Of a DNA stretch of 64,000 nucleotides, positions 1 to 64,000 are shown one piece after another. The stretch is from Akkermansia massiliensis. GTDB taxonomy: Bacteria > Verrucomicrobiota > Verrucomicrobiia > Verrucomicrobiales > Akkermansiaceae. The translations under genes and the position numbers were made by a program. The notes beneath the pieces were generated by a model. It was given only the letters and a program-made list of their open reading frames with translations. It was not told where the DNA came from and searched no databases. The stretch covers positions 1,488,001-1,552,000 of the forward strand of contig NZ_JAMGSI010000001.1 in the NCBI RefSeq assembly GCF_023516715.1, read 5' to 3'. The first letter of the stretch is position 1. The number at the start of each line of letters is the position of its first letter.

Positions 1-3000
1 TTTTCACCCCTTTGTCATCGTCCGCCTGCCGCGCCAGTTCCTTGTCATATTTCAGTTCGGCTTCCAGCAGAGATTGCGCCTGGTCTTCCTTCATCTTTCC
101 CTTGCCCACGATGCCATGCCCGCGGCACACAGGGCACCACCCGCGTGGAGAGTTGAAGGAGAACGTGTACGGTTCCAGTTCCGGGAAAGATTGCCCGCAG
201 GAGGCGCACGCAAGCTTGGTCCCCATCAACTCCGGCCGGCTGGAACCGGGCGGAAGCACTTGCAGGAAACCTTCCCCCATTTCCAGCGCGGCATGCACCG
301 CTCCGGCAAGTTTTTCCGGGGTCCAGGAGGCCTCCGGACGTGAAACGACCAGGTCCAGGTCATGGCTGGAATAACGGTCCAGCGGCTGGAATCCGCTCAA
401 CGGAACCAATTTGCCATCCACCCACATTTCCTCATATCCCTTTCCTTCCGCCCAGCGGGCCAGGTCCGCGTAATGCCCCTTGCGTCCCCTGACGAGGGGA
501 GCCAGCAAGGCCAGACTGCCGTGTTTTTTCAGCTGCCGCACCACCAGCTCCACCACTTCGGATTCCGATCTTTTGCCCACCGGCACGCCGCACTGCGGGC
601 AGTAGGCCTGCCCCAGCTTGGCATATAGCAGACGCATGAATTGCCAGATTTCCGTCACGGTGCCCACAGTGGATTTGGTGCCGCCGCGGGACATGTTCTG
701 TTCAATGGCCACCGTGGGGGGCAATCCGGTCAAGCGGTCAATGTCAGGGCTTTCCAGTTGTTCCGTGAATTGCCGGGCGTACGGGGACATGACGTCCATG
801 AAACGCCGCTGCCCTTCCGCAAAAAAGATGTCGAAGGCCAGGGAGCTTTTCCCGGAGCCGGAGAGCCCGGTCAGCACGGTCATTTCTCCGCGCGGCACGT
901 CCAGGTCCACGTTTTTCAGGTTATGGTGGCGCGCTCCCCGCAGGGCCATCACGCCTTCCGGTATGTCCACGTCAGCGGATTCCGGCATAGCGGCGTCCGC
1001 CGGATCGTAAACGGAAGGGCGCCCTTCCAGCACATCCCGGAGGTATTTGCCCGTATATCCCTTCCCGGAGGCTACAATTTCCTCCGGCGTTCCCGTGGCT
1101 ACCACATGGCCGCCGCCTGCGCCGCCTTCCGGCCCCAGGTCGATCACGTAGTCCGCGGATTTGATGAATTCCGGGTTGTGCTCGATGACCAGCAGGGTGT
1201 GCCCCTGCTCCACCAGTTCCCGGAACACGGCCAGCAGAATTTCAATATCGGCAAAGTGAAGTCCCGTTCCCGGCTCGTCCAGAATCAGCATCTTGGGGCT
1301 GTTCGCGCCGGATCCAATCTGGTCCAGCAGGATTTTAGCCAGCTTCAACCGCTGGTTTTCCCCGCCGGAGAGAGTGTTCAGCGGCTGCCCCAGGGTCAGG
1401 TGCCCCAGCCCTACGCGCTGAAGCACGCCCAGCTTGGAAGCAATGCGGGAGGCCTTGGCCCCTTTTTCCGCTCTGAAGTATTCCAGCGCGGCCGCCACCG
1501 TCATGCCGAGCACGTCCGCAATGTTCCTGCCGTCGCGGTACACGCTCAGCACTTCACTTCCGTACCGGGAGCCGTGGCACAGCGGGCACTGCACGAAGAT
1601 ATCTGAAAGAAATTGCATTTCCACCTTTTCACTCCCCATGCCCATGCAGCGCGGACAGCGGCCGTCGCCGCTGTTGAAGGAGAAGAAACCGGGCTTCATG
1701 CCGCGCGCACGGGCCGTTTCCGTCTCCGAGAAGAGGGAACGTATTTCTTCAAAGACCCCGGCATAAACGGCAGGAGTGGAGCGCGGGGTCCGGACGATGG
1801 GGCTCTGGTCCACCATCACCACTTCATCCAGTTGTTCCCAGCCCTTGATGGATTTGACATGGGCGGGTTCATCCTCGCATACGGCCCCTTTTTCCACCAG
1901 AGCGTTCAGGTACAGCACGTCGTGCGCCAGGGTGCTTTTTCCAGACCCGCTGACGCCGGTCAGGCAGGTGAAGACGCCCAGAGGCACTTTCACGTCCAGC
2001 TTGTGCAGGTTGTGGCGCGTGGCGCCGGATACGGTCAGAAATTGACGCGGCTTGCGCCTCTTTTTAGGCACCGCGATGCGCCGCCTGCCGGAAAGGAACG
2101 CCCCCGTCAGGGAGTCCGCAACTTCCCCAATCCGGGCAGGTTCTCCGGAATAAACCAGTTTTCCCCCCTCCCGGCCAGAGCCGGGCCCCATGTCCACCAG
2201 GCTGTCCGCGGCACGCATCACCGTTTCCTCATGCTCCACTACCACCAGCGTATTCCCGCGCTTTTTAAGCCGGTTCATGGCGGAAATCAAACGGGAAGTG
2301 TCGCGGGGGTGGAGCCCTACGGTGGGTTCATCCAGCACAAACAGAGTATCCGTCAGGGAAGCGCCCAGGCAGGTCGTCAAGCTCACGCGTTCAATCTCCC
2401 CGCCGGAAAGGGAGCGCGTGGGACGGTCGGACGTCAAGTAGCCGAGACCCACTTCATTCAGATATTCCAGGCGGCTTCTGAGTTCCGCCACGGCATGCTT
2501 CAAGCCGGGGTCTTCATCCGCGCGCGGCGTGACGTATTGATCCACCCAGGCCAGGAGTTCGTCCATGGGCATCCCGGAGAGTTCCGGCATGCTTCTGCCG
2601 CCCACCTTGAATTGCAGGGCTTCCGGCCTCAGGCGCAAGCCATGGCAGGAGGGGCATTCCTGATAGGTGCGGAAACGGCTCAGGTACACCCGCACATGCA
2701 TTTTATGCGTGCGGCTTTCCAGGTACCTGAAAAAGCCCGCAATGCCGTACCACAGGCCTTGTTCATACATTTCATCCGGATCCTCTCCGTCCCCGTACAG
2801 CAGCCAGTCCCGTTCCCACTGTTTCAAATCCTTCCACGGTACATCCAGACGAACTTTGCGGGCATTTTTGCGCCAGCCGCGCATCAGGTCCTTCTTGCAT
2901 TCGGAAAACACCTTGCTTTCCCCTTCAAAAATATGGATGGCCCCGTCATTGACGCTGAGCTCCGGCTTGATGCACCGGTTGTAGTCAATGGTGATCACGC

Positions 3001-3853
3001 GGCCATAGCCGCGGCACTCCGGGCATGCCCCCAGGGGGGAATTGAAGGAAAACAATCCGGGCCGCGGCTCCATCAGCGGATGCCAGTCCCCGCGGAATTT
3101 CATGGCGGGCAGCCAGATGCCGTCCACGCGGGGAATCACATGGGCCACGCCGCCACCCAGGCGCATGGCCGTTTCCAGCGCTTCCAGCCTGCGCTCCCGC
3201 TGGTCTTCCGCCAGCCTCACGCGGTCTTGAATCACCAGCAAAGGAGCCCCGTCTTCCAGGGTCCATTCCTCGTCCTCCAGCCGGAGGGCCTCTCCATGCG
3301 CAAAGGCGCGCAAATACCCCTGCGCCACCAGGTTCCTTTTCAGCGTGGGCAGGTCCACGGATTCGGGCCGCGCCACTTCCAGGCAAACCATCACCTCCGT
3401 TCCGGAAGGAAATTCCTCATGCAGCTTTTCATCAATGGAGCCGGGTGTTTCCGGCTTGATTTCCCGTCCGGTTTCCGGATATATCCCCACGGCCAGACGG
3501 GCGAAAACGAATTTCCAGTAATCGTTCAGCCCTGTCATGGTTCCCACCGTGGAGCGGGACGTCCTGACGGAGTTGCGCTGATGCAGGGCGATGGCCGGAA
3601 GAATGTTCTCCACGGCATCCACGTCCGGCTTGTCCATACGGTCCATGAACTGGCGCACGTACGGGGAAAAGGTTTCCATATAACGCCTCTGCCCTTCCGC
3701 ATACAGCGTGTGCATGGCCAGACTCGTTTTCCCCGATCCGGAAGGTCCCGTCACCACTGTCAGCCGCCCCAGGGGAATGTCCACATCCACATTCTGCAAA
3801 TTATGCTCACGGGCGCCGCGGATGCGGATGCGCCCATCCTCACAATGACTCAT
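1..3853 (-). CDS. uvrA: Double-length (tandem) excinuclease ABC subunit UvrA, C-terminus beyond the window
   Basis: DNA-damage recognition ATPase of nucleotide excision repair, acting with UvrB and UvrC. About 1284 residues lie in the window and the frame is still open at base 1, while an ordinary UvrA has about 940. The first ~950 residues form a complete UvrA: Walker A GPSGSGKT near the start, zinc-finger CPEC and CPSC pairs, an ABC signature LSGGE, LDEPTVGLHP, a second Walker A GVSGSGKST, further CPRC/CPLC pairs and LDEPGTGLHF. A second UvrA then begins near base 980 with GLSGSGKSS, CPQC and CPVC. Tandem double UvrA proteins are known from Chlamydiae, so a PVC-wide architecture is likely. 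The ATG at 3853 lies 6 nt after a consensus -10 box, so the mRNA is probably leaderless. Confidence 0.95.
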   Translation of the reverse strand, partial: MSHCEDGRIRIRGAREHNLQNVDVDIPLGRLTVVTGPSGSGKTSLAMHTLYAEGQRRYMETFSPYVRQFMDRMDKPDVDAVENILPAIALHQRNSVRTSRSTVGTMTGLNDYWKFVFARLAVGIYPETGREIKPETPGSIDEKLHEEFPSGTEVMVCLEVARPESVDLPTLKRNLVAQGYLRAFAHGEALRLEDEEWTLEDGAPLLVIQDRVRLAEDQRERRLEALETAMRLGGGVAHVIPRVDGIWLPAMKFRGDWHPLMEPRPGLFSFNSPLGACPECRGYGRVITIDYNRCIKPELSVNDGAIHIFEGESKVFSECKKDLMRGWRKNARKVRLDVPWKDLKQWERDWLLYGDGEDPDEMYEQGLWYGIAGFFRYLESRTHKMHVRVYLSRFRTYQECPSCHGLRLRPEALQFKVGGRSMPELSGMPMDELLAWVDQYVTPRADEDPGLKHAVAELRSRLEYLNEVGLGYLTSDRPTRSLSGGEIERVSLTTCLGASLTDTLFVLDEPTVGLHPRDTSRLISAMNRLKKRGNTLVVVEHEETVMRAADSLVDMGPGSGREGGKLVYSGEPARIGEVADSLTGAFLSGRRRIAVPKKRRKPRQFLTVSGATRHNLHKLDVKVPLGVFTCLTGVSGSGKSTLAHDVLYLNALVEKGAVCEDEPAHVKSIKGWEQLDEVVMVDQSPIVRTPRSTPAVYAGVFEEIRSLFSETETARARGMKPGFFSFNSGDGRCPRCMGMGSEKVEMQFLSDIFVQCPLCHGSRYGSEVLSVYRDGRNIADVLGMTVAAALEYFRAEKGAKASRIASKLGVLQRVGLGHLTLGQPLNTLSGGENQRLKLAKILLDQIGSGANSPKMLILDEPGTGLHFADIEILLAVFRELVEQGHTLLVIEHNPEFIKSADYVIDLGPEGGAGGGHVVATGTPEEIVASGKGYTGKYLRDVLEGRPSVYDPADAAMPESADVDIPEGVMALRGARHHNLKNVDLDVPRGEMTVLTGLSGSGKSSLAFDIFFAEGQRRFMDVMSPYARQFTEQLESPDIDRLTGLPPTVAIEQNMSRGGTKSTVGTVTEIWQFMRLLYAKLGQAYCPQCGVPVGKRSESEVVELVVRQLKKHGSLALLAPLVRGRKGHYADLARWAEGKGYEEMWVDGKLVPLSGFQPLDRYSSHDLDLVVSRPEASWTPEKLAGAVHAALEMGEGFLQVLPPGSSRPELMGTKLACASCGQSFPELEPYTFSFNSPRGWCPVCRGHGIVGKGKMKEDQAQSLLEAELKYDKELARQADDDKGVK

Positions 3854-3859
3854 AGGGTA

Positions 3860-3888
3860 ATTATATCATCAATTTGGAATCATTCCAA
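3860..3888 (-). promoter_or_regulatory. uvrA promoter with overlapping 15-bp palindrome
   Basis: On the minus strand there is a -35 TTGGAA (3888-3883), a 17-bp spacer and a perfect -10 TATAAT (3865-3860), with only 6 nt to the uvrA ATG. The -35 box is one arm of the perfect palindrome TTGGAAT-N-ATTCCAA (3874-3888), placed where a repressor would block polymerase. A damage-responsive repressor such as LexA is possible, but that is inference; the motif is not the classical E. coli or Bacillus SOS box. Confidence 0.7.
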
Positions 3889-4063
3889 GAGAAGTACCTG
3901 TCATGAACCATGGGCCATCACACGGTTCCACAACAAAACCGGCCAAAAAAAAGTTTACGTTTATCCTCTTTCCCAACTGATCGTCTGCCTCTTTCCATGT
4001 ATGACGCAGCCGGAATGCAATGGCATGCGCCTCCCGTTTCATGCCTAGTGCTCAAGCGCCGGC

Positions 4064-5062
4064 TTACATGCTCATGCACGGGCATTCTTCAATTAATGCA
4101 GGCAAAATTTCCTCCTCCGGACAGGAACGGAAGTCTTCCGGAACCGGAAGTATCATGGCCGGAGGACCGCCTTCCGGAATCTCCATGGAAGGCAGCCGCA
4201 CGGGCAACATTTTTCCGGGGCGCCTGTTCCATGAATAAGACCGGCCATGATCGTTCCCATCAATCCGGATGAGCACGGCCCTTCCGGCACGAATCATCTG
4301 GCTGTCCTGTTTGATCTCCACGTCTATCAATGCTCCTTTCAACGCGGAGCATCGAATCTCCAAGGAGACGGAAGAAAACCTTTTCCGGCTCGTAACCGCG
4401 TACATGAATGGGGAAGGAAGAGAACTCTTTCCCCTTTCTTCCAAAGGATAACAATAATAGGTGACGGATTCGATATCCGAAATCCACTTTCCATGAACAT
4501 ATTGTTCCCGGTCCGGCCTGAGCCAGGGAAACAGGTATTCCACGGAATCATCCAGAAACGCAGTTTTCCTGTTCCTCAACGAAAGCCTCATCCATTTGAA
4601 AAACAGCTGTTCATCATCACAATAACGGCGCAAGAGCCAATAGGCTCCCAGAACGGCCATGCATCGGTTGATGAGGACGGCGTTTTCCCCGTTCCCTCCA
4701 TCGTCCAGCCATGTTTCCTTCATCGCGCCGGAAGCGTTGCAAATCACATGGAAACGCAAAGAACGCTGCGGATCTACCCTATCCAGCATATCATCCAGAA
4801 TATCCTTTTGCCGCGCCTCCACGATGCACTCCGCCAGTGAGAAAAACTTCCCCCCGTTCTCCAACCCGTGAACCATGCTGGAAAATCCGGCATTTTCCAG
4901 CCGCACCATGCCCGCCTTCGGCAGGTAAGAAGCGTCATGTTCCATCACCAGGCGCGTTCCCCGAATTTCATCGGGCATCCTCTCCATCAGGATGCGGTAC
5001 GCTGAAAAGCCGACGGCGCAAACGGCCAGCACCGCACATCCCATCCCCAAAAGAGGCTTCAT
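4064..5062 (-). CDS. Secreted or membrane-anchored protein of unknown function
   Basis: 332 residues from an ATG at 5062, preceded by the purine-rich GAAGGCGG; an in-frame TTG further upstream (5080) is less likely. The N-terminus starts MKPLLGMG and continues as a hydrophobic segment to about residue 25, typical of a signal peptide or single membrane anchor. No catalytic motif or family is recognised in the remainder, which is rich in charged and aromatic residues. It lies upstream of uvrA on the same strand, 210 bp away, and downstream of a small lipoprotein gene with a 93-bp gap, so the two small genes may be co-transcribed. Function unknown. Confidence 0.7.
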   Translation of the reverse strand: MKPLLGMGCAVLAVCAVGFSAYRILMERMPDEIRGTRLVMEHDASYLPKAGMVRLENAGFSSMVHGLENGGKFFSLAECIVEARQKDILDDMLDRVDPQRSLRFHVICNASGAMKETWLDDGGNGENAVLINRCMAVLGAYWLLRRYCDDEQLFFKWMRLSLRNRKTAFLDDSVEYLFPWLRPDREQYVHGKWISDIESVTYYCYPLEERGKSSLPSPFMYAVTSRKRFSSVSLEIRCSALKGALIDVEIKQDSQMIRAGRAVLIRIDGNDHGRSYSWNRRPGKMLPVRLPSMEIPEGGPPAMILPVPEDFRSCPEEEILPALIEECPCMSM

Positions 5063-5156
5063 TCCGCCTTCATACCACAAACAAGCGCCTCCACACAGGA
5101 ATTTCCGTTAACATTCAGATAACAAAAACGTCTCTGAACGGAACCTCCCTCCATTA

Positions 5157-5528
5157 CTATTTATGTTTCTCCCACCCTCCCAAATTTATTCCGCACAGGG
5201 TAATATCCACGGAATCCGTTCCCTCGGGCCATGGGACAACAAGCCTGTAACCGTCCGCATAAGGCACCTTCCGGGAAGCTCCGGGAGTGGAATGAGTATA
5301 CAGAGCAATGCGCATTTCATTCCCCTTCATGGAAACTTCCGCATACAAATCCCCGTGGTAATGGGAATCAAGTTCAAAATGCATGAAAAGGTTGCCGTCC
5401 TCATCAATCCCCTCGGACAGCAAATTCACTTCCTGCTGTTTTACGGCGCCGTTTTCCTGGCAGCCGGCCATCATGCAAACAGCCGGCAGAAAAAGGGCCA
5501 GCCCGGCGGAATGGAATACTCCGTACAT
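5157..5528 (-). CDS. Small lipoprotein of unknown function
   Basis: About 123 residues from the ATG at 5528. A second ATG two codons upstream (5534) is also possible, but the GGAG Shine-Dalgarno lies 9 nt from the inner ATG and only 3 nt from the outer one. The N-terminus is hydrophobic and ends in a lipobox-like MAGC, so the mature protein would start at Cys about residue 22 and be lipid-anchored. The mature part contains many beta-prone stretches (for example GDLYAEVSMKG). No family recognised. It is divergent from secA and precedes another secreted protein on the same strand. Confidence 0.65.
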   Translation of the reverse strand: MYGVFHSAGLALFLPAVCMMAGCQENGAVKQQEVNLLSEGIDEDGNLFMHFELDSHYHGDLYAEVSMKGNEMRIALYTHSTPGASRKVPYADGYRLVVPWPEGTDSVDITLCGINLGGWEKHK

Positions 5529-5660
5529 GCTCATTCTCTCCTTTCCCCTATACACTCCTACAGGGAAAAGGGAGAGGCAAGGAAAAACGGAAGGAAGACA
5601 GAATGATGCCGCCCAAATCCAACCTATTACGTCATCATCAAAGCAAATGGAGGGCCGTGC

Positions 5661-5688
5661 TTGCAATTCTTCCGGCAGCCGCTAGTAT
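5661..5688 (+). promoter_or_regulatory. Putative secA promoter
   Basis: -35 TTGCAA (5661-5666), 16-bp spacer, -10 TAGTAT (5683-5688). It predicts a leader of about 50 nt before the secA ATG at 5748, unlike the very short leaders of many other genes in this window. Confidence 0.45.
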
Positions 5689-5747
5689 TTTTCGATTCTT
5701 AGACCGCTGAAAGCGACTCTACCTCGTCAATTTTCAACAAGACAAAG

Positions 5748-8700
5748 ATGATTAAGTGGATTCTAACCAAGATTGTCGGTACCAAAAACCAGCGTGAAGT
5801 GCGCCGTCTGCGCCCCATTGTGGAACAAATCGTCTCCATTGAAGAATCATGGAACGGCAAGGGTCAGGATTTCCTGCTTGAAAAAACGAAGGAATGGCAG
5901 GGCTATCTTCACCGCTTCCTCCCCATGGAGCTTCCCCCCGTGCGCATTGTGGAAGCCGCTCCCAGGGAAGAGCTGGAGGAAATAGCCGCCAAGCTGAACG
6001 CACGCTTTGAATCCCTGAAAGACGAATTTGCCGCCCTCCCCACGGTGGAAGCCACTCCCGCCTCCATTGAAGAGGGGAAGGCCGCCTGGAATAACATCAC
6101 CCCCCAGTTTGACAAGCTGCGCGAACGCTACCTGAACCAGATCCTGCCGGAAGCCTTTGCCGCCGTCAAACACGGCGCCCGGCTGCTCTGCGGGGAAGAA
6201 CGCGATATCTGCGGACAAAGACAACTGTGGGACATGGTCCACTTTGACGTGCAGCTGCTGGGCGGCATCGCCCTGCACCGCGGCTACATTGCGGAAATGG
6301 CCACGGGGGAAGGCAAAACGCTTGTCGCCACCCTTCCCGTATACCTGAACGCGCTGACCGGCATGGGCGTGCACGTGGTGACCGTGAACGACTACCTGGC
6401 GCGCCGCGACTCCGAATGGATGGGGATGCTCTTCCAGTTCCTGGGGCTGACGGTCGGCTGCATCCAGAGCATGATGCCCTCCCAGCTTCGCCGGGAGCAA
6501 TACGCCTGCGACATCACTTACGGCACCAACGCCGAATTCGGCTTCGACTACCTGCGCGACAACGGCATGGCGACCTCCAAATCCGAGCAGGTGCAGCGCG
6601 GGCACTACTTCTCCATTGTGGACGAAGTGGACTCCATCCTTATCGACGAAGCCCGTACGCCTCTCATCATTTCCGGTCCCGCGGTCGTCACCCGGGAACA
6701 GCAGTACGATACCCTGCGCCCCGCCATTGAACGCGTGGTGAAAGCGCAGACGGACCTTTGCAACGAGCTCATGTCGCAGGCCCTGAAAGCCCAGGAAGAA
6801 GGCCGCACGGAAGAAGTGGGCCGCTGCCTGTTCAAGGTGAAGACAGGCCAGCCCCGCCACCGCGCCTTCCTGCGCGCCATGCAGGATCCCGAGCTGCGCC
6901 GCATCGTGGAAAAATATGAACTGACCCTTTACCAGGATACGCGCAAAAAGGAACTCTACAAGCTGAAGGAGGAAATGTTCTTCACCGTGGATGAAAAGAC
7001 CCACGACGCCGACCTGATGGAAAAAGGCCGTGAAGTCATCTCCCCCGGCCACCCGGAGGACTTCGTGCTGCCGGACCTGGGAACCGCCTTTGCGGAAATG
7101 GATGAAGACCCCCGCATGACGGAAAAGGACAAGCTGCGCCGCAAGAATGAACTGACCAAGCAGCTTGATGAAACGGGAGCACGCCTGCACACCACCTCCC
7201 AGTTGCTGAAAGCCTACTGCATTTACGAAAAAGACGTGGAATACGTCGTCAAGGAAGGCAAGGTCATCATCATTGACCAGAACACGGGCCGCGAAATGCC
7301 GGGGCGCCGCTGGAGCGACGGACTGCACCAGGCCGTGGAAGCCAAGGAAGGCGTGGAAGTGGAGCGTGAAAACCAGACCTACGCGACCATCACTATCCAG
7401 AACTACTTCCGCCTGTACAAAAAACTGGCGGGCATGACCGGCACGGCGGAAACGGAAGCCGCGGAATTCCATGACATTTACAAGCTGGACGTCCTCCCCA
7501 TCCCGACCAACCGCCCCTGCATCCGCAAGGACCAGAACGACCTCATCTTCAAATCCCGCCGTGAAAAATTCAACGCGGTGATTAACAAAATTCAGGAACT
7601 CCATGACAAAGGCCAGCCCATCCTGATCGGCACGGCCAGCGTGGACGCCTCTGAAACGCTCTCCCGCATGCTCAAAAGGGCCAAAATCCCCCATGAAGTG
7701 CTGAATGCCAAAAACCACCAGCGCGAAGCGGAAATCGTGGCGCTGGCCGGCAAGCGCGGAGCCGTCACCGTCTCCACCAACATGGCGGGCCGCGGTACGG
7801 ACATCAAGCTTGGCGAAGGCGTGGCCGACCTCGGCGGCCTCTTCGTCCTGGGCACGGAACGCCATGAATCCCGCCGCATTGACCGCCAGCTGCGCGGCCG
7901 CTGCTCCCGCCAGGGAGACCCCGGCGCCTCCCAGTTCTTCATCTCCTTTGAAGACGACCTGATGCGCAACTTCGGCGCGGCGGAACGCATGACGAAGATG
8001 ATGGAACGCCTGGGTGTGGCTGACGGCGAAGCCCTGGAACACAGCTTCCTGAACAAATCCGTGGAATCCGCCCAAAAACGCGTGGAACAGCGCAACTACA
8101 TGTGGCGCAAGCACGTGCTGGACTATGACGACGTCATGAACAAGCAGCGTGAAATCGTTTACGGCTACCGGAATGAAGTGCTTTCTACGGAAAACCCGCG
8201 GGAAATGATTTACGACATCCTGGAAGAAGTAATCGCCACCCGCGCCCATGAATTCCTGGATCCGGACTCGGAAGGCCTGACCCATCCGGACGAACTGCTC
8301 GCCTGGATGAACTCCTCCTTCCCGCTGGGACTGACGGCGGACGCCGCCAAGCTGGAAGAACGCCAGATGGATGACACCATCGCCTTCCTCATTGACAAGG
8401 TCAAGGCCACTTATGAAGACAAGGCTTCCCGCGAACGTCCGGAATACCTGGACCACATGGAACGCCAGATCATCCTGGGGGCTATTGACAAAATGTGGCA
8501 GGAGCACCTGTACAACATGGACTCTCTGCGGGAAGGCGTTCGCCTCCGCGCCCAGGGCCAGAAGGATCCCCTGGTGGAATACAAGTCTGAAGCCTACGAC
8601 CTGTTCGTTACCCTGATGGAAAGCATCAAGGGTGAAGCTATCGGCAACCTCTTCAAGAGCACCACCAACCTGGATGCGTTTGAAGACTTCCTGGCCAGTC

Positions 8701-9101
8701 TGCCCCAGTTTGATTCTTCCGATGAAAATCAGGAAGACGGCGCCAACCTGCCGGAAATAGGTTTTGACGGCATGCCCAGCGACCTGCTCTCCGCCCTGCG
8801 GGAACAAGTCTCCCGTGCACGGGAACACCAGTCCGCACAACAGCCGGAACAGGAAGAAGCTCCAGCCGTCATTTCCGACGCCACCACCATCGGTGAAGGT
8901 TACCAGCCCGCTGTGGCGGAACCCAAGCTGGTCATGCCCAGGCGCAAGGTCAGCGTCGTGCTCCGCAAGGAGGGAGCCGCCCAGGCGCCGGCGGAAACGC
9001 CTGCCGCCGGTGAGGAAGAAGAAATCGCCGTCACTCTTGACTCCCAGGACTTCGCGGAAACCATGGACAACCGGGATTCCGCCGATACCCGCACGTTCTA
9101 A
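5748..9101 (+). CDS. secA: Preprotein translocase ATPase SecA
   Basis: Motor ATPase that pushes unfolded secretory proteins through SecYEG. 1117 residues against about 900 in E. coli. Walker A lies in MATGEGKTL near residue 184, the DEVDSILIDEARTP Walker-B region near 291, and the second helicase half carries STNMAGRGTDIKLG and the RQLRGRCSRQGDPG motif. The extra length comes from a charged insertion in the first motor domain after ISGP (about residues 310-470), as seen in chlamydial and Bacteroidetes SecA, and from a long acidic tail. The tail lacks the cysteine-rich zinc-binding motif that contacts SecB in E. coli. Core housekeeping gene with its own promoter; the next gene follows after 75 bp. 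Confidence 0.97.
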   Translation: MIKWILTKIVGTKNQREVRRLRPIVEQIVSIEESWNGKGQDFLLEKTKEWQGYLHRFLPMELPPVRIVEAAPREELEEIAAKLNARFESLKDEFAALPTVEATPASIEEGKAAWNNITPQFDKLRERYLNQILPEAFAAVKHGARLLCGEERDICGQRQLWDMVHFDVQLLGGIALHRGYIAEMATGEGKTLVATLPVYLNALTGMGVHVVTVNDYLARRDSEWMGMLFQFLGLTVGCIQSMMPSQLRREQYACDITYGTNAEFGFDYLRDNGMATSKSEQVQRGHYFSIVDEVDSILIDEARTPLIISGPAVVTREQQYDTLRPAIERVVKAQTDLCNELMSQALKAQEEGRTEEVGRCLFKVKTGQPRHRAFLRAMQDPELRRIVEKYELTLYQDTRKKELYKLKEEMFFTVDEKTHDADLMEKGREVISPGHPEDFVLPDLGTAFAEMDEDPRMTEKDKLRRKNELTKQLDETGARLHTTSQLLKAYCIYEKDVEYVVKEGKVIIIDQNTGREMPGRRWSDGLHQAVEAKEGVEVERENQTYATITIQNYFRLYKKLAGMTGTAETEAAEFHDIYKLDVLPIPTNRPCIRKDQNDLIFKSRREKFNAVINKIQELHDKGQPILIGTASVDASETLSRMLKRAKIPHEVLNAKNHQREAEIVALAGKRGAVTVSTNMAGRGTDIKLGEGVADLGGLFVLGTERHESRRIDRQLRGRCSRQGDPGASQFFISFEDDLMRNFGAAERMTKMMERLGVADGEALEHSFLNKSVESAQKRVEQRNYMWRKHVLDYDDVMNKQREIVYGYRNEVLSTENPREMIYDILEEVIATRAHEFLDPDSEGLTHPDELLAWMNSSFPLGLTADAAKLEERQMDDTIAFLIDKVKATYEDKASRERPEYLDHMERQIILGAIDKMWQEHLYNMDSLREGVRLRAQGQKDPLVEYKSEAYDLFVTLMESIKGEAIGNLFKSTTNLDAFEDFLASLPQFDSSDENQEDGANLPEIGFDGMPSDLLSALREQVSRAREHQSAQQPEQEEAPAVISDATTIGEGYQPAVAEPKLVMPRRKVSVVLRKEGAAQAPAETPAAGEEEEIAVTLDSQDFAETMDNRDSADTRTF

Positions 9102-9123
9102 AACATTACGCATCACTTACAGG

Positions 9124-9155
9124 ACGGAGGAAACGGGTACAGCCGTTCCCTCCGT
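9124..9155 (+). terminator. Hairpin after secA
   Basis: Inverted repeat with 12-13-bp arms (ACGGAGG... against ...CCTCCGT, one mismatch) and a 6-nt loop, starting about 20 bp after the secA stop. There is no T-run after it, so it may be a weak or Rho-assisted terminator, or an RNA-stabilising hairpin between secA and the next gene. Confidence 0.4.
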
Positions 9156-9176
9156 CTTCAAGCTTCCGGGCCGCCC

Positions 9177-10277
9177 TTGACCACGCTCCCTCCCAACAAA
9201 TCCACCAACGTCCGTTCCGTGCTGGAGTACGTCCCGTACTTCAGGGACAAAATCTTTGCCGTGCATGTGGAACGCCCCCTGGTGGATTCCGAAGAGCTGG
9301 TGGACGCATTGCTGGACCTGGACGCTCTTCAGGAAATAGGCGTCAGGCCCGTGCTGATAGTGGAAGGAACGGACGCCTCCGCGCTGTACGAACACACGCG
9401 CGTTTGTGAAATGCGCTCCGCCCTGGTGGAAGCGCCGTTGAAAGGCGGTCAGCTTGTCCGGGAAAGAGTCCGGGAAATCCTGGGGAGGCATCAGATCCCC
9501 GTGGTGGCCTCCGGCCGTTCCGGCTCCTTTGACCCGGAATCCGTCCGTATGGCATTCAGCCTGGGAGCCTCCAAATACATCGCCCTGCTCAACGACCATA
9601 AGGTTCCCTCCCGTGACGGACGCCCCATTGCCGCCATTCTGGAATCGGAAGTGGCGGGCCTGGAAGGAGAAGTAACCCACCGGGAACTACTGGACCAGGC
9701 GGCTGAGGCCTGCCGGACGGGAATCCCCCGGGTACACCTGCTGGACGGCAAAATGCGAGGCGTACTGGTGGAGGAACTCTTCTCGGAAGAAGGCGTAGGC
9801 ACCATGGTCCACACGGACTCCTACCGGGAAATACGCCCCTTGAAGGAGGAGGACATTCCGGAGCTCCTCTCCATGATCGCCCGCTCCGTAGTGGACTCCA
9901 AGCTGGTCAACCGGAACTATGAGGACATCGCCGCCAGAATGGATGACTACTACGTGCTGACTCTGGACGACAGCATCGTGGGCTGCGTTGCCGTCTATCC
10001 CTACCCGAAGCACCGCAGCGCGGAACTGGGCTGCCTGTACATCAAGCACCGCCATGAAGGCCGCGGCTATGGCCGCGCCCTGTGTGAATTCGCCAAAAGA
10101 AAAGCGGAGGAAATGGGCATGGAATTTATCTTCGCCCTCTCTCAAAGCGCCGTCCACTACTTCCGGGACCGCATGCACTACGCGGAATTCTCCCGTGACT
10201 GCCTCCCTCCGGAACGCCTGCGCGCCCTGGAACTCAGCGGCCGCAAATCCGGGGTTTTTGGACTGAGACTTAAATAA
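9177..10277 (+). CDS. argA: N-acetylglutamate synthase-like: amino-acid-kinase fold plus GNAT domain
   Basis: Probable first enzyme of arginine biosynthesis, acetylating glutamate with acetyl-CoA. 366 residues. The N-terminal ~210 residues resemble the amino-acid-kinase domain of ArgA (VRSVLEYVPYF, FSLGASKYIAL), shortened and without an obvious kinase active site. The C-terminal ~150 residues form a GNAT acetyltransferase with the acetyl-CoA loop HEGRGYGRAL near residue 295. The start is a TTG at 9177 without a visible ribosome-binding site; no ATG is available nearby. The two-domain order matches ArgA, but the kinase half is divergent, so the substrate is inferred. It lies 75 bp downstream of secA. 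Confidence 0.75.
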   Translation: MTTLPPNKSTNVRSVLEYVPYFRDKIFAVHVERPLVDSEELVDALLDLDALQEIGVRPVLIVEGTDASALYEHTRVCEMRSALVEAPLKGGQLVRERVREILGRHQIPVVASGRSGSFDPESVRMAFSLGASKYIALLNDHKVPSRDGRPIAAILESEVAGLEGEVTHRELLDQAAEACRTGIPRVHLLDGKMRGVLVEELFSEEGVGTMVHTDSYREIRPLKEEDIPELLSMIARSVVDSKLVNRNYEDIAARMDDYYVLTLDDSIVGCVAVYPYPKHRSAELGCLYIKHRHEGRGYGRALCEFAKRKAEEMGMEFIFALSQSAVHYFRDRMHYAEFSRDCLPPERLRALELSGRKSGVFGLRLK

Positions 10278-10622
10278 AAACGCGCTTTACCTGTTTATTC
10301 AACTTCAGTAGCTTCGCCATTCTCGCGTCTATTGACTGGAATTGAGGAAATCTCTTATTTTCTGACGGTTCTTCTTTACCGTTTGCCCCCATGAAGACCA
10401 TTCCCCAAATAGGAGCGAATACAGGGCAGGCCATCTAGGTATTCCTTCAACTTTCCAGGTTGACGTTCATTGCAACTCACGAGTCATTATTCATTGAGAT
10501 TTTTATGAAAGTTTTTATAACTAGTCTCATATAAAAAATCTTACGCCTCTCTTATAGATTTTCATTGAATAATTAGCGCAGACAACTAGTTAGTTTTAAC
10601 TTAAATAACAATTATCAAATAT
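10278..10622. other. Intergenic stretch at the left edge of the accessory island
   Basis: About 345 bases, with AT content rising towards the right. No coding pattern, RNA gene or clear promoter was seen. Composition shifts from the GC-rich secA/argA block to AT-rich DNA here, so this is a likely left border of the island that ends at tRNA-Met. Confidence 0.5.
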
Positions 10623-10908
10623 ATGCGACACATATACCGGGGGGAAATCGGGGAGATCAAGTGGCGCAATGCTCGCATGTCTTGTGCCTATGCCCTGATG
10701 GCCATGCGGACCAAGGCGGGTATTTCTCGGAAGATGATGGCTGCGGCTCTTGGATATTCTTCTCGGTGTATTTTCGTCCATCGAAATGGCAAACAACGAA
10801 AAGATCCATATGCCTGCCCTCCTGAAATACGTGGAGGTGACGGGATTGCCTTTCAAGGTGTCAACCGTTCCGAAGAAGAGGAAACCAGGAACTTCCAGAA
10901 AAAAATGA
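10623..10908 (+). pseudogene. Frameshifted XRE-type antitoxin remnant
   Basis: The frame starting at 10623 contains MRTKAGISRKMMAAALGYSSR, the first half of a helix-turn-helix. The second half (SSIEMANNEKIH, then LLKYVEVTGLPFKV) continues only in the +1 frame from about base 10767 and ends at the TGA at 10906-10908. Joined, it parallels the intact antitoxin at 11023-11499 (KAGISQNMMAAALDCSQPR, LLKYVEVTGFPFKV), so it is a decayed paralogue inactivated by a one-base insertion. It lies on the opposite strand to the intact toxin-antitoxin pair, and no matching toxin is visible beside it. Confidence 0.75.
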
Positions 10909-11022
10909 CAGTTTGAGGAACAGGTTTTCTTGCAATAGCCCAAAAACGGAACGTTTTTTCGTGGAAAGGCGAATGCTATTTTTCCAATTGCGAACACAGT
11001 GGATTTGTCTTTGTGGGGTGGG

Positions 11023-11499
11023 TTATATAATATTTGCCGAGGACAGTGAGGAGGGCTGGTAGCGCAGGAGAGGGATGGCACTGGGATGGACTTTTGTCCT
11101 AGGCTTTACAGGTTTTCGCAACACGCTCTTGCGAGATTTCCTTCCCTTCGGTACGGAAGACACGGCAATAACCCTACCGTCTTCCAACTGAACCTTGAAG
11201 GGGAAGCCCGTCACCTCCACATACTTCAGAACGGCGGCCATGCTCATCTTGTCATTGGTCGCGCTTTCAATCGCGGAAATGCGCGGCTGGGAACAATCGA
11301 GTGCCGCAGCCATCATATTCTGCGAAATTCCTGCCTTGACGCGCATATGGGCAAGAGCCGAGGAAACGGTGGAAGCGGCAGCGATCCGTTTGGCTTCCTC
11401 CATGATCTCGGGCGATACACAGTCTCTCAGGTCATCTTCGACCGTTGCATAACGCTTGTTCTTTGACAGATCGATCGGAACGTATTCTTTATTTTCCAT
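11023..11499 (-). CDS. XRE-family antitoxin of a type II toxin-antitoxin pair
   Basis: DNA-binding antitoxin expected to neutralise the upstream toxin and repress the operon. 158 residues from the ATG at 11499. Another ATG at 11535 overlaps the toxin stop and would allow translational coupling. The helix-turn-helix lies around residues 50-95 (AHMRVKAGISQNMMAAAL, CSQPRISAIE), followed by LLKYVEVTGFPFKV-like sequence and a basic tail. In family terms this is the HigA/XRE type, with the antitoxin encoded after the toxin. A frameshifted paralogue lies 115 bp away on the other strand. The pair is in a low-GC accessory island beside a recombinase remnant. Confidence 0.8.
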   Translation of the reverse strand: MENKEYVPIDLSKNKRYATVEDDLRDCVSPEIMEEAKRIAAASTVSSALAHMRVKAGISQNMMAAALDCSQPRISAIESATNDKMSMAAVLKYVEVTGFPFKVQLEDGRVIAVSSVPKGRKSRKSVLRKPVKPRTKVHPSAIPLLRYQPSSLSSANII

Positions 11500-11518
11500 G
11501 GTTACAGAAGAGGTTGAA

Positions 11519-11869
11519 TTAAAATTGTGAGACATAATCCTTGCAGTATTTATTATCCTTGGACTGTCTTTGTTTGTCTCCGGCACAAATCAGATGCAAC
11601 TCGTAAGCTTGAACATAACAGTAAAAACATGTAGGCAAGTTTGAGCAGCGGATGCGAGCGGTTGCTGTGCGATGGCGTGGCAACCCGACGTATTCCCGGT
11701 GAACGTAGGAATACTCCACCATTCGCATGGGATTGCCGTAATCTTCCAGATGAGCCCGGTATTCGTCCAGGTTGCGAATCATTTGCGCGGTCTCCCGAGG
11801 ATAACGTTTACCCATCCACTTCATATCGCGTACAAATTGATCACTCGGAATAACCTTCCACTCGCTCAT
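11519..11869 (-). CDS. RelE/HigB-like toxin
   Basis: 116 residues from ATG 11869 (MSEWKVIPSD); a TTG 39 bp upstream is a poorer start. The sequence shows a RelE/ParE-superfamily layout: a short beta strand, two helices (FVRDMKWMGKRYP and the following segment), then a strand-rich half with basic residues (HRTATARIRCSN, CYVQAYELHLICAGDK) where the RNase site of HigB-like proteins sits. Such toxins cleave translated mRNA on the ribosome. The gene precedes its antitoxin, as in higBA systems; the stop codon is 20 bp from the antitoxin ATG at 11499. Family placement is from layout and context, not from a database search. Confidence 0.75.
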   Translation of the reverse strand: MSEWKVIPSDQFVRDMKWMGKRYPRETAQMIRNLDEYRAHLEDYGNPMRMVEYSYVHREYVGLPRHRTATARIRCSNLPTCFYCYVQAYELHLICAGDKQRQSKDNKYCKDYVSQF

Positions 11870-12121
11870 GTCGTCAACATAATCTGCAGATGATGTTTTA
11901 TCAGGCAATCCTCACAAAATTTCAACATCGTTCCTCGCAAATCATCCCTCGTCCCTCAAAAAAGCTCCTCCTCTCCCCTACCAGCCCCCGCAGCATATTA
12001 ACCTGTCTCTCGAAAATCGGTTCCTCTACCACCGCATTCATTCAGTCGATAATAACAAAGTGCTAGTAAGTGATGATTATCATTGACTTGTCTATTATTG
12101 TATTTTTAACTAAGGAAAACT

Positions 12122-13306
12122 ATGAAAATACTACTTCTTTTTGATGTTGATTTTGAAATCAATAAAAACAGAATTTGCGACTTTCTTAATAATAAAACTA
12201 CGCATCTTAAATTTGTTAATGGCGGCGATATAAACATAGATTCTGATATAATATCAAAACCGGATTCCTTTATATCCATTTTAAATAAAATTAATAAAAA
12301 AATTCATGAATTTGATAAAATTTTTTGTTTTACAGAAAAACAATATATAGATAATTATTTTTTCCATGAACATAAAAAATTGTCCATTTTTTCTTTTTGG
12401 GGATGGATTTATTTAACGGACTTATCGAAGAACAATGGCTTATTATATTTTATTGTTGATTATTTGGCATTATATATTGATGATACAGCTTTTAGACATA
12501 AAATCACAACAGGTTGCATATATGATTTTTTGCAAAATAAGACAGGAATTGATGATGGAATGAGGCAAGCCAGGATTTGCCCAACTTGTCTAGAACGAAT
12601 TTCTAATAATTTATCTTCGCCTGAACAAATTAATATTTTGGAGGATTTAAAAATTCTAATGAATTTTCTTTCTGATTCTTCAAAGTGGAATCAAGATATA
12701 TTGGACCTCGTAATTCCACAACATCAAAGTATAAAGAAAAGGAAATCTAAAAAATCTGGAGAGATAAATGTTGTGATAGCTTCACCTAGTGATGCTTGGT
12801 TAGAACGGAAGAATTTATTGGAAAAATTAGAAATTCAATTTAGACGTGGACATCATGAATCATATTGTTGTAAACGTTTAATCGTACATGGTTGGGAAGA
12901 TTTAGCATCTCAATCAGGGTATTCTCAAGATATTATAAATCGTCAAATAATTTGCAACGTTGATTTTGTTGTCGCAATATTCAAATATAAACTGGGAACT
13001 CCAACAATTGATATTGCGACAAACCAAGAACGTTCCGTTTCAGGTACAGCGGAGGAGTTATTAACAAGTTTGAATAATTCGATGGCCGACAAGCCTCTGG
13101 GTATGGCTTATTTCTATTCAAAAGCTCCTTCCGTTTCTGTTGATTTAGATGATCTTGAAATAATAAAAAATGACTGGGATAATTTGCAGAAATTCAAAAA
13201 AGATATACAAAACAAAATACTATATAAGCCGTATACTGAAACTGGTGATTTATTGCAGATTATAATTTCCGATTTGGAAAAAAATATAATTGATTATTTC
13301 GAATAG
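12122..13306 (+). CDS. AT-rich orphan protein with TIR/DUF4062-like C-terminal domain; candidate defence effector
   Basis: 394 residues, start ATG with AAGGA five bases upstream, unusual in this window where most genes lack one. Base composition is strikingly AT-rich (Lys/Asn/Ile-rich protein, ATA and AAA codons), unlike the GC-rich neighbours, so recent acquisition is likely. Residues ~1-210 contain GCIYDFLQNK and a CPTC pair, reminiscent of a conserved region in other uncharacterised effector-type proteins. Residues ~215-394 start INVVIASPSDAWLERK and contain HGWEDLAS, a KLGTPT loop and SGTAEEL, the pattern of the DUF4062 branch of TIR-like domains. Those occur in bacterial immune proteins, sometimes as NADases. 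No partner gene is adjacent on this strand. The function is inferred. Confidence 0.6.
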   Translation: MKILLLFDVDFEINKNRICDFLNNKTTHLKFVNGGDINIDSDIISKPDSFISILNKINKKIHEFDKIFCFTEKQYIDNYFFHEHKKLSIFSFWGWIYLTDLSKNNGLLYFIVDYLALYIDDTAFRHKITTGCIYDFLQNKTGIDDGMRQARICPTCLERISNNLSSPEQINILEDLKILMNFLSDSSKWNQDILDLVIPQHQSIKKRKSKKSGEINVVIASPSDAWLERKNLLEKLEIQFRRGHHESYCCKRLIVHGWEDLASQSGYSQDIINRQIICNVDFVVAIFKYKLGTPTIDIATNQERSVSGTAEELLTSLNNSMADKPLGMAYFYSKAPSVSVDLDDLEIIKNDWDNLQKFKKDIQNKILYKPYTETGDLLQIIISDLEKNIIDYFE

Positions 13307-13595
13307 ATTTCAAGTTTAATTAGTGTTAGTTCAATTCGATCGTTTTTAGTATTCTCTATGAGGGGAAGACATGGGGGAGTCAAAGATATGCACCATTCCG
13401 AATTGAGAACAACAAACACAGGTATGCATTTTCATAAATTTGTATGTCAGGCTTGATTTCTCGCCGTACTTCTTACCACAACTCCTCCTTCCACCCGCGC
13501 CCCTTCGCCTATTGTGTGTATTGTATCATCACGCATTGTAAGTTAAAATGTCTATCTTATTTAGAGTTTCTTTCAGTACATTTAACTGATCTTCA
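13307..13595. other. Intergenic AT-rich stretch
   Basis: Between the TIR-like gene and the recombinase remnant. No coding, RNA or terminator signal that I can support; the composition is still that of the island. Confidence 0.4.
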
Positions 13596-14010
13596 TCAAG
13601 GCACGGATACACTTGGGACAAAGAGCGACAAGATCACGCTTCTCCATCTCAATGGGGTCTTCACTGCATGCCAAGGAACAATCATCTCGGAAAACTTCTC
13701 CATCGCCTCCTTGCGTTGATCGTCCGAAGGTCGGATATGCAGCTGGTGAGACATCCCGGAATCATGCCCCACAATCTCGCGGGCAAGAGCATGATCCGCC
13801 CCTGCCGCATGCAGAACCGTGGTGGCTATTGCCCGCAGTGAATGAAACGTATTCGGACAAAATAGGCTGCACATACTCATCCACCCACTTCAAGGTAAAA
13901 TATGCTTTTCCAGGAGAGCGATGATTGGGATACGCATTTTCAAGAATGGCTCTCTCGGACTCTGGTATTGATCCCGCCAATACAACCGCCTCATCAGCCT
14001 GCTCGAATTA
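13596..14010 (-). pseudogene. Tyrosine recombinase (integrase) C-terminal remnant
   Basis: Two overlapping minus-strand frames together resemble the end of a phage-type integrase. One frame reads GKAYFTLKWVDEYVQPIL. After a one-base shift near 13870 the other reads TFHSLRAIATTVL, then LAREIVGHDSG, the HxLR and GH boxes of the catalytic domain, and ends at 13596. A stop upstream near 14010 and the lack of an N-terminal arm-binding domain show the gene is truncated as well as frameshifted. It sits directly downstream of tRNA-Met(CAT), the usual place for an integrase of a tRNA-targeted island, so it probably mobilised the 10.3-14.1 kb region before decay. Confidence 0.75.
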
Positions 14011-14050
14011 AGTAATTTCACCTGTCCATTGCTTCCAAAAATGATTTCAG

Positions 14051-14074
14051 TGTCTTGCATTCTGTCTTGCATTT
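14051..14074. repeat. 12-bp tandem repeat beside the recombinase remnant
   Basis: TGTCTTGCATTC is followed directly by TGTCTTGCATTT, 11 of 12 bases identical. It lies between the tRNA terminator and the integrase remnant, where arm-type integrase binding sites are commonly found. Confidence 0.55.
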
Positions 14075-14079
14075 TCACC

Positions 14080-14117
14080 AAAAAAAACCGCAAGTGCTGA
14101 TAATCAAGCACTTGCGG
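14080..14117 (-). terminator. Intrinsic terminator downstream of tRNA-Met
   Basis: Perfect 11-bp stem (CCGCAAGTGCT / AGCACTTGCGG, 14088-14117) with an 8-nt loop. Read on the minus strand it is followed by eight T residues (14087-14080), a classical Rho-independent terminator starting 11 nt after the tRNA CCA end. Confidence 0.85.
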
Positions 14118-14127
14118 TTATAAAAAA

Positions 14128-14202
<75 letters not shown>

Positions 14203-14233
14203 GTTAAGTGGTTGGTGCTGGAAAGCGGGGAGA

Positions 14234-14262
14234 TATTTAGCCCGGATTGGAAAGAATGTCCA
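14234..14262 (-). promoter_or_regulatory. Putative tRNA-Met promoter
   Basis: Minus strand: -35 TGGACA (14262-14257), 17-bp spacer, -10 TAAATA (14239-14234), about 31 nt before the mature tRNA 5' end. Confidence 0.5.
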
Positions 14263-14417
14263 GATTTTTTTATGGGTCAGGAGCATTTTATCACGACAGC
14301 CCGCTTCTCCATCCAGAAAAATCATTGACGATGAATCGTTCTTTTCCTCCAACCGTTTCACACAGCCTGCCGCCCAGGCCGTTTCCTGCGTCCGGACACT
14401 TGCGGCGCAGAGCGTCC

Positions 14418-14975
14418 TTATTCCTCCAGTCCCACGCCATTTACAGAGCGGGACAGGAAATAGAGGCCCATGAAGATTTTCGGGTCTACCACTTTTCCCT
14501 GCCCTGTCTGGTCCATCAGCCAGCCATGCACCAGCGGAAGAGGAATGCGGTGCACGGTGATGTTTTCATGAGCCACCCCGCCGCCTTCCGATATTTGGTG
14601 TAGCCCTTCCGCCAGGTAGAAGGATACCATTTCCGTGGTCAATCCGGGGGAGGAAGGCCCCGTGAACAGGTACGTCCAGGCATCCGCCCGGTATCCCGTT
14701 TCTTCTTCCAGTTCACGCCGGGCGGATTGCAATGTGCTTTCCTCCCCTTCATCTCCGGAGATGCCCGCAGGCAGTCCGATGGTGAGGGCATGCAGGGGAA
14801 CCCGGTATTCCTCCACCAGCAGCAGTTCGCCGTCCTCCGTCACGGCCACGATCATGACGGCTCCATTGGCATTGACCCGGCGCACGTATTCCCACCTTCC
14901 TTCTTTCAAGAGCTCCAAAAATTTTCCCCGGCAGAGGGAATAATATGTTTCCCCGGTTTGTTCCATCTGTTCCAT
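14418..14975 (-). CDS. NUDIX hydrolase, ADP-ribose pyrophosphatase type
   Basis: 185 residues. Likely hydrolyses ADP-ribose or another nucleoside diphosphate derivative to the nucleoside monophosphate. The Nudix box is visible as LPAGISGDEGE, then ARRELEEETGY, around residues 68-95; the glycine spacing deviates slightly from the consensus. An N-terminal segment (WEYVRRVNANGAVMIVAV) and the FTGPSSPGLTTEM stretch resemble NudF-type ADP-ribose pyrophosphatases. The ATG follows a TTGACA/TAACGT promoter by only 9 nt and has no ribosome-binding site. Monocistronic, between tRNA-Met and dnaA. Exact substrate uncertain. Confidence 0.85.
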   Translation of the reverse strand: MEQMEQTGETYYSLCRGKFLELLKEGRWEYVRRVNANGAVMIVAVTEDGELLLVEEYRVPLHALTIGLPAGISGDEGEESTLQSARRELEEETGYRADAWTYLFTGPSSPGLTTEMVSFYLAEGLHQISEGGGVAHENITVHRIPLPLVHGWLMDQTGQGKVVDPKIFMGLYFLSRSVNGVGLEE

Positions 14976-14984
14976 GATGCAGCC

Positions 14985-15013
14985 ACGTTAGGTTTCCCGG
15001 CGCCTCTTGTCAA
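14985..15013 (-). promoter_or_regulatory. NUDIX gene promoter, leaderless geometry
   Basis: Perfect -35 TTGACA (15013-15008), 17-bp spacer, -10 TAACGT (14990-14985), then 9 nt to the ATG at 14975. The predicted transcription start falls at or within 2-3 nt of the start codon. Confidence 0.6.
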
Positions 15014-15502
15014 CCATCCCGGCTGCCCCCTTTCGGAACCTCTCCGGGACCTTCTGGTCCGGTGCCTGTAAGTGCTTGATTTACGGCGGCGTAATTGTTT
15101 CCTTTTCGTCACACACCCCAATAACAAAGTAGTAATTCACTGATAATAAAATAATTATAGTGTCATTCAAAGAATATACTCAGGAGGACTAAATTATTGA
15201 AGGAAGCAAGACTAAAATATTTTTTGGTGTGGAACCCCCGTGGAACGTAGAGCCGCGGAACGATGACTCACGCTGCTTCAAAAAGATATTTTTTCCTCAG
15301 GCGCAAATCAGTACTTTGGCGCTTCCGTCGACCGGGGTGTCGAGCTGAAAGCGGATGAGTTCGCCTTCTCCATCCCGATGGACGCCACGAGCTGTCACGG
15401 CTGCGGATGAACCCATTCCGGTTCCATCCGCGGGCGGCCTCGTAGCGAGACGGAAGGCCTCACAGCCATTTATAACCAGCAACATCTTTTATTTTCACAA
15501 CA
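15014..15502. other. Region upstream of dnaA; possible gene remnant, no clear origin
   Basis: About 490 bases. The left part is AT-rich (15120-15230). An 11-bp string, AATAACAAAGT, at about 15120 also occurs near 12054, upstream of the TIR-like gene. A minus-strand open frame at 15485-15297 (ending VDGSAKVLICA) has GC-rich codon use like a real coding end but no start context or recognisable family; it may be the tail of a lost gene. I see no cluster of TTATNCACA-type DnaA boxes, so an origin here cannot be claimed. Confidence 0.4.
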
Positions 15503-16909
15503 ATGACGCCACCATCAGAATTGTCAGCCACCTGGTCCAGGATCACGGGAGCCCTGCAAACAATCATGTCTCCGGAGGTGTATGGATTGTGGTTTCCCAA
15601 GTTTTCCCTCCTGGAGGATTCCGGAAAGACGCTGACGCTGGTGTGTGACGATCCCATGGCCGCCCTCTGGGTGGAGAACAGCTATACGCCGGAGCTGAAG
15701 CAGGCCGCCATGCTGGCCCTGGGCACGGAGCGCCAGGTGAAGTTCATCTGCGCGGACGAGGTGGCATCCCTGCCGGCCGCCGAAGGCCAACCACAAAAGG
15801 CTTCCTCCCGCTCCAAAACGCCCCAGGTGCAGGATTCCCCTGCCGCTCCGGCCAAAAAACAGCGCAGCCAGGGAACCCGGGCATGCCTGAATGATTTGTA
15901 CACGTTCGATTCGTTCGTGGTTTATGAAGACAGCCGCTTTGCCTATCAGGCAGGGCTGTCCATCGCCCAGTCGGAACGGGCCCTGTTCAATCCCCTTTTC
16001 CTGTACGGGAAGTCCGGCGTGGGGAAAACGCACCTGCTCCAGGCCATCGGCCATGAGGTGCTTCACCAGGATTCCTCCGCGAATGTGGTGTACGTCACGG
16101 GCGAACAGTTCGCCAATGAGTTTATTGACGCGTCCCGCACCCAGAACGGGCAGAGCTTCGCCAAGCTGCGCCGCAAGTACCGCAAGGCGGACGTCCTGCT
16201 GGTGGACGACGTGCAGTTTATTTCCGGCAAGGAGAAGACGGTGGAAGAGTTCCTGCATACGTTTGACGAGCTATTCCACGCCCACAAAACGATCGTGATT
16301 TGCGCCGATGCCGCCGCATGCGATATTTCCAACCTGGATTCCCGTCTGGCGGCACGCCTGGAGTCCGGCCTTACGGTGGAGTTGAATCTTCCGGATGATG
16401 ACGCCCGGCTGGAAATCCTGCGCAGCAAGCGCGACCGGGCCGGCATGAACGTGTCTGACGAGATTCTGGAGTTCCTCGCCAGCCGCATCCAGAAGAGCGT
16501 GCGCCGCCTGGAAGGGGCCCTGCTCCGCGTAGCCACCTTTACCTCCCTGTCCGGGGACATGCCGGACATCGCCAAGATCGAGCAGCTTTTGCGCGATATC
16601 CTGCGGGAAGAAACCAGCCGCATCCTGACCGTGGATTCCATCCAGAAGCGCGTGGCGGATTTTTACGAGCTCAAGGTGAGCGACCTGACCGGCAAGCGCC
16701 GCCCCAACAGCATCGCCTTTCCCCGGCAGATTGCCATGTACCTGAGCCGCCGCCTGACGGAATGCTCCCTGAAGGATATCGGCCAGGCCTTCGGAGGCCG
16801 GGACCACGGCACCGTGATCCATGCCAACAAGCTGGTTGCCTCCCGCATGGAGGAGGACGTGCGCGTGCGGGATATCGTCCTGCGGCTGGAGGAGGATTTG
16901 AAGGATTGA
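15503..16909 (+). CDS. dnaA: Chromosomal replication initiator DnaA
   Basis: Binds DnaA boxes at the origin, melts DNA and loads the helicase. 468 residues, normal length. Domain I covers roughly residues 1-80, a variable linker rich in Ser/Pro/Gln follows to about 125, and the AAA+ domain has Walker A GKSGVGKTH near residue 169, Walker B LLVDDVQF and the arginine-finger region. Domain IV carries the DNA-binding signature FGGRDHGTVIHA near residue 430. The ATG at 15503 has no Shine-Dalgarno sequence. No dnaN follows; the next genes encode an ABC system, so the common dnaA-dnaN order is absent here. Confidence 0.97.
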   Translation: MTPPSELSATWSRITGALQTIMSPEVYGLWFPKFSLLEDSGKTLTLVCDDPMAALWVENSYTPELKQAAMLALGTERQVKFICADEVASLPAAEGQPQKASSRSKTPQVQDSPAAPAKKQRSQGTRACLNDLYTFDSFVVYEDSRFAYQAGLSIAQSERALFNPLFLYGKSGVGKTHLLQAIGHEVLHQDSSANVVYVTGEQFANEFIDASRTQNGQSFAKLRRKYRKADVLLVDDVQFISGKEKTVEEFLHTFDELFHAHKTIVICADAAACDISNLDSRLAARLESGLTVELNLPDDDARLEILRSKRDRAGMNVSDEILEFLASRIQKSVRRLEGALLRVATFTSLSGDMPDIAKIEQLLRDILREETSRILTVDSIQKRVADFYELKVSDLTGKRRPNSIAFPRQIAMYLSRRLTECSLKDIGQAFGGRDHGTVIHANKLVASRMEEDVRVRDIVLRLEEDLKD

Positions 16910-17022
16910 TTTTCCTTCCCGGCAGCCCTTCCCCAGTAATGTTGGAACAGCCGCTGTTCCTTTTCAGCATGTGGTGCTTTTCAAGCGGCGGCGGCGTCTC
17001 CGCGGCACAGGGGAGAATAAGC

Positions 17023-17050
17023 TTGAGACGGGAGCGGTTTGGATTAGAAT
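17023..17050 (+). promoter_or_regulatory. Promoter of the Gld-like ABC operon
   Basis: -35 TTGAGA (17023-17028), 16-bp spacer, -10 TAGAAT (17045-17050). It is 21 nt from the ATG at 17072, so the leader is only about 15 nt. Confidence 0.55.
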
Positions 17051-17071
17051 CACCCTGTTCCCATTGATTCC

Positions 17072-18007
17072 ATGATCCACGCCGACCAGCTTTCCAAAGA
17101 GTTTGGCCGCTTTCAAGCGGTAAAGAATGCCTCCTTCCAGATTGAAAAGGGGGAAATCGTAGGGTTCCTGGGGCCGAACGGCGCAGGCAAGACCACGACT
17201 TTACGCATGCTGACCGGCTACCTGCCCCCCACTTCCGGGACCGCCACGATTGCGGGATTCGACATCGTTAAAAATCCTCTGGAGGCGCGCAAGCACCTGG
17301 GCTACCTGCCGGAGCACGTGCCTCTTTACGACGACCAGCGCGTGACGGAGTACCTGAAGTTCCGCGCCAGGCTTAAAGGCATTTCTTCCAAGCAGATATG
17401 GCCCGCCGTCTCCAAGGTCGTGGAGCAATGCGGCCTGGACCCCGTGCGCCGCAAGATGATCCGCACCCTTTCCAAAGGCTACCGACAGCGCGTGGGCCTG
17501 GCGGACGCCCTGCTGGGTGAACCGGACCTGCTGATTCTGGACGAACCCACCAACGGCCTGGACCCTAACCAGATACGCCAGATACGCGAGCTGATCAAGG
17601 GGCTGGCGGCCAACCACACCATTATTCTTTCCACCCATATTCTGAGTGAGGTGGAGATGATCTGCAACAAGGTCATCATCATTGACCAGGGGACCATCAA
17701 GGCAGCGGATACCCCCTCTAACCTGACGGCCAACCTCCGCGCCGCCGGCAAGATTACGCTGGAGTTCCGCGGGGATCTGGAGCTGATTACGCAGAAGCTG
17801 GAAAGCCTGGAACACGTGAAGAAGGTCATCCATGAAGGCACGGACGCCGATGGCTGGCATACGCTGACCGTACGCGCGGAGGCCGGAACGGATACCCGTG
17901 AGAAGGCCGCGCGCCTCCTTGCGGAACAGGGCTGCCCCCTGCGCCATATTTACCGCCACACCCCCACCCTGGAAGAGGTGTTCGTGGAAATGACCCGTAA
18001 AGATTAA
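17072..18007 (+). CDS. ABC transporter ATP-binding protein, GldA-like
   Basis: 311 residues. Energises an ABC-2 type exporter whose permease and accessory proteins are encoded next. Walker A GPNGAGKT near residue 38, a signature LSKGYRQR in place of LSGGQ (typical of the ABC-2/GldA branch), Walker B LLILDEPTNGLDP, and the switch His in STHILSE. The C-terminal ~80 residues form the extra domain often seen in this branch. First gene of a run of six closely spaced plus-strand genes with its own promoter. In Bacteroidetes the homologous GldAFG set is tied to gliding; here the transported substrate is unknown. Confidence 0.92.
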   Translation: MIHADQLSKEFGRFQAVKNASFQIEKGEIVGFLGPNGAGKTTTLRMLTGYLPPTSGTATIAGFDIVKNPLEARKHLGYLPEHVPLYDDQRVTEYLKFRARLKGISSKQIWPAVSKVVEQCGLDPVRRKMIRTLSKGYRQRVGLADALLGEPDLLILDEPTNGLDPNQIRQIRELIKGLAANHTIILSTHILSEVEMICNKVIIIDQGTIKAADTPSNLTANLRAAGKITLEFRGDLELITQKLESLEHVKKVIHEGTDADGWHTLTVRAEAGTDTREKAARLLAEQGCPLRHIYRHTPTLEEVFVEMTRKD

Positions 18008-18061
18008 CCGCCCGTTTCTTCTCCCTCTCTATCCACCACCCCGCATTTTCCTTTTCTCCCC

Positions 18062-18844
18062 ATGTCTCCGGTACTTACCATTTTCAGAAAAGAACTCAGA
18101 AGCTACGTGATGACCCCGTACGGATGGGTCATCCTGGCCTTCGTCATGGCCCTGCAGAGCGTTTCCCTGTCCGGCACGCTGAAGGCGTTCCAGCTGGCCC
18201 CGCAGAAGGAAGGCATTTTGTTCTTCATCCTGCATTCCCCCATGTTCTGGTTTTATTTCCTGTTCATTTTCCCGCTGCTTACCATGCGTTCCCTGGCGGA
18301 GGAAGAGAAGACAGGAACGCTGGAATCCCTGCTGACCACGCCCATCAAGACATGGCAGGTAGTCCTGGGCAAATATTTCTCCGCATACGCCTTTTACATC
18401 ATCCTGTGGCTGCCCATGCTGCTGTACCCCCTTCTGGCGGACTGGTCCAACCTGATCGTGCAGTGGATTTACGGGTATGATGCGGGCATGGTCCTCCCCT
18501 ACCGCCTGGCGGACTGGGCCGGGGCGTACGCCATCCTGCTGCTGGTCGGCGCCTGGTTCACGGCCATCGGCATTTTCGCCTCGTCCCTGACGGGCAGCCA
18601 GATCATTTCCGGCATCATCACCATCGGCCTGCTGGTGCTGATTTTCTTCATGGGGCTTATTCCCGTGGTATGGGGAGAATTCCCCGCAGCGGGGATTTTC
18701 CACTACATGTCCTGCTCGGAACATCTGGACCGCTTTTCCGCCGGGCTGGTTGATACGCGCCCTGTCGTCTTTTACCTGACCATGACGGTCTTGACGCTGG
18801 CCGTCACCATCCGCATCATTGACCACCGCCGCTGGAAGCACTGA
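18062..18844 (+). CDS. ABC-2 type permease, GldF-like
   Basis: 260 residues, inner-membrane subunit of the ABC system. Six hydrophobic segments are visible, starting with YGWVILAFVMALQSV and including FWFYFLFIFPLLTMRSLAEEEKTGTLE-type sequence (RSLAEEEKTGTLE is a hallmark of this permease family) and a run around IISGIITIGLLVLIFFMG. It follows the ATPase gene by 54 bp and precedes the GldG-like gene by 42 bp. The leader is pyrimidine-rich without a Shine-Dalgarno sequence. Confidence 0.9.
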   Translation: MSPVLTIFRKELRSYVMTPYGWVILAFVMALQSVSLSGTLKAFQLAPQKEGILFFILHSPMFWFYFLFIFPLLTMRSLAEEEKTGTLESLLTTPIKTWQVVLGKYFSAYAFYIILWLPMLLYPLLADWSNLIVQWIYGYDAGMVLPYRLADWAGAYAILLLVGAWFTAIGIFASSLTGSQIISGIITIGLLVLIFFMGLIPVVWGEFPAAGIFHYMSCSEHLDRFSAGLVDTRPVVFYLTMTVLTLAVTIRIIDHRRWKH

Positions 18845-18886
18845 TCTACCCCGCCTTTTCCCTTTCACCCCTTTTCATTTTTATCT

Positions 18887-20452
18887 ATGAGCGAAGCACC
18901 AGACAACCCCGCCGCGGCCACGGAATCCCCCCCTCCCGCCCGCAAGGTCAGCCCCTGGATGACCTGGATCAAGCTTTTCCTGCTGTTCCTCATCGTCGTA
19001 TGCCTGAATTACGTGGGCTGCCACGAATATTACCGCCGGGACCTGACGGAAGACCAGCGTTATGAGATTTCCCAGCAGAGCATCAACATGCTGAAATCTC
19101 CGGAAATCCAGAACCGCAAGACGCCCGTCAAGATCACGTTCGCCTTCCTGCGCACCACGCAGAATTACACCCGCATGCGCTCCCTGCTTGAGGAGTACGA
19201 ACGTTATTCCAACGGGAAGGTGAAGGTGGAGTACGTGGACCCCCTCCGCCAGCCGAACAAGGCCCGGGAGATTGCGAACATTTACGGGATTGAATTCAAG
19301 AAGAACCTGGTCATCATCGATGCCCGGGAAGACACGGAAAAAGCGCTCAAGACGTTTGAAGGCACCCAGGTGGACGCCGCCCACGTGCGCATCCTGCCCG
19401 GAGACGCCTTCGTGGTGTACGCCCCCAGCCCGGACGGCAAGAGCATGAAGGCGGTGGCCCTCCAGATTGAAGACATGATGACCGCCGGCATTTACGGGGC
19501 GGCCAATGGAGAACCCCGCAAGATGTATATTGCGGCGGACAAGAGCAATTTCAACGAGGCGCTGAGCAACAGCCAGGAGGAAAGCATTTTCACCACGCTG
19601 GGGAAAATCTGCCGTTCCGTCAACCTTCAGCTCGTTCCCATCCGCATGAGCGGCTTGAAGGAGATTCCGGAAGACGCTGCGGGGTTCATGATCATCGGCT
19701 CCAAGTACGACCTGTCCCCGCAGGAGGCGGAAGTGCTCCAGCGGTACTGGGCGCGCCCGAACGCCGCCATCCTGGTCATGCTAGAACCCCAGCAGGATAC
19801 GCCCAAACAGCTTTATCGGTTCCTCCGTGAACAGGGCCTGCGCCCACAGAATGACCGCGTGATGCTCCGCAACAGGGGCAACCGCTCCGTTTTCGAGATT
19901 AACGCCATTTTCGCGCCCTCCCTGAACTGCACGCGCGAATTCTGGAATTCCAGCACCGGGCTGGAAGGGGAGAGCATTTCCCTCATCCTGGATTCCGACA
20001 ACGCGGCCATGGAGCAGAAGCGCATCACGCCATACCCCCTGCTGGTGACTACGGAGGATTATTACGGGGAAACCAAGTACAACCAGTTCCCGGCCCAGTT
20101 TGACGCGCGGGAAGACAACCCGGGGCCCCTGATGATCGGCGCGGCCCTCATCCGCGGGAACGCCGGGGACGTAAACCAGAACAAGACCACCGGACGCCTG
20201 GTGCTGCTGGGGAATACGGACCTGCTCCAGCCCAGGCAAATCAAGCCGGAACAGCGGGACTTCATGCGCACGCTGGTTGGCTGGATGACGGACCGTGAAG
20301 AACTGCGCGGCCTCGGCTCCCGCCATGACCTGACCGTGAAGCTGAACCTGGACCGCAACGCCCTGGGCATTCTGGAACTCCTGACAAACATCGGCCTTCC
20401 CCTGCTGGCGCTTCTGATTGCCCTGATTATCTGGAACACGCGCCGCCATTAA
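18887..20452 (+). CDS. GldG-like ABC auxiliary protein
   Basis: 521 residues. A Pro/Ala-rich start, one N-terminal membrane helix around residues 28-48 (LFLLFLIVVCLNYVG), a large extracytoplasmic region and a C-terminal helix (GLPLLALLIALIIW) ending in RRH. The pattern YRRDLTEDQRYEISQQS just after the first helix is typical of the ABC auxiliary family that includes GldG. It likely forms a periplasmic part of the exporter encoded by the two preceding genes, possibly sensing or handing over substrate. Position and length match the GldF-GldG pairing; the actual cargo is unknown. Confidence 0.85.
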   Translation: MSEAPDNPAAATESPPPARKVSPWMTWIKLFLLFLIVVCLNYVGCHEYYRRDLTEDQRYEISQQSINMLKSPEIQNRKTPVKITFAFLRTTQNYTRMRSLLEEYERYSNGKVKVEYVDPLRQPNKAREIANIYGIEFKKNLVIIDAREDTEKALKTFEGTQVDAAHVRILPGDAFVVYAPSPDGKSMKAVALQIEDMMTAGIYGAANGEPRKMYIAADKSNFNEALSNSQEESIFTTLGKICRSVNLQLVPIRMSGLKEIPEDAAGFMIIGSKYDLSPQEAEVLQRYWARPNAAILVMLEPQQDTPKQLYRFLREQGLRPQNDRVMLRNRGNRSVFEINAIFAPSLNCTREFWNSSTGLEGESISLILDSDNAAMEQKRITPYPLLVTTEDYYGETKYNQFPAQFDAREDNPGPLMIGAALIRGNAGDVNQNKTTGRLVLLGNTDLLQPRQIKPEQRDFMRTLVGWMTDREELRGLGSRHDLTVKLNLDRNALGILELLTNIGLPLLALLIALIIWNTRRH

Positions 20453-20479
20453 CTCCACCACGCCCATCACCGGAAGCAC

Positions 20480-22534
20480 ATGCGCACATTCCGCTTCATC
20501 CTTCTTATCCTCGTCACCCTCGCCGCCATCGGCGCGGCGGTGCTCCTGACCATTGACGGCAACCTGTCCCGCATCATCGGGCGCACCGCCTTCAGTTCCG
20601 GAGAACGGCTTTTCCCCTATACCCGGGAGGAGATGAACGAGGTTTCCTGGATGCGCATCAATTGCATGGGGGACGTTGCGGAGTTCCGCCGCAAGCCCAA
20701 CGGCGTCTGGTGGTGCGAGAAGCCGTGGGACGACCGCATGGACCCGCGCGCGGCGGCGGCCATCCTCCAGTACACATATTCCACCAGCATCGTGGACGCG
20801 CTGCCCCTGCACAAGATTGATTCCGCCTCCCTGAAGGAGTTCGGCGTGAAGACGACGCCCGTCACCATCACCCTGAAGGAGATGAGCGACGACGGCAAGC
20901 GCTCCTCCACCGTGGCCCGCTACACGCTGGGGTCCCTCGCTCCCTGGCTGGTGGACGATCCGGAGAACAAGACCACGGACGATACCACCTACATGCAGAC
21001 GGATTTCTACGGGCGGGACACCCGCATCCTGGTGGGCACCGGCAATATCCTGCCCCTGTTCAAGTCCGGCATCCGCCAGCTCCGGGACCACCGCCCCCTG
21101 CTCCTGCATCCGGCCATGCCCGCCTCCATTGAAATCAACAACCGAGGCCAGCGCATCGCCCTGGAGCGCAAGACTCCCGGCAGCCCCTGGAAAATCACGT
21201 ACCCCCTTTCCCTGGATACGGACCCGGCCATGATGGACGTGCTGCTGGGCACGCTCCAGAAGCTGACCGCCGTGCGCGTGTATAATCCGGAGGAAACCAG
21301 CGTGCCGGACATGACGGACGACCAGATCACCTCCGTCTCCATCAGGAATTTCACAGGCCGCCCCACGGAGGACGGCAAATCCCTGCAAACGGAGGAACAG
21401 CCCGTTACGCTCCGCATTTACCCCCCTTCCGACAACGGAAGCCTGTCCGAACTGGTGAAGGCCACCGTTTCTGACCGCAAGGCCGTCTTTGAACTGGCGC
21501 AGACGACGGAGACCAACAAGGAGGTGCCCGGCGTGCGCAACATTCCGCTGGACCTGGGCCTTCTGCGCTCCAAGCAGTTGACGGACATCGGGGATTACAA
21601 GATCACCGGGCTTTCCATCCGCAAGAGTTTTCAGGATTACCCCACCATCGCCCGCTTTATTCAGGGTGATGAGAAAAAGGGCATCAAGCCCACCTGGCTG
21701 TACACGGCGGAAGGCTCCCGCTACCAGGAGGCCAATCCGGAGCATCTCGTTTCCCTGCTGAAAACCGTCAAGCTGGGGAAGGTGGCCGGCTTCGCCTCTG
21801 ACAAGGCTACGGACCTTTCCGTGTACGGGCTGGACAATCCCAGGATGACGCTCACCATGTCCCTGCTGCCCAAGCCCGGTGAAGAACCGCGCCCCCCCGT
21901 GACGGTGTTTTTCTCCAAGGGAACGGACGGTTCCTGGTACGCCCGCCAGGCCGGCAAGCCCACCGTCGTCATGCTGGACAGCGCCTACATGAAGGACCTG
22001 CTGACGGACGCCCTGGCCTGGAAGAAAAAGATGCTTTTCTCTTTCAGCAGGTTCGACCTCAAGGAAATGCATCTGGAACGCATCGGCTCCGGCGGTCCCC
22101 TGATCCTGAAATTCGACCGTCTGGACGATTCCTGGACCGCTGCCAAGGATGGGAAGGATGAAACCCTGAACATCAATCCGAACCGCGCCAACCGCTATCT
22201 GGACGAGCTGGAAAAGATGGAGGTGAGCACCTGGCTGCCCTATACGGACGCCACGGCGCACGAGGCCCTGAAGAACCCCGTTTTCCGCCTGAAACTCATC
22301 CTCCAGGTTTACAAGGAGGCGGCCCCCGTGCAGTCCCAGGCCGGCCCCAGCGACATCACCTTCGCCCCGGAACCGGAGACGGAGGAAAAAGTCATCACGC
22401 TGGAAATCGCTCCGGCAGGAGAGGCCGGATACAGCAGGTTTTATTACGGCAGGGTGAATACATCCCCCAACTACTTTATCCTGAACATGGACGCCGTGCG
22501 CCTGCTCGGCGCCAGCCTCTCGGAAGACAACTGA
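20480..22534 (+). CDS. DUF4340 protein, partner of the Gld-like ABC system
   Basis: 684 residues with a single N-terminal membrane helix (FILLILVTLAAIGAAVLL) and a long extracytoplasmic part built from repeated beta-rich units of DUF4340 type. The sequence LSVYGLDNPRMTLTM and the similar KEFGVKTTPVTITL show the repeated 'YGL-x-x-P' theme of that family. DUF4340 proteins are commonly encoded straight after GldG-like proteins in Gram-negative bacteria, and here the gap is 27 bp, so it is almost certainly part of the same envelope complex. Biochemical role unknown. Confidence 0.85.
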   Translation: MRTFRFILLILVTLAAIGAAVLLTIDGNLSRIIGRTAFSSGERLFPYTREEMNEVSWMRINCMGDVAEFRRKPNGVWWCEKPWDDRMDPRAAAAILQYTYSTSIVDALPLHKIDSASLKEFGVKTTPVTITLKEMSDDGKRSSTVARYTLGSLAPWLVDDPENKTTDDTTYMQTDFYGRDTRILVGTGNILPLFKSGIRQLRDHRPLLLHPAMPASIEINNRGQRIALERKTPGSPWKITYPLSLDTDPAMMDVLLGTLQKLTAVRVYNPEETSVPDMTDDQITSVSIRNFTGRPTEDGKSLQTEEQPVTLRIYPPSDNGSLSELVKATVSDRKAVFELAQTTETNKEVPGVRNIPLDLGLLRSKQLTDIGDYKITGLSIRKSFQDYPTIARFIQGDEKKGIKPTWLYTAEGSRYQEANPEHLVSLLKTVKLGKVAGFASDKATDLSVYGLDNPRMTLTMSLLPKPGEEPRPPVTVFFSKGTDGSWYARQAGKPTVVMLDSAYMKDLLTDALAWKKKMLFSFSRFDLKEMHLERIGSGGPLILKFDRLDDSWTAAKDGKDETLNINPNRANRYLDELEKMEVSTWLPYTDATAHEALKNPVFRLKLILQVYKEAAPVQSQAGPSDITFAPEPETEEKVITLEIAPAGEAGYSRFYYGRVNTSPNYFILNMDAVRLLGASLSEDN

Positions 22535-22547
22535 CCATTCCTCCCGC

Positions 22548-23324
22548 ATGAGTATTGATCTGCAAACCGTTACCGCTTTTCTGGACGGAATCCTTTCCGT
22601 GGATTCCATTCCGGACGCATCCCGCGCCCTGAACGGCCTTCAACTGGAAAACGGAGGAGCCGTTTCCAGGGTAGCCGCCGCCGTGGACGGCTCGGAGAAG
22701 GCTATCCATGCGGCATTGGAGACGGGGGCGGACCTGCTCCTCCTTCATCACGGCATTTTCTGGCAGACCATGCAGCCCATTACCGGCATTGCATACCGGA
22801 AGCTGAAAGCCGCCATGGACGGGAACCTGGCGATTTACGCCGCCCACCTTCCTCTGGACGTCCACCCCGTGTACGGAAATAACGCCCTGCTGGCGAAGGC
22901 CTGCGGAATCCGGCCATGTTCCAATGAAGGACTGGACTACCACGGCGTTTCCCTGGGTACGCACGGGGAATTCCCCGGCACGTGCCGGGAGCTGGCGCAG
23001 CGGCTGGAAACCGTCCTCGGAGCGTCCATTCAAACTTTCTGGGCGGACTCCCCGGCTGCCCCGGCTGGCGACGTCTTCGTCTGCTCCGGAGGAGCCGGGG
23101 ACGACCTTGTCCAGGCCGCAGCCCTCGGCTGCCGTACCTACGTGACCGGGGAGGGTTCCCACTGGAACATCCCCATGGCCCATGAACTGGGCGTCAATCT
23201 GGTCTTCGGCGGCCACTACTTCACGGAGACGTTCGGCGTAAAAGCCCTGGGGCATCTGCTCAAGGACGTTTACGGTCTGGACTATGCCTTCATCGACCTG
23301 CCGCCCTCCGCCTACAGCCATTGA
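22548..23324 (+). CDS. Nif3-like dinuclear metal-centre protein
   Basis: 258 residues, the usual length of the bacterial family without insertion. Metal-binding signatures are present: LLLLHHGIFW near residue 65, YAAHLPLDVHP near 105, and GGHYFTETFG near the C-terminus. The family forms a hexamer with two metals per subunit and has been called GTP cyclohydrolase 1 type 2 homologue, but its substrate in most bacteria is unsettled. The gene follows the DUF4340 gene by 13 bp and precedes the pseudouridine synthase gene by 16 bp, so it is co-transcribed with unrelated functions. Confidence 0.9.
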   Translation: MSIDLQTVTAFLDGILSVDSIPDASRALNGLQLENGGAVSRVAAAVDGSEKAIHAALETGADLLLLHHGIFWQTMQPITGIAYRKLKAAMDGNLAIYAAHLPLDVHPVYGNNALLAKACGIRPCSNEGLDYHGVSLGTHGEFPGTCRELAQRLETVLGASIQTFWADSPAAPAGDVFVCSGGAGDDLVQAAALGCRTYVTGEGSHWNIPMAHELGVNLVFGGHYFTETFGVKALGHLLKDVYGLDYAFIDLPPSAYSH

Positions 23325-23340
23325 CCAAACGCCACGGATC

Positions 23341-24312
23341 ATGAATCTGACCACGGACGATGCCGACGGGAAAATCCGCCTGGACCAATACCTTGCCGCC
23401 CACCTTCCGGAGCTTTCCCGTTCCAGAATCCAGAGCCTGATCAAAAGCGGGGACGTATTGGTCAACGGCACTCCCGCCAAGCCTAAAAACCCAGTTTCCC
23501 GCGGTGATTCCATCACCGTCCGCATTCCGGAGCCGGAACCGGCGGAAGCACGGCCGCAGGACATTCCCCTGGACATCCTGTATGAGGATGAAGACGTGGT
23601 GGTCATCAACAAGGAAAGCGGCATGGTCGTGCATCCTGCCGCCGGCAACCCGGACGGCACCATCGTGAACGCCCTGCTCCACCATTGCGGGGACCTCTCC
23701 GGCATCGGCGGCGTGGAACGCCCCGGCATCGTCCACCGCCTGGACAAGGATACGTCAGGCTGCCTGGTCATTGCCAAGAACGACGGAGCACACCAGTCCC
23801 TGACGGCGCAGTTCGCGGCCCGCAGCACGGAAAAACGGTACCTGGCCGTTGTCCAGGGCATTCCCTCCCAAAGCTCCGGCACGGTTTTCACCCACATTGG
23901 GCGCCATCCCGTGAACCGCCTGAAAATGGCGGTGGTCAATCCGGGCACCGGGAAAGCCGCCATTACGGACTACGACCTGCTGTGCGCAGACCCGGCCACG
24001 GATTCCTCCCTGGTCCTGTGCACGCTCCACACGGGCAGAACCCACCAGATACGCGTGCACATGCTCCATCTGGGCCATCCGCTCATCGGGGACCCCATTT
24101 ACGCCAAACCCGCCCGGCAGAAGGCGAAACCCGGCAGGCTCATGCTCCACGCGTGGCGGCTGGGCTTCGACCACCCGCGCACGGGAAAGCGCATGGAGTT
24201 TGAAGCGCCCATCCCGCCGGAATATACGCCGTGGCTCCAGCTCTTTCCCAACGGGCTTTACGGAGCCGTTCCGGAGCCGCGCCCGGTGAGGAAAAACGGG
24301 GAGCAGAGCTGA
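23341..24312 (+). CDS. RluD-family 23S rRNA pseudouridine synthase
   Basis: 323 residues from the ATG at 23341; a longer frame from 23284 would overlap the Nif3 gene and lacks family similarity. An S4 RNA-binding domain occupies residues ~15-75 (RLDQYLAAHLPELSRSRIQ, KSGDVLVNG). The catalytic domain contains GIVHRLDKDTSG with the active-site Asp at about residue 135, and GRTHQIRVHM. This matches RluD/RluC-type enzymes that isomerise uridines of large-subunit rRNA. Last gene of the ABC-Nif3-rluD run, convergent with the thioredoxin gene. Confidence 0.92.
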   Translation: MNLTTDDADGKIRLDQYLAAHLPELSRSRIQSLIKSGDVLVNGTPAKPKNPVSRGDSITVRIPEPEPAEARPQDIPLDILYEDEDVVVINKESGMVVHPAAGNPDGTIVNALLHHCGDLSGIGGVERPGIVHRLDKDTSGCLVIAKNDGAHQSLTAQFAARSTEKRYLAVVQGIPSQSSGTVFTHIGRHPVNRLKMAVVNPGTGKAAITDYDLLCADPATDSSLVLCTLHTGRTHQIRVHMLHLGHPLIGDPIYAKPARQKAKPGRLMLHAWRLGFDHPRTGKRMEFEAPIPPEYTPWLQLFPNGLYGAVPEPRPVRKNGEQS

Positions 24313-24374
24313 AGCGGCCCTGTTTTCCGTATTTCGGAAACGGCGGAGGGAGCGCCAAAAGGCAAAGGAAGCCC

Positions 24375-24908
24375 CTATTTTTTGCCTTCCTCCGGCTTGC
24401 AGAACTTGCGCCAGTCTTTCAGAAGCGTGGCGGGATGCCCTGTGATGATGATCTTGCCCGTGCCATCCACAATTCCCAGCCGTGGAATGGAGCCTCCCGG
24501 CTTGTAACCGGGAATACCGTTCCCTTTCTTCGGCTTGACGATGGGGAATTTCATCCGTTCCTCCTTGGCCCATGCCTTGGCGGCCTCCTCCGTCTTGTCA
24601 CAGGAAAACAGCACCAGTTCCACATCATCGGTCTGGCGGATCTTCCGGTAGGTCCGCACCACGTGGGGCATTTCCCGGCAGCAGGGGCCGCACCAACTGG
24701 CGGAATACAGGAAAAGATAATATTTGGCTTTTGGGTTCGGCCTGTCCTTGGTTAAAAAATCGGCTTTTTCCAGAGCCTTCCCCACGGCGGAAACGGCAGC
24801 CTCCCCGGCCTTGGGAGCCGGAGTATCCGCGCTGGCGGAAAACATTCCGGCCACACCGCATCCGGCGAGCATGAGAGCAACAGAGCACAGTTTGATGGAT
24901 TTTTTCAT
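24375..24908 (-). CDS. TlpA-like thioredoxin-fold protein, exported
   Basis: 177 residues from the ATG at 24908 (MKKSIKLC); a longer open frame upstream is not protein-like. The signal region contains LMLAGCGVAG, so it may be a lipoprotein with Cys at about residue 17 or a conventionally exported protein. The thioredoxin domain has the redox pair in SASWCGPCCREMP, with an unusual third Cys right after the pair. The later GGSIPRLGIVD supplies the cis-Pro loop. Probably a periplasmic reductant or thiol-disulphide enzyme. Monocistronic and convergent with rluD. Confidence 0.85.
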   Translation of the reverse strand: MKKSIKLCSVALMLAGCGVAGMFSASADTPAPKAGEAAVSAVGKALEKADFLTKDRPNPKAKYYLFLYSASWCGPCCREMPHVVRTYRKIRQTDDVELVLFSCDKTEEAAKAWAKEERMKFPIVKPKKGNGIPGYKPGGSIPRLGIVDGTGKIIITGHPATLLKDWRKFCKPEEGKK

Positions 24909-25254
24909 AGACCCATCATTATCAATAAAAAAATAACGGTCAAGCAAGATTATTCGCCGGAGCGTATTCTGAAGAGGAGGAAAACAGGCAGGTAATGCCG
25001 GCTTCAGAAGGCCGGGAAAAAAGCTGAACGAAGGAACAGGAATTTGCATTTGTTTTTCACCTGCCGGGAGCGGGAAAAGAAAGAATTCAGCGGCGCGCCG
25101 CACCACGGTTCTTCAGGAAGAAGGCCGGAACCTAACTTGGCGGCTGGACAGAAAACGCACAAGAGCTAAACCGCCGATTTTTTGGCGGCCCCCATTCTCC
25201 CGGCAAAGGCTCAACAACCGCCCCCGCGTCCCATCAACAAACAGCCAACCGGGA

Positions 25255-25276
25255 ACAAGGGCCTCCCGGCCCTTGT
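25255..25276. repeat. Perfect 9-bp inverted repeat in an otherwise empty intergenic region
   Basis: ACAAGGGCC-TCCC-GGCCCTTGT, with six T residues on its 3' side in plus-strand complement (AAAAAA on plus). For the minus-strand gene that stops at 25306 the T-run precedes the hairpin instead of following it, so it is not a standard terminator. The rest of 24909-25305 shows no supported gene. Confidence 0.5.
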
Positions 25277-25305
25277 AAAAAACAGTCCAACATAAAAATA
25301 TTCCC

Positions 25306-26085
25306 TTATGCCCCCTTTTTGGGCGGAGCATTCAAATCCACGGTCACCTTCACGGGAACATCCATGGCCTTGACGCCCTTGCTGGCCACCACCGTAGCTT
25401 TCATTTTAGCGGGCATGTTCTTTACCTGGTACGTATAAGTGCGGGAAGGAACGGAACCGAAGCTGAACGAACTTTTGGACACGCCGGGTATCTCCAGTTT
25501 GCCGCCCTCCGCGTCAGTCAGCGTTATTTCCTCCACATGGAGCGTATCACTGAATTCCAGTTCCACCTCACCGGAAGCCTTGCCGTGGTCCTTTGCATCC
25601 TTCACGGTGATTTCCATGCCCTCCACCTTGAATTTGGCGCCCTTCCGCGCGTCAAACTCCTGGCCCGGAAAAGTCCTGCTTCCTTTGGAAACCTTCATGT
25701 TGACCACTCCGTCCAGCTTCAGGGGAAACACAGGTTTCTGTTTCAGCCTCAGGGAATGTTTGGCAAAGGCTCCGGAATCCGCAATACGGGTAAAAAAATT
25801 GTCGAATTTGGCTTTTGTCCTGGCGCCGCGGCCATCCGTAACTTCAAGCTGTGAGTCCTCACCGCCCTTAACGAATTTACAGCCCTTGGGAGCAACGAAA
25901 CCCAGCACCACCTCCACGGCATCCTTATTTCTGTTAAACATGTCATCCACGCCGGCAGGATCAGGGAAGGACAGGGAGACCTGGGAGACATAAACGTTCA
26001 CGGCCTGTCCGCTGGCGCAGGCTATCTGGGAAACGGCGCCCAGGAAACATGCCACGGCAGTCGGCAACAATGTTTTTTTCATCAT
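25306..26085 (-). CDS. Secreted protein of unknown function
   Basis: 259 residues from the double ATG at 26085/26082. A signal peptide is clear: MMKKTLLPTAVACFLGAV with a likely cleavage after the ACASG region. The mature part is beta-rich and lysine-rich, has single Cys residues (KGCKF), and ends PPKKGA. No catalytic motif or family is recognised. It stands alone between the thioredoxin gene and pheA, divergent from pheA. It may be a structural envelope or secreted protein; no function assigned. Confidence 0.75.
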   Translation of the reverse strand: MMKKTLLPTAVACFLGAVSQIACASGQAVNVYVSQVSLSFPDPAGVDDMFNRNKDAVEVVLGFVAPKGCKFVKGGEDSQLEVTDGRGARTKAKFDNFFTRIADSGAFAKHSLRLKQKPVFPLKLDGVVNMKVSKGSRTFPGQEFDARKGAKFKVEGMEITVKDAKDHGKASGEVELEFSDTLHVEEITLTDAEGGKLEIPGVSKSSFSFGSVPSRTYTYQVKNMPAKMKATVVASKGVKAMDVPVKVTVDLNAPPKKGA

Positions 26086-26226
26086 ATTAAAGAGAGGCAA
26101 ACCTACCCTGCATCTTCCGTGCATGCAAGAAAAATCCGCCATGGAGAAGCCCCCCCTTTAATCTTGATTTGCCCCCGCGGAACCGCTACCCTGACGCGGC
26201 TTTAAACACACAGCTTTCACAGAGAC

Positions 26227-27384
26227 ATGGAGAACACTCAACACGGGGATTCCGCCTCCCCGGCCAATCCCCCCCGGCAGCAGAAAAGCGGAAACACGGA
26301 TGAACAGACCATCGCCCTGACGAAGGCGCGTCTGGCCATTGACGAGGTGGACGCCCGGATTGTGGAGCTGCTTAAGAACCGCGCCGAATGGGTGCATGAA
26401 GTCGGCCGCATTAAAAAGGAGGGGAATTCCCCCATCTTCGTTCCCGAACGCGAAACGGCCCTGCTCAGCAAGCTGAACCGCCTGAACGCGGGCGTGCTGC
26501 CGGAGGCCTCCCTCCAGGCCATTTACCGTGAAATCATCTCCTGCTCCTTCTTCCTGGAAGGGGGGCTTACCATTGCCTACCTGGGCCCCAAGGGCACATG
26601 GAGCCACCAGGCGGCCCTCAAGCAGTTCGGTAAAAGCTGCGAACTTATCCCGTGCCAGAGCTTCAAGGACGTGTTTGACATGGTGGACCGCGGGAAGGCC
26701 CAGTACGGCGTGGTGCCCGTGGAAAACTCCTCGGAAGGCTCCGTGACCGCCGTGATGGACCTCTTCGTCACCTCTCCCCTCAAAATCTGCGCCCAGATCA
26801 ATCTGAACATCCGCAACAGCCTGATGGCGGACATCCCGCGGGAACACATCCGCATCCTGTATTCCCATCCGCAGGTTCTCGGCCAGACGCGGAACTGGAT
26901 TCTGCGGCACTTCCCGAACGCGGAGCTCGTGGAAACCTCCTCCACCACGAAGGCCAGCATCCTTGCCAAGGAGAACGCCTCCATGGGCGCGGCGTCCCTG
27001 GGCTGCCCGCTGGCCGCGGAACTGTTCGGCCTGAACATTCTGGAAGAAGACGCGCAGGACCAGGCCTGCAACACCACCCGTTTTGCCGTCATCGGCCGCC
27101 AGGAAACGCAGCCCAGCGGCAGGGACCGCACATCCCTGCTCATCCGCATCCAGCACAAGCCCGGCACCCTGGCGGAAGTCATCAACTGCTTCCAGCGGCA
27201 CAACAACAACCTGATCCGCATTGAATCCCGCCCCTCCAAGGTCATCAACTGGGAGTACGTCTTTTACATAGACGCCGTAGGCCACATTCAGGAATCCCCC
27301 CTACGGGAAACCCTCCCGGAGCTGGAACAGCACTGCTCCATGCTGAAAATCCTGGGCAGTTACGCGGATACGGACGTCATTTGA
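26227..27384 (+). CDS. pheA: Bifunctional chorismate mutase / prephenate dehydratase
   Basis: Converts chorismate via prephenate to phenylpyruvate in phenylalanine synthesis. 385 residues. Residues ~25-105 form an AroQ-type chorismate mutase (ARLAIDEVDARIVELLKNR, then VPERETALL). Residues ~115-290 are the prephenate dehydratase (YLGPKGTWSHQAA, GVVPVENSSEGSV, NTTRFAVIG). The C-terminal ACT domain contains the phenylalanine-binding ESRPSK motif, so feedback inhibition by Phe is expected. The N-terminus has a Pro/Gln-rich extension of about 25 residues. Same strand as the following fucosidase with a 45-bp gap. Confidence 0.95.
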   Translation: MENTQHGDSASPANPPRQQKSGNTDEQTIALTKARLAIDEVDARIVELLKNRAEWVHEVGRIKKEGNSPIFVPERETALLSKLNRLNAGVLPEASLQAIYREIISCSFFLEGGLTIAYLGPKGTWSHQAALKQFGKSCELIPCQSFKDVFDMVDRGKAQYGVVPVENSSEGSVTAVMDLFVTSPLKICAQINLNIRNSLMADIPREHIRILYSHPQVLGQTRNWILRHFPNAELVETSSTTKASILAKENASMGAASLGCPLAAELFGLNILEEDAQDQACNTTRFAVIGRQETQPSGRDRTSLLIRIQHKPGTLAEVINCFQRHNNNLIRIESRPSKVINWEYVFYIDAVGHIQESPLRETLPELEQHCSMLKILGSYADTDVI

Positions 27385-27429
27385 CCGGCTTAATCTTTCT
27401 CCCCCCGCTTCATACCACCCTGAAAAACC

Positions 27430-29046
27430 ATGAAAATCGCTACGATTGCCGCCCTGGCCCTCACCCTGGCACTTCCCTCTCTGGCCCAGCAGTCCGCCAC
27501 TAAAATCGTTACGGAGAACGGGCAGCCCACGCTGGCCCTGGATGAACAGTTCGCGGCCCGGCTGCGCAGCGGCAGGACGGAACAAAACGCCCCCGCCACG
27601 GTTCCCTCGGAATTCTCGGCAGCCGCCCCCGGACTTCCCCTCCCCGCGGACGCCAACCACGCCGCTGTGAAGGAAACGGCGGAAGAGCGCAACCGTCGCA
27701 TGGAATGGTGGAGGGACGCCAAATTCGGCATGTTCATCCACTACGGCCTGTATTCCGGGCTGGCCGGGGAATGGAAAGGCAAGCCCGGCGGTTCCGAATG
27801 GATTCAGAAAAACGTGGAAGTGGACACGGATTCCTACGCTGCGGAAGCCCTGCCCCTGTTCAAGCCCAAGGAAGGGCTGACGGAAGAATGGGCCCGGCTT
27901 GCCCGGGACGCAGGGTGCCAATACGTGGTGCTCACCAGCAAGCATCATGAAGGCTTCGGCCTGTTTGACAGCGCCCAGACGGATTACGACTCCAAAAGCG
28001 CCGTGAACCGGGACATTATCCGCGAATACGTGGACTCCTGCCGCAAGCGCGGCTTGAAGGTAGGCCTTTACCACTCCGTCATCGACTGGCACCACCCGTC
28101 CTATGACAACACCATCTGCCCGGACCTCTGCTATCCCGCGGGACAGGCGGAAATGCTTAAAAGGAAAAACATCCCGCGGGACCACGCCGCCTACCAGAAG
28201 TACCTGCACGCCCAGGTCCGGGAGCTGATGACCCGTTACGCTCCCATTGACATCATGTGGTGGGATTATTCCCAGGGAGCCATGGAAGGGGCCAGGGGCT
28301 GGAAAGCGCCGGAACTGATGGACATGGTGCGCTCCATCAATCCCGGCGTCATCATGAACAACCGCCTGTACGCCTATTCCGGCCTGAACCGGGACCAGGC
28401 CGGCACGCTGGACCTGCGCTGCGGGGACTACATCACCCCGGAACGCTTCATCCCCCGGCGCGGCTATCCCGGCGTGGACTGGGAATCCTGCATGACGGTG
28501 AGCGACAAATGGGGCTACAACCGGTATGACACCAACATCAAGTCTCCGGAAACCGTCATTGAAAAACTGGTGGAATGCGTCACCAAGGGAGGCAACCTCC
28601 TGCTGAACGTGAACCCGATGGCGGACGGAACCGTTCCGGAAAAAGTGGCCGCCACCATGCGCGGCGTGGGCCAGTGGCTCAAGATCAACGGGGAGGCCGT
28701 GTACGGCACGCGGGCCTTCACGGAACTGGACCAGCCCGCCTCCATCAACCGGCAGGGGGACATCTTCGTCTTCCTGGTTCCGCCGCCGGACAAGGGACCG
28801 GCCCAGCCTCCCAGCGAAGGGACCATGAAGGAACTGACGGAAGGCGCGGAATACGCCCGCATGCAGCCGCTGGATTCCACCGGATACGAGGACGAGGAAG
28901 GAACCTCCGTCTCCCTCCCCGCAGGCTACTCCAAAGCGGTGCTGCTGGGAGACAACACCGCCCTGCCCGTCGTCAACGGAACGGTTCTGTTCAAGGCGCA
29001 CGAACACTCCAAAACGCCCTGTTCCGTCATCAAACTGAGCAAATAG
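27430..29046 (+). CDS. Secreted alpha-L-fucosidase, GH29
   Basis: Removes terminal fucose from mucin glycans. 538 residues with a signal peptide (MKIATIAALALTLALPSLAQ). GH29 landmarks are clear: KFGMFIHYGLYSGLAGEW near residue 98, VLTSKHHEGFGLFDS, GLYHSVIDWHHP, and IDIMWWDYS with the probable nucleophile Asp at residue 279. After the catalytic barrel comes a short beta domain at the C-terminus (residues ~430-538). Encoded between pheA and ligA, so it is not part of a dedicated polysaccharide locus; A. muciniphila glycosidase genes are commonly scattered like this. Whether it prefers alpha-1,2, 1,3/4 or 1,6 links cannot be read from the sequence. Confidence 0.93.
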   Translation: MKIATIAALALTLALPSLAQQSATKIVTENGQPTLALDEQFAARLRSGRTEQNAPATVPSEFSAAAPGLPLPADANHAAVKETAEERNRRMEWWRDAKFGMFIHYGLYSGLAGEWKGKPGGSEWIQKNVEVDTDSYAAEALPLFKPKEGLTEEWARLARDAGCQYVVLTSKHHEGFGLFDSAQTDYDSKSAVNRDIIREYVDSCRKRGLKVGLYHSVIDWHHPSYDNTICPDLCYPAGQAEMLKRKNIPRDHAAYQKYLHAQVRELMTRYAPIDIMWWDYSQGAMEGARGWKAPELMDMVRSINPGVIMNNRLYAYSGLNRDQAGTLDLRCGDYITPERFIPRRGYPGVDWESCMTVSDKWGYNRYDTNIKSPETVIEKLVECVTKGGNLLLNVNPMADGTVPEKVAATMRGVGQWLKINGEAVYGTRAFTELDQPASINRQGDIFVFLVPPPDKGPAQPPSEGTMKELTEGAEYARMQPLDSTGYEDEEGTSVSLPAGYSKAVLLGDNTALPVVNGTVLFKAHEHSKTPCSVIKLSK

Positions 29047-31455
<2,409 letters not shown>

Positions 31456-31708
31456 GCCGCCATCCCTACCCTACTCTGTTTCCCATCGACGCTACAGAAA
31501 CCCGTTCCCTGCATCATGCCGCAGGCTTCCGCCTGTTCCATCCCGCCGGAGCTCAAGGCAAAAACGCCCAATGTGCCCCCTCCGTCCACCCCTTCTCCCT
31601 TCCATGGTCCGTCTGATTTTTTCCGTGTGCCGCATTCCGGGAATTTAATTCCTGAATCCTGCAAAAAAGCTTGCTACGGACCGTCATCTGCTCCCTAATA
31701 AACCGCGT

Positions 31709-32317
31709 ATGCTGAACCTGCCTAACGCTATTACCCTGACACGGATTGCCCTGGTAGTCGTCTTCACGGCAGCAGTCAGCATCGCGGACCAGTATTCCTG
31801 GGGATACCTGGCCGCACTGGTCACCTTCATCCTGGCGGCCTGCACGGACTGGCTGGACGGCTACCTGGCCCGCCGCCTGAACCAGGTCACCACCTTCGGC
31901 AAGCTCATTGACCCCCTGGCGGACAAGATTGCCGTTTCCGCCGCCTTCATTTACCTGACGGGCGTGGGGCTATGCCCCGTCTGGGTCACCATTCTCATCA
32001 TCAGCCGGGAATTCCTGGTCACGGGCCTGCGCCAGATTGCCCAGGACCACGGCGTCATCATTCCCGCGGGCACGTCCGGCAAATGGAAAACCGCCTTCCA
32101 GCTGGCTTTCTGCATCGCCTCCCTGCTGGCCCTGACCTGGACGCACACGCCGGAATACCTGCCCTCCTTCCTGGACCAGCTTGCGGCGCTCTGCCTGTGG
32201 CACGGATCCGGAGCTTCCAATTTCCTGTACCAGTTCACTCTGTGGGGCTCCATCATCCTGACCGTGTATTCCGGGGCCGTTTACTGCGTGGGCGCGCGCA
32301 AATTCTTCCAGCACTAA
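31709..32317 (+). CDS. pgsA: CDP-diacylglycerol-glycerol-3-phosphate 3-phosphatidyltransferase
   Basis: Integral membrane enzyme making phosphatidylglycerol phosphate, first committed step to phosphatidylglycerol and cardiolipin. 202 residues with several hydrophobic helices. The CDP-alcohol phosphotransferase signature is complete: DGYLARRLN, then GKLIDPLADK, at residues ~50-73. The N-terminal LNLPNAITLTRI is typical of PgsA. A -10-like TAATAA ends 7 nt before the ATG, again suggesting a very short leader, with TTGCTA 19 bp further upstream. Monocistronic. Confidence 0.92.
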   Translation: MLNLPNAITLTRIALVVVFTAAVSIADQYSWGYLAALVTFILAACTDWLDGYLARRLNQVTTFGKLIDPLADKIAVSAAFIYLTGVGLCPVWVTILIISREFLVTGLRQIAQDHGVIIPAGTSGKWKTAFQLAFCIASLLALTWTHTPEYLPSFLDQLAALCLWHGSGASNFLYQFTLWGSIILTVYSGAVYCVGARKFFQH

Positions 32318-32479
32318 GGGTTCCCCGCCAGGTTCCCGGCTGTTCTTCCCTCCGCATGCCGGAAAGAGGAATGTACATCCACAGCTTGAAACCGAACAGG
32401 GGAATCTTCTCCCCCGGGTACCCCGGCGCCCTTTCATCACCATCCCATATGCCGACAGAAAAATGGAAAACAGCGATAA

Positions 32480-32508
32480 AAAAGGCAGCCCATGAAAGGC
32501 AGCCTTTT
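32480..32508 (+). terminator. Possible terminator after pgsA
   Basis: AAAAGGC and GCCTTTT arms 15 nt apart, followed by CATTATTTT. The stem is short (7 bp). It lies between pgsA and the convergent fic gene and could serve either strand. Confidence 0.4.
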
Positions 32509-32588
32509 CATTATTTTCTGAACTCCATTCAGGCAGATTATTTCATGATAAGGGTTAGTGCCGTAACTTGCTTGTTTTATCTCACGAG

Positions 32589-33722
32589 CTAGCCAGAGGC
32601 GATTTGCAGAAGTTTTCCCAGCTCAAATACGGCAGGCTTTCTGCCGCTTCCTTCTCTCACCTTCCGCACCAACCCGGCTTCGATGATCTGATTCAGGAGA
32701 TTGCGAACAGTCATGTCTTGGCAGGTGTTTTCCTTCTCCTTCATTTTTTTAATAATTTGAGGCCTCGTAAAGATGGGGGTCTCGAAAATGCAATCCAGAA
32801 GCAGATGAGAGTATTCGGAATGGGTGATGTTCCTGAAAGCATCTTCTAGTTCGTTATGAAGTTTGTTGATCTCTACGGCGCGGTTGATGTTTGCCGTGGC
32901 CTGCTCCACCATCGCCCGCAGGAAAAAGGAAAGCCATTCGTTCCATTTATTTTCTTCATGGACGGCATTCAAGCATCTGTAATATTCGTCCCGGTGAGCT
33001 TCCAGATAGGCGGACATGTAAAACATGGGACGGTGCAAAATGTTCTTGGCATAAAGAAAAAGAGGAATCATGAGCCGTCCGATTCGGCCGTTGCCGTCCA
33101 GAAATGGATGAATCATCTCAAACTGAACGTGCATCACGGCTGCCCGAACAAGAGGGTCCAGCTGAGCTTTCTCCTCAATGCTCCAATCATTCACCATGTA
33201 GTCCAACCAGTTTTCCATCAAGGCTTCCACGTGCACCGGATCGGGAGGAATGTAGGAGGCCTGTTCGATCGGGCAGCCGTGGGAACCTATCCAGTTTTGT
33301 ACCTCTCGGAAAAGGCCGGGGGACTTTGTGTTGCCGCGCACGCCTTCCAGCAGAATTCTATGGATTTCCTTGACCAAGCCAAGGCTCAACGGCCTTTCTC
33401 CGAGACTGCGGGATGCAAATTTCAAGGCTGACCGATAATTTTTAATTTCGTCAATGTCCTCCCTTTTGCTTTCGCTGAATGATATGCCAGCGTCTTGTTC
33501 GTACACTTCGTCAATGGTTGCCTGCGTGCCTTCGATTTTGGAAGACAGAACTGCTTCTTGAGTCATGAAGGGTGACAGGAGAATGTCAGGATTGACCAAC
33601 GTCCTTACTATTCCATCATAACGAGCTACAGCTCCGTTGGCTTTTCCCAGGATATCGGCAAATGCGTTTGCATCAATTCTTTTTAGAACAGGCAGATATT
33701 CCGGAAGATAAGGTGTCTTCAT
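32589..33722 (-). CDS. Fic-family AMPylation protein with winged-helix C-terminus
   Basis: 377 residues from ATG 33722. The Fic core motif HPFLDGNGRIGR is intact with the catalytic His at about residue 205, so transfer of AMP (or a related group) from a nucleotide is expected. An N-terminal inhibitory helix motif SSKIEGT with Glu near residue 64 marks an auto-inhibited class II Fic protein. The last ~90 residues (IITRPQIIKKM-like helices, RNLLNQIIEAGLV) look like a winged helix that can bind DNA. A 28-bp palindrome overlaps its promoter, which suggests autoregulation. Monocistronic; the target protein is unknown. Confidence 0.9.
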   Translation of the reverse strand: MKTPYLPEYLPVLKRIDANAFADILGKANGAVARYDGIVRTLVNPDILLSPFMTQEAVLSSKIEGTQATIDEVYEQDAGISFSESKREDIDEIKNYRSALKFASRSLGERPLSLGLVKEIHRILLEGVRGNTKSPGLFREVQNWIGSHGCPIEQASYIPPDPVHVEALMENWLDYMVNDWSIEEKAQLDPLVRAAVMHVQFEMIHPFLDGNGRIGRLMIPLFLYAKNILHRPMFYMSAYLEAHRDEYYRCLNAVHEENKWNEWLSFFLRAMVEQATANINRAVEINKLHNELEDAFRNITHSEYSHLLLDCIFETPIFTRPQIIKKMKEKENTCQDMTVRNLLNQIIEAGLVRKVREGSGRKPAVFELGKLLQIASG

Positions 33723-33732
33723 CACAACTTTG

Positions 33733-33781
33733 TTGATAATGAAAGTAGGATTCAAAGTCAACAAATGATTTCGTTGACTTT
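33733..33781 (-). promoter_or_regulatory. fic promoter with palindromic operator
   Basis: Minus strand: -35 TTGACT (33761-33756), 17-bp spacer, -10 TATCAA (33738-33733), 10 nt to the ATG at 33722. The palindrome AAAGTCAAC-N10-GTTGACTTT (33754-33781) covers the -35 box. A further GTCAACAAA half-site lies at 33828-33836. This arrangement fits repression by the winged-helix domain of the Fic protein itself or by another regulator. Confidence 0.65.
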
Positions 33782-34445
33782 ATATTATCATCAAAACTGT
33801 TTATTTACATCAAAAAGGTATTTCACAGTCAACAAAGTATTTTGATGGTATTTTGTTTTCATCAACGAATAGTAATTCCGTTTTACGCACGGTTCTTACC
33901 GGAGGGCAGTCCATTCCTTTTGCCAGGCTCTTGTGAGAATTTGCTTGGAGGCTCCGTCAGTTTCCCAGCCTTCCGAGAAGGTGCAGAGAGGGTCGAAACC
34001 AGGAGAGCAAACATCTTGCATAGGCTCCATTGCCCAGGCTATTTCGCCAGTTCTCCTCTGCTATAGTTTCCATAACTATGCAACACACTTTCAAAGGAAA
34101 ATGGGCACAGGGGCCGCACACTGCCGAGGTTCCGCAACGCGAATCTGACTCTCCTCAGGAGGCGTCCCGCCAGACTTCTCAGGAAAACACCGGAAAACGG
34201 AATCCTGACGCAATAGACGTTTTTATTTCTCTTGACGGATATTCTGCGCCGTGCTTATATCGTGCTGTTCCCGCCAAATGGTGCTTGGTTGTTGATTTTT
34301 GATAGTCATTTGCGGTTGGCGGAATACGGGCGTCTCCGTATTGATCCTTTCAGTATCGCTCCTGCGGGCTTCTTTTTGTTCCGCTATTGTCGTGATTCCG
34401 TCAGTTCATTGCAGCCGAGGCGCATTCACAGACACATCAATAAAC
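33782..34445. other. Intergenic region between fic and the DEAD-box helicase
   Basis: About 660 bases. The left end carries an extra GTCAACAAA half-site. Short open frames exist in the remainder, but none shows family similarity or convincing start context. It may hold a long 5' leader for the helicase, as is common for cold-induced RNA helicases, though no specific RNA structure was identified. Confidence 0.4.
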
Positions 34446-35735
34446 ATGGTATCAACCACATTCAGGGAGCTTGGCTTGTCGGCTCCCATTCTCCGCCAGC
34501 TGGAGAAACTGGAGTACAAGACCCCCACCCCCATCCAGGCAGCCTGCATCCCCCTGCTGCTGCAGAACAAGGACCTGATGGGACTGGCGCAGACCGGAAC
34601 CGGCAAAACGGCCGCGTTCGCCCTGCCCCTCATTCAACAATTTTCAGAACATCCCAGAAAGCCGCTTGCCCGCCAGGTAAGGGCGCTCATCCTGAGCCCC
34701 ACCCGGGAACTGGCCGCGCAGATTCATGACAACATCTGCGCCTATGCCAAAGGGCTGAACCTGTCCACCGCCGTCATCTTCGGCGGCGTGGGGTACGCCC
34801 CCCAGTTCAAGAAGCTGGCCGGCGGCCTGGATATTCTGGTAGCCACGCCCGGCAGGCTGATTGACCATCTGGAACGCCAGACCGTCAACCTGGGCGGTGT
34901 GGAAACCCTGATTCTGGACGAAGCGGACCACATGCTGGACATGGGCTTCGCTCCGGCCCTGAAAAAGATCGTCGCCAAAATCCCGAAGAAACGCCATACC
35001 CAGATGTTCTCCGCCACCATGCCGGACAACATTCTGCAACTGGCCCAGTCCCTGCTTCAGGAACCGGAAACGGTGATGGTCACCCCCCCGGCCGCCACGG
35101 CGGACAGGGTGGAACAGTCCCTCTGCATGGTTGGCTCCCAGGCGGAAAAAAGGCCCCTTACCCTGGATCTGCTGGAACAGCAGGAACAGCCGGGCCGCAC
35201 GCTCATCTTCACCCGGACCAAGCACGGCGCGAACCGCCTGGCCTCCTTCCTGACCGGAAAGGACCACCCGGCCTCCGCCATCCACGGCGACAAGAGCCAG
35301 GGCACGCGTGAACGCATGCTCCGGGAATTCCGTTCCGGGGAAACGCCCATTCTCGTCGCCACGGACATCGCCGCCCGCGGCATTGACGTGAAAGACGTGC
35401 AGCTCGTCATCAACTACGATCTGCCGGAAGAACCGGAAGTCTATGTGCACCGCATCGGCCGCACGGCACGCGCCGGAGCCGCCGGGCAAGCCATCGCCCT
35501 CTGTTCCCCGGATGAAATCAAAAAAGCCAGGGACGTGCACAAGCTGCTGGGGCGCCTCCTTCCCGTCCATTCCTCCAGCGCCACCATACCGTCTGAATTG
35601 CAGACGGTTCCCGGCACGCACAGGGAAAGGAAAAACTCCATGCAGGAAAACCGTTCCGCCTCCCGCAGGGGGCCGCGGAAAAGTTACGGAAGGCGGAATT
35701 CCGCCGGAAGGCAGGGAAGCCGTGCGGGCGCATGA
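34446..35735 (+). CDS. DEAD-box RNA helicase, RhlE-like
   Basis: 429 residues from ATG 34446 (MVSTTFRELGL); an upstream in-frame extension is not protein-like. It unwinds RNA during ribosome assembly or mRNA decay. The Q motif region (YKTPTPIQAACIP), Walker A AQTGTGKT, the DEAD box in LILDEADHMLDMGF, SATMP, and HRIGRTARAG are all present. The C-terminal ~50 residues are Arg/Ser/Gly-rich and basic, a typical RNA-binding tail of RhlE-like helicases. The upstream gap of ~660 bp may hold regulatory RNA. Confidence 0.95.
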   Translation: MVSTTFRELGLSAPILRQLEKLEYKTPTPIQAACIPLLLQNKDLMGLAQTGTGKTAAFALPLIQQFSEHPRKPLARQVRALILSPTRELAAQIHDNICAYAKGLNLSTAVIFGGVGYAPQFKKLAGGLDILVATPGRLIDHLERQTVNLGGVETLILDEADHMLDMGFAPALKKIVAKIPKKRHTQMFSATMPDNILQLAQSLLQEPETVMVTPPAATADRVEQSLCMVGSQAEKRPLTLDLLEQQEQPGRTLIFTRTKHGANRLASFLTGKDHPASAIHGDKSQGTRERMLREFRSGETPILVATDIAARGIDVKDVQLVINYDLPEEPEVYVHRIGRTARAGAAGQAIALCSPDEIKKARDVHKLLGRLLPVHSSSATIPSELQTVPGTHRERKNSMQENRSASRRGPRKSYGRRNSAGRQGSRAGA

Positions 35736-35847
35736 TTTTAATCATTCAAAAAAACTTTTGAACGAAATCAGGGGCTGCACAGTCTCACTTGCTACAAACG
35801 GTTCACCGGACCGTTCCAGTCGGGAAGCTTCAACCGGAGTTTCAATC

Positions 35848-36456
35848 ATGAAAATCATCTCGTCCATCATCAAGACACTGTGCGTGGGTACCGTCGGTTC
35901 CCTCGCCTGCCAGGCCGCCATGCAGGCTTACGCGGATGACGTTCCCTCCACGTTTGTGGAAGGCAACTATTCCCCGGAAGTAGCCCGCTACGTGCAGAGC
36001 ATCGCAGGCGTGGCGCTGGCCTCAGGCATTCATGATTATGACGAAAACGCTACCAGCAGCTACCAGGTTCTGGCTCAGGTTCTCAACAGCGGCAATGCAA
36101 CGGAATTGCCGGACGACCTGAAACGGGCCATTGAAATGCTGACCAGCTACGTCCCCGACCCGAACGCGACCATTCAGCCGATTCTGACTAAAAAACAGAT
36201 TGAGAGGATGGAGCAGATGGCGGACCGTATTGAAAACCTGATGGAGGAAAAATACGGAGTGGACCTGGAAGACTGCATGAATATCATGAAACGTGCATTG
36301 GCCCCGTCCATTCCCGACATCCTCCGCTCCTGTGACATGGAAGGCACGCAGCTGCCGACCACCACCGTTTTCCGCCCCAGGCTGGGCAAGGCGCTGAATG
36401 AAGCTTATGCCAGGCTTGCCGCGTCAAAACTTCCCGCCGCCGGCACGGCTCAGTAA
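35848..36456 (+). CDS. Small secreted protein of unknown function
   Basis: 202 residues from ATG 35848, with a signal peptide (MKIISSIIKTLCVGTVGSLACQA, cleavage near AYA-DD). The mature part is mostly helical and acidic; it contains KKQIERMEQMADRIENLMEEKYG, which could form a short coiled coil, and three Cys residues. No family recognised. It follows the helicase by 112 bp on the same strand and is followed by a strong terminator. Confidence 0.75.
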   Translation: MKIISSIIKTLCVGTVGSLACQAAMQAYADDVPSTFVEGNYSPEVARYVQSIAGVALASGIHDYDENATSSYQVLAQVLNSGNATELPDDLKRAIEMLTSYVPDPNATIQPILTKKQIERMEQMADRIENLMEEKYGVDLEDCMNIMKRALAPSIPDILRSCDMEGTQLPTTTVFRPRLGKALNEAYARLAASKLPAAGTAQ

Positions 36457-36730
36457 CCGGACCACTTCAAAACGACCGGGAAGATGATCCCGATTCCACG
36501 GCATGCGGACCCCGTCAAGGTTCCCTGAACAGAAGCCGCAGGAAACGGAATGATCTTCCCCGTCGCCAGGAAAGGAAACAACAGCCAGCGCCGGCGACAC
36601 CACGCAACACTCTCCGGATGTCCTCCGATGCAGGGCCGATCCTTCGGACCGCGGTGCAGCGATACGCTCACCCCCCTTCACTCCCAAGCAACGGCATGCA
36701 ACATCGGCACAACCGGGTGATGCACCTGAC

Positions 36731-36773
36731 AGGCCCCGTCCTTCCCGCACTGCGGCAGGAATGGGGCCTTTTT
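36731..36773 (+). terminator. Intrinsic terminator before the GH109 gene
   Basis: Long imperfect stem with outer arms AGGCCCC / GGGGCCT and inner CCGC / GCGG pairs, followed by TTTTT. It ends transcription from the secreted-protein gene ~275 bp upstream. The rest of 36457-36945 shows no supported gene. Confidence 0.75.
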
Positions 36774-36945
36774 CATGCCCGCCTCCCGGAAGGAGCCTGC
36801 CTTCCCCTCTTTTGACGCCTCCGGCGCGGAGCACCTCTCTCCCGCAGGAGAATGCATTTTTTGCACCATCCGTGAAAGAAAGATTCTCAAGTCCGGGTAT
36901 GTATGGCAAACTAAGGACTCAAATCCTTCCATATAATTACCATCC

Positions 36946-38391
36946 ATGGATAATTCATCATCACGCCGTCGTTTCCTTCAGACCCTGGGTCTGGCTACTG
37001 GCGCCCTGGCTGCCGGTTCCTTCGCCAACGCCCAGGAAGTAGCTCCCCTGGCTCCCAAAAAGATCATCGTTCCGGACCCGAACAACATCGGTCCCATGAC
37101 CACGTGGCCCCCGCGCAAGCCCGGCGCCATCTACATGGGCGGCTTCAGGGCCCCCAAGCTGGACAAGGTGCGCGTGGCCTTCGTCGGCGTAGGTGAACGC
37201 GGCTCCATGCACGTGGGCCAGATGGCCGTCATTGAAGGCGCGGAAGTCGTCGGCATCTGCGACCTGTACAAGGACTGGGCGGAACGCAACGCGGCGCTGG
37301 TGGAAAAGAAGACGGGCAAGCGCCCTCCCATTTTCACGAACGGCCCGGAAGACTACAAGCGCATGATGAAGGAAGTCAAGCCGGACGCCGTCATCGTCTG
37401 CCCCAGCTGGGAATGGCACTGCCGCGTCACCTGCGACGTGATGAAAATGGGCGCCCACGCCTTTGTGGAAGTCCCCATGGCCGTCTCCATCAAGGAACTC
37501 TGGGAAATCGTCAATACCTCCGAGGAAACCCGGAAGCACTGCATGATGATGGAAAACGTCAACTACGGACGTGAAGAACTCATGTACCTGAACATGGTGC
37601 GCCAGGGCGTCATCGGCGACCTGCTGTACGGGGAAGCCGCCTACATCCACGAACTGCGCGGCCAGATGAAGCAGGTGGACCGCGGCACCGGCTCCTGGAG
37701 AACCTACCACTACGCCAAGCGCAATGGCAACGTCTACCCCACGCACGGCCTCGGCCCCATCGCCCAGTACATGAACCTGGCCCGCAAGGACGACTGCTTC
37801 GGCAGGCTCGTTTCCTTCTCCAGCCCGGCCCTGGGCCGCGCCGCCTATGCCAAGAAGAATTTCCCGGCGGACCACAAGTGGAACAAGCTGGACTTCGCCT
37901 GCGGCGACATGAACACCTCCATCATCAAGACCACCATGGGCCGCACCATCCTGGTGGAATGGGATGAAACCAGCCCGCGCCCCTACTCCCGCCTGAACCT
38001 CATTCAGGGCACCCTGGGCACGCTGGCCGGCTTCCCGACCCGCGTGGCCGGTGAAAAGCTGGGCAACGGCAACTATCACGAATGGATTGAAGGCAACGAA
38101 AAACTGGCCCCCATTTTTGAAAAGTACGATCACCCGCTCTGGAAGAAAGTCGGCCCGCTGGCCCTGAAGATGGGCGGCCACGGCGGCATGGACTTCGTGA
38201 TGCTTTACCGCATCATCGAATGCCTCCGCAAGGGCGAACCGATGGACCAGAACGTATACGAAGGCGCCTTCTGGTCCTCCGTCTCCGAGCTTTCCGAATA
38301 CTCCGTGGCCCAGGGCGGCATGCCCCAGGTGTTCCCGGACTTCACCCGCGGAGACTGGAAGACGACCGCCCCGCTGGGCATCGTTCAGTAA
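36946..38391 (+). CDS. Tat-exported GH109-type NAD-dependent glycosidase (Gfo/Idh/MocA fold)
   Basis: 481 residues. Probable alpha-N-acetylgalactosaminidase acting on mucin O-glycan ends with an NAD+ redox mechanism. A twin-arginine signal (SSSRRRFLQTLGLATGALAAG) indicates folded, cofactor-loaded export. The Rossmann nucleotide-binding loop VAFVGVGERGSMH lies near residue 72, ICDLYKDW follows, and HAFVEVPMA plus YPTHGLGPIAQY match characterised GH109 enzymes. A TATAAT ends 8 nt before the ATG without a good -35, suggesting a leaderless mRNA. A. muciniphila is known to encode GH109 enzymes. Monocistronic, flanked by terminators. Confidence 0.9.
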   Translation: MDNSSSRRRFLQTLGLATGALAAGSFANAQEVAPLAPKKIIVPDPNNIGPMTTWPPRKPGAIYMGGFRAPKLDKVRVAFVGVGERGSMHVGQMAVIEGAEVVGICDLYKDWAERNAALVEKKTGKRPPIFTNGPEDYKRMMKEVKPDAVIVCPSWEWHCRVTCDVMKMGAHAFVEVPMAVSIKELWEIVNTSEETRKHCMMMENVNYGREELMYLNMVRQGVIGDLLYGEAAYIHELRGQMKQVDRGTGSWRTYHYAKRNGNVYPTHGLGPIAQYMNLARKDDCFGRLVSFSSPALGRAAYAKKNFPADHKWNKLDFACGDMNTSIIKTTMGRTILVEWDETSPRPYSRLNLIQGTLGTLAGFPTRVAGEKLGNGNYHEWIEGNEKLAPIFEKYDHPLWKKVGPLALKMGGHGGMDFVMLYRIIECLRKGEPMDQNVYEGAFWSSVSELSEYSVAQGGMPQVFPDFTRGDWKTTAPLGIVQ

Positions 38392-38407
38392 AAAACTCAT
38401 TCCCCAT

Positions 38408-38451
38408 CCGGCCTGGAGCTTTTCCGCCTTTACAGCGGGCTTCCAGGCCGG
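38408..38451. repeat. 10-bp inverted repeat after the GH109 gene
   Basis: CCGGCCTGGA and TCCAGGCCGG, perfect arms 24 nt apart, starting 17 bp after the stop codon. It lacks a T-run but lies just before a regular terminator and may protect the mRNA 3' end. Confidence 0.5.
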
Positions 38452-38469
38452 AGCGGATTCCCCGTTCAG

Positions 38470-38505
38470 AAAACAGGCCGCTGCAAGGCGTGCCTGTTTT
38501 TTATT
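38470..38505 (+). terminator. Intrinsic terminator of the GH109 gene
   Basis: AAAACAGGC / GCCTGTTTT stem (9 bp) with a 13-nt loop, followed by TTATT. Classical Rho-independent layout about 80 bp after the stop. The remaining bases to 38733 show nothing further. Confidence 0.75.
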
Positions 38506-38733
38506 GGCGTGAACAGCGGTTGCAGGGGTAAAAGGAGGCAGGCTGTTCCATTGGCAGCCCCCCTGTTCCTTGATGGAACGGGCGCTCACGTTCATAAAGA
38601 CGGAGCATGAAAACCCGCAATAAGCATTGGTTCCCTGCCTGCTGTTAGTGAAAAAGGCAGGAAAGGAAGAATGCCTTGCACCCGGAAGGTGCAACCGCAC
38701 AGCCTGAATAATTTATGAAAGCACCGGCTCAAC

Positions 38734-39501
38734 TCATTTCTTGAGGATTCTCTTTAGATTGGCGACGTCCAACAACAAATTCACCGTTTCAAAATTCCCC
38801 TTGTAAAACACGCCCCAGTTATTGAAGACGCAGGGCAATTCCTTTGCCTTTTGCAGCGTATCCACCCTGATGAGAGATACCGGAACATCGTTCTCTCCAC
38901 AGTACCGTTTTATGATCTCAATGTTTTGATACACAAAGGGGCATTGCATATCATAATAAATTGTCAGCTCCCGGCTCTCAATTCTCCCCTTTTTGGCATT
39001 CGGCGCAAACCTCGGCGTTGTTCCGTCAAAGGAAAGAGCAAGCAGTTCATAGCCATGACTGGCAGCATCCACCGCCTCAAAGCCGAACTTCTTCGCAAAG
39101 GATTGATCGGCAAGCCACGCTTTCTGTTTTTCAGCTCCGAGCATGCAAACGCCGGATTTGCCCTTTTCCCTGGCATCAGCCAGACAATATTCCATCAGCA
39201 ATTTTCCATACCCTTTCCCCTTGTAGCTGCCGGAAACCCACAAGCAATATATATAATAGTAGTTGTCCCCAAGGATGGGAACCCAGGCCGTCTCCAGAGG
39301 GGCATACTCAATGAAAACCACTCCCTTGGCATTTAACTTTCTAAAGACGTGGCCTTCCCTGATCCGGCCGGAAAGCCATTGCCGCTTTGCTTCAACGCCC
39401 GGATGGGGGGCCCGGCTGCGGATAATGCAGCATAAATGTTCACTGGCCAGATTGTCCGCCGTTAAATTGATAAAATCCGTATTCAAAGGCGCATCTTCCA
39501 T
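38734..39501 (-). CDS. GNAT acetyltransferase with C-terminal YoaP-like thioredoxin-fold domain
   Basis: 255 residues from ATG 39501 (MEDAPLNTDF). The N-terminal ~155 residues form a GNAT domain with the acetyl-CoA loop GSYKGKGYGKLL. The C-terminal ~80 residues (LTIYYDMQCPFVYQNIE, with a lone Cys before Pro) resemble a thioredoxin-fold YoaP-type domain. This fused architecture is known in uncharacterised acetyltransferases. The ATG sits 7 nt after a TAAAAT -10 with a perfect TTGACA 17 bp upstream, a clear leaderless geometry that also fixes the start. Substrate unknown. Confidence 0.85.
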   Translation of the reverse strand: MEDAPLNTDFINLTADNLASEHLCCIIRSRAPHPGVEAKRQWLSGRIREGHVFRKLNAKGVVFIEYAPLETAWVPILGDNYYYIYCLWVSGSYKGKGYGKLLMEYCLADAREKGKSGVCMLGAEKQKAWLADQSFAKKFGFEAVDAASHGYELLALSFDGTTPRFAPNAKKGRIESRELTIYYDMQCPFVYQNIEIIKRYCGENDVPVSLIRVDTLQKAKELPCVFNNWGVFYKGNFETVNLLLDVANLKRILKK

Positions 39502-39508
39502 TCTACTA

Positions 39509-39537
39509 ATTTTAATATCCGCCTGTGGAAATGTCAA
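39509..39537 (-). promoter_or_regulatory. Promoter of the GNAT/YoaP gene, leaderless geometry
   Basis: -35 TTGACA (39537-39532), 17-bp spacer, -10 TAAAAT (39514-39509), 7 nt to the ATG. Confidence 0.7.
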
Positions 39538-39718
39538 AAACTCATTCCATGCCCCGACTTCCCGTTACAGGCACAAGCCCTTTTGTTCATCCAGGCATCA
39601 GCGGGCGCATTACTCCCTTGGCAAATGGGGCACCTTACAACAGAAACAAGGCTGTACCTGCTGAAAAACAGCTGTAACGGCGTGAGAGACATCGGTCCTG
39701 AACCGTTCTGAAGATTCC

Positions 39719-42091
39719 TCAACTGCCTTTGACGGGCGTCTCCGGCGTCAGTTCATACGTCTTTTCCGTGCCATTGGCGGCCACCTTGACGGATTGGGCC
39801 ACCGGGGAGGAAAGGCGGAACTGCGTTACCCTGCCGTCCTTCCAGTCCATGTCCACGGTAATGTTGCCGCGGGCTTTCAGCCCACGCACGCTCCCGTTTT
39901 TCCAGGCTTCCGGCAGCGCCGGCAGGAGATGCAGGCGGCCGGTGCGGGACTGGAGCAGCATCTCCGCAAAGCCGGCCACGATGCCCATGGTTCCGTCCAC
40001 CTGCATGGGCGGATGCGTGGTGAACAGGCTGTCCATCATGCTGTGGCGCATCATGCCCCGAATCATCTCATAAGCCTTTTCCCCGTCCAGAAAACGCGCC
40101 CAGAGGCTGGCGCGCCACGCCCAGGTCCAGGAACGGCGGGAATCCCCCGTGGTTCCGCGCGCCAGCAGGGATTTGCGGGCGGCTTCCGCCCATTCCGGCG
40201 TCTTTTCCGGGCTGATCCGGCTGCCGGGATAAACGGCAAACAAGTGGGAGGTGTGCCGGTGGCGCGGGTCCCAGGAGCCGCCCGGCTTGCGGGCGATCAT
40301 CCATTCCAGCAGCAGGCCGTCCTCCCCCACCCTGGGACCGGCCAGAAGATCCCTCTTGGCGGCCAGTTCTTTCCTCCAGGCAATGTCCACGCCCAGGGTT
40401 TCCGCGGCCTGTACGGTATCATGGAACAATTCCCACACGATCTGCTGGTCATGCGCGCAGCCGTCCTCCCTGGGGCCGTGTTCCGGGGACCAGCCCATCG
40501 GAGCCACCAGCGTTCCTTCCTTCACGTCCTTCAACTCCCGGGAGATTATTTCCGGCGTCACCTTCCTGTCCTCCGTCCGGAAGTTGCTTCCTCCCGCGTG
40601 CAGGGGCTTGAGCTGGCTTTCCCAGAAACGGCAGATTTCCTTCATCATCGGGTAAGCCGTCGTTTTCAGATACTCCCTGTCCATCGTGAACAGGTAGCGT
40701 TCCCACAGATGCAGGGCATACCACGCGGAAGCGGGCTTGTTCCATTTAAATCCCTGGCCCCCGTAAATGTTCTGGGCCGTCCTGGACGTCCAGCCCGGAG
40801 CGGGCTTGCCGCCAGCCGTCCTGAACTCTTTCTCCTCCCGGGTGATTTTACGCGCGGCGGGCGCCATTTCCCGGATGTAATCCACCAGCGGGTCATAACA
40901 TTCCGCCAGGTTGGAGGGGAGCACTCCCCAGTAGCACATCTGGATGTTGATATTATTGTGGTAGTCGGAATCCCACGGCGGAATCAGGCTGTAATTCCAC
41001 AGGCCCTGGAGGTTGGCGGGCAGATTCCCCGGCTGGGAGGAGGAAAGGATGACGTAGCGGCCGAAGTTGAACACCAGTTCCTCCAGATCGGGATCACGGG
41101 CGTCCCTTCCGGCGTCCACCGCCTGCCTGTACCTCTTCAGCCTCTCGTTGACGGGGAGTTCCGCCGTGGCGTCCTCCGTCTCTCCCAGGTCCAGGGAAAC
41201 GCGGTGGTAAAGCTTGCCGTAGGCGCCCCGGTGGGCGGCTTTCAACTGCTCCGGAGCCGCCTTGAGCGCACGGGCCAGAACGGCGTCATTCCTCTTGCGG
41301 GGCGGCTCCCCCTTCCAGTTCCGGGAAGCGTCCAGCACGTAATCCGTAGCCAGGGAAACCAGCACGCGGCAGGAATCCGCCCGCCGGACGGTGATGGAGC
41401 CGCCGTTAGCCGTGACACTTCCACCCCTGGGAAGAACGGCAATGCGCGCCTCATAGGTCAATCCGTTCTTCAGGGAACCCTGCATCAGAATCATTCCCCT
41501 GCCCCCTCCGGCCGTGGCCGTAATCCTGTCCTGAGGATGCAAGGTCGCCAGGCGGAAGGAGGCTTCCACGGAACGGGGCCTGTCCCCCTGCACCGTCATG
41601 GAAACCACCTGGTGCGGAACGCTGGCGAAATACTCCCTCCGGTAACGGACTCCCCCGGAGTTGTAGGACACGGAAGCCAGCGCCTCCGCCACATCCAGCG
41701 TCCTTTTATAATCCTGCACGTTCTCTGCTGCCGGATACGTGATTTCCAGCGTGCCGAACGGCTGGTAGGATCCGAATTTGACGGAATCCGGCCCCTTGTC
41801 CTTGGCTTCCGCACTGCAAAAACCTCCGGACCACATGCTGATTTCCGTCAGCTCCAGGCGGTCCTTTTCCACGCCTCCGTAAATGAGCGCTCCTATTCTT
41901 CCGTTGCCGATCGGCGTGGCGTCCTTCGCCCAGGAGTTGTCCCCGGTTCCCTTCTGGGGCCGCGTCTCCTTCCATTCCGCCGGACGGCTGAACCGGACCA
42001 GGGAGGATTTCCATGCCGTTGATTCCTCCGCCGCGCGCAGGACGTCCCCGTGGAACAGAACACCAAGAAGGAGAAAGAAGAACGGACGCAT
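39719..42091 (-). CDS. Secreted alpha-L-fucosidase, GH95
   Basis: Cleaves mainly alpha-1,2-linked fucose by inversion. 790 residues with a signal peptide (MRPFFFLLLGVLFHGDV). The N-terminal beta domain contains ATPIGNGRIGALIYGG and SMWSGG. The (alpha/alpha)6 catalytic barrel has DYHNNINIQMCYWG with the two Asn residues that activate water, and THPPMQVDGTMGI with the candidate Asp. A C-terminal beta domain closes the protein (LLPALPEAWKNGSVRGLKARG). The start codon is 9 nt after a TAGTAT -10. Divergent from the EboE-like gene. Complements the GH29 enzyme in removing fucose from mucin. Confidence 0.93.
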   Translation of the reverse strand: MRPFFFLLLGVLFHGDVLRAAEESTAWKSSLVRFSRPAEWKETRPQKGTGDNSWAKDATPIGNGRIGALIYGGVEKDRLELTEISMWSGGFCSAEAKDKGPDSVKFGSYQPFGTLEITYPAAENVQDYKRTLDVAEALASVSYNSGGVRYRREYFASVPHQVVSMTVQGDRPRSVEASFRLATLHPQDRITATAGGGRGMILMQGSLKNGLTYEARIAVLPRGGSVTANGGSITVRRADSCRVLVSLATDYVLDASRNWKGEPPRKRNDAVLARALKAAPEQLKAAHRGAYGKLYHRVSLDLGETEDATAELPVNERLKRYRQAVDAGRDARDPDLEELVFNFGRYVILSSSQPGNLPANLQGLWNYSLIPPWDSDYHNNINIQMCYWGVLPSNLAECYDPLVDYIREMAPAARKITREEKEFRTAGGKPAPGWTSRTAQNIYGGQGFKWNKPASAWYALHLWERYLFTMDREYLKTTAYPMMKEICRFWESQLKPLHAGGSNFRTEDRKVTPEIISRELKDVKEGTLVAPMGWSPEHGPREDGCAHDQQIVWELFHDTVQAAETLGVDIAWRKELAAKRDLLAGPRVGEDGLLLEWMIARKPGGSWDPRHRHTSHLFAVYPGSRISPEKTPEWAEAARKSLLARGTTGDSRRSWTWAWRASLWARFLDGEKAYEMIRGMMRHSMMDSLFTTHPPMQVDGTMGIVAGFAEMLLQSRTGRLHLLPALPEAWKNGSVRGLKARGNITVDMDWKDGRVTQFRLSSPVAQSVKVAANGTEKTYELTPETPVKGS

Positions 42092-42100
42092 AACGGAAAG

Positions 42101-42129
42101 ATACTACCATATATCCGGAGCCTTTTCAA
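42101..42129 (-). promoter_or_regulatory. GH95 promoter, leaderless geometry
   Basis: -35 TTGAAA (42129-42124), 17-bp spacer, -10 TAGTAT (42106-42101), 9 nt to the ATG at 42091. Confidence 0.65.
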
Positions 42130-42308
42130 AGCCATTCTTTCCGCCGGAAAGGACGCTTCCGGATGACGCCAAAAGCCGCAATTCCATGAAATTTTTCCTC
42201 ACTGCGGAACCGTATGTAGGCTTGAGGAACGTCCCATGCGCACGCATTTTCCACCATTTTCCCCCGGAGTGGAACGCCGTTCCCCAAAACAGCACATACT
42301 GCCCCGCC

Positions 42309-43451
42309 ATGCTTTCCTACTGCACCAACATCCATCCCGCCGAATCCTGGGCGGAAACCCGGGAAGCCCTCCAGACCCACGTTCCCCGCATCCGGCAGGA
42401 ACTGGCCGCACTGAATTCCCCCCTGAAGGACCGCCCCCTGGGCATCGGCCTGCGCCTGTCCGCCAGGGCGGCAGCGGAACTGCTGGAAACGCCGCACGCC
42501 GTGGAAGCCCTGAAAGCATGGCTGGACGAACACAACGCGCGCGTGGAAACCCTCAACGGCTTTCCCTACGGGAACTTTCACGGCCAGCGGGTGAAGGAAC
42601 ACGTTTTCCAGCCGGACTGGACCACGCCGGAACGTTTTGAATACACCTGCAACCTGTTCCGCATCCTGGCCCGCATCGGGGATGAAAACGCAGACAGGCT
42701 GACCGTCAGCACGCTCCCCGCCTCCCACAGCTGGTTCCATGCGGAGGAGGAGCGCATGTTCTCCCGTCTGGACGCCATGAGCGGATTCCTGGACGTGCTG
42801 AGCAGGCAGACCGGACGCCTGATGCAGCTTGGGCTGGAGCCGGAGCCATTCGGCCATTTCCACGATACGGAGGGCGCCATCCGCTTTTTCAACGGCCTGC
42901 GCAACCACTCCCGCCGCCCCGAACTCATTGAACGCCACCTGGGGCTGACGTATGACACCTGCCACTTCGCCATCCTGCGGGAGGAACCGGCAGACACCCT
43001 CTCCGCCTGGGAGGAAAACAACATCTCCCTCTGCAAGGTGCAGTTCTCCAACGCCCTGGAATGCCGCATACGCGGGGAGGAAGACCTGGAACGCCTCCGC
43101 CAGTTTGACGACGGCGTTTATTTCCACCAGACCAGCATCCTCCACCGGGGCAGAACCATGCTTTTCCCGGACCTGCCGAACGCCCTGGCCTACGGGCGGG
43201 ATTACGCGGAGGAAACGCGGGATTCCCAATGGCGCATTCATTACCACATTCCCCTGTACGCCTCCCCGGAACCGCCCCTGCGGGGCACGGAGGATTTCAT
43301 CCTGAAAACGCACGCCTTCCTCCGCAGCCATCCGGGCCTGAACCCCCACCTGGAGGTGGAAACCTATACGTGGAGCGTCCTGCCGGACCATCTGAAAATT
43401 CCCCTGGCCGCCCAGATTGCCCGTGAACTGCATTACGTTGAAACCCTGTAA
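42309..43451 (+). CDS. EboE-like metabolite-traffic protein (TIM-barrel)
   Basis: 380 residues from ATG 42309 (MLSYCTNIHPAESW). The N-terminal CTNIHPAESW and the later TLNGFPYGNFHG and KEHVFQPDW match the EboE family, related to xylose-isomerase-like TIM barrels with metal-binding His/Glu residues (GLEPEPFGHFHD, YDTCHFA). EboE belongs to the ebo cluster implicated in moving metabolites to the periplasm in cyanobacteria and other phyla. No other ebo genes are visible here, so this is an orphan. Three bases separate it from the next gene, so the two are co-transcribed. Confidence 0.8.
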   Translation: MLSYCTNIHPAESWAETREALQTHVPRIRQELAALNSPLKDRPLGIGLRLSARAAAELLETPHAVEALKAWLDEHNARVETLNGFPYGNFHGQRVKEHVFQPDWTTPERFEYTCNLFRILARIGDENADRLTVSTLPASHSWFHAEEERMFSRLDAMSGFLDVLSRQTGRLMQLGLEPEPFGHFHDTEGAIRFFNGLRNHSRRPELIERHLGLTYDTCHFAILREEPADTLSAWEENNISLCKVQFSNALECRIRGEEDLERLRQFDDGVYFHQTSILHRGRTMLFPDLPNALAYGRDYAEETRDSQWRIHYHIPLYASPEPPLRGTEDFILKTHAFLRSHPGLNPHLEVETYTWSVLPDHLKIPLAAQIARELHYVETL

Positions 43452-43454
43452 GAG

Positions 43455-44405
43455 ATGACCCGCATTCACAAACACGCCGCCCTGACCGCCGGATTCCTGC
43501 TGCTGGCCTCCGGCCTCTCCTCCTGCACCCTCCTTCCCGCTTCCTCCTCCGGCGGCCCGGATACCCCGCGGAGCCTGGGCGCGCGCATGGAAAAGCATAC
43601 GGAAGTCCTGCAAAAAGACATCGGGCCCAGAAACGCCCGGCAGCCCAAATCCATGGAAGCCGCCGCCAAATACATCGCCGGAAGCTTCTCGGACATGGGT
43701 TATGCCGTCACCTTGCAGCCCGTTTCCGGAGGGGATGCGAAAAAGGGGACCGCCATCTACAACGTCCTGGTTTACAAGCCCGGACTGTATTCCAACAACC
43801 AGAGCATCGTAGTGGGAGCCAATTACGATTCCAGCGAACGGCTCAACAACGGAAGCGGAGCGGCCCTGCTGCTGGAAACGGCCAGGGGCCTCAAGGACAT
43901 TCCCACCAACCACAACATTTACTTCGTCGCGTATGCGAACGGAGCGGAACCCGCATCCGCCTCCTCAGGAGCCTCCGTCCACGCCAAAACCCTGAGCGGC
44001 AGCATCGGCGCGGCCAACATCCTGGGCATGATCAACCTGGAACCGCAGGAACTGGCCGCCGCTGCGGAGCAGAAACAGCCGGAACCGGAATCCCCGCAGG
44101 AAGCCGTGCTGTTCATGACCACGCTCCGCGGCAAGGAATTCGCGGGCCAGTGCGCCACTCCCTTCACCAAATCCTGGGAGCAGGCTCCCCCCACCTTCCA
44201 CCGGGAGCCCTCCGCCATTGCGGGCAATGACCGCCATTACGCGGCGCTGGGCATCCCCACGGTCTCATGCCTGTGCAAGTACGCCATTACGGATTCCCAT
44301 ACGGAGGACTATGTGCACGCCCTGACGGACATGATTCACCAGGTGGCGGACAATGACGTGCCCAAACCGGAGAAAAACGCCGCGGCGGACCAGAAAAAAC
44401 CCTGA
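43455..44405 (+). CDS. M28-peptidase-like lipoprotein with degenerate metal site
   Basis: 316 residues. Lipoprotein signal with lipobox LSSC near residue 24. The fold matches M28 aminopeptidases (YNVLVYKPGLYSNNQSIVVGANYDS, NNGSGAALLLETAR, IYFVAYANGAEP), but the usual His of VVGAHYDS is Asn, the Asp of the DNASG-type loop is Asn, and the GEE glutamate pair is GAE. The late SHTED keeps one His. Two-zinc catalysis therefore looks lost, and the protein may bind peptides or act structurally. Co-transcribed with the EboE-like gene, with a 3-bp gap. The C-terminus is Lys/Ala-rich. Confidence 0.8.
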   Translation: MTRIHKHAALTAGFLLLASGLSSCTLLPASSSGGPDTPRSLGARMEKHTEVLQKDIGPRNARQPKSMEAAAKYIAGSFSDMGYAVTLQPVSGGDAKKGTAIYNVLVYKPGLYSNNQSIVVGANYDSSERLNNGSGAALLLETARGLKDIPTNHNIYFVAYANGAEPASASSGASVHAKTLSGSIGAANILGMINLEPQELAAAAEQKQPEPESPQEAVLFMTTLRGKEFAGQCATPFTKSWEQAPPTFHREPSAIAGNDRHYAALGIPTVSCLCKYAITDSHTEDYVHALTDMIHQVADNDVPKPEKNAAADQKKP

Positions 44406-44428
44406 CGCCTCTTTCTCCCCCTCTTCTT

Positions 44429-45583
44429 TTACCGGGACAGCTTTCTTCTTCCGTGGCCGCCGCCCAGCATCAGCACGGGCATGAAGGAGAGCGCCACCAG
44501 CGCAATGACCATCGGCATCCAGTTGTCGGAATACCGCTGCATCAGGAAGGAGGTCAGGGAAGGCCCGGCCAGCGTGCCAATGGAGTAGCTCAGCAGCAGA
44601 AGCTGGTTCATGGTCACCAGCTCATCCCGTGAGGCCTCTTCACACCCCCAGGCCATGGCGACGGGGTACAGGGAGAAACCCGCCAGCCCCAGCGCGATCA
44701 GGGAGGGGGCCATCAGGCCGCCTTTCAGCACCAGCCCCGCGCATGCGGCCACCACCAGCAGGGACTGGCATTTCATGACGAAGGCGCGCCCGTATTTGTC
44801 CGCCAGCCGTCCCATGGGCCACTGGCCCAGAATAGCCGCGGCAATCAGCAGGGCCATCCAGTACCCCACGGAGGAGTGGTTCATGCCCTGGTGTTTCAGG
44901 AACAGGGGCATCAGGCAGTAAATGGTACCCAGCACTACGCCGGAAATCACGCACCCCACCACGCCCAGAAACACGCTGCGGCGTTTGAGCAGCGTCCGAA
45001 CCTCCACATGGGTGGAAGACAGGGCGCCCGCGGAATCAGACTCCAGGCGGGCAAACAGCAGGGGAATCATGCCCACTGCGGACAGAACGCATACCTCCGT
45101 CACCACCAGGGACATGTCGCTGGGAAACCAGCCCAGGAGGAGCTGGCCCAGCACCGTTCCCAGATAATAAACCACCAGGTAGGAGGCCAGAAGAATGCCG
45201 CGGGTTTTCAGTGTTCCGGCCCTCAGCAGGGCGCTCTCCACCACCACCCAGACCAGGGCGCAGCTTATCCCCGTCAGCAGCCGGAGGCCGCTCCAGGCCA
45301 GCGCGCCTGGAAACACAAGCAGCAGCAGGGTGGACGCCGCGCATAAAACGCACGCGTACTGGTAGCTCCCCTTGAAGCCGGCCTTGCGGATCACCCCGCC
45401 GGCCATCAGCGTGCCCGCCAGGTTCCCCAGAAAGAAAAAAGCCCCCACCAGCCCGGCCTCCCAGGTGGCGGCGTCAGACTGTTCCATCCACAGCGGAACC
45501 ACCGTATTCAGAACGGCAAACGCCACCGTCTGAAAAAGAAGCCCCGCCAGCAGCAGGGCAATAGGCCAGGTAAATGTACGCAT
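44429..45583 (-). CDS. MFS transporter, YcaD-like
   Basis: 384 residues from ATG 45583; a GTG codon directly upstream (45586) may be used instead. Twelve hydrophobic segments are apparent. The pattern PLWMEQSDAATWEAGLVGAFFFLGNLAGTL and GRLADKYGRAF (the MFS loop motif) place it in the major facilitator superfamily, near YcaD/UMF-type exporters of unknown substrate. The short C-terminal tail is basic (GGGHGRRKLSR). Convergent with the M28-like gene with a 23-bp gap. Its promoter gives a leader of under 10 nt. Confidence 0.88.
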   Translation of the reverse strand: MRTFTWPIALLLAGLLFQTVAFAVLNTVVPLWMEQSDAATWEAGLVGAFFFLGNLAGTLMAGGVIRKAGFKGSYQYACVLCAASTLLLLVFPGALAWSGLRLLTGISCALVWVVVESALLRAGTLKTRGILLASYLVVYYLGTVLGQLLLGWFPSDMSLVVTEVCVLSAVGMIPLLFARLESDSAGALSSTHVEVRTLLKRRSVFLGVVGCVISGVVLGTIYCLMPLFLKHQGMNHSSVGYWMALLIAAAILGQWPMGRLADKYGRAFVMKCQSLLVVAACAGLVLKGGLMAPSLIALGLAGFSLYPVAMAWGCEEASRDELVTMNQLLLLSYSIGTLAGPSLTSFLMQRYSDNWMPMVIALVALSFMPVLMLGGGHGRRKLSR

Positions 45584-45598
45584 CACGATAAAGCGGGG

Positions 45599-45626
45599 AC
45601 TATAGCACCAAAGCCGCAGCAGTCAA
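45599..45626 (-). promoter_or_regulatory. MFS gene promoter
   Basis: -35 TTGACT (45626-45621), 16-bp spacer, -10 TATAGT (45604-45599), 12 nt to the GTG and 15 nt to the ATG. Confidence 0.65.
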
Positions 45627-45684
45627 CCGCCTCTTCCTCCGGAAATAAAAACAGGGAAAGCATTCCCGCAGAACAATACATAAA

Positions 45685-45708
45685 TTATTGATAATAAACT
45701 ATCAATAA
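45685..45708. repeat. 9-bp palindrome between rpoN and the MFS gene
   Basis: TTATTGATA-ATAAAC-TATCAATAA, perfect arms in AT-rich DNA, about 60 bp upstream of the MFS promoter and 25 bp after the rpoN stop. All-AT stems make poor terminators, so a protein-binding operator for the transporter gene is the more likely reading. Confidence 0.5.
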
Positions 45709-45732
45709 ACCATTAAAAAATATAGTGGACTG

Positions 45733-47130
45733 TCATATCCCCCGGCGCAGGGAGGCGGGCAGAATCTTCATCTGCTCCCGGTACTTCGCCACCGTGCGGC
45801 GGGCGATGTTCACCCCCTGCTCCTGAAGCGCGGCGGCCAGCCTGGCGTCACTGAGGGGCTTGGAAGAATCTTCCTCCGCAATCAACCGCCGCATCAGCTC
45901 CTGAACGGCGCCGGACGCCACGGCCTCCGCGCCCGCTCCGCCCAGGGAAGCGCCCCCCTCCGCCGGAACGCCCGCGCTGAAAAAGGCCCTTAGCTCCTTC
46001 ATCCCCCACTTGCACAGCAGGTACTTGTCCCGGCACGCACGGGAAACCGTGGACACGTGCACCCCCATTTCCTCCGCCACCTCCTCCATGCCCATGGCCT
46101 TCAGCCGGGACGGCCCGAACCTGAAAAAATCCTCCTGCCGCCGCACGATGGCGCGGGCCAGGCGCAGCACGGTCTCCTGCCTCATGTCCAGGGCGCGCAG
46201 CAGTTCCTGCCCTTCCCGGAATGCCTTGCGGAGATACTGCCGGAGCTCCCGGCTGCCGGAGCTCTCCGCCATCAGCTCCATGTACCGTTCATTCATGGAC
46301 AGGCGCGGCAGGTACTCGGAAGTGAGGACTACATCCAGACCCCCGGAAGGCCCTTCCTCCACGATGACGTCAGGCAGCAGATGGGGATTGCCGCCGGGAG
46401 CATAGGCGCAGCCGGGGTCCGGCGTCAGGCTGCGGATCACTTCCAGAGCCTCCGCCACGGCTTCCGGCTCCACGTCCAGCAGGCGCGCGGCCTCCTCATA
46501 CTTGTGCGCCGCCAGCTCCCGCCAGCAGCGCTTGACCAGGCGGAAGGCGAGCGAACGCTTCAAGCCGCGCTGTTCAAGCTGAATCAACAGGGAATCCCTC
46601 AAATCCGCCGCTCCCACGCCGGGAGGGTCCATCCCCCTCAGCACGTCCAGGGCTTCCTCCATATCCCTCATGCTGAAGCACTCCCGTTCTTCCAGCTCCT
46701 GCGGGGACTCCGTCAGGAAGCCGCGGTCGTCCAGGGCGTCAATCAGCAGGAACAGGGCGTCCCGGGCGCGCCCGGTCAGCGCGGAATGCTGCGCCTGGTC
46801 CGTCAAATGGGTTTTCAGGGATTCCGGAGCCACCACGGACTCATACATGAAATCGCGGCGTGCGGCGGCCTCCGCGGATGGGCGGCCTTCCGGCGTAAAC
46901 TCGTTCCAGCCGTCCTCCCGCTCATTCCAGGCGTCTCCGTCCGGACCGTCCTCCAGGGCTTCCGGAGAAGCGTCCGGCAATTCCTCAAGCATGGGATTGG
47001 TCTCCAGCGCGTGGCGGAGAAGCTGCTTCAATTCCAGAGCGGAGGCCTGGAGAATCTGCATCCCGGCCTGCATGGACTGGGAGGCGGCCATCTGGCGCGC
47101 CATTCCATGCTGCAGGGATACCTCACTCAT
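45733..47130 (-). CDS. rpoN: RNA polymerase sigma-54 factor
   Basis: Directs RNA polymerase to -24/-12 promoters that need an AAA+ activator. 465 residues from ATG 47130 (MSEVSLQHGM). Region I is the Gln-rich N-terminus (MARQMAASQSMQAGMQILQ, then LLRHALETNPMLEE). Core-binding (RDALFLLIDALDDRGFL, GVGAADLRDSLLIQL) and HTH (VAEEMGVHVSTVSRACRDKYLLC) regions follow. The RpoN box ARRTVAKYREQ ends the DNA-binding part. No hpf, PTS-Ntr or activator gene is adjacent. Its own promoter is sigma70-like and leaderless. Confidence 0.95.
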   Translation of the reverse strand: MSEVSLQHGMARQMAASQSMQAGMQILQASALELKQLLRHALETNPMLEELPDASPEALEDGPDGDAWNEREDGWNEFTPEGRPSAEAAARRDFMYESVVAPESLKTHLTDQAQHSALTGRARDALFLLIDALDDRGFLTESPQELEERECFSMRDMEEALDVLRGMDPPGVGAADLRDSLLIQLEQRGLKRSLAFRLVKRCWRELAAHKYEEAARLLDVEPEAVAEALEVIRSLTPDPGCAYAPGGNPHLLPDVIVEEGPSGGLDVVLTSEYLPRLSMNERYMELMAESSGSRELRQYLRKAFREGQELLRALDMRQETVLRLARAIVRRQEDFFRFGPSRLKAMGMEEVAEEMGVHVSTVSRACRDKYLLCKWGMKELRAFFSAGVPAEGGASLGGAGAEAVASGAVQELMRRLIAEEDSSKPLSDARLAAALQEQGVNIARRTVAKYREQMKILPASLRRGI

Positions 47131-47138
47131 ACCGTCAC

Positions 47139-47167
47139 AAGCTACACCACCCCCCGGAATCTGGCAA
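47139..47167 (-). promoter_or_regulatory. rpoN promoter, leaderless geometry
   Basis: -35 TTGCCA (47167-47162), 17-bp spacer, -10 TAGCTT (47144-47139), 8 nt to the ATG at 47130. Confidence 0.5.
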
Positions 47168-47273
47168 GGGGGAACGCCCCGGCGCAAGAGCTGCCAGCGC
47201 ACAGCAGAAGCGGAAAAAAACAACAACTTTTATGTAACGTTTTAAAAAAAACATGCGTATACTATGAAAGTAA

Positions 47274-47993
47274 ATGAAAACCTTGCGTGCAATTGCGTTC
47301 TCCCTCCTGGCCTCCCTCTCCATGGCGACGGCGGCCGACCTGCCGTCCCCCCTGCTCCCGTTGCCGCGGGAACAACCCCAATGGTGGAGGCAGCAGTATG
47401 AACAACAGGTAGAGCAGGTGAAAAACAATCCCTGCGGCGTCCTTTTCCTGGGAGACTCCATCACGGACTATTGGAAAAGAGAAGGAAAGCAAGTATGGGA
47501 AAAGGAATTCAAACCCTACCATCCCTGCAACTTCGGCATTTCCGGAGACCAGACCACCAACCTGATTTACCGAATCACGGATTCCGGCATACCGGCCCAG
47601 ACGGAACCCAAACTCTGCATCGTCATGATCGGCACCAATAACACCGGCCATTTCAAGGCTGGGGAAGCTCCGGAAAAAACGGCCATGGGCATTCTGGGCG
47701 CCGTGGAGCACCTGCTGGTCAGGTTCCCGGACACCCATGTGCTCCTGCTGGGCATTTTCCCCCGCGGCACGGGGCCGCAGGACAAGCTGCGCCAGCACAA
47801 TGACAAAATCAATGCCGTCCTGGCCCAGTGCAAACTGCCCCGCACCACCTACGCCAATATCAACAAGCGCTTTCTGGACCCCGCAGGCAAGCTCCTGCCC
47901 GGCATCAGCAGGGACAACCTGCACTTTACGGAAAAGGGTTATGCCATCTGGGCAAACGCCGTGCTGCCCTACATGAAAAAATACTGCAAGTAA
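47274..47993 (+). CDS. Secreted SGNH/GDSL hydrolase (PAF-acetylhydrolase-like)
   Basis: 239 residues with a signal peptide (MKTLRAIAFSLLASLSMATAA). The catalytic blocks are intact: FLGDSITDYW with the nucleophile Ser at 62, GISGDQTTN supplying the Gly, MIGTNNTGH with the Asn, and DNLHFTEKGY with the Asp/His pair. It resembles the platelet-activating-factor acetylhydrolase beta/gamma branch of SGNH esterases and could remove O-acetyl groups from glycans (such as acetylated mucin sugars) in the periplasm. A TATACT ends 10 nt before the ATG. Divergent from rpoN. Confidence 0.88.
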   Translation: MKTLRAIAFSLLASLSMATAADLPSPLLPLPREQPQWWRQQYEQQVEQVKNNPCGVLFLGDSITDYWKREGKQVWEKEFKPYHPCNFGISGDQTTNLIYRITDSGIPAQTEPKLCIVMIGTNNTGHFKAGEAPEKTAMGILGAVEHLLVRFPDTHVLLLGIFPRGTGPQDKLRQHNDKINAVLAQCKLPRTTYANINKRFLDPAGKLLPGISRDNLHFTEKGYAIWANAVLPYMKKYCK

Positions 47994-48183
47994 TCCTCTC
48001 CTTTCTTCTTCACCGCATGACGGACGGAAGAAATGTCCCTCTTCCAGCATTCAGTTTATGGAGCCGTAGCGCCGGGAATATCATTGGGGGAAATTTACGG
48101 CTCCTGCAGAAACATTTTCAGGCCTTTATGCTTGAGAATTTCACTACTCAGGATTAAATTACTTCGCTTAATACCCTTTGAAA

Positions 48184-48360
48184 ATGAAATTTATTCTCGT
48201 TAGTGTAGCTATCTTCAACGTATTATGTGTATGTTCCGGACTTAGAGAACTGTGTTTTGATGAATGGTTCCATAGCACATTTTCTATTATATTTTCATCT
48301 ATTGCCGCATTACTTTTTACCGTCTCATTCATTTTCTTAAGCAAGAAAATATGCAAGTAA
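48184..48360 (+). CDS. Possible small membrane protein
   Basis: 58 residues in an AT-rich pocket. Two hydrophobic segments (FILVSVAIFNVLCVCSG and IIFSSIAALLFTVSFIFL) and a basic end (SKKICK). ATG at 48184; a TTG two codons upstream is also in frame. No family recognised. The composition differs from the GC-rich neighbours, so it may be foreign or spurious. Confidence 0.35.
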   Translation: MKFILVSVAIFNVLCVCSGLRELCFDEWFHSTFSIIFSSIAALLFTVSFIFLSKKICK

Positions 48361-48785
48361 TCTAAAATATTGACTTTGAGTAAATTAATGAATAAACAAA
48401 ATTTTTATCTATCAAGGGGAAATTCTAAAAACAGAGAACACCACGAATTTTCCCATTCTCATTATCTTCTTCATGACAATCGCTATTCCGTTGAATTACT
48501 GCACCTGGGCGTAAAAGAAACCGCCAACGCCAAATTAACTGATCCCCCGATCACGCAAAGGCTGTTATTCAGCAGTTTTTGCATTTGAAAAGAGTAATAT
48601 TGCATAGGCGAATCTCCTGACGAAAAACGGGAAAGTCTCTCTACAACAGACTTCCATGCATTTGGGCAGTCCCTCATGGGGAATGTGCCGATTCTTCTCT
48701 CTCCCATGCACCCGGAACCCGGAAAAAACCGCGTGGAACAAAAAAATTGCTTTTTCCCGGGGATGTCCTAGAGTGCCTCTCCGCA
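48361..48785. other. Intergenic region upstream of mntP
   Basis: About 425 bases, AT-rich on the left. No supported gene. I looked for a yybP-ykoY manganese riboswitch ahead of mntP and could not recognise its conserved core. Confidence 0.4.
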
Positions 48786-49385
48786 ATGAGCATGCCGCTT
48801 GCCGACTTGTTATTCCTGGCTTTTGCCCTCTCCGTAGACGCCTTCGTCGTGGCGTTCTCCTACGGCTTGCTCATTAAGCAAAAACGTTTGAGCAACGGAA
48901 TCAAGCTTTCCCTCTCCACCGGGGCGGGACAATTCCTGATGCCCGTGCTTGGCTTCCTGCTCACGGGAACCGTGCACCAGTACATTGCGGCCTGGGACCA
49001 CTGGCTGGGCTTTGTCGTCTTCACCTTCCTGGGGGTCAACGTCATCCGCGAGGGCTGGAACCACCGCAACGAAGAAGAGCAGATGCCCCACGTCACCAGC
49101 CTGACGCTGCCCACTCTTCTGGCCGTGGGAATTGCCACCAGCATAGACGCGCTGGTGGCGGGCGTCAGCATCTATCTCTCCTCCGCCCAGTGCGGCACCA
49201 CCCCCACCCTCCACGCCGTTCTTCTTCCCGCCGCCGCCATCGGCTTCACCACCTTCCTGTGCACGGCGGCAGGCTTCTTCCTGACCCGGCGGCTGCACCG
49301 CTTCCCCACGTTCCACCTGGAAGCGGGGGCCGGGCTCATCCTCATCGGCCTGGGCGTCAAAATGCTCTGCGACCATTTGTGCTGA
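48786..49385 (+). CDS. mntP: Manganese efflux pump MntP
   Basis: Exports Mn2+ across the inner membrane to prevent toxicity. 199 residues from ATG 48786; another ATG two codons later is equally possible. Six helices are expected: the first holds FLAFALSVDAFVVAFSYG, and the repeat half holds VGIATSIDALVAGVSIY, the paired Asp-containing motifs of the MntP family. A charged loop (REGWNHRNEEEQMPH) separates the halves. No Mn-responsive regulator or riboswitch is visible next to it. Confidence 0.92.
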   Translation: MSMPLADLLFLAFALSVDAFVVAFSYGLLIKQKRLSNGIKLSLSTGAGQFLMPVLGFLLTGTVHQYIAAWDHWLGFVVFTFLGVNVIREGWNHRNEEEQMPHVTSLTLPTLLAVGIATSIDALVAGVSIYLSSAQCGTTPTLHAVLLPAAAIGFTTFLCTAAGFFLTRRLHRFPTFHLEAGAGLILIGLGVKMLCDHLC

Positions 49386-49494
49386 AAAATGCTCCGCAGC
49401 GCATGATAAAAATACTGTTCCGGCGCCGTAGTAAGTCGGAAAACAAACTGGCTCCGGCCCCTTTTTTCCGCTATCCTTAAACAAGCTTTTCCAC

Positions 49495-51723
49495 ATGAAT
49501 ATTTCACACCTTCTTCTCTGCACCGCCCTGCTCGCCGCACCCGTCTGCATGGCGCAGGATCTGACGGAACCTGAAACGGAAGCGCCGTCCGCCGCCGGCC
49601 AGCTTCCTGCCCCCCTGGCGCAGAAAATAGCCGCGGGCGACTTTGCCGGGCTGCAAACGGAACTCCGCTCCTCCCTCCTGAAGGCTGGGGAACAAACCAA
49701 ATCCGGGCAAAAACTGCTTCAGGACAAGCAATACCGCCACCTGCTGAACATTCACGAACTCCTGCGCGTCACGGGACCGGACAACGTGAAGGCCGTTTTC
49801 TCCAAAAGCCCGCAGGACGCGGCCTTCATCAAGGCCTTTTTACAGGACCCGGCGTGGGTGGAACTCTACCTGGGCGCGGGCCTGATTCCGGAAAACTCCC
49901 CGGAAGGGCTTCAAATCCTTTCCGACATCTGGAAGGCGGACGGTAAAAACGCGGACTTCCGGGACTACCAATCCCTCGCCACCGGACTTGCCTCCGTCTT
50001 TTCCACAGGCCCCATGGCGGGAAAGCTGAAAACCAACTCCGCCAACAGCAACCCGGTGCGCCGTTACCAGATATTCAAGAAACTGCATCAGGAAAACAAG
50101 CTGCATCCCGGCTTCATCAAGCTGCGCCCGTGGGAAATGCGCTTCGTCGTGGGCCATACGTGGGACGACAAATCCTACGAATGGAGCAATGAGCACGTCA
50201 ACCTCCCCTGGCGGCGCTATACGGACGCCTGCTGGGCCGCCCCCTACACGGGCAACAACTTCTTCGGAGACACCATCCAGGGGCCCCTCTTCTACGTGCC
50301 GTGGCGCGACGTCAACACCTCCGCGGAAAACACTCAAGTCATCGGCGGCGTCTGCGGCGGCCTCTCCTACTTCGGCACCATGGCGGCCCAGGCCCACGGC
50401 ATCCCGGCCTACCCGGTGGGGCAGCCCGGCCACTGCGCCTATGCGGTGCGCGTGAAGCGCGGGGAATGGAAAGGCGGCTTCGGCGGACCGGACGGAGGCA
50501 TGCACAACCACATCTTCGGCAGCCAGGCCCCCACCTCCTACCTGCTGATGGAAAACGTCTTTGCGGACAACGCCAAGGCGGACCAGGCCTACCTGTGGGC
50601 CGCGCAGGCCCGCCTGGACGAAGCCGCCGGCAACAAGGACAAGGCCATCCAGGCCTGGGGGGAAGCGCTCAAGCAAACCCCGCTGCACCCGTTCTTCCGC
50701 ACGGAGCTTCAGCGCCTGCTGATGGAAAAGGAAGGCATGCAGCCCATCGACTGGTACGTGTACGCCAAGGACGCCCTCTCCCACTACAAGGGGAACGGCT
50801 TTGCCGCGTTCGACATCCTGAAGGACGTGCAGAACAAGTTCCTGATGGACATCCCGTCCGAAGACCGGATCGCCTGGTTCCGGGACCTGCATGAAACCAT
50901 CGCCACCACTCCCACCTCCTGGGCGGTCAAATTCCAGCCCGTGCTGGACTCCCAGTCCGCCTTCCTGACCAATCCGCAGGAAAAGGCGGCCTATCTGGAA
51001 ACGGTCCTCTCCACGCACCTGAAAACGGGGGACGGCACCAACTTCGGCCAGGCGCTGGAATGGGCCGTGAAAACCTTTGTGGAAAACGGCCAGGCGGACG
51101 TCTTCTCCAACGCCTTCGCCAAGGTAGCCCAGCAGACGGGGGAAGCCGGAGCCTCCGGAAAAGCTCCCGATCCCAAGAAGCTGAAGGAAGCCTACGGCAA
51201 AGCCATCTATGCCACGGAAATGGCCCGCTCCATTCCGGCCTTCCAGACCCTGAGCAAGGCGGCCGCCTCCTTCTCTGACGCCGATACGTCTGCCAACACG
51301 GTCAATGCCGCCATCCCCCAGGGTTGGAAGCTGGTGCCCGCGGACGGCATGGTCAGGTGCTCCACCACCTGCCAGTGGGACAGCCCGTGGGACCACATCA
51401 ACCTGCTGCGCCCCTGCGGCGGCTCCCAGCATACGGACAAGGAAGCGAACCCCAACGTCATTGTGGAACTGAAAAATGGCGTGAACCTGGCCGGGCTGGT
51501 GGTCACCAAGCGCAACGGCAATGAAGACCGGATGAAGAAGATGGAAGTCTCCACCTCCACGGACGGAGCCACCTGGTTCCCCCTGGCCGCCACGGAAAAC
51601 ATGCCCAAGGAATGGGTCATCACCGCTCCGGAAGGCACCAAGGCCAAGTGGATCAAGGTGGAAGCCAAGAACGCCCAGCCGGAATTCATGCACCTGCGCC
51701 ACATCCTCGTTTACGAAAAATAA
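49495..51723 (+). CDS. Large secreted protein: transglutaminase-like region plus discoidin-type C-terminus
   Basis: 742 residues with a signal peptide (MNISHLLLCTALLAAPVCMAQ). The middle contains VIGGVCGGLSYFGTMAAQAHGIPA followed by QPGHCAYAVRV, the Cys...His spacing of a transglutaminase/papain-like core. Helical, TPR-like sequence follows (AQARLDEAAGNKDKAIQAW). The last ~130 residues (LVPADGMVRCSTTCQW, NVIVELKNGVNLAGLVV) look like an F5/8-type (CBM32) carbohydrate-binding domain. A cell-surface enzyme or adhesin acting on mucin is plausible. The next gene starts 26 bp later. Domain calls are from motif reading only. Confidence 0.7.
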   Translation: MNISHLLLCTALLAAPVCMAQDLTEPETEAPSAAGQLPAPLAQKIAAGDFAGLQTELRSSLLKAGEQTKSGQKLLQDKQYRHLLNIHELLRVTGPDNVKAVFSKSPQDAAFIKAFLQDPAWVELYLGAGLIPENSPEGLQILSDIWKADGKNADFRDYQSLATGLASVFSTGPMAGKLKTNSANSNPVRRYQIFKKLHQENKLHPGFIKLRPWEMRFVVGHTWDDKSYEWSNEHVNLPWRRYTDACWAAPYTGNNFFGDTIQGPLFYVPWRDVNTSAENTQVIGGVCGGLSYFGTMAAQAHGIPAYPVGQPGHCAYAVRVKRGEWKGGFGGPDGGMHNHIFGSQAPTSYLLMENVFADNAKADQAYLWAAQARLDEAAGNKDKAIQAWGEALKQTPLHPFFRTELQRLLMEKEGMQPIDWYVYAKDALSHYKGNGFAAFDILKDVQNKFLMDIPSEDRIAWFRDLHETIATTPTSWAVKFQPVLDSQSAFLTNPQEKAAYLETVLSTHLKTGDGTNFGQALEWAVKTFVENGQADVFSNAFAKVAQQTGEAGASGKAPDPKKLKEAYGKAIYATEMARSIPAFQTLSKAAASFSDADTSANTVNAAIPQGWKLVPADGMVRCSTTCQWDSPWDHINLLRPCGGSQHTDKEANPNVIVELKNGVNLAGLVVTKRNGNEDRMKKMEVSTSTDGATWFPLAATENMPKEWVITAPEGTKAKWIKVEAKNAQPEFMHLRHILVYEK

Positions 51724-51749
51724 CCCCTGCACCCTTTTCCATTAACGCC

Positions 51750-52964
51750 ATGTTTCATCATCTCAACATCGTTCCCGGCCTGCTGGCCGCAGCCCTCCTC
51801 CTGTCCGCGCCCGTCCAGGCGGCCCTCCCGGCCTACAGCGCCGTGAAGGACGAGGCCAAAACCGTCAACAAATACATGATCGTCGTGTGGGCCGGCACGG
51901 ACTGGTCCCCCAAATCGCGCGAAGTCACCCGCGCCGTGGAGCACCTGGCCAAGGACTCCCCGGAACCCGTCCTCTGGTGCATCCAGGATGAACGGGAGGA
52001 AATGACGGAAGAGGAAAAGAAGCTGCCCAAGCCTCCCGGTGAAATCTGGAACATCCCGGCCATCCAGGTGGTTTCCCCCGCCGGCGGCATGGTCTTCCTG
52101 TCCGAAGGCGTTTCCAAGGAAACGCTGCCCGCTGTCATGAAGCAGGCGCTGGAAGCCGTGAAGCAGCAGGAAAAGGCCAATGCCCTGTGGGAAAAGGCGG
52201 ACGCCTCTTCCGGCGCGAACGCGGCCCTTCTCTACGGGGAAGGCCTCCAGCAGCTTCCCCCGTACGCGGCCTCCGCCAGGAAGGACATTCTGGAAAAAAT
52301 CAAGAAGGCGGACCCGGAAGACACCAGGGGCATGCACTTCAAATACACCTTCAAGCACCTGCCCTATATTGAAAAGGTGCAGCGGATGGTGGAAGACTCC
52401 GGCAAAAACGGCGGCCAGAAGGACTACAAGGCCGCCCATGCCTATGTGGACAAGCAGCTCAAAATCCCCGGCCTGACGCCCCTGCAAAAACAGCAGGTCA
52501 TGGCGGCCAGATTCTGGCTCTACCGCAGCGAGGGGAAAAAGGACCAGGCGCTGAAAACCCTGGCGGACATCGCCAAAATCTCCCCCAAGACTCTGATGGG
52601 AACAGGCGCGCAGAACTACTACCGCTTCCTGACGGAACCCGTCACCCTCAAGGAGCCGCGCTTCACGGGCTATGACCTGCGCCCGGAATTTACGCCCACC
52701 CGCGTCAACATCGGCAGCATGCTCAACGGCCCCGGCAACTACAAGATCACCTTCAAGATGAACAGCGGCGGCTGCAACATCCGCAATCCCCGCTTCATGA
52801 GGGGCAGCCGTGTGGTCAGCGAACTGCCCAAGGACCAGCAGGACAAAAACGGCCGGGAATTCACTCTGCGCCTCTCCGGTTCCGAAAAGCCGGACCTGGT
52901 CTTCGACTGCCAGGGCCAGGGCTGGTTTGACGCGGACTGCGACATCATCGTGACCAAGGAGTGA
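51750..52964 (+). CDS. Secreted protein with degenerate thioredoxin-like N-terminal domain
   Basis: 404 residues from ATG 51750, signal peptide MFHHLNIVPGLLAAALLLSAPVQA. Residues ~40-145 resemble a thioredoxin fold (YMIVVWAGTDWSPKSR, then IPAIQVVSPAGG with a cis-Pro-like Ile-Pro), but the CxxC pair is replaced by DWSPKS, so no redox activity is expected. A helical, repeat-like middle follows and a beta-rich C-terminus (residues ~300-404). It shares an operon with the preceding surface protein, with a 26-bp gap, and a strong terminator follows. Function unknown. Confidence 0.7.
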   Translation: MFHHLNIVPGLLAAALLLSAPVQAALPAYSAVKDEAKTVNKYMIVVWAGTDWSPKSREVTRAVEHLAKDSPEPVLWCIQDEREEMTEEEKKLPKPPGEIWNIPAIQVVSPAGGMVFLSEGVSKETLPAVMKQALEAVKQQEKANALWEKADASSGANAALLYGEGLQQLPPYAASARKDILEKIKKADPEDTRGMHFKYTFKHLPYIEKVQRMVEDSGKNGGQKDYKAAHAYVDKQLKIPGLTPLQKQQVMAARFWLYRSEGKKDQALKTLADIAKISPKTLMGTGAQNYYRFLTEPVTLKEPRFTGYDLRPEFTPTRVNIGSMLNGPGNYKITFKMNSGGCNIRNPRFMRGSRVVSELPKDQQDKNGREFTLRLSGSEKPDLVFDCQGQGWFDADCDIIVTKE

Positions 52965-53007
52965 TCTCTTTAAGGACCGTTTGCAGTATTTTCTAATATT
53001 TTAACAC

Positions 53008-53038
53008 AGCAAGCCATCCAAATGATGGCTTGCTTTTT
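53008..53038 (+). terminator. Intrinsic terminator of the two-gene surface-protein operon
   Basis: Perfect 11-bp stem AGCAAGCCATC / GATGGCTTGCT, 5-nt loop, followed by TTTT. It starts 44 bp after the stop at 52964. Confidence 0.9.
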
Positions 53039-53067
53039 AATAATTTATCTAGTAATCTATAGTTGTT

Positions 53068-53328
53068 ATGGATAATAACCTATGGATTGATAACTTGATA
53101 TCTAAAAGAGGTTTTTCAAAAGCTCAAGCAGAAGAGGTGCTTGGCGAGGCTAAGAGGTTCGTGAAGAGTGAAGTAAGCCTTGAAGAAATAATGGAGTATA
53201 TAATTGAAGAGGAGATTGATGACGTAGAATATGCCGTCGAACTAATAGAAAACCAAAAAGATATTAGTTGGGCAACAGATGAAGATGGCAATGTTGCTAC
53301 TTTCGATGAAATTTTTGGTGACGACTAG
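53068..53328 (+). CDS. Small acidic protein of unknown function
   Basis: 86 residues, strongly acidic and helical (SLEEIMEYIIEEEIDDVEYAVEL), AT-rich coding unlike neighbours. It has no signal peptide or membrane segment. The sequence begins MDNNLWIDNLISKRGFSKAQAEEVLGEAKRFV, resembling small immunity or regulatory proteins in general shape only. A TATAGT lies 4 nt before the ATG. Isolated between a terminator and the convergent rarA gene, in low-GC DNA that suggests acquisition. No function assigned. Confidence 0.55.
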   Translation: MDNNLWIDNLISKRGFSKAQAEEVLGEAKRFVKSEVSLEEIMEYIIEEEIDDVEYAVELIENQKDISWATDEDGNVATFDEIFGDD

Positions 53329-53584
53329 TAAAAAATAATGTTATCCGCAGGAGAGAACCAAAAAGTCTTTTTTTGCAGGCACCTTTTGTTAGATACTCAA
53401 AGAAAATTTGAATCTATTGCATCTAACAGACACTTACATGTATGAAGGTAAAACTAACCTTCTTTTTTAATTCTTCGTCAAAATCACTATATTTTACACT
53501 TAATTTCATCCATATATTGAAAATACGGCGGTATAAAATATATTCTAAACACTGTTACGAGACAGATATTTAAGGGTAGTTTTT

Positions 53585-54961
53585 CTAGTCTTTTGTCTTG
53601 TGGAGGATCTTTTCCGCCAGCTTGCGGCGGTATTCCATGCGCTCCTTGATGCGCAGTTCCAGCCCGTTTCCGGTGGGGGTGTAGTAAACGCGGCCTTCCG
53701 GCAGGTAGGCCTGGGGGACGTAATGTTCCGGGTAATCATGGGAATACAGGTATTCCAGCCTGGCGGCGTCCGCACCGCCGGCGGCGGCCAGCTTCTTGCG
53801 CGTGGGCGTCCGGAGGTGCTCCGGCACGGCCAGCGTTTTTCCGTTGCGCACGTCATCCATGGCGGCATTGATGCCCATGTAGGCGGAATTGCTCTTGGGG
53901 GCCGTAGCCAGGTAAACGGTGGCGTGCGCCAGCGGGATGCGCGCCTCCGGCATGCCGATCATTTCCGCCGCGCGCGCCGCGTCCAGCGCCACGCGCAGGG
54001 CGTTGGAGTCTGCCAGCCCCACGTCTTCCGACGCGGCGATGACCAGCCTTCTCCCGATGAAGCGGATGTCCTCCCCGGCTTCCAGCATCATCCCCAGCCA
54101 GTACAGGGCGGCGTCAGGATCAGAGCCGCGCATGGACTTGATGAAGGCGGAAATCGTGTCGTAATGGGAATCTCCCAGGCGGTCGTACTTGATGGCCTTG
54201 CGCTGGATGGATTCCTCCGCTACGGAGAGGTTCACATGGATAACGCCGTCTTCCCCGGCAGGGGTGGACAGAACGGCCACTTCCAGAGCCGTGATGGCCT
54301 TCCGGGCGTCTCCGTCCGCCTTGGCGGCCAGGTGGTTCAGGGCTTCCTCCTCCATGTCCACGCGGGAGGCTCCCAGCCCGCGCTCCGCGTCCGCCAGGGC
54401 ACGCTTCAGCAGGGCGGCCAGCTCTTCCTCCGGCACGGGTTCCAGCGGGAAAACCTGGGAGCGGGACAGCAGGGGGGAGTTGATCGCAAAGTAGGGGTTC
54501 TCCGTCGTCGCGCCGATGAACCTGACCGTTCCCTTTTCCAGATGGGGGAGCAGGACGTCCTGCTGCGCCTTGTTGAATCGGTGCAGCTCATCCACGAAGA
54601 GGACGGTTTTCCGCCCGTGCATGCTCATCCTCATCTGCGCCTGGGCGATTTTCTCCCGGATGTCCGCCACGTTGGATTCCACCCCGTTGAGCATCATGAA
54701 ATGGGCGTTCGTCGTCCGGGCGATGACGGCGGCCAGGGTGGTCTTCCCGCAGCCGGGAGGACCGTAAAAAATCAGGGAGGTGAACCTGTCCGTTTCAATC
54801 GCGCGCCTGAGCAGCTTTCCCGGCGCCAGCAGGTGCCTCTGTCCCGCCACTTCATCCAGAGTGCGCGGACGCATGCGCGCGGCCAGGGGCATGGCGGACA
54901 TATCCGCTCCAGGCTCGAAGCCTTCTCTCGCGTCCGCTTCCTGTAAACTGAACAGATCCAT
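53585..54961 (-). CDS. rarA: Replication-associated recombination protein RarA (MgsA)
   Basis: 458 residues from ATG 54961 (MDLFSLQEADARE). AAA+ clamp-loader-like ATPase acting at stalled forks. Visible motifs: RMRPRTLDEVAGQRHLL, Walker A GPPGCGKTT near residue 70, Walker B VLFVDELHRFN, sensor 1 GATTENPYF, and the C-terminal tetramerisation region with LGMMLEAGEDIRFIGRR. A TAAAAT ends 7 nt before the ATG, again leaderless geometry. Convergent with the small acidic gene; 256 bp lie between them, with nothing recognisable. Confidence 0.93.
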   Translation of the reverse strand: MDLFSLQEADAREGFEPGADMSAMPLAARMRPRTLDEVAGQRHLLAPGKLLRRAIETDRFTSLIFYGPPGCGKTTLAAVIARTTNAHFMMLNGVESNVADIREKIAQAQMRMSMHGRKTVLFVDELHRFNKAQQDVLLPHLEKGTVRFIGATTENPYFAINSPLLSRSQVFPLEPVPEEELAALLKRALADAERGLGASRVDMEEEALNHLAAKADGDARKAITALEVAVLSTPAGEDGVIHVNLSVAEESIQRKAIKYDRLGDSHYDTISAFIKSMRGSDPDAALYWLGMMLEAGEDIRFIGRRLVIAASEDVGLADSNALRVALDAARAAEMIGMPEARIPLAHATVYLATAPKSNSAYMGINAAMDDVRNGKTLAVPEHLRTPTRKKLAAAGGADAARLEYLYSHDYPEHYVPQAYLPEGRVYYTPTGNGLELRIKERMEYRRKLAEKILHKTKD

Positions 54962-54968
54962 TGGAGGT

Positions 54969-54997
54969 ATTTTACCCGCTGGGAAGACCGGAGAAAA
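54969..54997 (-). promoter_or_regulatory. Putative rarA promoter, leaderless geometry
   Basis: -10 TAAAAT (54974-54969) 7 nt from the ATG; a weak -35 TTTTCT (54997-54992) sits 17 bp upstream. Confidence 0.45.
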
Positions 54998-55191
54998 GGC
55001 CAATCCCCGGAATCCGGCAAGTTTCACGGAGGGAACGCCGTCCCCTCCCCGCAGAAAGAGGAGGAAAAAGAGAGGAGAAGAAATTACCCGCCCCGCCAAA
55101 CGGCCATCAGCCAGGGGAGCCCGCGGCAACCGGACTCACGCCGCAGAATGCCCCTTCCCCGCGGCGTCCAGTGGAACGGTCAAGCCCCGCT

Positions 55192-55587
55192 TTAACCGGA
55201 CACGGACCAGCAGGACAGCATCAGAACCATGCAGACAGGGGCAAGAATACTGAACAGAAGCCCCGTCACCGCCAGCATCCTGCGGTTCACCTCCCAGTAA
55301 CGGAGGGAGGCGATCAGCATCCAGATGGGAAGCACAATCATGTGGATGAGCGCCAGAAGCCCCCAGCCTGCCAGCGCCAGCACGAAAAGCCAGGGTTCCG
55401 AGCCGTCCGCATCATTGCTCGGCATGAACAAGCCGAAGATACGGTACACGAATAAAAAGGAGACGAATGCGGCAAAAGGTATCCATCCCCAGCGGGCTTC
55501 CTCCTTCCGGCGGGCCATGACCAGTTCAAGATAGGGATCATTAAACGCAGCTAGATGATTGGCAGAAGTACTTCTGAAGGGATGCAT
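55192..55587 (-). CDS. Small integral membrane protein of unknown function
   Basis: 131 residues with three or so hydrophobic helices (IPFAAFVSFLFVYRIFGLF, WLFVLALAGWGLLALIHMIVLPIWMLIASL, MLAVTGLLFSILAPVCMVLML). A charged MARRKEEARWG segment precedes the first helix. A TTGACA/TAGAGA promoter 11 nt upstream supports the ATG at 55587, though the internal ATG at residue 24 is possible. Lies upstream of rarA on the same strand, 230 bp away. No family recognised. Confidence 0.65.
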   Translation of the reverse strand: MHPFRSTSANHLAAFNDPYLELVMARRKEEARWGWIPFAAFVSFLFVYRIFGLFMPSNDADGSEPWLFVLALAGWGLLALIHMIVLPIWMLIASLRYWEVNRRMLAVTGLLFSILAPVCMVLMLSCWSVSG

Positions 55588-55598
55588 ATCGTTTTTGG

Positions 55599-55627
55599 TC
55601 TCTATTATTAACCCTTCCTCCTGTCAA
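55599..55627 (-). promoter_or_regulatory. Putative promoter of the small membrane protein gene
   Basis: -35 TTGACA (55627-55622), 17-bp spacer, -10 TAGAGA (55604-55599), 11 nt to the ATG. The rest of the gap up to 55884 is AT-rich and shows no gene. Confidence 0.45.
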
Positions 55628-55884
55628 TGATATTCAATCCCGGCGACCGCCCTTCCTGTAAGAAATCTTTTTCTCTAACAAATACGAAATATCAACTTCC
55701 GCCAATCATCTTATTGTAGCTGCAAAGTATTGCCTCATTCCGGGAAACCTGCTTGATGATGAATGAATTTTCATTCCTATCGGAATGCTATGCTTCTGCC
55801 ATTCCCATTATGGCAAAATGTCTTTTTGAATGATTCAGATGATAGCATCGGCGAAATTTGTCATACATGAGCCATTCCGGCATG

Positions 55885-55921
55885 AAAAAAGACTGTCTCC
55901 GCCGCAGGAGCGGAGACAGTC
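55885..55921 (-). terminator. Intrinsic terminator of the sugar-nucleotide operon
   Basis: GACTGTCTCCGC / GCGGAGACAGTC, 12-bp stem, followed on the minus strand by TTTTTT (55890-55885). It ends the three-gene operon 34 bp after the epimerase stop codon. Confidence 0.92.
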
Positions 55922-55954
55922 CCTGAATGATGATGAACCGGAAATTCCGGAGAG

Positions 55955-56881
55955 TTACTTGCCCAGAATTCCCTTGAAGTATTCCAGCGTTGTCGCCAGG
56001 CCTTCCGGCAGGGTGTGCTTGGGCTGCCACCCGGCGTTGCGGAGCTTGTCCGCACAGGCGCGGGAATGCTTCACGTCGCCGGCGCGTTCCGGAGCATGGA
56101 GCACCTTGGAGGAGGAACCCGCGGCCTTGATGATGTTCTGCGCCAGTTCTTCAATGGTGATCTGGCCGCCGTACCCGGCATTGAACACGCCGGTGACTTC
56201 CGGATGCTCCGCCACGAAGGTGAGGGCCCCCACGATGTCCTTCACGTAAATGAAGTCGCGCGTCTGGGTGCCGTCGCCGTACACGGTGATGTCTTCTCCC
56301 TTGACGGCTTTTTCAATGAAAATGGGCACCGCGGCGGCATAGGCCCCCTTGGGGTCCTGCCGGGGGCCGAAGACGTTGAAGAAGCGCACGGCGGCCGTGT
56401 TGACCTTGCCTTCCGCCCGGAACATGTTGAGGTAGTATTCCCCGTCCAGCTTGGTGATGGCATAGGGGCTCTTGGGTTCCGGGTACATGGTTTCCAGCTT
56501 GGGCACGGTGGGGTTGTCCCCGTAGATGGCGGCGGAAGACGCCAGCACGATTTTCTTAACCCCGGCGGCGGAAGCTTCCTCCAGCACGTTCAGGAGGCCG
56601 TTGACGTTGATGTCAATGCACTCGCTGATCTTGCTCATGGATTCCGGCACGGAGACGAGCGCGGCCATGTGGAAAATGTAGTCCACGCCCTGCACCGCCT
56701 GGCGAACCAGTTCGCGGTCGCAGATGGAGCCTTCAATGAAGGTGTGCTTGAGCCCGTCCAGGTTCTTGAGGTAGCCCGTGCGCAGGTTGTCCAGCACGCG
56801 GATTTCCTCCGCCTTGTCCTGATAGTGTTCCACAATGTGGGAACCGATGAATCCGGCGCCGCCGGTTACGAGAATCTTCAT
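55955..56881 (-). CDS. GalE-like NAD-dependent UDP-sugar 4-epimerase
   Basis: 308 residues from ATG 56881 (MKILVTGGAGFIG). Extended short-chain dehydrogenase: NAD-binding GGAGFIGSH, catalytic YAITK preceded by the Ser/Thr region LASSAAIYGD, and FNVFGPRQDP, a signature of GalE/WbpP-type epimerases. It probably interconverts UDP-GlcNAc and UDP-GalNAc and/or UDP-Glc and UDP-Gal. Third gene of an operon with a hexosamine-kinase-like protein and an NDP-sugar pyrophosphorylase, consistent with sugar salvage. The terminator lies directly downstream. Confidence 0.88.
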   Translation of the reverse strand: MKILVTGGAGFIGSHIVEHYQDKAEEIRVLDNLRTGYLKNLDGLKHTFIEGSICDRELVRQAVQGVDYIFHMAALVSVPESMSKISECIDINVNGLLNVLEEASAAGVKKIVLASSAAIYGDNPTVPKLETMYPEPKSPYAITKLDGEYYLNMFRAEGKVNTAAVRFFNVFGPRQDPKGAYAAAVPIFIEKAVKGEDITVYGDGTQTRDFIYVKDIVGALTFVAEHPEVTGVFNAGYGGQITIEELAQNIIKAAGSSSKVLHAPERAGDVKHSRACADKLRNAGWQPKHTLPEGLATTLEYFKGILGK

Positions 56882-56909
56882 GTGTTTTTCCGATGTTGGT
56901 AGGTATTGG

Positions 56910-58004
56910 TTAGTAGCGGTCCACAACGGCCTTCATTTCATCCATCTGCGCCTCGATGGATTCCACCAGGGCCATCTGCGTGCGGCAGCGGTCCAGGTTA
57001 TGTTCCGGGCGGTGAATCTTGAAGTACACGTCTCCGGACAGGTAGTCCGTCAGGAAGCGGATGCCGCATTCCATCGTGAGCAGCTTGCCGGAGAACGGCA
57101 GAAGGCTCTTTTCCAGGGGCGTCAGGAAGCTCTTGGCGGAGCTCAGGTAACCTTGAACCAGGGCCTCAAACATGAACATGCGCATCGTGACCTTGGAGAT
57201 GTCCTTTTCATCTTCCGCGGCGGGAGACGTGGCCGTGCGGATCATGTCCCCGAAGTCGTAAATGGCGGAGCCGGGCATCGTAGTGTCCAGGTCGATCACG
57301 CATATGCCTTCCCCGGTCACGTCGTCCAGCATCACGTTGTTCAGCTTGGTGTCGTTGTGCGTGCAGCGCAGGGGCAGTTCGCCGGATTTCAGGTAGTCCA
57401 CCACCAGATGGCAGTCAGCCTCACGGGAAAGGTACCAGTCTATTTCCTTCTGCACTTCCTTCACGCGGCCCAGGGGGTCGGACTGGATGGCTTCTTTCAG
57501 AGCCGCCAGGCGGGAAGTGGTGTTGTGGAAATCGGGGATGGTTTCAAACAGGGGTTCACCGGGAAGGTCCGCCGTGAGCTTCTGGAACTCGCCGAAGGCG
57601 CGCGCCGCTTCCTGGCACTGCCTGGTGGTTTCAATCTGGTCATAAGTGCGTGCGCGTTCAATGAACGGGTACACGCGCCAGCAGTTGCCGTCCGCGTCCA
57701 GGGCGTACGGCTTGCCGTCCACGGAGGGAACCAGCGTGAGGGTGCGGCGGTAGGCTTCCGGGCACTGCTCCTCCTTCAGGCGCTTCAGGGCGTGGTCCGT
57801 CACGCGCTTCACGTTTTCCATCAGGGGGATGGGCTGCTTGAACACGTTATGGTTCACGCGCTGGAGGATGTAGCGGAGGCGCTGCCCCGCCTGGTCCACC
57901 CAGATGCAGTAGGTGTCGTTGATGTGGCCGCTGCCGTAGGAGTAACCGTGGACGAAGTCGCCCCGGAGATCGAACAGGGATGATACAGCCTTGAGATCGT
58001 GCAT
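56910..58004 (-). CDS. N-acetylhexosamine kinase-like phosphotransferase (NahK-like)
   Basis: 364 residues with an aminoglycoside-phosphotransferase fold. The catalytic loop is CTHNDTKLNNVML and the metal-binding Asp lies in VIDLDTTMPG. A glycine-rich nucleotide loop near the start (HGYSYGSGHINDTY) and YILQRVNHNVFK match NahK, which phosphorylates GlcNAc or GalNAc at C1. The operon partners, an NDP-sugar pyrophosphorylase 12 bp upstream and a UDP-sugar epimerase 28 bp downstream, strengthen that reading. The exact sugar specificity is inference. Confidence 0.85.
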   Translation of the reverse strand: MHDLKAVSSLFDLRGDFVHGYSYGSGHINDTYCIWVDQAGQRLRYILQRVNHNVFKQPIPLMENVKRVTDHALKRLKEEQCPEAYRRTLTLVPSVDGKPYALDADGNCWRVYPFIERARTYDQIETTRQCQEAARAFGEFQKLTADLPGEPLFETIPDFHNTTSRLAALKEAIQSDPLGRVKEVQKEIDWYLSREADCHLVVDYLKSGELPLRCTHNDTKLNNVMLDDVTGEGICVIDLDTTMPGSAIYDFGDMIRTATSPAAEDEKDISKVTMRMFMFEALVQGYLSSAKSFLTPLEKSLLPFSGKLLTMECGIRFLTDYLSGDVYFKIHRPEHNLDRCRTQMALVESIEAQMDEMKAVVDRY

Positions 58005-58016
58005 GGGAAAAGAGGC

Positions 58017-58925
58017 TTAGTTGAGCTTTTCAGGGTATACGCCCTGCTTGATGAGTTTGTTGATGCCTTCCACAACCATGGGCTTGTCCCCGGGATAGGT
58101 CATGCCGAACCAGGTGGAGGAGGTGGGAAGAACGGCGCAGTCCGCGCGGTCTTCATGAATCAGGGCGTCCACCACGGTGGGAATGAAGCATTCGCTCTTG
58201 GGTTCCTGGCCGTGTTCCTTCAGGAAGTCAATGAAACGGTCTTCCGTCAGCTCAATAAAGGAGGGGGAGAAGAGCCAGAAGTTCATGGAAACCAGTTCGC
58301 CGGGGTCCACGGGCAGGCGTTCGCCCTTCAGGTTGTTGCCGCGCACCACGCCGTCTTCATCAGCCTGGATTTTCACGAATTCCTCCACGCCGTCCAGCAG
58401 GCCTTCCTTGATGGAGCAGATGCCGCGGTTCACGTCCCCGTTGTCGGAGAGGGTGTTCTTCAGCGGATAGCCGATCATGCCGTAATGGGCCTTCCCGGGT
58501 TCATCCGTGGTGGAGGTCAAGAACTTGGCGGCCTGCACAAAGGCATCCGCCCCGTAAAAGTCATCCGCGTTCACCACGGCAAAGGGTTCCTTTACCACGT
58601 GGCGGGCGGCGCGCAGGGCGTGGGCGGTGCCCCAGGGCTTTTCACGTCCTTCCGGCACGGAAAAGCCTTCAGGCAGGTCGTCCAGGGACTGGAAGGCGTA
58701 ATCCACCTCAATCTTGCCGGCAAAGCGGCTGCCGACCTTTTCCTTGAAAATATCTTCAAAGTCACGGCGGATAATGAATACCACTTTTCCAAAACCGGCC
58801 CGGATGGCATCATAAACAGAATAGTCGAGAACGACTTCACCATTGGGACCCATCGGGTCAAGTTGCTTGAGACCGCCGTAACGGCTACCCATACCAGCTG
58901 CTAAAACAAGAAGTGTAGGCTTCAT
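58017..58925 (-). CDS. NDP-sugar pyrophosphorylase (nucleotidyltransferase)
   Basis: 302 residues. Couples a sugar 1-phosphate to a nucleoside triphosphate. The N-terminal signature LAAGMGSRYGGLKQ is the GxGxR loop of nucleotidyltransferases; KVVFIIRRDFEDIF and VVNADDFYG (metal-binding Asp pair) follow. The C-terminal half has FWLFSPSFIE. It lacks the extended C-terminal beta helix of GlmU, so acetyltransfer is not expected. First gene of the operon, so the hexosamine-1-phosphate made by the kinase is its likely substrate, giving UDP-HexNAc or UDP-Gal/Glc. Confidence 0.88.
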   Translation of the reverse strand: MKPTLLVLAAGMGSRYGGLKQLDPMGPNGEVVLDYSVYDAIRAGFGKVVFIIRRDFEDIFKEKVGSRFAGKIEVDYAFQSLDDLPEGFSVPEGREKPWGTAHALRAARHVVKEPFAVVNADDFYGADAFVQAAKFLTSTTDEPGKAHYGMIGYPLKNTLSDNGDVNRGICSIKEGLLDGVEEFVKIQADEDGVVRGNNLKGERLPVDPGELVSMNFWLFSPSFIELTEDRFIDFLKEHGQEPKSECFIPTVVDALIHEDRADCAVLPTSSTWFGMTYPGDKPMVVEGINKLIKQGVYPEKLN

Positions 58926-58937
58926 AATACGCGGGTC

Positions 58938-58965
58938 ATTATGACCAAGCCTCCCCGTTTGGCAA
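58938..58965 (-). promoter_or_regulatory. Promoter of the sugar-nucleotide operon
   Basis: -35 TTGCCA (58965-58960), 16-bp spacer, -10 CATAAT (58943-58938), 12 nt to the ATG at 58925. The predicted leader is about 5 nt. Confidence 0.55.
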
Positions 58966-59000
58966 CTGGAAAATGCCGGAAAACCGGAGAAATCCGCCCG

Positions 59001-59720
59001 TTAAAAAACGTAAGAGCACCAAAGGCCCAGCACCACTTTTTTGAAATCGTCCCGCCCGTAGCCGCAATACCACCCCAGGAAAGGCTCCAACCGCAGACTG
59101 CCGGAAACGGCCCACCGCGCGCCCGTGCGCACCATCAGTTCCTTCAAGCCGTTTCTCCCCAGGTAATCATGGGAAAACCCCAGGGAAACCGTATTCACCA
59201 TGGCGACGGATTCACACAGCAGGGGCTGCCAGGTAACGCCCCACTGGGAGTACATCCCCTCCTGCCCGGAATCATACAGGAAAGAGCCGCTGAAGGACCA
59301 GGACGGCATGGGGTTCCACTTGAGGGACAGGCCGGGCTCCGTCCCGGTTTTCAGGGGGCAGGAATCATACCACTGCCCGTTGACAAACAGTCCGGCTGTA
59401 CACTCGTCCGCCAGGTAATACTGAAGTTCCCCGTGCAGGGTGGTCTGGCTGAAATTGCGCCCCTGCCAGTTGCGGATGGCGAAGAGTTCCCCGCTGACCG
59501 CCCAGGAATCCGACAGGGAGGCCCCGCCGGAAATCTGGCCTTCCACGGAATTGGGCCCCATCTTTTCCCCGCGGTGGATGTAGTCCGAACGGTAGCCGCC
59601 CAGCAATTCCCCACCCATGCGGATGGGGGAACGGCCGTCCACCTCCGTCAGGGGCGGGGGTCCGTCATACCCCCGTACGGCCTGCACGGCGCAGCACAGG
59701 ATGATGGGAAACAGCCTCAT
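59001..59720 (-). CDS. Outer-membrane beta-barrel-like protein
   Basis: 239 residues with a short signal peptide (MRLFPIILCCAVQAVRG). Alternating hydrophobic strands with aromatic belts (YRSDYIHRGEK, LHGELQYYLAD, LFVNGQWYDS, FLGWYCGYG) and a C-terminal Phe (LGLWCSYVF) match small outer-membrane beta barrels. No family name can be given. It is 75 bp upstream of the sugar operon on the same strand. TTAAAA ends 7 nt before the ATG with a weak TTGGTG 17 bp upstream, so its own short-leader promoter is possible. Confidence 0.7.
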   Translation of the reverse strand: MRLFPIILCCAVQAVRGYDGPPPLTEVDGRSPIRMGGELLGGYRSDYIHRGEKMGPNSVEGQISGGASLSDSWAVSGELFAIRNWQGRNFSQTTLHGELQYYLADECTAGLFVNGQWYDSCPLKTGTEPGLSLKWNPMPSWSFSGSFLYDSGQEGMYSQWGVTWQPLLCESVAMVNTVSLGFSHDYLGRNGLKELMVRTGARWAVSGSLRLEPFLGWYCGYGRDDFKKVVLGLWCSYVF

Positions 59721-59823
59721 GAAGGCCTTTTAACACAATCCCCTGCACCGCACCAACGCCAAAACGGTGCATGCACATTCTCCGGGCTTGGCAAAAGGGG
59801 AATCTGCCCTTACCCTCTCGCGC

Positions 59824-60516
59824 ATGATTCATTTCACCCTGTTCGGGATACCTGTTTACATCCGCCCCAGCTTCTGGGTGGTGCTGGCCATCTTCGGCGG
59901 CGCTCTCAGCATCAACAGTGTGGAAGGCCTCATTTATCCGGCCCTGTTCGTCATTGCCGGCTTCGTCGCCATCCTGTCCCATGAAATGGGGCACGCGCTG
60001 GTGGGCCGCAGGCTGGGCGGGGGCCAGCAGACGATCGTTCTGGAACTCTTCGGCGGCCTGACGAGCAGCCACGGCATGCAGCTGACCCGCGGAGGAAGGG
60101 CCCTCATGATTCTGGCGGGCCCCATGATGACCCTGCTGCTGGGCATCATCAGCCTGTGGATTACCTGGAACATCGTCGCCCCGGTCATGACCGCGCACAA
60201 CCTGACCTTCTGGGACCTGGCCATCAGCCCCTTCACGGCGGCGGCCATCTCCCCCCAGCTTTACATCCTCTCCTGCCTCATCATGATCGGGGAATGGTGG
60301 ACGATCCTGAACCTGCTGCCCATCTACCCCCTGGACGGCGGCCAGCTGATCGCCCAATTCATCCGCTCCCCCAAAAAAGTGTTCATGACCGGATTCATCA
60401 CGTCCATCATTATCGGGCTGCTCAGCTTCCAGCTCTTCCACGGCTACTTCATTCCCATATTCATGGCCCTCTTCGCCTACAGCAATTACCGGGAATACAG
60501 AAACGCCCCCTTTTAA
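59824..60516 (+). CDS. Site-2-protease-family membrane metallopeptidase (M50)
   Basis: 230 residues from ATG 59824 (MIHFTLFGIPVYIR). Zinc motif HEMGH in ILSHEMGHALVG near residue 57 and the second metal site NLLPIYPLDGGQ near residue 168. Several membrane helices surround both. The short form without PDZ or CBS domains is close to small M50 proteins of unknown target; intramembrane proteolysis in regulation is the family role. Followed by proS after 54 bp; divergent from the outer-membrane protein gene. Confidence 0.9.
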   Translation: MIHFTLFGIPVYIRPSFWVVLAIFGGALSINSVEGLIYPALFVIAGFVAILSHEMGHALVGRRLGGGQQTIVLELFGGLTSSHGMQLTRGGRALMILAGPMMTLLLGIISLWITWNIVAPVMTAHNLTFWDLAISPFTAAAISPQLYILSCLIMIGEWWTILNLLPIYPLDGGQLIAQFIRSPKKVFMTGFITSIIIGLLSFQLFHGYFIPIFMALFAYSNYREYRNAPF

Positions 60517-60570
60517 TATTCCGAGCTTCCTTTGCGGGCCGCGCCCGCTCCATTCAACATACCATCCAAT

Positions 60571-62091
60571 ATGTCTCAACAAACTGCAATCACCCCCACC
60601 CGCGCCCAGGACTTTCCCGAGTGGTACCAGCAAGTCATCAAGGCCGCCGACATGGCGGAGAATTCCGAGGTGCGCGGCTGCATGGTCATCAAGCCGTGGG
60701 GCTACGCCATCTGGGAACTCATCCAGAAGGACCTGGACCAGCGCTTCAAGGACACCGGCCATACGAACGCCTACTTCCCCCTCCTGATTCCGATTTCCTA
60801 TCTGGAAAAGGAAGCGGAACACGCTGAAGGCTTCGCCACGGAATGCGCCGTGGTCACCCACCACAGGCTGGAAGCGCAGAAGGATGAAGCCACCGGAAAG
60901 ACCCGCATGATTCCCACCGGGGAGCTCACGGAGCCCTTCGTCATCCGCCCCACCTCGGAAACCGTCATCGGCGCGGCCTTCGCCCGCTGGACGTCCAGCT
61001 ACCGCGACCTGCCCCTCAAGGTGAACCAGTGGTGCAACGTGATGCGCTGGGAAATGAGGCCCCGCATCTTCCTGCGCACGGCCGAATTCCTGTGGCAGGA
61101 AGGCCACACGGCCCATGAAACCCGGGAGGAGGCCATTGAGGAAACCCTCACCATGCACAAGGTTTACGAGGACTTCCAGCGGGATGTGCTCGCCATTCCC
61201 ACCATCCCCGGGGAAAAAACGGAGGCGGAACGCTTCCCCGGCGCGGAACAGACCTACACGGTGGAAGCCATGGTGCAGGACCGCAAGGCCATCCAGGCCG
61301 GAACCTCCCACTTCCTGGGGCAGAACTTCTCCAAGTCCCAGAACATCTGCTTTGCCGGGAGGGACAATACCCAGCAGTTCGCCTGGACCAGCTCCTGGGG
61401 CGTCTCCACCCGCATGATCGGTGCGCTCATCATGATGCACTCCGACGACGACGGCCTGGTCTGCCCGCCCCGCGTGGCTCCCCAGCAGGTCGTCATCATC
61501 CCCGTTACGCCCAAGGAAGAAAGCCGCCAGGCCATTCTGGACCACTGCGAGGAACTGGCACGCACCCTCCGCGCCAAGAATTTCCATGGCCAGCCGCTCC
61601 GCGTACTGGTGGACAGGCGCGACCTGGGCGGCGGCGCCAAGAAATGGGAATGGGTGAAGAAGGGAGTGCCCGTGCGCCTGGAAATCGGCCCCCGGGACCT
61701 GGAAAAAGGCTCCGTCTGCCTCCAGCGGCGCGACCTGCCCGTCAATGAAAAATCCTTTGTTCCGGAAAAGGAACTGGTTGAGACCGTCACGGACATTCTC
61801 CAGAACATCCAGGATACTCTGCTTCAGCGGGCCATCGCCTTCCGGGACGCCCACATCCGCCCCGCCTCCACCCTTCGGGAACTGGAAGAAAACTTCTCCG
61901 GAGAAGGAGACGCCGATTGGCTCCAGGTGCCGTGGGACGGCTCCCCGGAAGAGGAAGAGGAACTCGCCAAGCGCCTGCGCATCTCCATCCGCTGCATCCC
62001 GCTCGGCGAACTGGGCCGCGGGGAACCCGCTCCCTGCATCCTCACCGGCCGCATGACGGAACGCCGCGTCCTCTGGGCCAGAAGCTACTAA
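60571..62091 (+). CDS. proS: Prolyl-tRNA synthetase, archaeal/eukaryotic-type
   Basis: Charges tRNA-Pro with proline. 506 residues from ATG 60571. It lacks the ~180-residue editing insertion of typical bacterial ProRS. Class II motifs: motif 2 WEMRPRIFLRTAEFLWQEGHTAH, and AFARWTSSYRDLPLKVNQW upstream. The anticodon-binding domain (APQQVVIIPVTP) and a C-terminal domain without the usual terminal Tyr-containing archaeal tail follow, ending WARSY. This ProS form is found in scattered bacteria. The protein begins MSQQTAITPTRAQDFPEWYQ. It may be co-transcribed with the M50 gene. Confidence 0.94.
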   Translation: MSQQTAITPTRAQDFPEWYQQVIKAADMAENSEVRGCMVIKPWGYAIWELIQKDLDQRFKDTGHTNAYFPLLIPISYLEKEAEHAEGFATECAVVTHHRLEAQKDEATGKTRMIPTGELTEPFVIRPTSETVIGAAFARWTSSYRDLPLKVNQWCNVMRWEMRPRIFLRTAEFLWQEGHTAHETREEAIEETLTMHKVYEDFQRDVLAIPTIPGEKTEAERFPGAEQTYTVEAMVQDRKAIQAGTSHFLGQNFSKSQNICFAGRDNTQQFAWTSSWGVSTRMIGALIMMHSDDDGLVCPPRVAPQQVVIIPVTPKEESRQAILDHCEELARTLRAKNFHGQPLRVLVDRRDLGGGAKKWEWVKKGVPVRLEIGPRDLEKGSVCLQRRDLPVNEKSFVPEKELVETVTDILQNIQDTLLQRAIAFRDAHIRPASTLRELEENFSGEGDADWLQVPWDGSPEEEEELAKRLRISIRCIPLGELGRGEPAPCILTGRMTERRVLWARSY

Positions 62092-62342
62092 TTTCCCATT
62101 GACTCCCTCTCTTCACGGGACTGTTCCAGGGCACGGAAAACGCGCCTTCCGAAACAGCCCCGTTTTTTATGGAAACAGGGAGTTCTTCAAGATTTTACAC
62201 ATTCTTTCCGCAAAAACCGCTTCATTTCGGACACCGACGCCATTCTGCCGTTATAAGGGATAAATACATGCTCTTCCGGTTAAGACCACACCGAGATGCC
62301 GACCACAGTCATCCCTTGGAGGATTGCGTCCCCTGATGGCGG

Positions 62343-62564
62343 GACAAAAGGGACAACCTGCTGGCCTTCGCCCGGTTGAAAGCGCAGACCGGCCTGGACT
62401 CGGAAGACCTGCTGGCGGAAAACGTCAAGCGGCTCGTCCGCGCCGTGGCGGAAAACCGCCTGGCCCCGGAGCCGGATGAATTCACCCCGTACGCCTTTAC
62501 CGTCATCCGGATGCCCCAGGCCCAGCAACTGCTGAAACCTACGGAACCACGCTGCAAACGATCG
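62343..62564 (+). pseudogene. Possible sigma-factor-like remnant
   Basis: The open frame reads DNLLAFARLKAQTGLDSEDLL and, further on, TPYAFTVIR, which resembles region 2 of a small sigma factor (core-binding helix, then the -10-contacting helix). There is a stop just upstream and no region 4 follows. Its frame runs on into an ankyrin-like block. Low-certainty reading; 62092-62342 holds only a weak AAAACG/CGTTTT hairpin after proS. Confidence 0.35.
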
Positions 62565-62904
62565 GTTAACGAAGATACGGCGCTCAAGAACACCATCTGC
62601 CGCGGCAATACGGAGCAGGTTAATTTTATCTGGAACAGGGAGCCAACGTCAATGCCGTACATAGGGGACGATTTCCATGCTGGACCACGCCAGGAACCGC
62701 CATGACGCCGCCAAGGAAAAACTGTTGCTGAAACATGGAGCCAAAACGGCCTCGGAACTGAACGAGCAACAAAACGCCGCCTTCCCCGAAGTCAAACCGG
62801 AACAACCGGAAAAAGCAGCATGGCACCTTCCCGTCCTCCCCGCTCCTTCCACAGAAGCATCAGTCCTCTTTAAAAGGTACGGCAGCATGGCCCTATTCCG
62901 GTGA
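62565..62904 (+). pseudogene. Ankyrin-repeat protein remnant with two frameshifts
   Basis: Three frames read in order give one ankyrin protein: NEDTALKNTICRGNTEQVNF (frame ending near 62628), then LEQGANVNAV (next frame, from 62630), then LDHARNRHDAAKEKLLLKHGAK (third frame, from 62680). These match the ankyrin pattern of TAL, GAN-VNA, LDHA and LLLKHGA. At least two indels therefore broke the gene. It sits just before tRNA-Gly and an integrase, a typical spot for decaying accessory genes. Confidence 0.6.
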
Positions 62905-62929
62905 ACATGAATTTTTCTCTAAAAAAATC

Positions 62930-62957
62930 TTGCCAAATCCGGATAACCCTATATATT
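62930..62957 (+). promoter_or_regulatory. tRNA-Gly promoter
   Basis: -35 TTGCCA (62930-62935), 16-bp spacer, -10 TATATT (62952-62957), about 39 nt before the mature tRNA. Confidence 0.6.
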
Positions 62958-62996
62958 TTCTGCCACACGGATGCCGCAAGGCTCCGGTCATCCAAA

Positions 62997-63071
62997 GCGG
63001 ATGTAGCTCAGGGGTAGAGCGCAACCTTGCCAAGGTTGATGTCGTGGGTTCGAATCCCATCATCCGCTCCA
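62997..63071 (+). tRNA. tRNA-Gly (anticodon GCC)
   Basis: GCGGATG acceptor paired with CATCCGC, D-arm GCTCAGGGGTAGAGC, anticodon loop TTGCCAA, T-arm GGGTTCGAATCCC and an encoded CCA. All stems pair. An integrase begins 118 bp downstream, so the 3' end is the probable attachment site of the next island. Confidence 0.95.
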
Positions 63072-63080
63072 AAAGTTTCT

Positions 63081-63155
63081 GTAAGAAAACCTACGCAAAC
63101 CTTGATATTGCTAGGGATTATAAATAAAGTACACGTAAGAAAACTTACGTAAACC
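63081..63155. repeat. 21-bp direct repeats and palindrome between tRNA-Gly and the integrase
   Basis: GTAAGAAAACCTACGCAAAC at 63081 and GTAAGAAAACTTACGTAAAC at 63135 differ at two positions. The second copy contains the palindrome ACGTAAG-AAAA-CTTACGT (63133-63150). These look like arm-type binding sites for the integrase or for an excisionase. Confidence 0.6.
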
Positions 63156-63189
63156 ATATTACAAAACCCTTACAGGAAATATTACAGGT

Positions 63190-64000
63190 ATGAGCAAGCC
63201 TTTCTACAGCGGCCGTCTGTCCATCAACAAGGAAAAATCTTCTCCCTATTGGATGGTAACATTCCAGGGACCGGACGGCAAGATGCGGCGGCGCTCCACC
63301 AAGGTGCCCGTCAATGGCGGTGAGTTCGAGGGCGACCGCATCACAGCCAAGCTGGCGGAACGGCTCGCCTACCAGCGGGGCGTGCAGATTGCCTGTGCGG
63401 AGGCGGAAGAATATCAGGCGCACAATAATGTTTCCGTGCGGGCCTGGTGCGACGACTACGTGAGGCGCAAGGCGGCGCTGGTGTCGGAAGACACGGCACG
63501 GAACGCCAGGACGGCCTACAAGCATTTCTACGCTTATCTGGGCGGTCGGGCTGATGCCCCGCTACGCCTGATCACCAAGGCGGACATCAAGGGCTTCGTG
63601 GCAGCTCGCCGTGAAGAGGTGCGCCAGAAGACGGTGGCCAAGGATTTGGCCGCCCTTTCCCAGGCATTCACAGACGCCGTGGATTCCGAAGTGATTGACC
63701 GCAACCCGTGCACCGGCGTTTCCATACCTCCGGACCGCGCGGGCGAGAAACTGCACAAGGAAGCGTTCACTCTTGACGAGATACGCTACATGATTGAGCA
63801 TTTCCCTCCCCTGTGGAGTTCCGCGGTACGCTGCTCATTTGAGACCTTCGGCCAGAGGCTGGGGGATATTTTGAGGTTGAATTGGAGTCAATTTGACTGG
63901 GAGCGCCGCGTCGTGCGCTTTGACACAGGCAAGACGGGGCGCTGGATGGACCAACCCATGAGAGAAGGCTTTTACCAGTGGGCGCTTGCCCGCTGGAAGG
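63190..64000 (+). CDS. Tyrosine recombinase (integrase), C-terminus beyond the window
   Basis: At least 270 residues from ATG 63190 (MSKPFYSGRLSINKE). An N-terminal arm-binding-type region (WMVTFQGPDGKMRRRSTKV) and a core-binding SAM-like domain (ARTAYKHFYAYLG, TVAKDLAALSQAFTDAV) lead into the catalytic domain; the first catalytic Arg box is visible in ETFGQRLGDILRLNW, and the Lys in DTGKTGRW. The HxLR and Tyr boxes lie past the window end. Directly after tRNA-Gly, it should integrate its island into the tRNA 3' end. The older remnant at 13596-14010 is the equivalent gene at tRNA-Met. Confidence 0.93.
   Translation, partial: MSKPFYSGRLSINKEKSSPYWMVTFQGPDGKMRRRSTKVPVNGGEFEGDRITAKLAERLAYQRGVQIACAEAEEYQAHNNVSVRAWCDDYVRRKAALVSEDTARNARTAYKHFYAYLGGRADAPLRLITKADIKGFVAARREEVRQKTVAKDLAALSQAFTDAVDSEVIDRNPCTGVSIPPDRAGEKLHKEAFTLDEIRYMIEHFPPLWSSAVRCSFETFGQRLGDILRLNWSQFDWERRVVRFDTGKTGRWMDQPMREGFYQWALARWK

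Follow-up and report, generated by a model that had tools for sequence, protein, structure and literature searches.

How does a bacterium obtain UDP-GlcNAc when the usual enzymes are missing, and how does it live without GalT? These two published puzzles of Akkermansia muciniphila meet in one small operon of Akkermansia massiliensis; its enzymes, two or three in number, are small and probably soluble, and both puzzles could be addressed with them directly. A. muciniphila requires GlcNAc or GalNAc and lacks GlmS (PMC5902328), and it is also without GlmM (PMC5814848); for the absence of these two enzymes we rely on the published work. In passages of the same papers, a GlcNAc shortcut is proposed (PMC5902328) and an alternative UDP-GlcNAc pathway is considered possible (PMC5814848). 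For GalT, the passages concerned in PMC13313206 (2026) report no replacement candidate, and its main text mentions neither "galY" nor "Amuc_0031".

The window, a stretch of 64,000 nucleotides, carries on its minus strand the genes of a GalY-type pyrophosphorylase (58017–58925, 302 aa), a NahK-like kinase of the APH family (56910–58004, 364 aa) and a UDP-hexose/HexNAc 4-epimerase-like SDR protein (55955–56881, 308 aa). The sequence-only reading had described them as a three-gene operon with gaps of 12 and 28 bp, and these positions were confirmed, with spacings that assume an epimerase start at ATG 56881; an alternative TTG start in the ORF list overlaps the kinase gene. The unit consists of these three genes only, with no glycosidase or transporter gene inside and, as had been stated for the operon, no phosphorylase. 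The strong terminator that had been claimed was also borne out: a hairpin followed by a T-run lies downstream on the same strand (55885–55924; −26.8 kcal/mol, z −4.67, with 0 of 200 shuffles equally stable) and has a counterpart in the related region L070. A simple terminator scan did not list this hairpin. The promoter is plausible: a TTGCCA-16-CATAAT pair is found at 58965–58938 (minus strand), but in the scan of the region alone it is no better than chance (2 pairs found against 1.7 expected). Between the end of the −10 element and the GalY start lie 12 nt, and use of this element would give a near-leaderless transcript. Of 11 Akkermansia loci that were scored after leaving out five near-identical ones, 9 carry a similar pair, TTGCNA-16/17-(C/T)A(T/G)AAT, ahead of GalY, four of the nine being nearly the same sequence; in 7 of the 11 the pair is clearly above shuffled sequence (at most 2.3% of shuffles). 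A same-strand ORF ends 75 bp upstream, so that read-through into the operon is possible.

The assignments of the three products proposed from sequence alone, namely a NahK-like kinase, a pyrophosphorylase of NTP-transferase fold and an epimerase, are supported by homology and anatomy. The kinase matches PF01636 at 1e-16 in a domain search and aligns with Bifidobacterium longum NahK (4wh1) at 4.6e-91 across residues 6–361, where the blocks HNDTKLNN and DLDT..PGS...DFGD are conserved. It is thus a clear NahK homologue and a predicted N-acetylhexosamine 1-kinase. This prediction is backed by BT4240 of B. thetaiotaomicron, which shares 39% identity with B. longum NahK and is a GalNAc 1-kinase required for growth on GalNAc (passages of PMC11992087). 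Our kinase matched none of the NCBIfam families, and so neither a MurU nor an AmgK model. The epimerase scored 180.2 bits against the GalE equivalog TIGR01179, below the cut-off of 262.3 bits. A small residue at the position of Escherichia coli GalE Tyr299 is the rule for UDP-HexNAc-permissive 4-epimerases. Ser273 of our protein stands at this position (RAGDVKHS vs REGDLPAY), and serine was seen there in all 27 NahK-linked epimerases found. However, serine occupies this position in 4zrm as well, which carries the name UDP-glucose 4-epimerase and is a closer match (8.2e-60) than WbgU or WbpP, so this residue is necessary at most and does not prove HexNAc use.

GalY matches PF00483 at 7.5e-6 in a domain search. 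Its only close solved structure is 3pnn from Porphyromonas gingivalis W83 (6.3e-98, 50% identity, Z 39.2 for the predicted structure; AF2 pLDDT 91.6), which belongs to the same subfamily and is listed as a conserved domain protein or glycosyltransferase with no reaction assigned there. We rejected the structure search as a guide to specificity, because GalU, RmlA, GlmU and PntC tie near Z 22 after 3pnn and the structure does not discriminate among them. By profile comparison, the next sequence relatives are GalU and not GlmU. The GalY profile aligns with E. coli GalU at E 4e-6, weakly with the RmlA of the source genome (1e-4), and without useful alignment with E. coli GlmU (E 0.008, probability 5), single sequences here being compared with a thin alignment, which makes this weak evidence. 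Among the NCBIfam models GalY matched TIGR03992 only, at 26.1 bits against a cut-off of 292.1, and neither the MurU nor the AmgK model. GalY would share with GlmU and the eukaryote-type UAP the proposed reaction of HexNAc-1-P with UTP; it differs from them in having no TIGR01173 (GlmU) match at E 0.001, no acetyltransferase domain and no membership of PF01704. A 98% identical GalY gene lies near 39 kb of a one-contig genome, and Amuc_0031 is the apparent orthologue in A. muciniphila.

GalY is present in 136 of the 145 Verrucomicrobiota genomes analyzed, 15 of which are Akkermansia, and two of the genomes with GalY are only 0.92 Mb in size; it is therefore no mucin accessory. The gene lies directly upstream of NahK in all 15 Akkermansia genomes and in 64 of the 145 (counted with a NahK list covering 93 of the 97 NahK-positive genomes), which argues that the layout is not due to chance. 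NahK was found in 96 of the 136 genomes with GalY and in one of the nine without it, a comparison whose p-value, like that given below for GalT, ignores kinship, four of the nine belonging to one family. In 25 of the 64 linked genomes, including 10 of the 15 Akkermansia, the epimerase gene lies no more than 300 bp after NahK, and in two it lies further on; it was not found after NahK in 35, five of them Akkermansia, while two regions end too early. The idea of a fixed three-gene operon was thus rejected, and the conserved part is the GalY-NahK pair. Among 80 named loci NahK adjoins GalY in only 8. As for regions titled Akkermansia or Akkermansiaceae, L089 has GalY and NahK with no epimerase within 12.2 kb, and L090 and L091 have GalY with no NahK within 12.9 and 6.1 kb, respectively.

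The usual enzymes were searched for by profile. GlmU (TIGR01173) was over the cut-off in none of the 145 genomes; the same model was over it in 9 of 14 control genomes. The absence of a classical GalT, stated in the sequence-only reading, holds for the three operon proteins, none of which has a PF01087 domain, and for the source genome, where this family has no match. This genome has no GalU over the cut-off (three weak matches, the best at 1.9e-9) and a single PF01704 (UDPGP) protein, of the UDP-glucose (UGP) type, with no second-type member. It possesses one match to the GalY subfamily as well as MurA, which uses UDP-GlcNAc. The other nucleotidyltransferases found in it, several of which were named by eye, resemble RmlA, ManC, a MurU/mannose-1-P guanylyltransferase-like protein, an aminotransferase fusion, IspD, KdsB and the CMP-sugar type. 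Across the phylum, with PF01704 types split by E-value (UGP-type below 1e-100) and GalU-like proteins defined as whole-model matches at 1e-28 or better, neither by tree, the second-type PF01704 protein is found in 98 of the 136 GalY genomes, so GalY need not make UDP-GlcNAc there. Neither this protein nor a GlmU-N-type match was seen in 31. Genomes G036, G057 and G143 carry MurA over the cut-off; even so, PF00483 is represented in the first two only by a GlgC-like and a ManC-like protein, and in G143 by a GlgC-like protein and GalY. None of the terms GlmU, GlmM, UDP-GlcNAc and nucleotidyltransferase occurs in the main text of the paper on the essential genome of V. spinosum.

From gene content, order, conservation and these absences, we infer the reactions and substrate preferences as follows. 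The operon would be a sugar-activation salvage line, a reading we consider probable, in which GlcNAc or GalNAc is converted via the 1-phosphate to UDP-HexNAc and feeds peptidoglycan, bypassing GlmS, GlmM and GlmU. Its core would be the kinase-pyrophosphorylase pair: the kinase would phosphorylate free GlcNAc or GalNAc at O1, and GalY, probably broad in its choice of sugar-1-phosphate, would use UTP to make UDP-GlcNAc or UDP-GalNAc from the product. As an optional member of the operon, the epimerase would interconvert these two, so that GalNAc could enter the pool of GlcNAc. In Akkermansia, the synthesis of peptidoglycan and lipid A would thereby receive UDP-GlcNAc without the three Glm enzymes. 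A point against this reading is that UDP-GlcNAc could instead be made by a MurU-like protein (L056) or by the UGP-type enzyme of the source genome. The bifidobacterial lacto-N-biose/galacto-N-biose pathway comprises LnpA, NahK (LnpB), GalT (LnpC) and GalE (LnpD). The likeness to it that had been drawn is partly apt, as a NahK homologue and a 4-epimerase are common to both; but the operon has no phosphorylase, the genome has no GalT match and a pyrophosphorylase stands instead, and replacement of GlmS, GlmM and GlmU fits better. AmgK/MurU cell-wall sugar salvage, in which an APH-family anomeric kinase and an NTP-transferase yield a UDP-amino sugar, shares the logic of the operon, although the kinase here is of the NahK type and GalY is distinct from MurU.

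That a pyrophosphorylase acts instead of GalT is already in print as a prediction. Passages of PMC5583593 (2017) predict Amuc_0031, very probably the same gene as ours, as "GalY", an NTP_transferase clustered with galE in GalT-less genomes like the one here (with galE in 15 genomes and with galMP in two). They propose galactose-1-phosphate as substrate and make no mention of the kinase, whereas the NahK linkage and the missing GlmU, GlmS and GlmM point to N-acetylhexosamines. Our literature search found no paper naming Amuc_0029 or Amuc_0030, and PMC9692976 has a single "GalY" mention, in passages not about a nucleotidyltransferase. GalY as chiefly a galactose-1-phosphate uridylyltransferase replacing GalT in an Isselbacher-type Leloir variant, with the NahK neighbourhood secondary, agrees with the tendency of the two towards mutual exclusion (GalT in 3 of the 136 genomes with GalY and in 5 of the 9 without; p 1.3e-5, kinship ignored). 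In the Bacteroidales contig L096, GalY is preceded by galK (over its cut-off) and galM, so a broad or galactose role is conceivable. Nevertheless we regard galactose as the chief substrate as rather unlikely. According to passages of PMC13313206, D-galactose inhibits A. muciniphila, a galK mutation relieves this, galactose-1-phosphate build-up is proposed, and growth is faster when GalNAc is added to GlcNAc, unlike what an efficient Gal-1-P enzyme would predict; moreover, the partner in the 64 linked genomes is NahK and not GalK, and GalY is retained in the two 0.92-Mb genomes.

A role of GalY mainly as UDP-glucose pyrophosphorylase, replacing GalU in an operon for envelope polysaccharide synthesis, is improbable. 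GalU is its profile neighbour, and 68 of the 136 genomes with GalY contain no GalU-like and no UGP-type protein and may depend on GalY for UDP-glucose; but Akkermansia has the UGP-type enzyme, 24 of the 25 genomes with that enzyme keep GalY too, and the kinase partner is by homology a HexNAc kinase. A mucin-specific, mucin-induced catabolic line for energy from GalNAc is very improbable, even though the genus is a mucin user and BT4240 of B. thetaiotaomicron sits in a mucin-inducible locus, since GalY is spread across the phylum, the three-gene order also occurs in 15 genomes outside Akkermansia, and the unit has no glycosidase or transporter gene. Of the earlier claim that mucin GlcNAc/GalNAc is turned straight into UDP-sugars, the direct conversion stands as the best reading, and mucin as the reason for the operon is not supported by these counts. 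For B. thetaiotaomicron, a literature search on GalNAc-1-phosphate, uridylyltransferase and UDP-GalNAc found no paper. Passages of PMC12118421 describe the GalNAc-6-phosphate route.

If the salvage reading is true, a set of named enzymes accounts for the amino-sugar dependence of the gut commensal A. muciniphila, and a function can be assigned to a widespread "nucleotidyltransferase". A further proposal, to which we give somewhat less than an even chance, is that NahK and GalY form the main or only UDP-GlcNAc route in Akkermansia, a salvage-only supply bypassing GlmS, GlmM and GlmU, and that GalY is an unrecognised GlmU replacement in much of Verrucomicrobiota, including strongly reduced genomes.

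The three genes of the operon lie on the minus strand, with the pyrophosphorylase GalY (58017-58925) first, the NahK-like kinase (56910-58004) 12 bp behind it and the epimerase (55955-56881) after a further gap of 28 bp. The sequence-only reading had described a real three-gene operon with a strong terminator, and both points are borne out: a hairpin with a T-run (55885-55924) closes the unit at -26.8 kcal/mol (z -4.67), and none of 200 shuffles was equally stable. The proposed promoter fared less well, as the TTGCCA/CATAAT pair shows no excess over chance in a scan of the region, but a similar pair recurs 5' of GalY in 9 of the 11 scored Akkermansia loci and is clearly better than shuffles in seven of the 11. 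Only 12 nt separate the -10 element from the GalY start codon; if the pair is right, the GalY leader would span only a few nucleotides, and window positions 58926-58965 hold no clear Shine-Dalgarno sequence before GalY.

Of the 145 Verrucomicrobiota genomes sampled, 136 carry GalY, two genomes of 0.92 Mb among them, and NahK was found in 97. GalY stands immediately 5' of NahK in 64 genomes, namely all 15 Akkermansia and 49 others. We read the region 3' of NahK in all 64: 25 (10 Akkermansia, 15 others) have an epimerase no more than 300 bp away and two have one at 1.3-1.4 kb, none was found in 35 (5 Akkermansia), and two regions end too early to judge. What is conserved is thus the pairing of kinase and pyrophosphorylase; the epimerase, close by in 25 of 64, is an optional addition to it. 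A rearranged order occurs in L081 (G081:C1), with NahK, the epimerase, a second divergent NahK-like gene and then GalY, and five divergent Akkermansia genomes (L197-L201) carry the pair without an epimerase within about 3.9 kb 3'. In the separate named collection, at least 589 stretches encode a GalY relative; the best 80 are mostly from Verrucomicrobiota, Kiritimatiellae, Lentisphaeria and Bacteroidota, and among these loci, some clipped by contig ends, NahK adjoins GalY in only 8 and an epimerase lies within 3 kb in 4.

In the domain search, GalY is a distant NTP_transferase member, and its sole close solved relative is 3pnn (P. gingivalis). The AlphaFold model (pLDDT 91.6) matches 3pnn with Z 39.2, and GalU, RmlA, GlmU and PntC all alike with Z about 22. 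The kinase resembles B. longum NahK across almost its full length (4.6e-91). The operon-bearing genome, G000, has two further paralogues (L002, C1:1332861-1333931; L003, C2:730515-731588), which share 50 and 48% identity with the NahK of the operon and are both close to B. longum NahK. The operon copy is stop-free in all 15 Akkermansia genomes; one NahK copy of G024 has four in-frame TGA codons. The epimerase falls among UDP-sugar 4-epimerases, with 6wjb best (2.9e-62), 4zrm, named a UDP-glucose 4-epimerase, second (8.2e-60), and others, WbgU and WbpP, lower (about 1e-52 to 1e-51). Entries for GalE itself come further down, among them 1lrj, presumably E. coli GalE, at 3e-36; the operon's epimerase did not reach the GalE equivalog cut-off in the profile search. 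The residue at the position of E. coli GalE Tyr299 informs HexNAc use by 4-epimerases. Here it is Ser273, and all 27 NahK-linked epimerases have Ser; because 4zrm does likewise, Ser273 would permit HexNAc use but does not prove it.

The kinase-pyrophosphorylase pair would form a direct line from GlcNAc or GalNAc to UDP-HexNAc, and from gene content we infer that it can replace GlmS, GlmM and GlmU. UDP-GlcNAc is needed, since MurA is matched in 144 of 145 genomes (124 over cut-off, G000 included), and GlmU exceeded its cut-off in 0 of 145 in the profile search. Matches of the GlmU N-domain type, which may include other nucleotidyltransferases, occur in 9/9 genomes without GalY vs 27/136 with it, uncorrected for kinship. 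Against a general role of GalY in making UDP-GlcNAc, a second type of PF01704 protein, which we take by E-value to be of the UDP-GlcNAc type, is found in 98 of the 136 GalY genomes; neither this nor a GlmU-N-type match was seen in 31. A PF00483 search, which overlooked GalY in G036 and G057 and could overlook another divergent enzyme, gave one GlgC-like (in G036 named from its match only) and one ManC-like protein in each of these genomes, and one GlgC-like protein plus GalY in G143. The earlier suggestion that GlcNAc/GalNAc are turned into UDP-sugars is the likeliest chemistry, while its mucin framing and GalT comparison miss the main point. A broad GalY specificity fits all the distribution data, and a HexNAc preference fits Akkermansia best.

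As a replacement of GalU, GalY would act on glucose-1-phosphate. GalU exceeded its cut-off in 19 of 145 genomes, none of them Akkermansia. In 68 of the 136 GalY genomes no GalU-like and no UGP-type enzyme was found, and in many of these glucose-1-phosphate may therefore be handled by GalY; G000 has a single PF01704 protein, of the UDP-glucose type. The UDP-glucose pyrophosphorylase L069 (G000:C1:726628-727875) is closest to 3gue and 2oef (5e-120 to 1e-117), which we take to be trypanosomatid enzymes, and weaker against other eukaryotic UGPs (2e-89 to 2e-79); its type, split by E-value, occurs in 25 of 145 genomes and is possibly an old transfer.

As a replacement of GalT, GalY would act on galactose-1-phosphate, as predicted for Amuc_0031, named galY, in PMC5583593. 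GalT occurs in 8 of 145 genomes and 0 of 15 Akkermansia, and in 5/9 genomes without GalY vs 3/136 with it (kinship uncorrected). In L096, a Bacteroidales locus, galK (over the TIGR00131 cut-off) and galM (over that of PRK11055) share the strand of GalY and lie 5' of it, an unassigned gene standing between. According to PMC13313206, D-galactose inhibits growth of A. muciniphila, a galK mutation relieves the inhibition and there is no galT candidate; its main text names neither galY nor Amuc_0031.

Several published statements bear on the HexNAc reading. A. muciniphila lacks GlmS and requires GlcNAc or GalNAc, and a GlcNAc shortcut with Amuc_1125 as epimerase was proposed (PMC5902328); GlmS and GlmM are both missing and another route to UDP-GlcNAc is possible, the passages covered not saying that GlmU is missing (PMC5814848); and a GlcNAc catabolic pathway was not found in Verrucomicrobia (PMC5583593). 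Among the papers listed, no title or abstract opening gives the link to GlmS/GlmM/GlmU replacement; most searches matched further papers, and the link may be in print. A literature search gave no paper naming Amuc_0029 or Amuc_0030. BT4240 is a GalNAc 1-kinase according to PMC11992087, whose main text has no word starting with 'UDP'. An AmgK-like kinase (L001, G000:C1:637652), scoring far under its cut-off, adjoins an ORF resembling trpB by eye, with no MurU-like ORF within the 3.6 kb read. A 613-aa nucleotidyltransferase-aminotransferase fusion (L057, G000:C1:735869) recalls the PntC-AEPT fusion among the GalY structure-search entries.
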